DNA from: Bacteroidota bacterium
GTDB lineage: Bacteria; Bacteroidota; Rhodothermia; Rhodothermales; UBA10348
Length of the DNA stretch: 39,642 nucleotides
NCBI GenBank assembly: GCA_022567305.1
Contig: JADFHF010000035.1
Location: 1-39,642 of the forward strand
Direction of reading: 5' to 3'
Notes under the pieces: model-generated
Seen by the model: only the letters and a program-made list of their open reading frames with translations
Told to the model about the DNA's origin: nothing
Databases searched by the model: none
Part shown: positions 1-39,642 of the stretch, in pieces
Layout: every line of letters starts with the position of its first letter
How positions within the stretch are numbered: position 1 is the stretch's first letter
Made by a program: the position numbers and the translations under genes

Positions 1-169
1 ATTCGAGGGTGGCTAGTTCGAGCTGTTCGAGGCTTTTCCAGGGCCCGCGTTGGTTGATCAATTCAGTTTTATAGAGACCGATGATCGTTTCGGCCAGTGC
101 GTTGTCATAGGAGTCACCCCGGCTTCCGACAGAGGGCTCAATGCCCGCTTTTGCCAGACGCTCCCCTCC
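1..169 (-). pseudogene. IS3-family transposase OrfB, C-terminal fragment
   Basis: Read on the minus strand this is an open frame with the typical end of an IS3-family integrase-type transposase. It carries the strongly conserved GDSYDNALAE block, which holds the catalytic Glu, then GLYKTE and the RGPW motif. The part encoding the earlier DDE residues is missing: the frame is intact back to about position 163 (ERLAKAGIEPSVG) and then meets the left end of the next insertion element. The 3' end runs off the window at base 1. The complete element at 170-1883 therefore most likely landed in, or recombined with, this older one. The missing upstream part is not found on the far side of that element. 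Confidence 0.8.
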
Positions 170-196
170 GTGCCTATAATGATGAGACACTTTCTT
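170..196 (+). repeat. Left terminal inverted repeat of the IS
   Basis: This stretch starts GTGCCTATAA and contains GACACTTT. Its reverse complement matches 1857-1883 at 21 of 27 positions. It begins exactly where the older transposase frame at 1-169 stops resembling its family. Confidence 0.65.
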
Positions 197-263
197 GCAC
201 ATAATTTAATGTAGAATCCGATCACTTGAATGTGGTTGGGGAGGGCGCAAGAGGATTACATTT

Positions 264-710
264 ATGTCTGAACAGATAACCACAGCAAGGTTCACAAACG
301 GAGTGGGCAAGAAAGAAAAGAAAGAGACCGAGGTCCTCGCCAAAGCCCGGCGTCGAACTCTCTCGACGGCGTATAAGATGCGCATACTCGCCGAGGCCGA
401 CGAGTGCACAAGACACGGACAGCTGGGCGCACTGCTTCGCCGAGAAGGTCTTTATTCTTCTTCGCTGCGCGACTGGCGTCGCAAGCGAGATGAAGGCGCG
501 TTCGGGGCCCTTGCGCCGAAGAAACGAGGACCGAAAGTGGTGGCCGATCCAGCGCTTGTGTTCGAGCTTGCGAAGCAGAAAAAGCGAATTGGCCAGCTCG
601 AGAAAAAGCTCAAACGGGCAGAGATGATCATTGACGTCCAAAAAAAAGTCTCGGCTCTGTTGGGAGTCAGTCTGGATGCGATGGACGAAACGGGCGAGGA
701 GAACGGATGA
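264..710 (+). CDS. IS3-family transposase OrfA (DNA-binding subunit)
   Basis: This 148-residue protein has the layout of IS3-family OrfA. An N-terminal helix-turn-helix region (about residues 30-85) contains RRTLSTAYKMRILAEAD and the YSSSLRDWRR motif of the recognition part. A C-terminal leucine-zipper-like coiled coil (about 95-130) is rich in K, L and E and would pair OrfA with OrfAB at the terminal repeats. An AGAGGA sequence sits nine bases before the ATG. The stop overlaps the start of the second transposase gene by four bases (ATGA). An A8 run at 640-647 lies near the end of the frame, where a -1 shift would fuse it to OrfB. Confidence 0.85.
   Translation: MSEQITTARFTNGVGKKEKKETEVLAKARRRTLSTAYKMRILAEADECTRHGQLGALLRREGLYSSSLRDWRRKRDEGAFGALAPKKRGPKVVADPALVFELAKQKKRIGQLEKKLKRAEMIIDVQKKVSALLGVSLDAMDETGEENG
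640..647 (+). other. Probable -1 ribosomal frameshift site (A8 run)
   Basis: Eight consecutive A residues read as CAA AAA AAA GTC in the OrfA frame. The OrfB frame is -1 relative to OrfA and stays open from this run to its own ATG at 707, so slippage here would give a continuous OrfAB transposase. Programmed -1 frameshifting on A-rich heptamers is the normal way IS3 elements make their active enzyme. No downstream stimulatory structure was worked out. Confidence 0.6.
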
Positions 711-1849
711 ACGCCGTGACAACGTATAGAGCGCAGGTGGGTGTGCGCCCGGTGTGCGAGGCGCTTGCTGTTGCTCGTAGTAGCTATTACCGGCATTTGC
801 AACCGAAGGCATCTCTGGTAAAGCGTCTCCGGCCGGGCCGCGCGCTCACGGACTCGGAGCAAGAACGAGTTCTCGAGACCATGAACAGCGAGGAGTTTTG
901 CGACCGCGCGCCGCGTCAGATCTGGGCTACGCTTCTTGACAGAGGCGCTTACCTGGCCCATTGGCGCACGATGTACCGCATTCTGTCTGAAAACAACCAG
1001 GTAAAAGAGCGTCGCCGTCAGATTCGTCACGTCGTTTATGAGAAGCCGGAGCTTCTGGCCACGGGCCCGAACGAGCTCTGGAGCTGGGACATAACCAGGC
1101 TGCGTGGACCGCAGAAATGGACGTACTTCTACCTCTACGTCATCATGGACGTCTTCAGCCGCTTTGTTGTGGGCTGGATGATTGCAAACAAGGAGAATGC
1201 GCGTTTGGCCAAGGAACTCATCGAGGTGACGTGCCGGCGGCAGGGGGTCGAGAAAGACGAACTAACGATCCACGCAGATCGCGGCTCGCCCATGACGTCG
1301 AAGACGGTCGCGCAGCTCTTGGTGGATCTGGGGATCGAGAAATCGCACTCGAGGCCACATGTGTCGAATGATAATCCGTACTCGGAGGCGCAGTTCAAAA
1401 CGATGAAGTACCGCCCGGACTTTCCGAAGAGATTCGGATCCATCATGGACGCGCGGGTTTGGGCACGAGAGTTCTTTACCTGGTACAACGAAGAGCACCA
1501 CCACAGCGGACTTGGCCTGATGCCGCCCAGAGCCATTCACTACGGCGAGGGCGAGGCGCTGAGAAGGCAGCGGGCACAGGTTCTGGCGATCGCCTATGCG
1601 GCTCATCCAGAACGATTTGTCCGGGGCAAACCGATGTTGCCGTCGCTCCCGGAGGCCGTGTGGATCAACAAACCGAAAGAGGTGGGCACAGACGACCAGG
1701 AGCCGCATGAGAATGAAGTCGTGATTCGACCGAACACCATATTAATGAGCGGAGACGGGGTGCCGGGAATGAATGAGATTCCGATCCTTGCGACATGCTT
1801 CAAACAACAAACGCTGGACGAGGCAGCAGAGACAAAAATGGGAGCTTAA
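707..1849 (+). CDS. IS3-family transposase OrfB (DDE integrase domain)
   Basis: This 380-residue catalytic subunit has an N-terminal HTH_21-like region (about 45-110) followed by an rve integrase core (about 120-290). The catalytic triad is visible: Asp in WSWDITRL, Asp in HADRGSPM, and Glu in NPYSEAQFKTMKY. The NPYSEAQFKTMKY and HHSGLGLMPP blocks are hallmarks of this transposase group. The length is somewhat above the usual 270-300 residues because of about 80 extra C-terminal residues. It overlaps the OrfA stop by four bases, which also permits coupled independent translation. Nothing suggests inactivation. Confidence 0.9.
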   Translation: MNAVTTYRAQVGVRPVCEALAVARSSYYRHLQPKASLVKRLRPGRALTDSEQERVLETMNSEEFCDRAPRQIWATLLDRGAYLAHWRTMYRILSENNQVKERRRQIRHVVYEKPELLATGPNELWSWDITRLRGPQKWTYFYLYVIMDVFSRFVVGWMIANKENARLAKELIEVTCRRQGVEKDELTIHADRGSPMTSKTVAQLLVDLGIEKSHSRPHVSNDNPYSEAQFKTMKYRPDFPKRFGSIMDARVWAREFFTWYNEEHHHSGLGLMPPRAIHYGEGEALRRQRAQVLAIAYAAHPERFVRGKPMLPSLPEAVWINKPKEVGTDDQEPHENEVVIRPNTILMSGDGVPGMNEIPILATCFKQQTLDEAAETKMGA

Positions 1850-1856
1850 ACTCTCG

Positions 1857-1883
1857 AAAAAAGTGTCCCAAAGTTATTGGCAC
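1857..1883 (-). repeat. Right terminal inverted repeat of the IS
   Basis: Read inward on the minus strand it starts GTGCCAATAA and carries GACACTTT, matching the left end at 170-196. It follows the OrfB stop after seven bases. Confidence 0.65.
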
Positions 1884-2235
1884 ATTCCGTACTGGTCTTA
1901 TTCAGTGCTGTCCAGAGCAGAAAGCGAGGCCACCAGCCCTCGTGATCGAAAGCTGGCGCCTTCTTCGCTGCGTCGGCATCCACGCGCACGAATCGTTAGC
2001 CGCCCTCGGTTGTGACCCGATTCCACAGCGTGTGGGTCCCCTCGATCCAGTTGCCGGGGCCTGTGAAGCCGATCCCATCATCAACCTAGGAATCGGCGAA
2101 TGCCCGAGCGCGGGCGCAGTCCTCGGGCAGGCCCTGGGCGAGCGCACCACGTGGGGGCGCTACGACCAACATGAGCGCTTCGCCCAGGAGGAGAGGTTGC
2201 GTCAGGGACGAGAAGTGTCGGTTCCGGCGCGTCAT
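1884..2235 (-). pseudogene. Decayed S9-family (dipeptidyl peptidase IV-like) peptidase, N-terminal relic
   Basis: One minus-strand frame is coding-like throughout but broken by a TAG at 2086-2088 and a TAA at 1996-1998, and it ends at the IS boundary. It begins at an ATG (2235) with a basic start and a hydrophobic stretch ending PPRGALAQ, which resembles a signal peptide. The stretch with GNWIEGTHTLWNRVTTEGG, the second stop, then RFVRVDADAAKKAPAFDH fits the conserved early region of dipeptidyl-peptidase IV-type S9 enzymes, where a W-x-x-G/FWYR segment is followed by FVLVD and PAFDH. The catalytic domain is absent. The family assignment rests on motif memory; the decay itself (two in-frame stops plus truncation) is seen directly. 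Confidence 0.45.
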
Positions 2236-2434
2236 GGCACGACCTCTAAAATTTCTTCTACTGAAATAAACCGATAAACTGTCCCATCGGACAGCGGCAC
2301 TGAATCGCATGGTAGAATGCGTCATTTTTGATGTAAGCTTCCGGTGGCCTACACGTTTATATTCCGCACAGTCTGAAGCTACGTCACCGAGCCATGATCA
2401 TTGTTGGTCAGATTACATCCGCGTGCAATCATTA

Positions 2435-3907
2435 ATGAGAATTAAAGAACAACGTAAGCAACTAGTCAAAAGGCGGCCAACTTTGCTGAACGCCGAGAGC
2501 GCACGCGTTATTACCCGGCCGCATATTCCAGGAGACAAAGCGCGCACCAAGGGCTTGATCGATCGGGTCTCAAAGCTGAGCGACGACGACGTGCATAACT
2601 TGCTGGAGGCTGTACTCCAGGACTTCTCAGGGCGTCACCGGAACTTCCGAGGGGCCTTGCAGAGGAACTTTAGTCGTATTGCAGAACAAGTCCCGAAACG
2701 AATCTTTCTGTCATCCGAGCAACAACTTCTGCTTGGTGCCTACTTTACCGCAGAGTATTCAGTTGAGTCAGCGGCGCTTTTTAATCCTTCTATCGTTCCC
2801 CATCCTGACCAGACAGGCGTGGACAAGGGATCGCAGCGATTCGTCATGAGCTTCAGGGCGACAGGTGAAGGTCATGTGTCCTCGATTGAATTTCGTAGCG
2901 GAATGGTTGACGAAAACCACGACATTTACTTCGATCCCATTAGCCAATACGTGGCCACGCCTGAGATGCACACAGATCCTGTCTATCATCGTCTCCATTT
3001 TCGACGAAAACTCGAAGAGATGGGAGTACGCGATCAGGTTACGAATCGCCTGTTGGAAGGATTAGACGAGACGTTTACGTGTGATGAGCTGGAAACACGA
3101 ATACAAAATCTTCACTCAACCAAGTTTCGACTGAAGGACAAACAACACGCGATTGATACGGCGCTGTGGCTGGCTCGGTCCAATTACGAAGTAATATTCC
3201 GGCCTGATGAACAGATCTCTGAGAGAGTAATCTTCCCGGTGTCGGAAAACGAGAGCGCAGGCATCGAGGATGCTCGGTTTGTGCGTTTCGAGAATGATGA
3301 TAAATCAATCATCTACTATGCCACTTATACCGCATACAACGGTTTTGACATACTGCCGCAGATTCTCGAAACGACCGACTTCCTGAAGTTCAAGATGCAT
3401 ACGATCACCGGCGAAGCAGCGCAAAACAAGGGAATGGCGTTATTTCCGAGAAAAATCAACGGCAAATTCGTGATGTTGTCACGCCAGGATGGCGTTAATA
3501 ACTACATCATGTTTTCGGACAGCCTTCGTTTCTGGAACGAGGCGGAACTCCTACAGGAGCCTGTTCATCCGCTGGAGTTTGTTCAGGTTGGCAACTGTGG
3601 ATCGCCGGTGGAGACATCTGAAGGATGGCTCGCACTTTTTCATGGCGTCGGACCGATGCGCAAATACAGCGTCTGGGCTCAGCTTTTGGACCTTCACGAT
3701 CCGTCGCAGGTTATCGGTCGGCTAGATGAGCCGATACTGACACCTGATGAGCTTGAGCGAGACGGTTACGTGCCCAATGTAGTCTATACCTGTGGAAGCA
3801 TGATTCACGGGGATACATTGATAATTCCGTATGGCATCGCTGATCAAAGATGCAGGATTGCTACTGTCTCCATAATGGAGCTGTTATCACGGCTTAAGGC
3901 AGATTGA
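2435..3907 (+). CDS. GH130-family glycoside phosphorylase/hydrolase (beta-mannoside type)
   Basis: GH130 enzymes phosphorolyse or hydrolyse beta-mannosides, typically releasing mannose 1-phosphate. This 490-residue protein shows the family pattern: an N-terminal arm with RRPTLLNAE and RVITRPHIPG, then a five-bladed propeller with the catalytic-type motif GIEDARFVRF (about residues 275-285), the YTAYNG segment, GMALFPRKINGKF, GNCGSPVETSEGWLALFHGV, and the closing YGIADQRC. The frame is open further upstream to 2309, but the family homology starts at the ATG at 2435, so that start was chosen; no Shine-Dalgarno is evident. It converges on a GT4 glycosyltransferase with only seven bases between the stops. 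That pairing suggests linked synthesis and turnover of a mannose-containing glycan. Substrate linkage cannot be read from sequence. Confidence 0.85.
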   Translation: MRIKEQRKQLVKRRPTLLNAESARVITRPHIPGDKARTKGLIDRVSKLSDDDVHNLLEAVLQDFSGRHRNFRGALQRNFSRIAEQVPKRIFLSSEQQLLLGAYFTAEYSVESAALFNPSIVPHPDQTGVDKGSQRFVMSFRATGEGHVSSIEFRSGMVDENHDIYFDPISQYVATPEMHTDPVYHRLHFRRKLEEMGVRDQVTNRLLEGLDETFTCDELETRIQNLHSTKFRLKDKQHAIDTALWLARSNYEVIFRPDEQISERVIFPVSENESAGIEDARFVRFENDDKSIIYYATYTAYNGFDILPQILETTDFLKFKMHTITGEAAQNKGMALFPRKINGKFVMLSRQDGVNNYIMFSDSLRFWNEAELLQEPVHPLEFVQVGNCGSPVETSEGWLALFHGVGPMRKYSVWAQLLDLHDPSQVIGRLDEPILTPDELERDGYVPNVVYTCGSMIHGDTLIIPYGIADQRCRIATVSIMELLSRLKAD

Positions 3908-3922
3908 GCTGACCTTAAGCCG
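3890..3922. terminator. Perfect 10-bp inverted repeat spanning two convergent stop codons
   Basis: CGGCTTAAGG at 3890-3899 is perfectly complementary to CCTTAAGCCG at 3913-3922, with a 13-base loop. The left arm is inside the last codons of the GH130 gene. The right arm contains the TAA stop of the convergent glycosyltransferase gene. It may stop transcription in both directions, although no T tract follows on either strand, so classical intrinsic termination is uncertain. Confidence 0.5.
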
Positions 3923-6230
3923 CATCGGGCTGTGCAACGGGGCGCTTATCGCCATCTGATTCTACAACGTGATTGTGAGTCGCTGTTAATCCTCGCAGAC
4001 TGTAAATAGCGAGCAGGGAGCACAGGTAAGACAGTGTCGATTCGGCACCCTGATCTTCATTGACACCATTCGCAGTGAGCCCATTGCAGCATCCGCCGCT
4101 GGCAAAGTCGTAAAGTTGCATTTGTTGATCGTTCTTCCCCAAATACCAGTTGAAGCAGGTGGATGCCAGCTGAGTCCATTCTTCACGTTGTGTACATTCA
4201 TAGGCTTCGATACTGGCGCCGATCATGGCGGCTGCTTCAAGTGGCTGTTGATCGTATTGCGCTTTGCTACCGGATTTGGGGAACCATCCTTGATTGCCAA
4301 CGGGTGCGAACCATCCACCGGATGGATCGAGCTGGATATCTCTTAGCCACTCAAGCACGTCGATACCGGTCTTCACCATGTCATTATCGTTGGTAACGCG
4401 ACCACAGACGATCAGCGCTTCGGGCAGGCGCGCATTGTCGTAGGTCAGCTCGGCTTCGTGCCATTGCCAGTCTTTGGTGGCGAAATGACGGAAACGTTCC
4501 AGCAGTCTGTTGCCCAGCGCTTTGAGTAGTCGACGAACCTGGAGATCACTGTCGTTCCGGCGCAGGTACGCGTGAATCCCGAGGATGGGGAATGCTATGG
4601 CACGGGAATCCGAAAAGCTCTCCAATGCTGGCAGCGCAAGGTGGAAGAGTTTAGTTGCGAGAGCGACTTGACCTGAGTTCTGACCCCAGCCTGCCATCAC
4701 GCCCAGTGCCCACAGCGCGCGTCCGTGAGAATCTTCGGATCCAATGGCGTCCAGCCATTTGCGCTCGTACGACATGAAATTGCGAAATCTGCCGGTGTCT
4801 GGATCGAAAGCGTTGTCCAGGAAACTGAGATAAATCGACGACAAATCGATCAGTGAAGTATCGCCTCGACTCAGGTCGTATGCTCTGGCAGCGACGATTA
4901 GCGCACGAGCATTGTCGTCTACACAGTATCCATGGGTTCGGTTGGGAACCGTGAACTTGGCATGCTGGAGCATGCCAGTGTCATCTGTCATATGGCGGTA
5001 ATGACTCAGGTTAATCTGCGGCAGCCGCTGTTCCTGCTCACTCAGTGTACTGAGTATCCGGACATAAATTGCACGCGAATGTCGTGCCTTGGCCTGCGAG
5101 AACAGTTCCAGGTAATGGTGGCCCATCTGCTTCATCACCATCGGCCGGGAGTATTCATAGGCGGCACGACGTAATTTCAGACGCTCTTCGGGATGGTCCA
5201 GAAGTTGATTGATCTCGTGCGCCAGCGCCTGGTGGTCTTCGAATGGTACAAGCCTGCCACGCCCATCCGCCAACATCTCTTGTGCGTGCCAGTACGGAGT
5301 AGATACGACGGCCTTGCCTGCCCCAACCGCGTACGCCAGCGTGCCGGATACAATCTGAGCCTCATTCAGGTAAGGGGTGACGTAGATATCGGCAGCCCGA
5401 ATTATCTCGAGCAATTCTCCGCGCTCCAGGAATCGGTCATGGAACACAATGTTGTCGCCGACGCCCAGTTCCTTAGCACGACGGTGCAAACTCAGACGAT
5501 AGTTCTCACCACTTTCGGCTTTGCAATGCGGATGGGTGGCTCCAACCACGAAATAAAGCACTTCCGGATGTGAGCCGACTATCTCTGGCAGAGCATCAAT
5601 CATGAATTCGATACCCTTGCCCGGCGAGAGCAGGCCGAAGGTCAGAATCACAATTTTGTCGTCTGCGGCGACCTTTCTCTTACACGTATCCGGATCCAGA
5701 AAAGGCACATCGGGAATTCCATGATGGATGAGAACTATTTTGCTCGCTGGAACCTGATATATATCACGAAGAAAATCGGTGCCGCGCTCACTCATCACTA
5801 CCAGGCTGTAGGACAGCTCACATAGCTTGGTAGTGATTTTCAGTTCCTCAGCGAGAGGATCTCTCAATACCGTGTGCAAAGTGGTAATTAAAGGGACTTT
5901 CAAATTTTGTGCAAATTCGATAATAAAGCTACCGCGTTGACCGCCGAATATCCCGTATTCGTGTTGTAGACAGACTACATCTGGAGCGCGCAGGTTCAGA
6001 AAATTGGCAGCGAGACGATATTCGCTTAGATTGTCCTGGTCGATTTGGAATTGAACCTCGTCTGCATACTCGTAGCCCTTCGCTCTATCATTCATGGCTA
6101 CGATAGAACAATCAATTCTCGGGTTGTTGTCGAGAATCGCGCCGACAAGATCAGCCGTAAAGGCGGCGATACCACATTGTCTCGGCAGGTACGAGCCGAT
6201 AAGAGCGACCGAATCTAGAGATGGTGGCAT
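3915..6230 (-). CDS. GT4-type glycosyltransferase fused to a C-terminal alpha/alpha-toroid domain
   Basis: This 771-residue cytoplasmic protein has two parts. Residues about 1-370 form a GT-B glycosyltransferase of the GT4 type: the N-terminal loop SYLPRQCGIAAFTADL, a second Rossmann domain starting FGLLSPGKGIEFMIDAL, and the nucleotide-sugar segment AQIVSGTLAYAVGAGKAVVSTPYWHAQEML. Residues about 390-755 resemble a six-hairpin (alpha/alpha) glycosidase-like toroid, with GYCVDDNARALIVAARAY, DSHGRALWALG and TYDNARLPEALIVCGR. The start at 6230 has a good GGAAGG eight bases upstream and was preferred over 6254. Its partner across the shared terminator is a GH130 enzyme. I infer transfer of a mannosyl or related sugar to build the glycan the GH130 protein degrades. 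The toroid could be a hydrolase, epimerase-like or binding module. Confidence 0.8.
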   Translation of the reverse strand: MPPSLDSVALIGSYLPRQCGIAAFTADLVGAILDNNPRIDCSIVAMNDRAKGYEYADEVQFQIDQDNLSEYRLAANFLNLRAPDVVCLQHEYGIFGGQRGSFIIEFAQNLKVPLITTLHTVLRDPLAEELKITTKLCELSYSLVVMSERGTDFLRDIYQVPASKIVLIHHGIPDVPFLDPDTCKRKVAADDKIVILTFGLLSPGKGIEFMIDALPEIVGSHPEVLYFVVGATHPHCKAESGENYRLSLHRRAKELGVGDNIVFHDRFLERGELLEIIRAADIYVTPYLNEAQIVSGTLAYAVGAGKAVVSTPYWHAQEMLADGRGRLVPFEDHQALAHEINQLLDHPEERLKLRRAAYEYSRPMVMKQMGHHYLELFSQAKARHSRAIYVRILSTLSEQEQRLPQINLSHYRHMTDDTGMLQHAKFTVPNRTHGYCVDDNARALIVAARAYDLSRGDTSLIDLSSIYLSFLDNAFDPDTGRFRNFMSYERKWLDAIGSEDSHGRALWALGVMAGWGQNSGQVALATKLFHLALPALESFSDSRAIAFPILGIHAYLRRNDSDLQVRRLLKALGNRLLERFRHFATKDWQWHEAELTYDNARLPEALIVCGRVTNDNDMVKTGIDVLEWLRDIQLDPSGGWFAPVGNQGWFPKSGSKAQYDQQPLEAAAMIGASIEAYECTQREEWTQLASTCFNWYLGKNDQQMQLYDFASGGCCNGLTANGVNEDQGAESTLSYLCSLLAIYSLRGLTATHNHVVESDGDKRPVAQPDAA

Positions 6231-6396
6231 GCTGATATCCTTCCGACACTCCATTTCAAAGTTACAAACTTAAGCAGCAACTCGAACCTGTGCGAGAAAC
6301 TGATTACCTTCTTGTGCGGAATCCGACGCAGAATACGCTTGGTAGGCAGCGAGAGACCATTAGAAACAAAGTATCGAATTGCATAACGATTTCCGT
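6231..6396. other. Intergenic region upstream of the glycosyltransferase, with one copy of a 16-bp repeat
   Basis: This non-coding gap contains ACGCAGAATACGCTTG at 6326-6341, which recurs exactly at 7358-7373. The minus-strand frame with KRILRRIPHKKVISFSH is open across the whole gap but has no ATG start and ends just inside the neighbouring gene, so it was not called as a gene. Confidence 0.4.
6326..6341 (+). repeat. 16-bp direct repeat, copy 1
   Basis: ACGCAGAATACGCTTG here is identical to 7358-7373. The two copies lie on either side of the mature part of an orphan ORF. A 16-base identity within about 1 kb is not expected by chance. Confidence 0.7.
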
Positions 6397-7509
6397 TCAG
6401 GTGCTCTTCGAGCTTCGAATCGAAGGTTCTTTCAATTTAACTCCGAACTGCTTGTAAACTACTTCCACAAAATCGTTTGGGGATACATCTTTGATTATTT
6501 GCGACTCGTCAAACACCAACGGTTGATACAACATTCCTAATCTCGCGGTTGGAAAATTGAGAGCCATTGCTGGAGTCCCCGGTTGCTCGGGCTCGACAAT
6601 CGAGACTGCATACCCGCCGGTATGAACCGGCTGAATCATTCTAGAAATTATGTTTTCGCCCGGGCTCACTGAAAAGTCTCGACCGACATAAATGAACACG
6701 GATGCCAAATAAGTGAACTCTCCTTCATCGGGGGCAACCGAAACACAAAAATCACCGACCGAGGGCACCGATGAGTCATCAACTACCGCTCGCATAGCTG
6801 TTCTCATGATGGAAAGCAGCCGCGCCGCGGGAGGAAGAGTACTATGAACTTCAGTCCGAAAGCTATCTTGAGAAAGACGCGAGGACTGAAAGCATTCGAA
6901 GCCTTGTTTGTCTCCTATCCAAGTAGTTTTCAAGTCACGCTCGACTAGCCCATCTTCTATCTTTATCAATCCAATGTCAGGGCTCGAATGGGAAACGATA
7001 AATTGAACGGACCTATCAGGATAGGATGTCGCAGCTGCTAGTTTAGGAATCATATCCTCTACGGAACCACCGGTGTCGATTACTTCTGCAACCGAGCGGA
7101 CCATATCTAAGGCTATTTCTACATCACCTGAGAAAGAAAGAGCCAGCGTAGGTGAAATGACGATAGTTTTCAGCGTATCAGTTTTGTAGCTCGATTTTTT
7201 TCCATCGAGAAATTGTACTCGCGTGTCCGAAACGATTCGGGGCCCGCTTTCCGACTGTTGTGCTACAACAAGACTCAAACCGATTTTTGGCTCTAGGAAA
7301 TAACTATTTCTACGCGTCCTCTGCCTAACGGTTTGCGGATCTGCGGACGAGACGCGCACGCAGAATACGCTTGATACGAAGTGCACGCCAGGCAATCCAA
7401 ACAATGAACTTTGATCTAAAAAATACCGAGGGTGAACTAAGACCAGTTGGTGATTCCGTATGCCGGTGCCGACAGTCGTATTTTCGGGGCTCGTGTTCAG
7501 CTCTCTCAT
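6397..7509 (-). CDS. Orphan protein, possibly with an Ntn-hydrolase (proteasome-like) fold
   Basis: I do not recognise this 370-residue ORF firmly. From about residue 77 it reads like a proteasome/HslV-type beta-sandwich: IGLSLVVAQQSESGPRIVSDTRV, then KTDTLKTIVISPTLALSFSGDVEIALDMV, which parallels the strand-turn-strand start of Ntn hydrolases where a substrate-processing protein checks 'SDTRVT...K'. A nucleophilic Thr, Ser or Cys directly after a start Met is not visible, so an enzymatic role is unproven. The first 75 residues include a 16-bp repeat that is also found just downstream of the gene, so the real start may be internal (for example a TTG or GTG near 7290) and the N-terminus as given may be spurious. 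Composition appears AT-richer than the neighbours, which hints at acquisition. Confidence 0.5.
   Translation of the reverse strand: MRELNTSPENTTVGTGIRNHQLVLVHPRYFLDQSSLFGLPGVHFVSSVFCVRVSSADPQTVRQRTRRNSYFLEPKIGLSLVVAQQSESGPRIVSDTRVQFLDGKKSSYKTDTLKTIVISPTLALSFSGDVEIALDMVRSVAEVIDTGGSVEDMIPKLAAATSYPDRSVQFIVSHSSPDIGLIKIEDGLVERDLKTTWIGDKQGFECFQSSRLSQDSFRTEVHSTLPPAARLLSIMRTAMRAVVDDSSVPSVGDFCVSVAPDEGEFTYLASVFIYVGRDFSVSPGENIISRMIQPVHTGGYAVSIVEPEQPGTPAMALNFPTARLGMLYQPLVFDESQIIKDVSPNDFVEVVYKQFGVKLKEPSIRSSKST
7358..7373 (+). repeat. 16-bp direct repeat, copy 2
   Basis: Identical to 6326-6341. Close by, GCCTAACGGTTTGCGG at 7323-7338 also resembles GCATAACGATTTCCG at 6381-6395, so the likeness between the two flanks goes beyond the 16-mer, although the order of the pieces differs. 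Confidence 0.65.
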
Positions 7510-7571
7510 CTGGTTGAAGCGCTTGAACGCGCTGCTTCCGGCGCTCCGCTGGACTAAATCCGACTTGAATT

Positions 7572-8675
7572 ATGCCAAGTGTTGCCCTACGAGGACTTAG
7601 AAAAGTTTTTGACGATGGTACCGTGGCCGTTCACGGCGCTGATATTTCCGTTGAAGAGGGCGAATTTCTGGTCCTGGTCGGCCCGTCCGGATGTGGAAAA
7701 AGCACCACGTTGCGCATGATCGCGGGTCTGGAAACGATTACCGAGGGCTCGCTCTATATCGACGATCATCTAGTCAATGACGTTGCCCCAAAGGATCGCA
7801 ACATCGCGATGGTCTTCCAGAATTATGCGCTCTATCCGCACATGTCCGTATTCGACAACATGGCGTTCGGATTGAAGCTTCGCAAGGTCCCGAAACATGA
7901 GATCAAGGAACGGGTCGACCAGGCTGCGAGCATACTTGGCCTAGAGGATATCCTGGAGCGGAAACCTAAAGCACTGTCTGGCGGACAGCGACAGCGTGTC
8001 GCTGTCGGACGTGCCATTGTCCGACACCCCCGTGTGTTTCTATTTGATGAACCGTTGTCAAATCTGGATGCAAAGCTCCGCGTACAGATGCGAATGGAGA
8101 TCTCGAAACTGCATCGCAAACTCGGGGCAACGATGATTTATGTGACGCACGACCAGGTCGAAGCGATGACCATGGGTGATCGCATCGTCGTGATGAAGGA
8201 CGGGTATATCGAACAGATAGATACCCCCATTGATCTTTACACTCAACCGGTAAATCGTTTCGTCGCAGGATTCATTGGAAGCCCGGCGATGAACTTTATG
8301 GAGGGCACGCTCCAACAGAATGGGTCACTGACGTTTCGTGAAGCGGACAGCGGTTTGTCGATTGTTCTATCGGACGAGCGGAAGTCTTCGCTCGCCGACT
8401 ATATCAATCTCCCGATTACGCTCGGAATTCGGCCGGAGGATATTTCGGTTGCTCGTGCAGATTCGGCTGAAAACGACAGCGCGGTAATCGAGCTCAAAGT
8501 GGAGCTGCTGGAGCCAATGGGTAACGAGATCATCCTTCATGCCAGTTCGAACGCCCTTGAATTTGTCGCACGCGTTGTGCCTCAGGAACTACCGGATCCG
8601 GGGCAAAACATTCGGCTCGCATTTGCTCGATCGAAGTTTCATTTCTTCGATCACGAGAGCGGGAAGTCACTGTAG
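7572..8675 (+). CDS. ugpC: MalK/UgpC-type sugar ABC transporter ATP-binding protein
   Basis: This 367-residue ATPase would energise uptake of sugars, oligosaccharides or glycerol phosphate at the inner membrane. Visible motifs are Walker A GPSGCGKSTTLRM (about residue 37), the Q-loop FQNYALYPHMSVFDNMAFGL, signature LSGGQRQRVAVGRA, Walker B VFLFDEPLSNLDAKLR and switch His in YVTHDQVEAMTM. The C-terminal part (about 240-367) is an OB/TOBE regulatory domain with LGIRPEDI, typical of the MalK subfamily (CUT1). No permease or binding-protein gene lies nearby, so it may serve several permeases encoded elsewhere, as the MsmX-type multitask ATPases do. A position beside carbohydrate genes agrees with a sugar role. 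Confidence 0.88.
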   Translation: MPSVALRGLRKVFDDGTVAVHGADISVEEGEFLVLVGPSGCGKSTTLRMIAGLETITEGSLYIDDHLVNDVAPKDRNIAMVFQNYALYPHMSVFDNMAFGLKLRKVPKHEIKERVDQAASILGLEDILERKPKALSGGQRQRVAVGRAIVRHPRVFLFDEPLSNLDAKLRVQMRMEISKLHRKLGATMIYVTHDQVEAMTMGDRIVVMKDGYIEQIDTPIDLYTQPVNRFVAGFIGSPAMNFMEGTLQQNGSLTFREADSGLSIVLSDERKSSLADYINLPITLGIRPEDISVARADSAENDSAVIELKVELLEPMGNEIILHASSNALEFVARVVPQELPDPGQNIRLAFARSKFHFFDHESGKSL

Positions 8676-8703
8676 AGGCGAAGGCTGTCGGCACACCTCT
8701 TTT
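8674..8703 (+). terminator. Possible weak terminator after the MalK-type ATPase gene
   Basis: AGAGG at 8674-8678 pairs with CCTCT at 8696-8700, followed by a short T run. The stem is only five base pairs and the loop is long, so this is a tentative call. Confidence 0.3.
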
Positions 8704-9275
8704 CATAGGGCGTTGCGTGATAGATTCTCCCACTATTTCATCCTGAAAGAACGGCGCCGCGGCGGCGTGGGGATGGGGTCTGTTAGGTAGACAAAGAACA
8801 TGACCCAAACTCCTCTATTTGGCGATGGCTCAAGGCACAGTTCGAGGCCAGGTTTGATGGACTAGCCTACGAGTGCATACCCGATGAAGACCGAATAACG
8901 ACCGTGTGTTCGGTTTGGCTTGTCACCCCGGCGTTGATTACAGGGTCTAACCAACCGGGCCGACTACGATAAAAAACGATATTGATTCGTGCGGCGCCGC
9001 CTTTGGCGGGATAGGAGCACACGCCGAACGTGGGTCCGTGTTCGAGTCTTTGGCGCCGCGTGAAAGATGAACTGTGTCTGCAGCTAGCTTCACCTGAAAA
9101 AATCGGTATCCGCCAGTCGAGCCTTGCGCCGCGTTAAAGGGGGCTTACGGGGGTCTTTAATAATAGTGAAGTACTCCGAGCTTCGGCGTGGCTATAAGCG
9201 CGGTACGGAATAGCCGCAAATCCAAATAAATCGGCCTGTACGGTGCGCAAATGTTTTCCCGCACGTTACACCTCA
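8676..9275. other. 600-bp region without a confident gene
   Basis: No convincing coding sequence or RNA was recognised here. A plus-strand frame at 8787-8972 is open for 61 codons and reads protein-like (IWRWLKAQFEARFDGLAYEC), but it lacks an ATG and follows a stop directly, so it may be a gene remnant. Several GC-rich, G/C-repeat-like segments (GGCGCCGC at 8752 and about 8980) occur without forming a recognisable array. Confidence 0.5.
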
Positions 9276-9773
9276 TCAGTAGCCCGTTTTCTGAGCCGGC
9301 CACTCGATGTCAGTAAAGTCAGTGTTGTGCTCAAACAGAACGACATCGTTTCCTACCGCGGATCTGAGTACGACACGCCACGCATGGTCGATAGGCGGGG
9401 CGTTGTACGCTCCGTTTCCACTCAAATCGGCATAGAATTCAATATCATAGCTGTGGTCCTTCAGAAGCACGCTCAACGTCAGATCGAAGTCGGCGCCTTC
9501 TATTTCAGGGAGAGTCTTTCGACCGACTTCTCGTTCGTCGTCTTGATCCAACACACGAAGTTCCAACATATTACCAATATGCGGATTCATCCCCCGAAAC
9601 TGCACGGTCAGTAGCGGTTCACTGAAGCCGTCGTCCTCCATAAAATCTCCTGTCGCATCACTTTTCATATTCCCGTCGCCGTAGTCACATCCGCTTCCAA
9701 GGACAAGAGAAAACGCAACGATTGCGACCGTGGCAAGTAGTGAACGGCCACCCGGTACCCTCGAATCTAGCAT
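9276..9773 (-). CDS. Small lipoprotein of unknown function
   Basis: This 165-residue protein starts at the ATG at 9773, with GGAGAGG just upstream; an earlier in-frame ATG at 9809 has no such signal. It has a type II signal peptide with the lipobox LGSGC, so it should be lipid-anchored at the cell envelope. After a short acidic linker comes a compact domain (about residues 55-160) with LLTVQFRGMNPHIGNMLELRV, HSYDIEFYADLSGNG and the segment NAPPIDHAWRV, ending NTDFTDIEW. I recall the D-x-x-G-N-G-x-Y-x-A-P-P-x-D-H-x-W pattern from uncharacterised envelope proteins of Bacteroidota and Rhodothermota; it has no function I can name. It stands alone between low-density stretches. Confidence 0.75.
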   Translation of the reverse strand: MLDSRVPGGRSLLATVAIVAFSLVLGSGCDYGDGNMKSDATGDFMEDDGFSEPLLTVQFRGMNPHIGNMLELRVLDQDDEREVGRKTLPEIEGADFDLTLSVLLKDHSYDIEFYADLSGNGAYNAPPIDHAWRVVLRSAVGNDVVLFEHNTDFTDIEWPAQKTGY

Positions 9774-9809
9774 AACCCTCTCCAGAATTACATTTGCAAT
9801 AATAATCAC

Positions 9810-10254
9810 TTATGGGCTCATCTTTAAATTTGGCTAGCCTATGCTTCAGATACGTGTTTGCTGCTCTGCGAGCAACCGTCTACTCTCTTCGAGAGCCTTC
9901 ACAATCACAAGAAGACACCCATTCGATCACTGAATCTTAACGGGCATCGCATCTTACCACCATAAGCAAATCTACTCGCGGAGAGAAAAACACCTTGCTT
10001 CCCGGCGTTTCCGGGAGCTTTATCTCGAACTAAATCGAATCAGTATTTGTATATGAATCGACCGAAGCCCACAGAGATGCCTCACTTAACTCCAGTGATA
10101 CTCTAACAGTCACAGGGGTCGCTTAACCAAGGGCAACGTTCGTAAGAGAGCAATTGTGGACGTCTGAGGGAGTGTTTTTTAAGAACTGAAATTACGTGCG
10201 TATTCTGAGGAGAACTAGCCCCAACTTCTAGCTGTTCATTCACCCCCTGGGCCC
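9810..10254. other. 445-bp intergenic region; only a hairpin seen
   Basis: No gene, RNA or repeat was recognised apart from the hairpin at 9997-10018. Confidence 0.5.
9985..10018 (-). terminator. Probable terminator for the FG-GAP protein gene
   Basis: On the minus strand, GCTCCCGG pairs with CCGGGAAGC (one bulge) around a five-base loop. A run of five T lies within a few bases downstream. It stands about 240 bases past the stop of the gene at 10255-12294. Confidence 0.5.
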
Positions 10255-12294
10255 CTACTTCAACAGCACCATCTTCCCTGTCTGGCTGAAGTCGCCGGCG
10301 GTGAGAGTGTAGAAATAAATCCCAGACGTTAGTTGGGAGGCATCGAAGACACTTGTGTGTTCTCCTGCGGGTTGAAGTCCATCGTCAAGCGTGGCGACTC
10401 GCTCTCCAATGAGATTGAAGACGTCTATCCTTACACGACCACTTTGGGCCAATCTGTAGGAGATGGTCGTCTGCGGATTGAAGGGGTTTGGGTAATTTTG
10501 AGAAAGAGAGTATTGATCCGGCACTGCTTTTGGCGGTGCGATTCCTGTAGCGATCGTCTCTTCAACAATCAAGGTACTTCTAAAACCATGCACAGTATGC
10601 CGAATGACGAAACTCCCGGTCTTATCGGGTGTGAACCTAAAAGTCGTTACTTCGCGCGGTCTCACATTGCCTTGTCCAAATGGGGAGGGAGCCAATACCC
10701 AAGGTTCAATACTGACCCAATGTGGGTCATCAAGGCTAATGTTATAAATCGTGAGAGGAATATCTTTAAGCACCCGAATATTAGGCGGAAAGATTTGCGT
10801 TTGAACGTTGCTGTGAATCAGTGAAACGGCCTGCTGACCCAGTTCTATTATCTTTGCATCGACCGACATAGAATCTTCAACAATGATGATGTCGCCGGTA
10901 AAACCGTGACCGAGGTTCTGGATTTGATACGTTCCAAAATCTTGTGGGGTGAACTCGACCGTCATGATTTCGCCTACCCGCAAAATGTCAGTCGCATTGA
11001 TAAAAGGCAGAATGCGTAGACGATTGACGTGTTCACGAGAATTAGTTGTGAACAGAAGCCGCAAAGGTTGACCCGCAGGTGAGATACTAGGATCAGGAAA
11101 GAAATTCGAATAGAGTTGTTGAATTACCGATATAACATGCACAGACTCCTGCGCCGGAGTTTGGTTAAGAAGAATCGTTACGGTGTTATCACCGGTGTTA
11201 GGAACGGCAAGATCAGGTCGGCCGTCGCCATTGAAATCTCCAGAGACGATGGCATGTGGTGCCAAACCAACTGGAAAAATTTGCGCTTCAGCGAAGCTAC
11301 CCGCACCGTCGCTCAGGAGTACTGAAATGTTATCGTTGACGCCATCGGCCACGGCCAGGTCACTTTTGCCATCGCCGTCAAAATCTTCGATGACGACCGC
11401 AAATGAGCCGCCACCGGCGGAATAGGAGGCGACGGTAAAACCACCCTGCCCATCGGTAAAAAGTACGTTTACCGTCCCATCCAGTAAGCAAGCTACCGCG
11501 ATATCAGAAATGCCGTCCTGATTTAAATCGCCTACTGCGATGTTCTTGGGTGACAGGCCAACCGGAATCGCCGAATCATAAGTAAATCCACCCAACCCAT
11601 CGCCAGCCAGTATGACCAAGGTATCGCTGAGATCGTTGCCGACGGCTAAGTCGATAAAGCCATCCCCATTAAAATCGGCTGCCTCTATTGGAACCGGCCC
11701 ATCGCCAGTGAAAAAGTCGCCTACTTTCACGAAAGTGCCATTGCCATTACCCAGGAAAACAGTGACGTTGTCATCATCACGATTGGTGACCGCCAGGTCG
11801 GCATGCATGTCCTCATTGAAATCAGCAATCGCAATCCAGCGCGGTCCCCTGCCGGTCTCATAGAAGATTGGGGCGATGAAGCTACCTGCACCATCTCCCA
11901 AAAAAACGCTAATCGTGTTGCTATCTCGATTGGCTGTGATTGCATCCAGCAAACCATCCTCATTGAAGTCGCCAGAGGCGATGGCATGTGGCGCTTTATC
12001 GATGGTAGCAATACTATCCTGCAGTGTGAAAGAGCCTGAGCCATCTCCGGAGATAAGTGAAATCGTTGAGGCGCGTATATTTGCAACGGCCAGATCACGG
12101 TTGCCGTCACGGTCCAGGTCAACCAAGATTGCGGAGCGTGGACCGTTGCCGGCCGGTACGGCCGTGACAGAAAATTGCAGCTGGGGTGTTTGCGCGTAAA
12201 GGGGTGACATTGAAATGAAAACCAGCACGAGTAGAACGTCCGTTAAATATTTCAAGAGAATACCGTCCTTAATTCGTGAAAGGATTTCCGTCAT
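10255..12294 (-). CDS. Secreted seven-bladed FG-GAP propeller protein with twin cupredoxin-like domains and a C-terminal sorting domain
   Basis: This 679-residue protein has a signal peptide ending SPLYAQ. Seven FG-GAP/VCBS repeats (about residues 35-385) follow, each with a calcium-type loop such as DFNGDGRPDLAV, DFDGDGKSDLAV or DLNQDGISDIAV; this fits one complete integrin-like propeller. Two related segments come next, ending FGTYQIQNLGHGFTGDIIIVED and TGSFVIRHTVHGFRSTLIVEE, which resemble cupredoxin C-terminal strands but lack the copper-binding Cys. The last 80 residues are a PNPFNP-type sorting domain (YPNPFNPQTTISYRL ... GIYFYTL ... GKMVLLK), so export by the type IX route and surface attachment is likely. 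A TTG at 12255, with AAGGACGG upstream, would give a cleaner 22-residue signal peptide and may be the true start. Probable role is adhesion or glycan binding. Confidence 0.85.
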   Translation of the reverse strand: MTEILSRIKDGILLKYLTDVLLVLVFISMSPLYAQTPQLQFSVTAVPAGNGPRSAILVDLDRDGNRDLAVANIRASTISLISGDGSGSFTLQDSIATIDKAPHAIASGDFNEDGLLDAITANRDSNTISVFLGDGAGSFIAPIFYETGRGPRWIAIADFNEDMHADLAVTNRDDDNVTVFLGNGNGTFVKVGDFFTGDGPVPIEAADFNGDGFIDLAVGNDLSDTLVILAGDGLGGFTYDSAIPVGLSPKNIAVGDLNQDGISDIAVACLLDGTVNVLFTDGQGGFTVASYSAGGGSFAVVIEDFDGDGKSDLAVADGVNDNISVLLSDGAGSFAEAQIFPVGLAPHAIVSGDFNGDGRPDLAVPNTGDNTVTILLNQTPAQESVHVISVIQQLYSNFFPDPSISPAGQPLRLLFTTNSREHVNRLRILPFINATDILRVGEIMTVEFTPQDFGTYQIQNLGHGFTGDIIIVEDSMSVDAKIIELGQQAVSLIHSNVQTQIFPPNIRVLKDIPLTIYNISLDDPHWVSIEPWVLAPSPFGQGNVRPREVTTFRFTPDKTGSFVIRHTVHGFRSTLIVEETIATGIAPPKAVPDQYSLSQNYPNPFNPQTTISYRLAQSGRVRIDVFNLIGERVATLDDGLQPAGEHTSVFDASQLTSGIYFYTLTAGDFSQTGKMVLLK

Positions 12295-13126
12295 TGTATG
12301 CTTTCAAGAAGTGCCACCGAACAATCTGCAGAACGGCCTGCCGATCACCTGCGAGACGCACAGCGGACCCTCAGGTGGCTTTAGGCCCTCCGCTTACTGT
12401 CCTTCAAACTTTTCCAACATTCTGGCCGCATCACAGATATTCTGCGGGCCGCTTGCTGTCAAATCTTCGAAGCGTGTCCGATCCGGAGTTTGTATAAGGG
12501 TAACAGCCACAATGGCATAATACAAGAAGGAGAGACGACAAGTCGGTTCCGGTCTCGATATCACCAATCGCGAAAATGGCCAGAAAGAGCGTTCGATAAT
12601 GCGCTTCTGACTGGGCGTTTTAATTGCTGACATACCGCAGGGAGATTGAGGAGACTAACCTCCGCCCCGGCCGCTCGTTTACCCCTCGACCCCTAAAATT
12701 GTACTTCCGCCCCAACCCCCGTTTCCTCTAGGTCAACCCTGCGCGAATCGCCAGGATCGGGAGAACGATATCCGAAAGCGAGATACTCGAAGAACTGGGC
12801 GCGGTCACTGTTGACGGATTAAGCCAACACCACCCCGAAAATTCCCTCAGATTTTTTTCTGTCGCTCATCTTCGAGTTCTGGCCTTCGATCCCTCGCGAA
12901 TACCAATCCCCTGGAAAAACGATTTCGATCGTGCATTGGACACCTTCGTGGGGTGCGATTGTCAACTCGTTTTCCTGGATTTCGCAGGTGCCCGTGAAAC
13001 CGACCTAAGAGCATAACTCCAATGACTGGAATCGGAAGAGATGGTAAAATTTCGGAGAATGAGAAGGCACTCTCAAGGGATGTAGCACAAATTCTCTCGG
13101 GGCCTATAATCTCTGAGAGTTGCGCT
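12295..13126. other. Low-density region holding one probable gene relic
   Basis: Only the decayed frame at 12693-13004 is coding-like. A 79-codon minus-strand frame at 12394-12633 has no recognisable motif. Short CTCTC/GAGAG inverted repeats occur around 13060-13125, downstream of the hydrolase gene, and may help termination. Confidence 0.45.
12693..13004 (-). pseudogene. Unidentified gene relic with one in-frame stop
   Basis: One minus-strand frame of 104 codons is interrupted by a single TAA at 12819-12821. Before it reads CEIQENELTIAPHEGVQ and FPGDWYSRGIE. After it reads QFFEYLAFGYRSPDPGDSRR and then an ending in VGAEVQF with a terminal Phe, as in outer-membrane barrel proteins. There is no start codon. 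The family is not recognised, and the protein-like look could be partly chance. Confidence 0.25.
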
Positions 13127-13966
13127 TTACCAGAACATCTGCTTCATGCAGAACACCGAGCCGCCAGCTTTCAAGTATTCGCCTGTATCCAATTCAATGG
13201 GGATAAAATCTGCGTCTCGTAACAATCGATTGGTGGTGTTGCAGCCGCGCTGAATGAGCACGTGTCGGCGGTCCGGGCAATGTGCATTGCAGGCAAACAG
13301 GTTTCGGGCTTCCGCTTCCGGTGCTTCCAGGACCCGCGTAAATACGGCCCGTATCATTTCCAGACCTTCTGGGGTGAATGCGTCCGGATAGATGAGCGCG
13401 GTTGACTCGTCAAGAATACTCAAACAGGTATCCAGGTGGTAAAAATCTTCATCCGTGAGTTCAAGCAGGCAAACAGGTACATGAAGCGAATCCGACACGA
13501 TCTCATACGCCCTCAGATCCGTGCGGAAGCCGTAGCCCCCCCACAGTAGAAATCTGCCCGGATGCCAAAGCGCGTCTCCCATTCCTTCAAAATGGATGGT
13601 CTCGGACGCGCCAAGTGATAGCGTCTGGTACCCGAGTGCACTAAAAAATTCCCTGAAGAACCCGACCTCTCTTCGTCGCTCATCCGCGTACATTTCACTC
13701 AGGACAACGCCATTTCCACCATGACCCGGGAGTTGGTACGGCAGCGTCTGATTGGCACAGAAAACCATGTCTGGAAGCCCCGACTTTCCCTCCATGACAT
13801 GCACGTTTAGACCGACTTGTTCATATGCAGTTTGAACGATCTGCCACTCCTCGAGGGCTTTGGCGTAGTCGATAGTCCCCACCTTGTCCGCCATATGAGG
13901 ATTGATGACGTATTTGACGTCGAAAAACTCAGGGGAGGTCATTAGAACCTGAGCCGGGAGGTCCAT
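13127..13966 (-). CDS. Guanidino-modifying hydrolase (dimethylargininase / arginine deiminase superfamily)
   Basis: This 279-residue protein belongs to the pentein superfamily that acts on guanidino groups (DDAH, arginine deiminase, amidinotransferase). Key pieces are VLMTSPEFFDVKYVINPHM at the start, FCANQTLPY, the conserved FEGMGDAL, the catalytic His region FYHLDTCLSIL, and the catalytic Cys in GGSVFCMKQMF near the C-terminus. The start at 13966 was chosen because family homology begins there; the frame is open to 14233, overlapping the upstream gene, and 14020 is an alternative start. It closes a minus-strand run behind an ABC exporter and a lipoprotein. The likely reaction is release of citrulline or ornithine from arginine or a methylarginine; the substrate is not decided by the sequence. 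Confidence 0.8.
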   Translation of the reverse strand: MDLPAQVLMTSPEFFDVKYVINPHMADKVGTIDYAKALEEWQIVQTAYEQVGLNVHVMEGKSGLPDMVFCANQTLPYQLPGHGGNGVVLSEMYADERRREVGFFREFFSALGYQTLSLGASETIHFEGMGDALWHPGRFLLWGGYGFRTDLRAYEIVSDSLHVPVCLLELTDEDFYHLDTCLSILDESTALIYPDAFTPEGLEMIRAVFTRVLEAPEAEARNLFACNAHCPDRRHVLIQRGCNTTNRLLRDADFIPIELDTGEYLKAGGSVFCMKQMFW

Positions 13967-14108
13967 GACTCCCAGTTCGTCTACCGAAAAGTCGATCTCA
14001 CTGGCCGTACGATAGAGCATTGCGTCGACGGAGGATAGGGCAGTGCGTGGTGGTGGGGCACTTTGAACCAGGCAAAACGATCTCGTACATTGGAAGATCC
14101 GCCAAAGA

Positions 14109-15083
14109 TCAATGCCTGGAGATGGTTTCGGCCCATTCTTTAAGATCTGTCTCAGAGATCTGAATTTGAACACGCGAAAACCCGTCGTATTCCGACACGC
14201 GAAGTCGCTCCACAAAGTCCATGAGCAGGTCATCGTCTTCCGATTCCATTTTCAGTAAGGCGATTCCTCCGCGCACGAGGTCAGCAATATCTCGAGCTTC
14301 AATTCCATCTTTTGGCTCCAGGTACAAGCTGAACAGGACCGATTCCTGGCCCAACTCGATGGAGCCTCCGGCCGCTCCGATACTGGAAATGATCTGGTGG
14401 ATTTCGGACGGCCAATCATCCGGAGAAAGTGCATCCAGGATCAACGGTATGTCTGATGCGACCATCCATACATCTGCACCGCCCACCATCAAAAAAACTC
14501 CCGCTGGAGAGTCGGCTGCAGCCTCGTCAGATCGAGCGAGCATTTGAGCAAGATGTTCGGCCGATCCAGATGCGGCGAGAACGACATCCGATGATCGCGC
14601 GACAAAGAAGGCCGTTGAGTTCTCGGAGACGGAGAACCACGGTAGGTTCGAATCGATCGTGGCATTCAGATCTGACGCGCCATCAACTCGCGAGAACTCA
14701 TTCGATTTCTCGGCCAACTTTTCGAGGATACTTGGAGGAAGGGGTGCCCGAAGGACCATCGCAGGAACTGCTTCACGAAGGTCCGTATCGAGAGAGGCAT
14801 AAAACGAGATATCGTGCGTAGCCGGGTCGAGGCCGAGGTGTTCAAGAATTTCACGATTCCGATCCGAGAAGCTCCTGTCTCCTCTATCGACCCACTGATC
14901 CAATTGTGAGACGAACGATCGGTAGAGTTCCGAGACGCGAATACCGGCGGTCAGGCTATGATCTGCCCCAAGAACATACACGTCAGTAGCCACCGATTCC
15001 GGGACTGTGGGTGGAGCGTAGTTCGGTCCGCACCCGACGATGACAGACGCAGCAAGAAGAAAGAGAACGGCGCGATGACGCAT
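14109..15083 (-). CDS. Envelope lipoprotein of unknown function
   Basis: This 324-residue protein starts at the ATG at 15083, which immediately precedes a lipoprotein signal (MRHRAVLFLLAASVIVGC). Upstream in-frame ATGs lie inside the permease gene and were rejected. The mature part has no motif I can name; it is a soluble alpha/beta-looking protein with SFYASLDTDLREAVPAMVL, SSDVVLAASGSAEHLAQML and GGADVWMVASDI, reminiscent of DUF3352-like proteins in overall flavour only. It sits 13 bases behind the ABC-2 permease and ahead of the guanidino hydrolase, so it is probably co-transcribed with the exporter. Confidence 0.7.
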   Translation of the reverse strand: MRHRAVLFLLAASVIVGCGPNYAPPTVPESVATDVYVLGADHSLTAGIRVSELYRSFVSQLDQWVDRGDRSFSDRNREILEHLGLDPATHDISFYASLDTDLREAVPAMVLRAPLPPSILEKLAEKSNEFSRVDGASDLNATIDSNLPWFSVSENSTAFFVARSSDVVLAASGSAEHLAQMLARSDEAAADSPAGVFLMVGGADVWMVASDIPLILDALSPDDWPSEIHQIISSIGAAGGSIELGQESVLFSLYLEPKDGIEARDIADLVRGGIALLKMESEDDDLLMDFVERLRVSEYDGFSRVQIQISETDLKEWAETISRH

Positions 15084-15096
15084 GGGAAATAGCACA

Positions 15097-15990
15097 CTAG
15101 TAGTCCTTTCGCAGAAAAATGACATAGCTAATTCCGTAGACAGTCGCCCCAAATACAACCGATGAAACAAGGGGGTACCAGGAATTAACGGATTCATTCG
15201 AGCCCAGTTGCGCGACGATCGAAATTACCTCGATGTAATTGGGAACGATGTGATACAATCCGACAAAGATCGCCGCCGTGAAATCGGTCAGTTGGGGTAC
15301 GATCTGATCTTTTGCTGCCAGGATACCGGAGAAGAAAATGCAGCCATACGCCGTCACCAGCCCCAATCCGGTGCTACGCATCCAGACCCCAATGGCTAAA
15401 ACAATGGAGTACATCACGCCGAACATGATCACGATGATTGCAATCGATCGGAGATAATGGGGAAGCCAGAGCCTCGTCTTGAATGAGATAACTAGCCAGA
15501 TGGCCACAACCAGATAGGTGACCAGCATGGCCACGATGGCCCAGACCCCAGCAATGTGTCCCGTGAGAAGTTTGGCTCGGCTAACCGGCTTGGACAGCAT
15601 CAGATCGATTCGACCCTGCTCCACGAAACCGTTTACCAGCGGCATGGTCGCAAAAAGGCCCAGCAGCGTTCCGAATAGGTACGAAGCACCGAAAACCATT
15701 TGATTCATTCCGAGAACGAATTGGTCGAGGCTCAGGGCCTCCCTCAGCACGTTTCCGGTCTCCGCATCTCTGAGCGGCTCGCCCGTCACCGCATCTCGTA
15801 TGGCCTCCGTGGGTGTGGCTTCGAATCCGAAGATTCTAAGCGCGGCAATCGAGCCCTCAATCACATCCAGATTCAGGGCGAATGTCAAAAGCAGCCACGC
15901 AATCGTCGTAACCACAAAAATGCCCTGCGTTATTCTCATCGCCCAGAGCTCGCGAAATGTCAGCAATATGGTGGCACTAAATTGCTTCAT
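15097..15990 (-). CDS. ABC-2-type transporter permease
   Basis: This 297-residue membrane protein has six hydrophobic segments: near residues 15-40, 95-120, 145-170, 175-200, 205-230 and 265-290. A large extracytoplasmic loop sits between the first two. The segment GRIDLMLSKPVSRAKLLTGHIAGVWAIV matches the conserved 'SKPVSR' coupling region of ABC-2 permeases that export drugs, polysaccharide or unknown cargo, as in the NosY/GldF-like group. It overlaps the stop of the ATPase gene by four bases (ATGA), so the two are translationally coupled. Cargo is unknown. Confidence 0.85.
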   Translation of the reverse strand: MKQFSATILLTFRELWAMRITQGIFVVTTIAWLLLTFALNLDVIEGSIAALRIFGFEATPTEAIRDAVTGEPLRDAETGNVLREALSLDQFVLGMNQMVFGASYLFGTLLGLFATMPLVNGFVEQGRIDLMLSKPVSRAKLLTGHIAGVWAIVAMLVTYLVVAIWLVISFKTRLWLPHYLRSIAIIVIMFGVMYSIVLAIGVWMRSTGLGLVTAYGCIFFSGILAAKDQIVPQLTDFTAAIFVGLYHIVPNYIEVISIVAQLGSNESVNSWYPLVSSVVFGATVYGISYVIFLRKDY

Positions 15991-17024
15991 GACCCTGAGT
16001 GCTTATCTGTCGATTCTACGTCTTCCGTTCGTTTTTCGAATCGAGGAATTCCTCCCGGACTGTCATCGATGTCGCCGATGATTTCCATGAATCTCGATTC
16101 CAATGTTTGAACCTGTGGGACGATGGAGAGAATCTGAATCCCCGAATTCCTGAGTCGATCAATTTGGAGATTGAGTTCTGATGCATCCGCAGCTTCAAAC
16201 TGGATCCACGTTTCGTCCGATCGATTCGCGAAGTGCAGATCAGGGAATAGCTCCGTAAGCTCCGATTTTTGGTTCTCCGCGATCTGAATTTGATACCTCC
16301 CGGATGCCCTCGTCAGATCGTCAACCGACCCCGTTTTCACGAGTTTGCCCCGGTGTAAAATTCCAACGCGCGTACAAACAAGCTCAACTTCGGAAAGTAG
16401 ATGGGAGTTCAAGAAAATGGTCATGCCCGTATCTTTGAGCGAAACGAGGAGATCCCGAATCTGTCGTCTACCGATGGGATCCACACCATCGGTGGGTTCA
16501 TCCAGGAACAGCAGCGCTGGGTTATTCATGAGCGCCTGTGCGATCCCCAGTCGTTGCATCATCCCTTTCGAAAACTCCTTCAATCTCGCATCCGACCACT
16601 GACGCAGCCCCACTTGGTCGAGTAACGAAGGGGCTTTTTCATGAATCGTCATTTTTTCCAGGCCGGCAAGACGACCGTATACGACGAGCGTTTGCATGGC
16701 CGTCAGAAACGGCGGGAATCTATGATTCTCAGGTAGAAAACCGACCCCCCATCGAGCTGAAGCCAGGCTGACGGATTTGCCGAAAAGTGAAGCGGATCCG
16801 GAGGTCGGTGACACGATCCCGAGAAGAAGTTTTAACAGCGTGGTTTTTCCAGCGCCGTTGGGTCCCAGAAGACCGTAAATCTCACCTTGCTGAACCTGGA
16901 TTGACAATCCGTTCAAGGCCGTGACTTTGCGACGGCCAAACGGACCTGAATAGACCTTGCAAAGTGCGTCCGTGGCTATCGCCAAGCTCGAATCGATCTT
17001 CGTTTCTGACCCCGGGGAGACCAT
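15987..17024 (-). CDS. ABC-2 exporter ATP-binding protein
   Basis: This 345-residue ATPase drives the permease encoded four bases into its stop. Motifs: Walker A GPNGAGKTTLLKLL (about residue 55), signature FSKGMMQRLGIAQAL, Walker B LLFLDEPTDGVDPIGRR, and switch His NSHLLSEVE. The signature is FSKGM rather than LSGGQ, as is usual for this export group (CcmA/NatA type). A C-terminal domain (about 225-320) follows, as in such ATPases. The gene starts 28 bases after pgk and probably shares its transcript. Confidence 0.88.
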   Translation of the reverse strand: MVSPGSETKIDSSLAIATDALCKVYSGPFGRRKVTALNGLSIQVQQGEIYGLLGPNGAGKTTLLKLLLGIVSPTSGSASLFGKSVSLASARWGVGFLPENHRFPPFLTAMQTLVVYGRLAGLEKMTIHEKAPSLLDQVGLRQWSDARLKEFSKGMMQRLGIAQALMNNPALLFLDEPTDGVDPIGRRQIRDLLVSLKDTGMTIFLNSHLLSEVELVCTRVGILHRGKLVKTGSVDDLTRASGRYQIQIAENQKSELTELFPDLHFANRSDETWIQFEAADASELNLQIDRLRNSGIQILSIVPQVQTLESRFMEIIGDIDDSPGGIPRFEKRTEDVESTDKHSGS

Positions 17025-17052
17025 TTCGTTTACGTTCGTAGTAGCCGAGTGG

Positions 17053-18264
17053 TTAAACTGCGTCTGTCAACGTCGCAATACCGGGCAGTGTTTTCCCTTC
17101 CAAGAATTCAAGCATGGCTCCGCCGCCGGTCGACACGTGACTTACCTGGCTTTCTAAACCCGCCCGCGTGATCGCAGCCACGGAATCTCCTCCTCCGACG
17201 ATCGTGAGGGCTCCGGAAGCCGTTGCTTCTGTCAGCGCTTCCGCCATGGCCACCGTACCGCGTGCAAAATTCGGCATTTCGAAAACACCCATCGGCCCAT
17301 TCCAAATCACGGTACCCGCGGACCGAATTCGGTTTTGATACGCATCGATCGTTTCGGGCCCAATGTCGAGGCCCAAGAAGCCTTCCGGAATATCCTGACT
17401 GACAACGCGGCTGGGTGAATCGTTTTGGAATTCCGAAGCAATCACATGATCGGACGGCAGCGCGATTTGATCTTGAGCGGTTTGCAGCAATTCCGCTGCG
17501 AGATCGATTCGGTCTTGTTCAACCAGCGAGTCGCCTGTTTCTATGGACTGAGCTCTGAGAAACGTGTAGGCCATGGCGCCGCCGATCAGCAAATAATCAA
17601 CGGAGGAGAGGAGCGATTTGATCATTCCCATCTTGTCAGAAACTTTTGCGCCTCCAATAATGGCTACGAATGGCCTTTTCAGATCTTGTTCCGGTTGAGG
17701 AAGGAGCTGACTGAGGTACTCGATTTCTTTCTGGATTAATAGGCCCATGGCGGCCGTTGACGAGACACGAGCGACCCCTTCTGTCGAGGCATGCGCTCGA
17801 TGAGAAGAGCCAAAGGCATCGTTCACGAAGAAGTCAGACAAAGAAGCCCAGAAGGATGCTAGCTCGGCATCGTTGGCCTCTTCTCCAGGCTGAAATCGTG
17901 TGTTTTCGAGGAGAAGAATCGATCCCGGCTGCAATTGATGGGCGGCGTTAACAGTCTGTGGTCCAACGCTTTCCGGACAAAAGGACACGTTAGTACGGGT
18001 AAGCCCGGAAAGGTGCGCCGCAACGGGTTCGAGACTCAACTCCGGGTCCGCAATCCCTTTCGGACGCCCAAGATGGCTGAGAAGAACAGCCGAACCGCCC
18101 CGACTGACAATCGAGTCCAGCGTCGGCAAAGCCGCTCGGATTCGCGTATCGTCAGAAACAGACTTTGATTCGTCTGGACCGGTTAGAAGTGGGACATTAA
18201 AATCTACCCTCACCAGGACTCGCTTTCCTGATACGTCAAGCGACTCGATGGAGACCTTGGCCAT
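17053..18264 (-). CDS. pgk: Phosphoglycerate kinase
   Basis: This 403-residue cytosolic enzyme makes ATP from 1,3-bisphosphoglycerate in glycolysis and runs in reverse in gluconeogenesis. Family marks are RVDFNVPLL, SHLGRPKG, NDAFGSSHRAHAST (the family more often has NDAFGTAHRAHAS), GGAKVSDKMGMIKSLL, NGPMGVFEMPNFARGT and the nucleotide-binding GGGDSVAAI. Full length and no damage. It is 34 bases behind gap and 28 bases before the ABC exporter ATPase, all on the same strand. Confidence 0.97.
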   Translation of the reverse strand: MAKVSIESLDVSGKRVLVRVDFNVPLLTGPDESKSVSDDTRIRAALPTLDSIVSRGGSAVLLSHLGRPKGIADPELSLEPVAAHLSGLTRTNVSFCPESVGPQTVNAAHQLQPGSILLLENTRFQPGEEANDAELASFWASLSDFFVNDAFGSSHRAHASTEGVARVSSTAAMGLLIQKEIEYLSQLLPQPEQDLKRPFVAIIGGAKVSDKMGMIKSLLSSVDYLLIGGAMAYTFLRAQSIETGDSLVEQDRIDLAAELLQTAQDQIALPSDHVIASEFQNDSPSRVVSQDIPEGFLGLDIGPETIDAYQNRIRSAGTVIWNGPMGVFEMPNFARGTVAMAEALTEATASGALTIVGGGDSVAAITRAGLESQVSHVSTGGGAMLEFLEGKTLPGIATLTDAV

Positions 18265-18298
18265 GCTGATTCCGCAAATGACGACGAAGCGGGTATTT

Positions 18299-19315
18299 TC
18301 AGTCGCCGTTTGAAACGTTCATGAGACACTGGACCAGGTCAACGGTTCGATTGGCGTAGCCCCATTCATTGTCATACCAACCGACTACTTTCACCATATT
18401 TCCCATAGCCATGGTTGAGAGGGCGTCAAAGATGCAGGAATGAGGATTGTGAATGATGTCGGCCGAAACGATGGGGTCCTCCGTGTACTCGAGAATTCCA
18501 CTCAGCGACGATCCAGCCGCTGTATGATAGAGAGAGTTGACGTCTTCAGCGGTCGTCTTGCTTGCGAGTTCAACGGTCAGATCCGTAATCGATCCATTTG
18601 GAATGGGGATCCTCAGAGCGAATCCGTCCAACTTGCCGGCAAGATGGGGGAGAACCAGACCAACGGCTTTCGCGGCGCCGGTTGTAGTCGGAATAATCGA
18701 TACCGCAGCAGCTCTCGCGCGCCGAAGATCAGAATGAGGGGCATCCTGCACGCGCTGGTCTGACGTGTAGGCATGCACGGTGGTCATAAATCCCTTGTTC
18801 ACTCCGAAGGCATCGTCAAGTACCTTCACCATGGGCGCCAGGCAATTGGTCGTACAGCTGGCATTCGAAATGACCTCTTCATCGCCAGTCAGGACTCCGT
18901 CGTTCACTCCAAGTACAATGGTCGCGTCTACTTCGCCCGACGCGGGCGCAGAGATGACCACCTTCTTCGCTCCAGCGGCAAGATGGAGGGCGGCCTTTTC
19001 CCTCGTTCTAAAGAAACCCGTTGACTCCACAACGATGTCTACTCCAAGATCGCCCCACGGTAAATTCTGGGGATCGCGTTCCGACAGGACTTTAAACCGT
19101 TCGCCGCCGACAACCAAATCTGTCCCTTCCACGGAGACGTCTTTGGGAAAGCGGCCGTGAATGGAGTCATACTTCAGCAGGTGTGCGAGCGTACGTGCAT
19201 CCGTAAGATCGTTTACCCCCAGAATATCGAATGTATCGTCGTCGCGTTCTACAATGGATCTGAAGACAAGTCGCCCGATGCGACCAAAACCATTAATTCC
19301 AAGCTTGATGGCCAT
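18299..19315 (-). CDS. gap: Glyceraldehyde-3-phosphate dehydrogenase, type I
   Basis: This 338-residue enzyme oxidises glyceraldehyde 3-phosphate to 1,3-bisphosphoglycerate with NAD. The nucleotide-binding fold begins [18 protein letters not shown]. The catalytic Cys is in [36 protein letters not shown] surrounds the substrate-binding residues, and [11 protein letters not shown] closes the domain. The start at 19315 is directly before the Rossmann motif; the open frame to 19411 adds only low-complexity residues. It is the first gene of the gap-pgk run. Confidence 0.97.
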
Positions 19316-19411
19316 AGAGCTAGAAGTGTTATTGATTGTGGAAGGATGAGGACGGATTGACTGTGCAGACACCGCTTTTGTAACTCGTGAAATCTCGGAA
19401 GTGAGGCGCAA

Positions 19412-19689
19412 ACCTACACTTTTTTAAGGAAAAGTATTCGTTAAGAAAATATTCTGAGTATCGTCTCTTAGCTGTGTCTCGATCGGTTCCAGCGACCGGG
19501 TCTCAAACCCAACCAGAGATTCAAATTGTCAGCCACGTCTTTCACGGCTAGTTCGAAGATTCATCCAAGTAGGATCAGATGCCCCCTCAAAACGTTGCGG
19601 TGTCATTCTATATACAATAATTTCCCAGGCTTGATACAAAACCAGCTGTCCGGGCGTCATTCAGTGCTGTAGCCCGAGTCATTTTTCTT
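19412..19689. promoter_or_regulatory. Divergent intergenic region between gap and the TPR protein gene
   Basis: This 278-bp AT-rich gap must hold promoters in both directions. AT-rich stretches at 19425-19455 and 19604-19625 (including TATACAATAAT) are the likely core regions, but no clean -35/-10 pair was found. Confidence 0.4.
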
Positions 19690-20382
19690 ATGTCGACGCT
19701 AACTCCAACTCGCAGAGTATCCCGTAAGCATGCGCTTCGTGAAGATAAAGTCGTCACGTTTTATGCTCGTGTTCTGGGCCTCGTTGAAAACAATCGAACC
19801 ATAGTGTACGGCGCATTCGCCGTAATCGTCATCGTTCTCGCTATGATCTTTGGCTTCTCGTATATGCAGTCTTCGAGGAACGCCGACGCGCTCGAGCAAA
19901 TGACCGAAGCCGTGATTCGATATGAGAGTGGCGACTATGCGACCGCAATTGATGGAGATGTGTTCTTTACCGGACTCATCGAGATCGCAGAAAACTACGG
20001 GAATACCAAAGCCGGCAATCTAGCCAGGTTTTACGCCGCCGACGCGCTCTTCAGAACAGGCGACCTGGAGCGATCCCTGTTCTTTTTCCGGGCGTTCAAC
20101 AAAGAGGGCAATTACATAGGCGCCAGTGCCTACGCAGGTGAGGCCGCCATCCACGAAACCAACGGCGATTTTAACGAAGCGGGTGATTTGTACCTGCGGG
20201 CGGCAATGATTTTCGAGAGCGATGTGACGGCACCTGGTTACTTGGGCAAAGCCGCACGATCTTACGAGGCGGCAAGCGACTTGCCGGCGGCTCGGCAGGT
20301 ATTCGAACAGCTGCGTGAGGATTATCCCAATTCACGAGAAGGTCAGAATGTAGAATTCTACCTGGCTCGGATAGGCGAGTAA
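19690..20382 (+). CDS. Membrane-anchored TPR-repeat protein (YfgM/YbgF-like)
   Basis: This 230-residue protein has a basic cytoplasmic N-terminus of about 38 residues (RRVSRKHALREDKVVTFYARV), one membrane helix (about 39-60, IVYGAFAVIVIVLAMIFGF) and an external tetratricopeptide-like region rich in alternating A, Y, G and D (for example YESGDYATAIDG and GDLEREL-type turns). The layout matches YfgM-like envelope proteins involved in protein assembly. The repeat count and partner are not clear. It precedes the NtrC-type regulator by 49 bases. Confidence 0.7.
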   Translation: MSTLTPTRRVSRKHALREDKVVTFYARVLGLVENNRTIVYGAFAVIVIVLAMIFGFSYMQSSRNADALEQMTEAVIRYESGDYATAIDGDVFFTGLIEIAENYGNTKAGNLARFYAADALFRTGDLERSLFFFRAFNKEGNYIGASAYAGEAAIHETNGDFNEAGDLYLRAAMIFESDVTAPGYLGKAARSYEAASDLPAARQVFEQLREDYPNSREGQNVEFYLARIGE

Positions 20383-20431
20383 CCGGTTCGGTGTCGAATC
20401 GACTTGCCTGCTAGACTAAACGTCAAGTTCA

Positions 20432-21820
20432 ATGGCAGTTCCGAGCATTCTTGTTGTGGATGACGAAGCGAGCATCCGCCGAACACTCCGTGAGATTCTC
20501 GAATACGAGGACTTTAATGTCGACGAAGCGGAGGACGGAGAAGCGGCTGTTGGAAAAATGAAATCCTCCCAGTATGACGTCGTTCTGCTTGATGTGAAGA
20601 TGCCGAAAATGGACGGCATGGAAGTACTGCAGGTGGTATCGGACCAGCAGTGGGATATTCCGATCGTAATGATATCGGGGCATGGAACGATTGAAACGGC
20701 CGTCGAAGCGACGAAATTGGGGGCATTCGATTTTGTAGAAAAACCACCCGATCTGAATCGTTTACTGCTCACGATTCGAAATGCCCTGGATCGTGGCCAG
20801 CTCGAAGCTGAAAATCGCAGAATGCGACAGACGATTGCTCAACGTCACGACGAAGGGATTACCGAAATTCTCGGCGAGAGTAAAGCCATCTCTCGAGTCA
20901 AAGAGATCATAGATCGCGTGGCTCCGACTGAAGCTAGGGTGTTGATCACGGGGGAGGCGGGTACCGGTAAAGAGCTCGTCGCCAAGTGGATCCATAAGCT
21001 GTCGAAGCGCTCGAACGGCCCGGTCGTCGAAGTCAACTGCGCGGCCATTCCGAGTGAATTGATCGAGAGTGAACTGTTTGGACATGAGAAGGGATCGTTC
21101 ACCGGAGCTACGAAACAGCGCATCGGTAAATTTGAACAGGCCCATGATGGCACGCTGTTCCTCGATGAGATCGGCGACATGAGTTTGTCGGCGCAGGCCA
21201 AGGTTTTGAGAGCGCTACAGGAGAATCGGATTACACGAGTCGGTGGCGAACGCCCGATTTCCGTAGACGTCCGTGTCATTGCCGCTACGAATAAAAACCT
21301 GCGTGATCAGATTGAGCTCAATCTGTTTAGAGAGGACCTCTACCACCGACTGAGTGTCATTCTAATTCATGTTCCACCACTTCGAGAGCGGCGAGAAGAC
21401 ATACCGATCATCACGTCGGATATCGCCGGCCGGATTGCGCGACGAAATGGACTGGAGCAAAAACCCTTTACTGCAGACGCAATTAATGGATTGTGTCGCT
21501 TCGAGTGGCGGGGTAACGTTCGAGAATTACATAATGTCATAGAACGTCTGACCATTCTGAGTCAGGGTGATCAGGTGACCGCGAAAGACGTAGATTTGTA
21601 TGTGAATCCAGGTGGTTCTGCGTCGAATCCAGTTTTAAATCTGCTGGATCAATACGATCAATTCAGTGAATTCCGTGACATGGCTGAGAAATTGTTTATC
21701 GAGAGCAAATTGGTCCAATACGAGTGGAATATCAGCAAGACGTCTGAGGAGATCGGCATCCAGCGCTCCCATCTCTACAACAAGATGGCCAAGTACGACA
21801 TTTCCCGATCTGATGACTGA
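20432..21820 (+). CDS. Sigma-54-dependent response regulator (NtrC family)
   Basis: This 462-residue regulator has three domains. The receiver (about 1-120) has the phospho-acceptor Asp in [17 protein letters not shown] and a Lys in DFVEKP. The AAA+ activator domain (about 140-375) has Walker [16 protein letters not shown], the sigma-54-contact loop as GSFTGA where many have GAFTGA, and Walker [11 protein letters not shown]. The C-terminus is a Fis-type helix-turn-helix, [18 protein letters not shown]. No histidine kinase gene is in the window, so the partner is elsewhere. It overlaps the lolD start by eight bases. Confidence 0.92.
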
Positions 21821-22517
21821 GAGATCATCGGATACGGCGCTGCTCGAGGTCAGTCATATCTCGAAATCATATCCGAATGCGAGCGGTGGTCGCCTATCGG
21901 TTCTGAAAGACGTAAGTCTCAGTGTAGCGAAAGGAGAGATGATCGCCGTCGTTGGAGAGAGCGGAACCGGGAAGAGCACGCTCCTGCATCTGATCGGAGC
22001 GCTGGACCGTCCGGACGAGGGATCCATTCGCTTCAACGGAGAGGATGTTTTTTCCAAGTCGGACGAAGAGTTGTCGGCCTTTCGAAACACCTCAATTGGA
22101 TTTGTCTTTCAGTTTCACCACCTCCTTCCAGAATTTACGGCACTTGAGAACGTCACTATGCCTGCGCTCATTAAGAAATCTCCCTTGAAGGAGGCCCGAG
22201 ATCATGCCGCCGAATTGTTGGTTCAGCTCGGATTGCAGGAGCGTCTTGAGCACCGGCCTTCGGAGCTATCGGGTGGAGAAAAACAGCGCGTCGCTGTGGC
22301 TAGAGCGTTGATGAACGGTCCCGATCTCATTCTTGCCGATGAACCCACAGGGAATCTGGATACAGGAACGGCTGAGAAACTTCACAACGAAATGATTCGG
22401 CTGTGCGCAGAGATCGATCAGACGTTTATCGTCGTCACCCACAACCTGGCCTTCGCTGAGCTTTCGGATCGGGTTCTGACGCTTGTTGATGGCCAATTGT
22501 TTGAAGGGCTTTCCTGA
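21813..22517 (+). CDS. lolD: LolD-type ABC ATP-binding protein (lipoprotein release)
   Basis: This 234-residue ATPase begins at the ATG at 21813, within the NtrC-type stop region (ATGACTGA); a longer open frame to 21666 is a shadow in the regulator gene. Motifs: Walker [12 protein letters not shown], a Q-loop [16 protein letters not shown], signature [15 protein letters not shown], Walker [16 protein letters not shown] and [21 protein letters not shown] is characteristic of LolD/MacB-type ATPases. No lolC/E permease is adjacent, so the permease gene is presumably elsewhere. Confidence 0.8.
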
Positions 22518-22565
22518 GAACAGTCCTGAAAACGATACCAGGCACGATTCTGAAGACCCCACATT

Positions 22566-23219
22566 ATGGGACTTACCTCTAAATTTAGACTGTTCTGGAC
22601 TGCGGGCCGCGGTCTCGCGAAAGGCCTACCCGAGGCGTCCGAGTCGTCGAATCCACTGGACCTGTTCGGTAGCTGGTACGAAGCTGCCAATCAGGCCGGG
22701 ATTCTTCTTCCGGAGTCAATGACCCTTTCAACGGCCAATTCGGACGGAAAACCGTCATCCCGAATGGTTTTGCTCAAAAGCCACGGTCCCGACGGATTCT
22801 TCTTCTACACCAATTACGGAAGCAGGAAGGCAAGCGAACTCGACGCCAACCCTCAAGCTGCACTTCTTTTCTACTGGGCCGTGCTGCAGCGACAGATTCG
22901 GATCGAAGGACGTATCGAACGCATCAGTTCTGAGAAATCGGCGGCGTACTTCAAAACGAGGTCGCGAGAGAGTAAGATTGGTGCCCTGGCGTCCCGTCAG
23001 AGTAAAGAGCTGGAGAGTCGAGCGCTTCTGGAATCCGACTACAAACGTATCGCAAAAAAATATGAGGGAAAGGAAATTCCTCTTCCGGAGTATTGGGGCG
23101 GATATCGATTGATTCCGGAATCGATAGAGTTTTGGCAAGGGCGGGCGAATCGTCTTCACGATCGTCTTCTTTTCATCCGGGACGGTGACTCCTGGATTTC
23201 CACCCGACTCTATCCGTGA
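22566..23219 (+). CDS. pdxH: Pyridoxamine/pyridoxine 5'-phosphate oxidase
   Basis: This 217-residue FMN enzyme makes pyridoxal phosphate. Seen: NPLDLFGSWYEAANQAGI, MTLSTANSDGKPSSRMVLLK (FMN contact), FFYTNYGSRKASELDANPQAALLFYW, QIRIEGRIERIS, YFKTRSRESKIGALAS, and the C-terminal block EFWQGRANRLHDRL with the terminal RLYP. Length and all conserved blocks are normal. pdxA, which acts earlier in the DXP-dependent route, lies about 2.8 kb downstream on the same strand. Confidence 0.95.
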   Translation: MGLTSKFRLFWTAGRGLAKGLPEASESSNPLDLFGSWYEAANQAGILLPESMTLSTANSDGKPSSRMVLLKSHGPDGFFFYTNYGSRKASELDANPQAALLFYWAVLQRQIRIEGRIERISSEKSAAYFKTRSRESKIGALASRQSKELESRALLESDYKRIAKKYEGKEIPLPEYWGGYRLIPESIEFWQGRANRLHDRLLFIRDGDSWISTRLYP

Positions 23220-23390
23220 GCGGTACATTTTCTTCCGAAACGGTCTCCCGGGATTGCCTGCTGGGATCACACCTTTTCTGAAACGCATCCCGGACCTTTT
23301 GTTTTGTACCCATCCACGGGTCTCTCCGGCTGAACAATCATTCCCACTTCGCGTTTAGGGGTGACCATTTTTTTTGTCTCGCAACCGCGA

Positions 23391-24470
23391 ATGCTCGACC
23401 AGATCCTAACTCGGCTTCAAGAGGCTTCTTCCATCGTCATTTCGACGCACACGCGTCCGGATGGTGACGGAATCGGATCGCAACTGGCGCTTGGTCTCTT
23501 CCTGGAGAAGCACGGTAAAACGGTTGCTCTCATCAATCACGACCGGCCTCCCTATACGCTTGACTGGCTTCCAGAGATAGATCACCTGGAGATTTTCGAT
23601 GGATCTCTAGAGCAACGTGAACGGATCGCCAGTGCAGATGTCCTCATTGTCACCGATACGAATAACGAGGAAAGACTTGGCGACGTGGGATCATCGATAA
23701 AGGGCGCTTCGGGGACCAAAATCCTGATCGACCATCACACAGATTCTGAGGACTGGTTTGACCTTGAACACAGTCGAGAAACCGCCTCTTCGACCGGCGA
23801 ACTAGTCTACGAACTGATGGATTCCTGGAACCTGGACACCATCGACACGGCGATGGCATCTGCTCTATACGTCGCGATCATGACGGACACTGGATCCTTT
23901 CGATTCAGTAATGTAACGGCTGACGTTCACCGGTTGATTGGCGATCTAATAGAGCGCGGAGGGCTTGATTCGGCTCAGATTCATGCGGATGTATACGATC
24001 GCAGATCTGCCGAGGGCATTCGGTTACTAAGCCAGGCCCTGGCGACGCTTGAGATTCATCACGATGGAAATGTGGGTTCGATGATCATCTCCCGGAGGTC
24101 CTTGCATGAAACCGGAAGTTCGATCGAAGAAGCGGAAGGATTCGTGAATCATATTCTCTCGATAGAAGGGGTACGTGTAGGGCTCCTTTTTACAGAGACC
24201 GAGCGGGGTACCAAAGTCAGTTTTCGTTCCAAAGCCGGGGACCACGTACACAAGTGGGCGCAAGCTTTGGGAGGAGGAGGTCACCGGAACGCCGCAGGGG
24301 CGTTCGTTCGAAAGCCTCTCGAGAAAACGATTCGGTTGGTGGTTGATAAGGCACCCCAGTTTATCGAACTCAGTTACTCGAAGAAATCATCGGATGGTGA
24401 ACTGCCCGCAGAGGATGCTGAGTATCTGTCATCATTGCTCAACGTGGAGCACAAAGGATCTGAAGAATGA
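23391..24470 (+). CDS. nrnA: DHH-family bifunctional oligoribonuclease / PAP phosphatase
   Basis: This 359-residue phosphoesterase has the DHH domain with THTRPDGDGIGSQLAL (metal ligands), DTNNEERLG, LIDHHTDSEDW and MTDTGSFRFSN, followed by the DHHA1 domain with the glycine-rich GGGGHRNAAGA. The family degrades nanoRNA and dephosphorylates pAp. The ATG at 23391 begins the family-like sequence; a GTG at 23361 is open but unsupported. The stop overlaps pepA by four bases (ATGA). Confidence 0.88.
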   Translation: MLDQILTRLQEASSIVISTHTRPDGDGIGSQLALGLFLEKHGKTVALINHDRPPYTLDWLPEIDHLEIFDGSLEQRERIASADVLIVTDTNNEERLGDVGSSIKGASGTKILIDHHTDSEDWFDLEHSRETASSTGELVYELMDSWNLDTIDTAMASALYVAIMTDTGSFRFSNVTADVHRLIGDLIERGGLDSAQIHADVYDRRSAEGIRLLSQALATLEIHHDGNVGSMIISRRSLHETGSSIEEAEGFVNHILSIEGVRVGLLFTETERGTKVSFRSKAGDHVHKWAQALGGGGHRNAAGAFVRKPLEKTIRLVVDKAPQFIELSYSKKSSDGELPAEDAEYLSSLLNVEHKGSEE

Positions 24471-25948
24471 AGGTATCTGTATCAACCATTGCGCTTTCTG
24501 AACTCGACGTGGATCTGCTCATCGTCCCGGTGACTGAACAAGAAGCTGAGGGAGGATTGACCTCGTTGATCGAGCAATTTGGCAACGCTGTCGAGCGTGT
24601 TCGCGCCGATGTATCGGGCAAAAGAGGCACGACCTCGATCATCTATCCAGAGAAAGGGTCTTCGCCAAGGGTCGTGCTCTCCGGACTCGGTGACACGGAA
24701 AATGTAGATCTGGAAACGTTACGACGGGCAGCCTCTTCGGGCGCCGGAGTGGTTCGATCTCTTTCCACAGAAACCGTGGCCATTACGATTCCCGAGGTGG
24801 ACCTTGAGAAGGAGTACGCGAGTCAGGCTCTCGTTGAGGGCTTTATTCTGGGCTCTTACCGTTTCAATCGGTATCGAACGGACAATGGACAGGAGTCCGA
24901 AGTTCAACGCCTGGTGGTGCAGACAACGACCGATGACAAGCAGGCGCGGCGCGGTGCTGAGCAGGGCCGGATTGTAGCCGAATCGGTTTGTACTGCTCGA
25001 GACCTCGTAAATCTCTCTCCTGATGAGAAATCGCCGATCCAGTTGTCCAGGGCCATCGAAAAGTCGGCCAAGAAATATGGCTACGACGTATCCGTCTGGG
25101 ATAAGGCCATGATTGAAGAGGAGGGCATGAACGGATTTCTGGCGGTCAATCGAGGAAGTGTCGACCCCCCCACATTCACGATTCTCGAATGGAAGCCCGA
25201 GAATGCCCGTAACAAGAAAGCAATTATTCTGATCGGAAAAGGAGTCGTGTTCGATACGGGTGGTCTTTCGCTCAAGTCGACGAAAGGCTCGATGGACTCC
25301 ATGAAATCAGATATGGCGGGCGCAGCGGCTGTGGTCGGGACGATGGAAGCCATTGCCCGGCTCGAGTTGCCCGTCTATGTCATAGGCCTGATACCGGCAA
25401 CGGACAATCGGCCGGGAGAGTCCGCCTATGTACCGGGCGACGTCATTCGGATGCATTCGGGCAAAACAGTTGAGGTTCTCAACACCGACGCGGAAGGCCG
25501 AATGATTCTTGCCGACGCCTTGTCCTATGCGCAAGGGCTCAATCCGGAATTAGTCATCGATGTTGCGACGCTCACGGGTGCCGTTGTGGTTGCTCTGGGT
25601 GACTTTGTGGCTGGGGTAATGACGAACAATCAGAAGGGGTTTGAGGAGCGGCTCAGCGGAATCACCCGTGCCGGTGAACGGAGTGGAGACCTCGTTCACC
25701 CGCTCCCGATGCACGATGATTATGGTGAGTTAATTAAAAGTGACGTGGCGGATATCAAGAATGTCGGAGGTCGCTCCGCCAGTTCGATAACGGCTGCAAA
25801 GTTTTTGGAACACTTTGTAGACTATCCGTGGATTCACGTGGATATCGCCGGACCAGCCTTTCTGAGTAAAGCACAATCTTACCGGCCGGTGGGAGGAACA
25901 GGGTTCGGTGTCAGGCTCTTGGTGGAGTTTCTGAAAGAGTACGCGTAG
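24467..25948 (+). CDS. pepA: Leucyl aminopeptidase
   Basis: This 493-residue M17 metallopeptidase removes N-terminal amino acids. The two-metal site is visible: KGVVFDTGGLSLK, MKSDMAGAAAV, and the family signature NTDAEGRMILADAL. The N-terminal domain (about 1-165) is more divergent, as usual. Translationally coupled to nrnA through the ATGA overlap. Confidence 0.95.
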   Translation: MKVSVSTIALSELDVDLLIVPVTEQEAEGGLTSLIEQFGNAVERVRADVSGKRGTTSIIYPEKGSSPRVVLSGLGDTENVDLETLRRAASSGAGVVRSLSTETVAITIPEVDLEKEYASQALVEGFILGSYRFNRYRTDNGQESEVQRLVVQTTTDDKQARRGAEQGRIVAESVCTARDLVNLSPDEKSPIQLSRAIEKSAKKYGYDVSVWDKAMIEEEGMNGFLAVNRGSVDPPTFTILEWKPENARNKKAIILIGKGVVFDTGGLSLKSTKGSMDSMKSDMAGAAAVVGTMEAIARLELPVYVIGLIPATDNRPGESAYVPGDVIRMHSGKTVEVLNTDAEGRMILADALSYAQGLNPELVIDVATLTGAVVVALGDFVAGVMTNNQKGFEERLSGITRAGERSGDLVHPLPMHDDYGELIKSDVADIKNVGGRSASSITAAKFLEHFVDYPWIHVDIAGPAFLSKAQSYRPVGGTGFGVRLLVEFLKEYA

Positions 25949-26017
25949 AGAGCGTTTCTCTGAACAGAATTCCTCGTATACGATTGAACTCGATTCAATC
26001 CATTCTGTGTTTGCCCT

Positions 26018-27076
26018 ATGGCCGATCGTCAAGACGTACAAGATCTAGATGCTCAAACCGAGACGGACCTTCGCCCTCGAATTGCGGTGACGCTGGGTGA
26101 TCCCAACGGCGTAGGTCCGGAGGTCATTTTGCGAGCCCTAACGGAGCCCGAACTCTATAACTCACTTCAGCCGGTCGTGGTGGGCTCCCGTTTAGTTCTA
26201 CAGCGTCATGCAGAGGTATTGGGCCTGGACCGTCTTTTGTTTCTCCCTTTTGACGGCGAATATTTTGGCCAGAAACCGGACACGATCCGTGTTCTAGAGG
26301 CGCGTGAATATAGCGTGTTCAAGGTTCAGTTCGGTGAGCTCGGGGCGGACGCAGGCGATCTGGCCTTCCGTGCCGTTCGAAAAGCCACCGATCTTTGTCT
26401 GGAACAGCAGGTGGATGCCATCGTCACCGCGCCTCTCTCAAAGAAGGCTGTGTCGATGTCTGGAAACTCGTTCCGCGGACACACCGAGTACATTTCCCGG
26501 AGAGCTGGGTCCACTTCATGCATCATGATGATGGTTTCGGAGCAGCTCACGGTTGGACTTGTCACCGGCCACATTTCCCTTTCCCGGGTTTCGGACTCGA
26601 TTTCCGCAGATGGGATCTCTCAGAAACTCGATGATCTTTCTGCAGCACTGACGGACGACTTTGGAATCGAATCTCCTTCGATTGCTGTCCTCGGTCTGAA
26701 TCCTCATTCCGGTGAGGGAGGCGTTCTGGGACACGAGGAATTGGAAGTCATCGTTCCAGCCATACAGGGTTCCAGGTCCAAGGGACTGATTGTTGACGGT
26801 CCGTTCCCCGCCGATGGATTCTTTGGTACGGCGGCGTACAAGGCGTATGATGCAGTCCTGGCGATGTATCATGATCAGGGTTTGATTCCGTTCAAATCAG
26901 TGGCATTTGATTCAGGTGTGAACTTCACGGCAGGGTTGACGATCGTGAGGACCTCCCCGGTCCATGGAACGGCTTTCGATCTTGCGGGCAAAGGGCAAGC
27001 GTCGTCAGGCAGCATGCGCAGCGCACTCGCACTTGCCGCCGAGATTGCCAAACGCCGAAATATCGTGATGGTCTAG
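26018..27076 (+). CDS. pdxA: 4-Hydroxythreonine-4-phosphate dehydrogenase
   Basis: This 352-residue NAD enzyme of the DXP-dependent vitamin B6 pathway shows TLGDPNGVGPEVILRAL, APLSKKAV, GHTEYISRRAG, ALNPH-type metal ligand LGLNPHSGEGG, MYHDQGLIPFK and TSPVHGTAFDLAGKGQAS. The first 20 residues are a family-variable tail. Together with pdxH upstream it suggests de novo B6 synthesis; pdxJ and dxs are not in the window. Confidence 0.95.
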   Translation: MADRQDVQDLDAQTETDLRPRIAVTLGDPNGVGPEVILRALTEPELYNSLQPVVVGSRLVLQRHAEVLGLDRLLFLPFDGEYFGQKPDTIRVLEAREYSVFKVQFGELGADAGDLAFRAVRKATDLCLEQQVDAIVTAPLSKKAVSMSGNSFRGHTEYISRRAGSTSCIMMMVSEQLTVGLVTGHISLSRVSDSISADGISQKLDDLSAALTDDFGIESPSIAVLGLNPHSGEGGVLGHEELEVIVPAIQGSRSKGLIVDGPFPADGFFGTAAYKAYDAVLAMYHDQGLIPFKSVAFDSGVNFTAGLTIVRTSPVHGTAFDLAGKGQASSGSMRSALALAAEIAKRRNIVMV

Positions 27077-27100
27077 CCCCTTCAACCGATTGTTCAGCCC

Positions 27101-27883
27101 ATGCATACAGAGGTAAGACCATATTCGGTGCTTGCTTCAGGATATGATGAGGTCATGGACCACGTCGATTATCGAAGTTGGGCGAAATACATTCAGTCTC
27201 TTTTTGAACTCCACGGCGGTTTGCCGGGAAGTTTGGTTGAACTGGGCTGCGGAACGGGAGCTTTTTCATTCGCTTTTTCGAAATACTGTAAGGGGCGCTA
27301 TCTGGCGACGGATGGATCGCTTGATATGTTGGCCGTAGCCAGGGAAAAAGTCCATGAGGAGCACGGAATCGTCGAATTTGAGCACCTCCAGTTCGAAGAT
27401 TTAGATTTGAGCGAAGATTTTGATGCGGCGATTCTGCTGTATGATGGATTGAACTACCTGACTGAAATCGAGCAGATCGAACAATTGCTCGTCTCGATAC
27501 AGCGTATTCTCCGACCGGGAGGGTTGTTTATCTTTGACCAGGCCACGAGAGCAAATTCTTTGAATAACCAGTCCTTTTTCGAGGATTCGGGTACATGCGG
27601 AGCTTTTTCGTATATACGACGAAACTCTTACGACCCGGAAGTTCACCTCCACGAGACCATATTTGAATTGGATACAGGAAAGACCCAATATCTGGAACGC
27701 CATGTCCAGAGGGCCTACCTATTTACCGAAATCCAGGATATTTTGAATGCCAGTCCGCTCGAAATTGAAGCCGCCTATGGTGATTTTTCGTTTATGTTAG
27801 CCGATGAAACGGCCGAACGTATACACTGGGTGGTCCGAAACCGTACGCATAGCGCGACTTCAATGGGTCGCCATGAGGCTTAA
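27101..27883 (+). CDS. Class I SAM-dependent methyltransferase
   Basis: This 260-residue protein has the SAM-binding motif LVELGCGTGAFSFAFSKY (about residue 45), an acidic strand-2 end with ATDGSLDML, and DAAILLYDGLNYL as motif II, typical of the Methyltransf_11/25 folds. The substrate is not evident. It lies 24 bases after pdxA and 41 before ftsE, so it is likely in the same run. Confidence 0.85.
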   Translation: MHTEVRPYSVLASGYDEVMDHVDYRSWAKYIQSLFELHGGLPGSLVELGCGTGAFSFAFSKYCKGRYLATDGSLDMLAVAREKVHEEHGIVEFEHLQFEDLDLSEDFDAAILLYDGLNYLTEIEQIEQLLVSIQRILRPGGLFIFDQATRANSLNNQSFFEDSGTCGAFSYIRRNSYDPEVHLHETIFELDTGKTQYLERHVQRAYLFTEIQDILNASPLEIEAAYGDFSFMLADETAERIHWVVRNRTHSATSMGRHEA

Positions 27884-27924
27884 CCCCTCAATTTTCCCTC
27901 AATCAGCTCCTATTTCAAAGCGTA

Positions 27925-28614
27925 GTGATCGAATTCAAGAATGTTTGTGCATCCTATCCGCTACCAGAAGGCGGGTTCAAGGACGTCCTTCATAACGTTT
28001 CATTGCACATTGAGCGCGGTGAAATGGTGTATATCGTGGGTCCCACGGGCAGTGGAAAAACGACACTTCTGCGCCTCCTGTATATGGAGGAGAAACCTCA
28101 GCAAGGTACCGTTCGAATTGCGGACTACTCGTCAGACACCATTACGAGAACGGACATTCCTTATCTTAGACGGTCGCTTGGCATCGTATTTCAGGATTTT
28201 CAGCTTCTCCCTGACCGAACGGTATTTGAGAATGTGGCGTTCTCCTTGTACGTGACCGGTCGTCAGAGAAAACAGGTCCAAAATCTGGTTCTCCATGTGC
28301 TCTCTCGCGTTGGCTTGGGTCACAAGCGACGACGATTCCCTCATGAACTTTCGGGCGGCGAGCAGCAGCGAGTGGTAATCGCACGGGCCATCGTTAACGA
28401 TCCGTGGATTGTTTTGGCCGACGAACCGACCGGTAACCTGGATCCAGAGGTGGCGGACGATATTCAGCGACTTCTCATTGGGTTGAATCGTCAGGGTATG
28501 ACGATGCTCATGGCCACGCACGACTATCGATTGGTCAAGAAATTTCCAGCCAGGACGCTCGTGGTCATGGATGGAAAAGTCGAGGAAGTGGATCCGATGA
28601 AACTGGGGTCGTAG
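27925..28614 (+). CDS. ftsE: Cell-division ATP-binding protein FtsE
   Basis: This 229-residue ATPase, with a GTG start, works with FtsX at the division septum to activate cell-wall hydrolases. Motifs: Walker [20 protein letters not shown]-loop [19 protein letters not shown], signature [14 protein letters not shown], Walker [15 protein letters not shown] and ATHDY. The LLYMEE and [10 protein letters not shown] stretches favour FtsE over LolD. No ftsX follows; in Bacteroidota the two genes are often apart. Confidence 0.9.
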
Positions 28615-28739
28615 GCCCCTCAACGCCGCTCCGTTTAGCGAAATTCCATGGCGAAACGGACACCCGGACTGGTTTGCTCACCCGTAAGGCGGACGTTATA
28701 TTGCGCGTCATTCGATCATTCTGTGGGAAATCAAACCTT

Positions 28740-28772
28740 TTCTGCCCTTCTTCTGCACTTTTTCTGCACTTC
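28740..28772 (+). repeat. Three tandem 11-bp repeats upstream of the AGCS symporter gene
   Basis: Units TTCTGCCCTTC, TTCTGCACTTT and TTCTGCACTTC follow each other with no spacer, one turn of helix apart. They lie about 100 bases before the transporter start and could be a binding array, or simply chance slippage. Confidence 0.6.
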
Positions 28773-28874
28773 CAGTCCGGCATGACCAAGTTCATTTTAT
28801 TTCGCTGCCTCATGCCTAGACAGATATTTTCCGCACGTCGAACTCAGAATCTTGTTTAATCTGCTGGAATCGCA

Positions 28875-30566
28875 ATGGAAGCCCTTGCTCATTTGATCGA
28901 ACTGATCAACGACATTATATCGCCGGTCCTGGTGATCGGTCTGCTTGGAACAGGTGCTTTCCTGACGATCAAATTGGGCGTTGTTCAAGTCCGTCGATTG
29001 GGTCACGGTTTTGCCGTCACATCCGGTAAGTACGACGATCCAAATGATCCCGGTGATGTCTCGCACTTTCAGGCGCTTACGACTGCGCTTTCAGCAACAG
29101 TAGGAATTGGAAATATTGCAGGTGTTGCTCTGGCGATTCACTGGGGAGGGCCGGGAGCACTTTTTTGGATGTGGATGACGGCACTTCTTGGTATGGCCAC
29201 CAAATTCAGTGAGGTCACGCTGGCTCAGCATTATCGCGTGACCATCGAAGACGGTAAAGCCTGGGAAGGGACGGTGGCTGGCGGTCCAATGTATTATATC
29301 GAGCGGGGCATCAAAGAAGTTTGGGGCTGGAATTGGAAGCCGGTCGCCGTGTTCTTCGCGTTCATGCTTCTGATTACCTCGTTTATGACCGGTAACGCGA
29401 TCCAAGCCAACACGATCGCCACTCAGGTCGCCGAAAACTTTGGAATCGCCACCTGGATGACAGGGCTCTTTACGGCCACCGTGGTTGGCGCGGTGATCAT
29501 CGGCGGAATTAAAAGAATTGGAGCCGTAACGAGTATTCTTGCTCCCATAATGGCGAGTCTATATGTGCTGGGTGCACTCGTTGTACTGGTGATTAATTAC
29601 GGTGCAGTCATTCCTGCCCTTGGCACCATCTTGGCGGAGGCGTTCAATCCGACGGCGGGCGTCGCCGGCACCGGAATCGGGGTGTTCCTGGTCACCATGC
29701 GCTACGGGGTACAACGCGGTCTGTTTTCCAACGAGGCGGGACAGGGATCCGCACCGATCGCCCACTCAGCTGCCAAGACGGACGAGCCCGTTTCTGAAGG
29801 AGTCGTGGCGTTGCTCGAGCCCTTCATCGATACGATTGTGATCTGCACGATGACCGGGCTGGTTATCATCTCAACCGGAGCTTTTAACGCTCGGATTCCT
29901 ACCGAACTTGATCTCAGCGATGGAAATGTCTCCTATGTTCAATTGGATGATAACGACGGATATTTATCTGCGTCGCGTCCGGAGGAGTTCATCGTTGAAA
30001 ATGGATATGCAGTCGTTGATTCGGATGATGATCCGAGAATGGCCTACTTCGATGTAGCCGTAGAACGCTTTTTCGTTGACGAAGGACAAACGGTACCGTT
30101 TACAGGTACGGTCTTCCCATTGGAAGATAGAGCGGTAAATTCGGCTGGAGGCTCCATCTCCGTGCTGTATGGAAATGCTGTACGAAATAGCTCGCCGCTG
30201 ACGTCACTCGCGTTCGAACGGGGGCTTGAGCCCGTAGGATTGAGTTATGTAGGAAAATACCTGGTCTTGCTCTGTGTCTTTCTCTTCGCGATCTCCACGG
30301 CCATTTCGTGGAGTTATTATGGGGACCGGTGTGCCAATTATTTGTGGGGAAAGAAAGCCATCCTTCCTTACAAGGTGGTCTTCCTGATTATGCACGTTGT
30401 TGGCGCCGTGCTTGCTGTTACCACGATCTGGGATATTGGAGATGTCGCGCTCTCGCTCGTGACACTTCCAAACGTGATTTCGCTGATCCTTCTGTCGGGT
30501 CTCTTGAAGAAAATTTCCGACAGTTATTTTGAGCGGAAACCGTGGGAAAAGCATCAGCAGTCTTAG
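28875..30566 (+). CDS. Sodium:alanine/glycine symporter (AGCS family) with a large extra loop
   Basis: This 563-residue inner-membrane protein takes up alanine or glycine with sodium. Family blocks: TALSATVGIGNIAGVALAIHWGGPGALFWMW, TLAQHYRV, GGPMYYIERG, FSNEAGQGSAPIAHSAAKTDEPVSEG and WSYYGDRCANYLWG. Usual length is about 450-500 residues; the excess is an inserted soluble segment at about 337-450 (PTELDLSDGNVSYVQLDD ... GNAVRNSSPLTSLAFERG), placed between two membrane helices. It looks extracytoplasmic, acidic and partly strand-rich. The core is complete, so the protein is probably active. The inserted part has no recognised motif. Confidence 0.9.
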   Translation: MEALAHLIELINDIISPVLVIGLLGTGAFLTIKLGVVQVRRLGHGFAVTSGKYDDPNDPGDVSHFQALTTALSATVGIGNIAGVALAIHWGGPGALFWMWMTALLGMATKFSEVTLAQHYRVTIEDGKAWEGTVAGGPMYYIERGIKEVWGWNWKPVAVFFAFMLLITSFMTGNAIQANTIATQVAENFGIATWMTGLFTATVVGAVIIGGIKRIGAVTSILAPIMASLYVLGALVVLVINYGAVIPALGTILAEAFNPTAGVAGTGIGVFLVTMRYGVQRGLFSNEAGQGSAPIAHSAAKTDEPVSEGVVALLEPFIDTIVICTMTGLVIISTGAFNARIPTELDLSDGNVSYVQLDDNDGYLSASRPEEFIVENGYAVVDSDDDPRMAYFDVAVERFFVDEGQTVPFTGTVFPLEDRAVNSAGGSISVLYGNAVRNSSPLTSLAFERGLEPVGLSYVGKYLVLLCVFLFAISTAISWSYYGDRCANYLWGKKAILPYKVVFLIMHVVGAVLAVTTIWDIGDVALSLVTLPNVISLILLSGLLKKISDSYFERKPWEKHQQS

Positions 30567-30599
30567 TTCGCAGTAACTAGATAGCCCAGAACCGCAATC

Positions 30600-31250
30600 A
30601 TGCTGGATGGTGTTAGTCAGGTTACGGTAGTCGATCACCCGCTGTTGAAGCGGGATCTGACGATTTTGCGTCGCATAGAAACTCCCCATGGACTCTTTCG
30701 GAACACCCTCTCGGACATCTCCACCATTCTGGCGTACGAAGTACTTCGTACGCTCAAGGTTAAGTCGGTACGCGTATTAACCCCTTTGGAGGAAACGGAA
30801 GGGTTCGAACTGGATGAGGAAGTCATCGTCGTACCCATTCTTCGAGCCGGGCTCGGAATGATCGATGGATTCGTTCGATTTCTACCCGAAGCCCGCGTCG
30901 GTCACCTGGGCATGTATCGCGACGAGAAGACACACAAACCGGTCGACTATTATGCGAACATTCCCGGTGGCCTTGACACGGCTCGCGTAATCGTCGTTGA
31001 CCCGATGCTCGCGACAGGGGGTAGTGCGACCGGCGCCATAGACTATCTAAAACGAAGGGGCGCACGCAATTTTCTTTTTGTTTGCCTGGTCGCCGCACCC
31101 GAGGGGATAGAACGGCTCCAGTCGGCTCACCCGGACGTACCCATATTCACCGCCACGGTAGATCGGGAGTTGGATGAAAACGCCTACATACACCCAGGCC
31201 TCGGAGACGCGGGAGATCGGATTTTTGGGACATCGGAAAAGACTCAATAG
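30600..31250 (+). CDS. upp: Uracil phosphoribosyltransferase
   Basis: This 216-residue salvage enzyme joins uracil with PRPP to give UMP. Seen: LTILRRIETPHGLFRN, VPILRAGLGMIDGF, and the PRPP-binding VVDPMLATGGSATGAIDYL, plus the C-terminal PGLGDAGDRIFGT. Full length. It follows the AGCS symporter by 33 bases and precedes the NhaC-type gene by 13. Confidence 0.95.
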   Translation: MLDGVSQVTVVDHPLLKRDLTILRRIETPHGLFRNTLSDISTILAYEVLRTLKVKSVRVLTPLEETEGFELDEEVIVVPILRAGLGMIDGFVRFLPEARVGHLGMYRDEKTHKPVDYYANIPGGLDTARVIVVDPMLATGGSATGAIDYLKRRGARNFLFVCLVAAPEGIERLQSAHPDVPIFTATVDRELDENAYIHPGLGDAGDRIFGTSEKTQ

Positions 31251-31263
31251 AGCAACGCCGAAT

Positions 31264-33186
31264 ATGAACCGCGTAATCCTACTGCTGACCCTGCTCTTGT
31301 TCTCAGCGGATTCGCTGATCGCCCAGACGTATGAGCTCGGTTTGCCGGACCTGGTTCTTACCTCGGTTCCGTTTGAGGTCACAGCCGGCGTTGAAGGGGA
31401 CTCTCTGGGCATCGATTCTTATTCGGTGGCAACGAACGGACAGACCTATTCGCTCGTGGAGAGGGACGATGGTACCTGGGTTGCCTCGGACGTGACGGTT
31501 TCAAGTGGGGGACAGGTACAGGTTGAATTGCTTCGGAGCGGTCAGTCCGTATCGGCCGCAGAAACCCGTGCCATGCCGGGCTGGCTTTCCATCCTGCCTC
31601 CCTTTATCGCCATTCTCATTGCTCTGATGTTCAAGCGGGTGATTCCATCACTCTTTCTTGGAATCTGGTTTGGAGCTATGCTGGCGGTCGGAATCTCGGT
31701 GACCGGGGCATGGATCGGACTGTTGGATACGATCCAAGTGTTCGTACTCGGTGCGCTCACCGATCCCCAGCGAGCATCCGTCATTATTTTTTCGTTCATG
31801 ATTGGTGGAATGGTCGGCATTATTTCCAAAAATGGAGGCATGCAGGGCGTCGTCAATAAGATCGTAAAGTGGGCCGATTCACCAAAGCGGGGTCAGATTG
31901 CAACCGGTCTTATGGGTGTAGGCATCTTTTTCGATGACTACGCCAACTCGCTGGTCGTGGGAAATACGATGCGCCCGGTAACGGACAAGCTTCGAATTTC
32001 TAGGGAGAAACTCGCGTACATCGTGGACTCGACGGCAGCCCCGGTAGCCTGCATCGCCCTCGTGACCACGTGGATCGGTTTTGAGGTTGGGCTCATCAAT
32101 ACGGCTCTTTTGGAGCTTCCGGATGTCGAGGCGTCCGCCTACGGGATGTTTCTTTCCTCGATTCCGTACAGCTTCTATCCGATACTCGCAGTTTTCTTTG
32201 TCTTTCTGGTGGCCGGGACCCGAAAGGATTTCGGGCCAATGTATCAGGCGGAACTTCGCGCCCGGACGACCGGTCAGTTGTTGGCACCCGACGCCGAAGT
32301 GGACGAGGCAGCAGCAACCGGGAAAGAAATGGCGCCCAAGGAGGGCCAACCCCAGCGGGCGATGAACGCCGTCATCCCTGTACTTGTCTTGGTCGTTGGA
32401 GTCATGGTCGGACTCTACGTAACGGGGTCTGACGGTCAGGGCGAGCCACTCCGGGAAATATTGAGAAAAGCCGACTCTTTTGCCTCGTTGATGTGGGCAT
32501 CGCTCGTGAGTGTTCTGGTTGCCGCCATCCTGTCGAGTGCTCAGCGAATCCTCACGATCGGAGAGGTTGTGGAATCGTGGTACAGCGGCCTGAAGGGGAT
32601 GCTTTTCGCCATGATCATCCTGATACTCGCCTGGTCTCTTTCGTCGGTTACCGGTGTGCTTAGCACGGGGCCATACCTCGTGACGGTGCTCGGAGACACC
32701 CTCAGTCCCGCTTTAGTCCCTGCAATCGTGTTCGTTCTTGCGGCCGCAACGGCGTTTGCCACGGGTTCCAGTTGGGGGGCGATGGGCATTCTCTTGCCTC
32801 TCGTGATGCCCCTTACGTGGGCGGTGATGAGTTCAAACGGGATGACCGACATGGGTAGTTATCACATCATGTATTCCTCTGTCGCATGTATTCTTGCCGG
32901 ATCCGTCTGGGGCGATCATTGCTCACCCATTTCTGATACGACGATCTTGTCGTCGATGGCTTCGGGTTGCGACCACATCGATCATGTGCGGACCCAGCTT
33001 CCTTACGCCATGGTCGTTGGTTTAGTCGCCATTGTTCTGGGGACGATACCGACCGGATACGGACTTCCCTGGTGGATTTCGATGGTCGTGAGTGGAGCGG
33101 TCCTTTACGTAGGCCTGAGGCTCTTCGGTAAGTCAGCTGACGACGCTCTTGTGGAACACTCCGAATCTACTGTTGCTACCACCTGA
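31264..33186 (+). CDS. nhaC: NhaC-type Na+/H+ antiporter with a secreted N-terminal domain
   Basis: This 640-residue inner-membrane protein exchanges sodium for protons. The start at 31264 gives a signal peptide (MNRVILLLTLLLFSADSLIAQ); the frame to 31174 overlaps upp and was rejected. A soluble domain of about 80 residues then precedes the first membrane helix (about residue 105, PGWLSILPPFIAILIALMF). The NhaC core includes GIFFDDYANSLVVGNTMRPVTD, STAAPVACIALVTTW, TAFATGSSWGAMGILLPLVMPL and DHCSPISDTTILSSMASGCDHIDHVRTQLPY. The extra domain reads like a strand-rich, Ig-type fold (LVLTSVPFEVTAGVEGDSLGIDSYSV). About 10-12 membrane segments follow. Confidence 0.88.
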   Translation: MNRVILLLTLLLFSADSLIAQTYELGLPDLVLTSVPFEVTAGVEGDSLGIDSYSVATNGQTYSLVERDDGTWVASDVTVSSGGQVQVELLRSGQSVSAAETRAMPGWLSILPPFIAILIALMFKRVIPSLFLGIWFGAMLAVGISVTGAWIGLLDTIQVFVLGALTDPQRASVIIFSFMIGGMVGIISKNGGMQGVVNKIVKWADSPKRGQIATGLMGVGIFFDDYANSLVVGNTMRPVTDKLRISREKLAYIVDSTAAPVACIALVTTWIGFEVGLINTALLELPDVEASAYGMFLSSIPYSFYPILAVFFVFLVAGTRKDFGPMYQAELRARTTGQLLAPDAEVDEAAATGKEMAPKEGQPQRAMNAVIPVLVLVVGVMVGLYVTGSDGQGEPLREILRKADSFASLMWASLVSVLVAAILSSAQRILTIGEVVESWYSGLKGMLFAMIILILAWSLSSVTGVLSTGPYLVTVLGDTLSPALVPAIVFVLAAATAFATGSSWGAMGILLPLVMPLTWAVMSSNGMTDMGSYHIMYSSVACILAGSVWGDHCSPISDTTILSSMASGCDHIDHVRTQLPYAMVVGLVAIVLGTIPTGYGLPWWISMVVSGAVLYVGLRLFGKSADDALVEHSESTVATT

Positions 33187-33189
33187 TCG

Positions 33190-33546
33190 ATGGCGAAAAT
33201 GAACTGGTTGGATTCAGACGACAGACCTTGGGGTCGCTGGGAAGAGTATCTGAATGAGGACGGATACCGCGTGAAGCGGATCATTGTGCACCCGGGACAG
33301 CGTCTTTCTCTTCAAAAACACGAGCACCGTCGTGAGTATTGGGTCATCGCAGCGGGTACCGGTGTTTTTACGCTGGACGATTCAGAAAAGTCTATTTCGA
33401 CCGGAGATTCTCTTTATATCCCTGTTCACGGTGTTCATCGCGTTCAAAATACCGGCGACGAGCCGCTCATAATCATTGAAACTCAACTGGGTCGCTGCGA
33501 AGAAGACGACATTATCCGGCTGGAAGATGACTACGGGAGATCGTAA
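33190..33546 (+). CDS. Mannose-6-phosphate isomerase-like cupin
   Basis: This 118-residue protein matches the C-terminal cupin of type II phosphomannose isomerase/GDP-mannose pyrophosphorylase: RPWGRWEEYL, RVKRIIVHPGQRLSLQKHEHRREYWVI, and GDSLYIPVHGVHRVQNTG. The metal-binding His and Glu of the cupin core (LQKHEHRREYW) are present. It starts three bases after the NhaC stop, so it is coupled. It could isomerise a sugar phosphate or act as a small binding protein. Confidence 0.85.
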   Translation: MAKMNWLDSDDRPWGRWEEYLNEDGYRVKRIIVHPGQRLSLQKHEHRREYWVIAAGTGVFTLDDSEKSISTGDSLYIPVHGVHRVQNTGDEPLIIIETQLGRCEEDDIIRLEDDYGRS

Positions 33547-33552
33547 TCCGAC

Positions 33553-34623
33553 CTACACACCCGCGCCTTGATCCATTTCCTTCTTGTCCAGCTCTGTCAG
33601 AATCCGCTTCGCCACTTTCTGCGCGAGCGACGGCGCGTTGCCCCACGCACGGTTATTTGAGATGATCATCGCCGCGTAGTTTTGTTTTAGCGACTGAATA
33701 GAGAGTGCTGCGGTATCCATGACCATGTTTTCCGCTTGGTCGGTTTCGCTCAATTCGGCAACGGGTTTGTCAAACGGGTGAGCATGTTCATACGCCTTCG
33801 CGTACGGCATCCTGAGCGGCGTCAACAGACGACAGATAAATTGCTTACTTGACGAAGTAAACTCCTGGCCGGTTAGCGTCCACTGCTCGCGAAGTGGTGG
33901 CAACCAGGTCCAGTGGCTGAAAACAAACCCGAGGCCCGACGCTTTCAACCACTTGAAATAGGCGGGGACGAGAAGGTGCGGGGAACGGAGTTCCAGGTGA
34001 ATCGGCGTAGCATCTGTGATGGATGAGAAGAACCGGTCGAGCTCTTCGACATTCTGGGTCGGGTCGGGGCTACTGGCCTTTCGCTGATATTCTTGTTCAA
34101 AAATGACCCCGCTCAATCGATCGCCCAGGATTTCTCGCGCTGGTGCAAGAAATCCTTCCTCAAAAATATCTGCATTCAGATAATGGTCGTTTTCCTCATA
34201 GGATGGCTTGCCAGCGCCACTCTGCCGGAGGATTCGTGCCGTGACCTGTTGGGGCGCTTTGAGTATGAATCGCGCGCTCTCGGGGGCGGCGTCGGCATAT
34301 TGCTGCAATACAAAGTAGTTGTTTGAGGGCGCTCCGGCGGGGCCTCTCAAAGCCCTGTAGAACGTAAAATCGACTTCCAGGACGCTGAAATGTTCAAAAT
34401 ATTCTTCTGACGTAGCGATCGGAACGGTTCGCTCTTCGAATTTTACGCCCCCCAGTTTCCGTCCTCTCGTTTTAACTTGTGAACCCCACGTATCAGAATA
34501 GATCTGTCCGATCCATCCTGCATACCGATCGCTCGCCGTCCCAAACAGCAATTGGGGATGTACTGAGCGAAAATCGAAAGCATCGATAAGCGTACGAGGA
34601 TTTGCAGGCTTTGGTACGTTCAT
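33553..34623 (-). CDS. DUF72 family protein
   Basis: This 356-residue protein has DUF72 features: LLFGTASDRYAGWIGQIY, EEYFEHFSVLEVDFTFYRA, FILKAPQQVTAR, GDRLSGVIFEQEY and IHLELRSPHLL, and a TIM-barrel-like pattern. The family has no settled function and is sometimes linked to nucleic-acid or UV-damage roles. It ends seven bases past the convergent cupin gene. Confidence 0.85.
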   Translation of the reverse strand: MNVPKPANPRTLIDAFDFRSVHPQLLFGTASDRYAGWIGQIYSDTWGSQVKTRGRKLGGVKFEERTVPIATSEEYFEHFSVLEVDFTFYRALRGPAGAPSNNYFVLQQYADAAPESARFILKAPQQVTARILRQSGAGKPSYEENDHYLNADIFEEGFLAPAREILGDRLSGVIFEQEYQRKASSPDPTQNVEELDRFFSSITDATPIHLELRSPHLLVPAYFKWLKASGLGFVFSHWTWLPPLREQWTLTGQEFTSSSKQFICRLLTPLRMPYAKAYEHAHPFDKPVAELSETDQAENMVMDTAALSIQSLKQNYAAMIISNNRAWGNAPSLAQKVAKRILTELDKKEMDQGAGV

Positions 34624-34635
34624 GACCGAACTGAT

Positions 34636-35799
34636 TCAGGAATCACGAGCTATTTCAGACTCAGGGTTTCTGTCAGCCACTAAGTCAACCATTGCCATCT
34701 TCTTTTTTCGTCGAATCGATTTATGAATCTGATGGGTAGACATGAAAACACCAATTCCCAAAAAAATGTAGTAGCCCAGAATCCGCCATACAATAAGAGT
34801 CGGAGCAAGAAATGCCGAGGGCATCAATGAGGAGAAATAGAGCGCATATAGAGCCTCGATGCCGCCCGCTCCTCCCGGTGTAGGAATAATGAGGGCGCTG
34901 ATCGTCATGGCAATCGACCGCATGAACAGCAGCAACTGGTCGACGGAAGGAAAAACGGACCAGACGATGAAAACGACCAGGAAATACCTGGAAATCCATG
35001 TCAAGCCGGTCAAGAGCAGTCCGCGGACAAAAAACGACAATGGTTGAGATCGGAGCGCATTAGCGCGTTCGCTATAATCCTCCATTTCGTGGCTGGCTCG
35101 TTCACGGTATTTCCGAAGAAATCGTATCCGGCAAATTCGGTCGACCACTCGTCCTAGCAGTTCCGGGCGGAAAAGCGTAGCGTAAGCAAACAGAACCGTC
35201 CAAACCATGAACAGGACGAAGTACAACAAGGCCACATACGACCCGACAGCTCCCGCGGACGAAGGAATGACCTCCATGAACATTGCGGCTACGAGCAGGA
35301 TCGGGACCGAAAGTGTGAACCAAGTCTGATCGAGTAACAAGATGAACATCATGAAGGCAGTGACTTCCCCGATTCGAACCCCTTTCTGCTCTCTGCCACT
35401 GCTTTGCTTCACGATGTAGTAGGCCGCTATCGGCGCCCCTCCGAGCAGGGATGGCGTGATGTTCGAGGCAAAATCCCACGCGAGTTGCCCCTTTATTCCC
35501 CCCCATAAGGGCAATCGATTATGGGAAACATGGCTGAGTCTGAGCCCTCCCATCAGTATTCTTGAACCGACCATCGCAACGGCACCTAACATAATCCACG
35601 GGTTTAACGTGCGGGCCATTCTCGAAAACATGTCGGGCTCGAACGTTGCGAATCCGATGATCGAAACGGCCCCCAATCCCAACACGATGGGCCAGATTAC
35701 GGTGGCAATAGAAATAGACGGAGCCTTCAGTTCCGATCCGGCATCGGGCGTCTTTGGGCCTGGCTCAGAAGGTGGTATTATATCAGAGTCAGTGGGCAT
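34636..35799 (-). CDS. YbhN/lysylphosphatidylglycerol synthase-type membrane protein
   Basis: This 387-residue inner-membrane protein has about eight hydrophobic helices and the UPF0104 region: MVGSRILMGGLRLSHVSH, LLGGAPIAAYYIVKQ, IIPTPGGAGGIEALYALY. These match the transmembrane half of MprF-like flippases. No synthase domain is present, so flippase activity for a lipid is likely but unproven. It starts just downstream of a 96-bp gap shared with the PHP gene. Confidence 0.85.
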   Translation of the reverse strand: MPTDSDIIPPSEPGPKTPDAGSELKAPSISIATVIWPIVLGLGAVSIIGFATFEPDMFSRMARTLNPWIMLGAVAMVGSRILMGGLRLSHVSHNRLPLWGGIKGQLAWDFASNITPSLLGGAPIAAYYIVKQSSGREQKGVRIGEVTAFMMFILLLDQTWFTLSVPILLVAAMFMEVIPSSAGAVGSYVALLYFVLFMVWTVLFAYATLFRPELLGRVVDRICRIRFLRKYRERASHEMEDYSERANALRSQPLSFFVRGLLLTGLTWISRYFLVVFIVWSVFPSVDQLLLFMRSIAMTISALIIPTPGGAGGIEALYALYFSSLMPSAFLAPTLIVWRILGYYIFLGIGVFMSTHQIHKSIRRKKKMAMVDLVADRNPESEIARDS

Positions 35800-35895
35800 T
35801 TCTTACGATCAGCTATGTTTTCGGCTTCGCATCGCAATACAGCGATTCGATCGAAGGTACCTAAATCAGGGTGATAAGCCTGCCGGTGAACGCAC

Positions 35896-36723
35896 GTGAG
35901 AGCAGATTTTCATCTTCATACGCATTATTCCGACGGGAGATACTCCCCTGAACAAGTCGTTCAAAAAGCTGCGGAGGCGGGTCTGGAGGGTCTCGCCATT
36001 ACCGATCATGATACGGCTGGAGGAATTGCTGAAGCTCGTTCGGCGTGTCTGAAAGCAAATATTGAATTCGTATCAGGCGCGGAAATTAGTTCAGCCATAT
36101 CGGACAACGAAATTCACATCCTGGCCTATAACTTCGATCCCGAGTATGAATCACTACTTGGACTCTTCGAATCACAACAGGAACGACGCCTGCAGCGTGC
36201 TCTTGAGTTCATCAGCGTTCTTAGAAAAAACGGAGTCGATCTGGCCCCCGATGAAGAACTTGCGTTAGGTATTGGAAACAGAGGCGAAGCCATTGGTCGT
36301 CCCCACATTGCCAGGATGATCGTTGCTTCGGGTTCCGCTGCGAGCATGGATGATGCTTTTGGCGAGTACCTGGTGCCGGGTTCTCCCACGTTCGTGCCGA
36401 AGTCATTTCCTGGGGTCGAAGAAGTGCTGAAACTCGTTCGAGAAGCGGGCGGAGTGAGTATCCTTGCGCATCCGGGTCATATGACGTCGCACGCCGATCT
36501 CATCAAACTGATTGATCTTGGCCTGGACGGCGTGGAGGTGGTTCATCCCTCTCATGACAAAGTACTCCAAAAGTACTATGGCGAACTGGCAGACAGGCTT
36601 AAGCTGATCGCAACGGGAGGATCAGACTATCATGGTTGGCAGCGCGGAGACGAAGAGAATCTAGGCAACTATTTTGTGCATTGGGTAAGTGGGGGCAATC
36701 TGTTCCACCCTCGGACCTTGTGA
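35896..36723 (+). CDS. PHP-domain phosphoesterase (RNase AM/YciV-like)
   Basis: This 275-residue protein has a GTG start and the PHP metal ligands DFHLHTHYSDG, ITDHDT, AEIS, ILAHPGH and GGSDYHG, in the order typical of the family. The closest described group comprises 5'-3' exoribonucleases and 3',5'-nucleotide bisphosphate phosphatases. The insertion AGGIAEARSACLKANIEFVSGAEIS is standard for it. The true substrate is not certain. Confidence 0.88.
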   Translation: MRADFHLHTHYSDGRYSPEQVVQKAAEAGLEGLAITDHDTAGGIAEARSACLKANIEFVSGAEISSAISDNEIHILAYNFDPEYESLLGLFESQQERRLQRALEFISVLRKNGVDLAPDEELALGIGNRGEAIGRPHIARMIVASGSAASMDDAFGEYLVPGSPTFVPKSFPGVEEVLKLVREAGGVSILAHPGHMTSHADLIKLIDLGLDGVEVVHPSHDKVLQKYYGELADRLKLIATGGSDYHGWQRGDEENLGNYFVHWVSGGNLFHPRTL

Positions 36724-36813
36724 GGATGTGTCTGCGTTCAGGAGCATCAAAATGAACCGGCCAACCGGGTCAGCGACCTTATTTTACAGATCCATCCGCT
36801 TAATCCACTCGAC

Positions 36814-39198
36814 GTGAAGGCAATTCTGACGCGAATACGGCAGATAATCTCTCGGTCGGTATTCGTCGTTCTTTGTCTGATTGCAATGGACGGAATGGAC
36901 TCTGCACGGGCCCAAATAGGGGAGTGGACGAGTCACACGGCCATGCGCCAGGTCTCGGCCATCGACGCGTCCGACTCGCACGTATGGGCATCGACGAACG
37001 GCGGCGTGTTCAGTTACGACGTATTGACGGGAGAAATCGTGACGTATACGGTGGTCGATGGGCTTCACGCTGTGAATGTTCGCACTATAGTCATCGATGA
37101 GCTGCGAGATTTTACCTGGGTCGGGTATGGCGACGGAGTGATTGACCGGATCCACGCACCGTCGAAAGAAATCGTCAGCTACCGGGATATTGAGCGAGCA
37201 ACACAGTTTTCTGCCAGAGGAATCAACCGCATTGTCATACAGGGAGATTCGTTGCTCATCGCGACCGAATTCGGGATAGTGGTCTTTGACCCCATAAAAG
37301 CAGAAGTCAGAGATTCTTATACGCGCCTGGGCGACAATCCACCGGCCACCGAAATATTCGACGTCGTTCTCGCTCGAAATGACGATGGCATTCAAAGTTT
37401 TTGGGCCGCAACCATCAACGGTGTTGCGCGTGCAGCCGTTTCGGCGGTCAACTTGCAAGATCCCACGGAGTGGGTGCTCGAACGATCCGGGTTAGGGTTT
37501 GGAAGTGAAATCATTCGATCCCTGGCTTTCTTCAACGGATCCCTTTATGCCGGCACGAACGCAGATGTGTATCGCCGGACCGTTGGTGGTGCGTACGCCC
37601 CCTTGAATCTTACGGACCGGCCGGTGACCGACCTGAGTGTTTCGGGTGCCCTTATGGTCGGAGTCGAACGATTCATCCTCCTCGGTTTCGATGAAACCGG
37701 GCAGTCGTGGACATTCAATGTTTCCGGCTATCAGGATCCAGTGAGCATTGCTGCCACTTCGAATGCCGGATATTGGTTTGGAGATGCCACACGTGGCTTG
37801 ACCTCGATCCCCGAACCGTCCTTTGTACAGACTTCAGTCGATGCCCAGTTTTCCGTCGTACCGGAGGGACCGTATGACGGATTTTTCTCTGACCTGGATG
37901 TGGACGACGACGGGAATGTCTGGGCAGGAGGAGTTCGCGGCCCATCGACGGGATTCTATCACTTATCTGTCGAACGTGAATGGACGACGTACTCATCCAT
38001 ATTTAACCCGGAGCTGGATGGAAAAAATGAGTTCACCCGAATACACATCGATGCAGCAGGAACCGCCTGGGCCGGCTCGTTCGGATCAGGTCTGGCAAGT
38101 TCTTCAATCGATGGAGAGATTTCGACGTACGACGAAACCAACTCAACCCTTTTGGATGCAGCCGGATTTAGTGACTTTATCATTGTCGGGGGGATCGATA
38201 GCGACAGAGGCGGGACGGTCTGGGTAACCACAGTCGGTTCATCTCGTCCGATGCATGCTCTGGAGCCGGATGGTACCTGGACGAGTTTCGGGCCATACGT
38301 TGGCGAAGGGCTATCCTCCCGAGCAACGGCCTACGGGCGGATATTTGTTGATTCATTCGATCAAAAATGGATCCTTGTCCGCGACGAGAATAATTTTCAG
38401 AAGAACAAGGGCCTTCTTGTAGTGGATACGGGACAGACGGAGACCCAGACCGATGATATTTTTCAGTTCTTCGGATCAGATGGCTCAGCCGGGCAGGGGC
38501 TACCCTCGAAAGCGGTTCTGTCTGTAGCGGAGGATCGAGACGGATTGGTGTGGCTTGGAACAGAAAGCGGACCGGCATATTTCGTCAATACAGGGATCGT
38601 GGCCTCCGACGGGTCGGCCCGAGCAATCTGGCCTCAGTGGGCTGATCGTTCCCAGGGAACGTTCATGCTGTTCGGTCTGAAGATAAACGATGTGGCCGTT
38701 GACCCGGCAAACCAGATCTGGTTTGCCACAGATGACGGGGCGTGGCTCGTTCGGCCCGTAGAAGGGGGATACGAGGCCGTATACCACTTCACGGTAGACA
38801 ACTCACCCCTGTTCTCCAATGAGGTCCTTTCCGTGGTCGTGGATGGGACGAGCGGGGACGTGTTCTTCTCAACCAGTCTGGGCCTAGTGAGCTACGCGGG
38901 CGAGGCCGTGACACCCTCTGTTTCGGCGAGGGACCTATTCGTGTATCCAAACCCGGCACGGCTTTCTAATTCCTCGACGACCAATATCTACATCGAGGGA
39001 CTCGTAGAAGAAACGGATATCCGGATAATAACGGCTACCGGATCGCTGGTCAGGAGGCTTTCTGCCCGAGGAGGACGAACACTTTGGGATGGAAGAGATG
39101 AGACGGGTCGTTTGGTCAACTCCGGTGTATACCTGATCGTAGCCGTGGGTACGGACGGTACGGGAGCGGCGCACGGAAAGGTAGCTGTAATCCGTTAA
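36814..39198 (+). CDS. porZ: PorZ-like beta-propeller protein with C-terminal sorting domain
   Basis: This 794-residue exported protein, with a GTG start at 36814 and no clear Shine-Dalgarno, has a signal peptide ending ARAQ, then IGEWTSHTAMRQVSAIDASDSHVWASTNGGVFSYD, the start of PorZ-type two-component-regulator propellers. Repeats with W-A-G/W-F-T blades run to about residue 690. The last 85 residues are a PNP-type sorting domain (YPNPARLSN, GSLVRRLSARGG, LWDGRDETGRLVNSGVYLIV). In Porphyromonas, PorZ sits on the cell surface and helps the type IX system deliver A-LPS to cargo. The assignment to PorZ is by domain order, so it could instead be a related propeller protein. Confidence 0.8.
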   Translation: MKAILTRIRQIISRSVFVVLCLIAMDGMDSARAQIGEWTSHTAMRQVSAIDASDSHVWASTNGGVFSYDVLTGEIVTYTVVDGLHAVNVRTIVIDELRDFTWVGYGDGVIDRIHAPSKEIVSYRDIERATQFSARGINRIVIQGDSLLIATEFGIVVFDPIKAEVRDSYTRLGDNPPATEIFDVVLARNDDGIQSFWAATINGVARAAVSAVNLQDPTEWVLERSGLGFGSEIIRSLAFFNGSLYAGTNADVYRRTVGGAYAPLNLTDRPVTDLSVSGALMVGVERFILLGFDETGQSWTFNVSGYQDPVSIAATSNAGYWFGDATRGLTSIPEPSFVQTSVDAQFSVVPEGPYDGFFSDLDVDDDGNVWAGGVRGPSTGFYHLSVEREWTTYSSIFNPELDGKNEFTRIHIDAAGTAWAGSFGSGLASSSIDGEISTYDETNSTLLDAAGFSDFIIVGGIDSDRGGTVWVTTVGSSRPMHALEPDGTWTSFGPYVGEGLSSRATAYGRIFVDSFDQKWILVRDENNFQKNKGLLVVDTGQTETQTDDIFQFFGSDGSAGQGLPSKAVLSVAEDRDGLVWLGTESGPAYFVNTGIVASDGSARAIWPQWADRSQGTFMLFGLKINDVAVDPANQIWFATDDGAWLVRPVEGGYEAVYHFTVDNSPLFSNEVLSVVVDGTSGDVFFSTSLGLVSYAGEAVTPSVSARDLFVYPNPARLSNSSTTNIYIEGLVEETDIRIITATGSLVRRLSARGGRTLWDGRDETGRLVNSGVYLIVAVGTDGTGAAHGKVAVIR

Positions 39199-39271
39199 AA
39201 GAAGCGGATCTGACGAAATTTGTGCGCTGACGCGGTGTCTTTAGTCCACCGAAAGTTCACTGGGGATGATC

Positions 39272-39301
39272 TTGTCCTGAATTCGATAATCGCGGTATAT
39301 T
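39272..39301 (+). promoter_or_regulatory. Probable sigma-70-type promoter of the tRNA genes
   Basis: TTGTCC at 39272-39277 and TATATT at 39296-39301 are separated by 18 bases, close to a standard -35/-10 pair. The tRNA-His gene starts 17 bases past the -10. Confidence 0.5.
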
Positions 39302-39317
39302 GCTAGATTGAATAAAT

Positions 39318-39392
39318 GGTGGCCGTAGCTCAGTCGGTTAGAGCGCCAGGTTGTGGCCCTGGAGGTCGGGGGTTCAATTCCCCTCGGTCACC
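39318..39392 (+). tRNA. tRNA-His (anticodon GTG)
   Basis: The sequence folds into a cloverleaf with a seven-base-pair acceptor stem (GTGGCCG with CGGTCAC). The extra G at -1 faces discriminator C73, as in histidine tRNAs. The anticodon stem CCAGG/CCTGG holds GTG. The T loop is GTTCAAT. The CCA tail is not fully encoded. Confidence 0.95.
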
Positions 39393-39463
39393 CACCCAGC
39401 CCAGATCGGTCGTTGGTATAGGCGCGCGCTACCGCTCAGCTGATATATTGAATATTCCACATT

Positions 39464-39536
39464 GCCGCGTTCGTCTAGGGGTTAAGGACGCCGCCCTTTC
39501 ACGGCGGTAACACGGGTTCAAATCCCGTACGCGGTA
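39464..39536 (+). tRNA. tRNA-Glu (anticodon TTC)
   Basis: The cloverleaf has acceptor GCCGCGT paired with ACGCGGT, anticodon stem CCGCC/GGCGG holding TTC, and T loop GTTCAAA. The CCA end is encoded at 39537-39539. It lies 71 bases after tRNA-His and probably shares its promoter. Confidence 0.95.
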
Positions 39537-39542
39537 CCAGGG

Positions 39543-39596
39543 AAAGCCCTCTCTGTAACTTGATGTGCAGCATTGAGTAGCGGGGAGGGCTTTTCT
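39543..39596 (+). terminator. Terminator-like hairpin after the tRNA genes
   Basis: AAAGCCCTC (39543-39551) pairs perfectly with GAGGGCTTT (39585-39593), with more T right after. The loop is about 33 bases, longer than usual. Confidence 0.6.
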
Positions 39597-39642
39597 TATG
39601 TGTGAGGTGCTGACCCAATAGTTTCCCAAAAATCTGTTCCTT

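Follow-up and report, generated by a model that had tools for sequence, protein, structure and literature searches.

The GT4-toroid gene found in the 39,642-nucleotide stretch analysed here (the window) is genetically tied to the GH130 mannoside-phosphorylase family, and often to a second GT4. We tentatively propose, with a probability of roughly 0.4, that the window contains the two core genes of a cytoplasmic mannose-glycan module that is widespread and moves horizontally. In this module, an activated sugar, most likely GDP-mannose, would feed the GT4 domain, which would make or prime a cytosolic mannoside. Beta-mannosyl units would be added or removed by GH130 in exchange with mannose 1-phosphate, and the toroid would hydrolyse or trim the same glycan, setting its chain length or yielding new acceptors. 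The module would parallel the mycobacterial methylmannose cycle, with the addition of a GH130 allowing mannose 1-phosphate to be recovered. We found no description of the GH130/GT4-toroid pair in the accessible part of the open-licence PMC literature.

The Convergent GH130 and GT4-Toroid Genes

The GH130-family gene (2435..3907, + strand, 490 aa) and the GT4-toroid fusion gene (3915..6254, - strand) converge, their stop codons being separated by 7 bp (3908..3914), a spacing identical in the loci L003, L004, L005, L006, L009, and L011. The GH130 open reading frame covers 2309-3907 (+), and the ATG at 2435, the start already used in the preliminary description, is where the alignment of the relatives begins. 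The fusion protein would have 779 aa from 6254 or 771 aa from 6230, the end given in that description; the latter start is likelier because the open reading frames of the nearest relatives encode 771 aa.

The GH130 protein is of the long Q type, with an N-terminal helical extension and a GH130 propeller with a helical insert. It matched Pfam PF04041 well above the curated cut-off (E 1.5e-34, 119.8 bits, cut-off 26) and, in a Foldseek search with a model of modest confidence (pLDDT 68.6), ranks 1-32 were all GH130 entries (E down to 8e-17), corresponding to the five-bladed propeller fold. Its closest solved relatives are beta-1,2-mannoside phosphorylases, and no GT108 entry appeared among the listed sequence and fold matches, where the relatives were GH130. 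D279, located in E-D-x-R and assigned by this motif as the putative catalytic Asp (see the accessible part of PMC4599007 for this residue in GH130), is kept in 58/58 Q-type sequences. R350 and H403, putative phosphate ligands from their spacing, are also invariant (58/58), and, at K332 in the N-K motif, 58/58 Q-type and 39/55 K/R-type sequences have Lys. By contrast, Q-type proteins have Gln384 where five solved relatives have Lys or Arg, at a position whose spacing suggests a ligand role; this replacement argues against taking phosphorylase activity of the Q-type GH130 for granted. Lys199 of BT3780, considered as a beta-1,2 marker (PMC4599007, accessible part), was discarded since it has no safe mapping.

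The AlphaFold model of the fusion protein (mean pLDDT 80.4, pTM 0.53) exhibited a GT-B domain (about 13-395 in the model; 5070..6215, - strand, for residues about 14-395) followed by an (alpha/alpha)6 toroid (about 407-756; 3987..5036, - strand). The Pfam matches, the model domains, and the 7-bp gap thus confirm that the convergent pair is real, as first described. GT4 and toroid are encoded by separate adjacent genes in two loci (L110 and L111). Both proteins of the window look cytoplasmic, in agreement with the preliminary description, no signal peptide being apparent. The GH130 N-terminus reads MRIKEQRK, and N-terminal hydropathy reached at least 2.2 in 0/80 GT4-toroids (1.87 for the window copy), this check being a crude one and not a signal-peptide predictor.

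Conservation and Transfer of the Pair

The pairing, on whose conservation across relatives the preliminary description had staked its proposal, proved to be conserved: a GH130 gene lies within 8 kb in 72/84 fusion loci outside the window. These correspond to 23/23 public contigs (excluding L026, which has a GH130 gene and no intact fusion frame, and counting L013, L023, and L025, which are cut by contig ends), 6/6 fetched plasmids, hand-picked from 25, and 43/55 same-phylum loci (G000 being excluded and G068 contributing two). The 12 other same-phylum loci, with no GH130 within 8 kb, include all five of one same-order genus. The 25 plasmids, Deinococcus among them and many of them close kin, have a GH130 gene within ~1.1 kb in 24 cases and at 4.5 kb in one; a GroEL, Hsp20, GrpE, DnaK or cold-shock gene adjoins some of the plasmid loci, as noted on a few annotated plasmids. 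The pairing spans at least eight phyla. Our tree is a quick one with long branches. GH130 was present in 55/55 carrier genomes vs 51/241 non-carriers (Fisher p 1.9e-30, uncorrected for kinship). As carrier genomes have 1-6 GH130 matches each, we estimated the share of loci expected to have a GH130 within 8 kb by accident at roughly 1-2%, so that the proximity observed (43/55) exceeds chance.

The pair is located in a ~3.9-kb block (2326..6235) common to gammaproteobacterial and unassigned contigs, with 80-86% identity to seven other contigs, mostly gammaproteobacterial (85.8% over 3910 bp for L003); the ends of the block in the other loci range over 2321-2337 and 6234-6327. This identity, combined with the absence of the block from six same-family genomes, indicates that the pair was acquired horizontally by this genome. 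One could imagine that it is decaying or idle here after the transfer, whatever its role elsewhere. An rve-type transposase gene (707-1849) is indeed present just upstream, the block ends close to the gene edges, the second GT4 and the short GH130 that accompany the pair in its nearest relatives are missing locally, and the window toroid carries two substitutions, D724N and N734D, at sites where 79/80 sequences agree. However, both reading frames are intact and, with dN/dS values of ~0.12-0.17 vs four relatives, both genes look selected, although these values mix pre- and post-transfer time; we consider such decay or idleness very unlikely.

The GT4 Domain

The N-terminal domain belongs to GT4 by its group 1 profile match (PF00534, 70.8 bits for a cut-off of 26.4, residues 195-367) and its GT-B fold. 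Among the best 50 fold matches listed were sucrose-phosphate synthase (Z 35.1), MshA (Z 34.3), PimA in a GDP-mannose-bound structure (Z 33.8), and ManT (Z 32.1), all tied (Z 32-35) and thus not fixing the substrate. The EX7E motif is typical of the GT4 donor site without being family-defining. It is replaced here by QX7Y, with Gln300 in 80/80 and Tyr308 in 79/80 fusions; another, gapped reading retains Glu298, yet Glu is present there in only 40/80. Sequence and fold thus led us to file the domain under GT4, though not among the canonical GT4 catalysts, and the loss of EX7E suggests caution in assuming that it is catalytically active. The pocket of the domain is highly conserved among the fusions. 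Variants of ManT Glu313 and Glu321 are described in the accessible part of PMC9883506.

The second GT4 present in the loci of relatives is closest to glucosylsucrose synthase, a UDP-glucose enzyme (E 7e-85). Together with the sucrose-phosphate synthase match of the fused domain and the stress genes beside some plasmid loci, this could point to a protective solute, the module making a short mannose- or glucose-containing oligosaccharide in stressed cells and GH130 recycling it. This scenario seems rather unlikely to us, as the tied fold matches leave the substrate open and the stress genes, which are uncounted, come from a few annotated plasmids only.

The Toroid Domain

YPO2471 (PDB 7tem) was both the closest fold of the toroid among the matches listed (Z 37.7, rmsd 2.9, 334 aligned) and its closest sequence profile (E 5.3e-22), which places the domain among YPO2471-type toroids. 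YPO2471 is annotated just as a "putative exported protein" and, unlike the window toroid, is not fused to a GT4. We recovered stand-alone toroids at 24 places, of which 22 were counted, leaving out a near-twin of G003 (G008) and a fragment (G041). Residues D446, D447, N607, and E738 of the fused toroids are present in all 22 as well. Hydropathy at their N-termini was at least 2.0 over a longer stretch in 18/22 and at least 2.2 in 16/22, the cut-offs being different for stand-alone toroids (2.0 with the longer stretch) and fusions (2.2).

The stand-alone toroids sit in operons of the type solute-binding protein (SBP)-permease-permease-GH130, with a GH130 gene within 8 kb in 21/22 and an SBP gene in 19/22. 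This proximity to GH130 suggests that the fused toroid probably acts on the same glycan as GH130. The same operons could indicate instead that GH130 and toroid together degrade an imported beta-mannoside, the GT4 domain having a disposal or regulatory role, and an ABC-GH130 operon is present in the same genome on another contig (C62), its SBP being 41% identical to that of L071, a stand-alone toroid locus. Such a catabolic role appears improbable, given that the fusion looks cytoplasmic, that conservation of its GT4 pocket is high, and that a transporter of this kind was not identified at most fusion loci.

The pocket-like residue set of the toroid is intact, the rim being drawn after the residues had been inspected, which makes its p-value indicative only. 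From these residues the domain resembles an enzyme rather than a regulator, so that, of the suggested fused "regulator or trimming domain", regulation loses ground. We also considered a cellobiose/mannobiose 2-epimerase, an enzyme type that acts together with GH130 in a mannan catabolism pathway. The fold class is shared: the toroid was superimposed on a cellobiose 2-epimerase of AGE fold (Z 29.8, rmsd 3.2, 328 aligned), and a Vibrio exo-glucosidase/glucosaminidase (6gdt, Z 30.2) fitted as well. However, none of the 41 toroid members searched matched the GlcNAc 2-epimerase Pfam profile (weak Pfam matches were to GH88 in 8 and GH127 in 3), and catalytic His residues, a trait of AGE/cellobiose 2-epimerases, have no counterpart among the 31 near-invariant toroid positions, none of which is His. 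We thus rejected membership in this family.

Mannose Genes and Stereochemistry

GDP-mannose or mannose-6-phosphate genes are present within 8 kb in 7/84 fusion loci and in 0/55 same-phylum ones. Some loci have a PMI, GMP or PMM gene next to the pair, with GMP near it in L005, L006, and L021, and the order GMP-PMI-fusion-GH130-PMM in a Sphingobium operon. In this minority of loci, mannose is hinted at as the sugar.

Retaining GT4 enzymes produce alpha-mannosides, GT4 enzymes being usually alpha-forming, whereas GH130 cleaves beta links and is not known to cleave alpha-mannosides. This creates a stereochemical gap in the idea that GT4 makes what GH130 breaks. The make-and-break pair of the preliminary description is thus favoured by the conserved pairing and by nearby mannose genes in some loci, and in its literal form weakened by the alpha/beta mismatch, the loss of EX7E, and Gln384. 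Its specific version, a bacterial mannogen in which a reserve beta-1,2-mannan is polymerised by the GT4-toroid, with GDP-mannose as donor, and broken down by GH130 through phosphorolysis, would also agree with the beta-1,2-mannoside phosphorylases being the closest solved relatives of GH130. We nevertheless regard it as unlikely, as it requires an inverting GT4 and Leishmania runs both directions with GT108 enzymes (PMC8950772, accessible part).

Comparison With Known Systems

The closest parallel to the mannose-glycan module that we favour is the mycobacterial methylmannose polysaccharide cycle, in which a GT4 mannosyltransferase and an (alpha/alpha)6 hydrolase act on one cytosolic glycan, the endomannosidase MmpH remaking acceptors for ManT, itself among the fold matches of the window GT4 domain (PMC9883506, accessible part). 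It differs by its separate genes, its alpha-1,4 methylmannan, and its methyltransferases, and GH130 is not named in the cluster in the accessible part of that paper; MmpH was not in the best 50 fold matches listed for the toroid. The Thermoanaerobacter cluster Teth514_1785-1796 similarly encodes a GT4 and a mannose-1-phosphate guanylyltransferase alongside cytoplasmic GH130 phosphorylases, to which the window GH130 is most closely related among solved structures. Its GH130s are short, however, and the accessible part of PMC4264767 reads the cluster as salvage of imported oligomannan. Leishmania mannogen shares with our pair the propeller fold class of GH130 and a cytosolic mannan that is built and degraded (PMC8950772 and PMC3290622, accessible parts). 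The parallel originally drawn with it does not hold as stated, since turnover is performed by GT108 enzymes of GH130 fold, not by GT4 (PMC8950772, accessible part), and the system has neither GT4 nor toroid.

A bolder version of the module, which we find doubtful, would be a mobile multi-phylum cycle centred on a synthase-hydrolase fusion, in which a GT4 whose donor site was rebuilt as QX7Y is joined to a toroid of a novel, mannosidase-like (alpha/alpha)6 family. The Q-type GH130 coupled to it would be a transferring, non-phosphorolytic enzyme, the bacterial answer to GT108, while exported toroids of this kind, encoded in operons with ABC transporters, would open that glycan extracellularly. 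If the module is confirmed, a hitherto undescribed mannose glycan would be present in the cytosol of many bacteria, among them rhizobia and Sphingobium with their plasmids, and would be the bacterial equivalent of Leishmania mannogen; GH130 genes would gain a role beyond diet, and the YPO2471-type toroid would likely define a new glycosidase family with a predicted substrate class.

Other Genes of the Window and of the Genome

A stand-alone sugar ATPase and a cupin had been tentatively linked to the pair. The former (7572-8675) is of the MalK/UgpC type; the latter (33190-33546) matches MannoseP_isomer (PF01050, E 7e-31) and represents a detached domain of GMP/PMI type. Neither recurred beside the pair in the loci compared, and we thus dismissed them as parts of the module; they could at best be metabolic partners. 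The ABC sugar operon on C62 includes an SBP, two permeases, and a short GH130, which we discarded as the missing partner of the pair because it adjoins SBP and permease genes, not a GT4-toroid. No ATPase gene was seen in the first 9 kb of C62, and the window ATPase might serve this operon.

Conservation of the Gene Pair

In the genome containing the window (3.76 Mb in 115 contigs, the window being contig C22), the GH130 gene (2435-3907, + strand) and the gene in which a GT4 domain is fused to a second domain (3915-6254, - strand) were delineated by ORF scan and Pfam. They are convergent, with 7 bp between their stop codons. Pfam confirmed both named domains, GH130 and GT4, and matched no family in the second half of the fusion protein; it also placed a type IX secretion sorting domain in another gene of the window, which makes a Bacteroidota- or Rhodothermota-like host probable. 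The fusion gene is adjoined by a gene for a 370-aa protein (6397-7509, - strand) without a Pfam family at the thresholds used.

The pairing proposed in the preliminary description proved to be conserved, the linkage being observed directly: 72 of 84 fusion loci have a GH130 gene within 8 kb. When one genome per species was scanned, fusion relatives were recovered in 24 loci, from gammaproteobacterial MAGs, an unassigned bacterium, Chloroflexota, Actinomycetota, Nitrobacteraceae, Omnitrophota, Ruminococcaceae and a deltaproteobacterium. All 24 contain a GH130 ORF, and it lies within 3 kb in each of the 23 with a scorable fusion. All 25 plasmid records in which at least 80% of the fusion length is matched, Ilyobacter (Fusobacteriota) and Deinococcus among them, likewise carry GH130 within 5 kb, as judged from coordinates. 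The fusion is present in 55 of 296 sampled genomes of the window's phylum, and GH130 is found within 8 kb in 43 of the 55 loci fetched from this phylum (leaving out the window and counting one genome twice). The other 12 include all five loci of one genus of the same order, and one where GH130 lies at 9.6 kb. GH130 occurs somewhere in 55/55 carrier genomes of this sample versus 51/241 non-carriers.

GH130 Types and the Second GT4

The best solved relatives of the window GH130 are the beta-1,2-mannoside phosphorylases Teth514_1788 (E 2.5e-35), Teth514_1789 and Lin0857, ahead of beta-1,4 enzymes. Alignment of 134 GH130 ORFs separated a long class with Gln at position 384 (58 sequences, median 489 aa), all retaining Asp279, Arg350 and His403, from a class with Lys or Arg (55 sequences, median 314 aa); the remainder have Tyr (7), His (6), Trp (2) or a gap (6). 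The five solved enzymes whose alignments were inspected have Lys or Arg there. Among the 72 loci where GH130 lies within 8 kb, the Gln type alone is present in 25, the Lys/Arg type alone in 17, both in 17, Tyr in 7 and His in 6; the link is thus to GH130 as a whole and not to a single type. In a divergent fusion clade (29-35% identity; same-phylum loci L092-L109, mostly from family f26), the preceding GH130 has Tyr or His at this position, and 12 of these loci have MlaE- and MlaD-type genes within about 6.5 kb.

A frequent neighbor is a second GT4, about 340 aa long, present in 12/23 one-per-species contigs, 2/6 plasmids and 13/55 same-phylum loci. Its nearest solved relative (E 7e-85) bears the PDB codes of the glucosylsucrose synthase TeGSS. 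In the window's genome, GT4 matches to this second GT4 are weak only. In one same-order genome, a GT4 67.6% identical to it lies away from the fusion gene, side by side with a 329-aa GH130 and a 724-aa ORF appearing to hold two GH130 domains (7125-11333 of locus L113). Contig C62 of the window's own genome carries an operon (695-5235, - strand) of a solute-binding protein, two permeases, a 341-aa GH130 nearest to Teth514_1788/1789, and a 149-aa GH130 ORF, either a fragment or the product of a frame break near the contig start. The orphan MalK-type ATPase of the window could serve this operon.

The Two Domains of the Fusion Protein

The modeled GT4 domain has as near-tied fold neighbors (Z 35-32) sucrose-phosphate synthase, MshA, PimA with GDP-mannose and the methylmannose enzyme ManT. 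Lys213 is present in 80/80 fusion sequences, and the usual EX7E motif reads Q-X7-Y (Gln300 in 80/80, Tyr308 in 79/80). The pocket is conserved but rebuilt, so that it does not reveal donor or stereochemistry.

The second domain, the toroid, is predicted to form an (alpha/alpha)6 barrel (residues 407-756) best matching YPO2471 (Z 37.7), followed by a tie between a Vibrio exo-glucosidase/glucosaminidase (Z 30.2) and cellobiose 2-epimerases (Z 29.8). Across 80 sequences 31 residues are near-invariant, and 27 of these fall in loops or helix starts of one rim (171 of 349 positions, the rim being assigned by us). They include D446, D447, D508, D724, E600 and E738 and no His. The window protein itself has D724N and N734D (4054-4083, - strand), at positions kept in 79/80 sequences, which may alter this copy.

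A profile search of the 296 genomes located 24 further matching places outside the fusion. A set of 22 full-length stand-alone toroids has GH130 within 8 kb in 21 cases (within 2 kb in 19), a solute-binding protein within 8 kb in 19 and, by a crude test, a hydrophobic N-terminus in 18; a frequent order is a solute-binding protein and two permeases, followed by GH130 and toroid with either one first. D446, D447, R450, N492, R512, N607, N708, D724, N732, N734 and E738 are kept in all 22; D508 and E600 are not kept across them. In two genomes (loci L110 and L111), GT4 and toroid are separate neighboring genes. Whether or not a GT4 is attached, the toroid thus accompanies GH130, an argument that the glycan is of the same class.

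Mannose Supply and a Possible Glycan Cycle

The suggestion that this glycan contains mannose remains plausible in view of the beta-1,2-mannoside phosphorylase relatives and of operons with GDP-mannose genes, although genes for GDP-mannose or mannose 6-phosphate lie within 8 kb in only 7/84 loci, and in 0/55 of the window's own phylum. A Sphingobium xenophagum plasmid has the order GroEL, mannose-1-phosphate guanylyltransferase (GMP), class I mannose-6-phosphate isomerase (PMI), fusion, GH130, phosphomannomutase, an array that encodes the full route from fructose 6-phosphate to GDP-mannose. In Sphingomonas sanxanigenens the order is GMP-fusion-GH130, with Hsp20, GrpE and DnaK genes nearby; in Sinorhizobium and Devosia it is PMI-fusion-GH130. 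In two Woeseiaceae MAGs, a distance of 3.6 kb, occupied by a second GT4 and a short GH130, separates the fusion from a GMP/PMI gene. On two Sphingomonas/Sphingobium plasmids, typed as conjugative, the module sits inside islands with Hsp20, GrpE, DnaK, GroEL and other stress genes. In the window, a stand-alone MannoseP_isomer cupin (33190-33546, + strand) matches the C-terminal part of a GMP/PMI protein at 50% identity and is the C-terminal isomerase-type counterpart of a GMP-like gene (39% identity) on contig C71; given these two genes, GDP-mannose synthesis by the host is probable.

Retaining GT4 enzymes form alpha-mannosides, whereas GH130 cleaves beta-mannosides. The idea that the two proteins make and break one glycan is therefore not implied when taken literally. 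The fusion is best compared with the mycobacterial methylmannose cycle, whose (alpha/alpha)6 hydrolase MmpH supplies the GT4 ManT with acceptors (PMC9883506), and the GH130 part with a Thermoanaerobacter cluster of GH130, guanylyltransferase and GT4 (PMC4264767). We infer that the module may run a mannose-glycan cycle in the cytosol, in which GH130 would exchange beta-mannosyl units with mannose 1-phosphate and the fusion would make or prime, and trim, the glycan.

Horizontal Origin

Sequence comparison indicates that the pair was acquired horizontally. Its DNA is 80-86% identical to that of seven other contigs, 74-75% to two and 79% to one ended by the contig edge. The shared block begins at 2321-2337 (2396 for the two contigs at 74-75%) and ends at 6233-6327, with no match outside it in those loci, some of which have short flanks. 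The window fusion protein nests in their clade with that of "Bacterium MnTg02" as its sister and apart from same-phylum proteins. The remaining six genomes sampled from the window's family have neither fusion nor GH130. The dN/dS ratio is about 0.12-0.17. Immediately upstream of the pair is an rve-type transposase ORF (707-1849), overlapped by a small HTH-like ORF; this layout (264-1849, + strand) is that of an IS3-type element.
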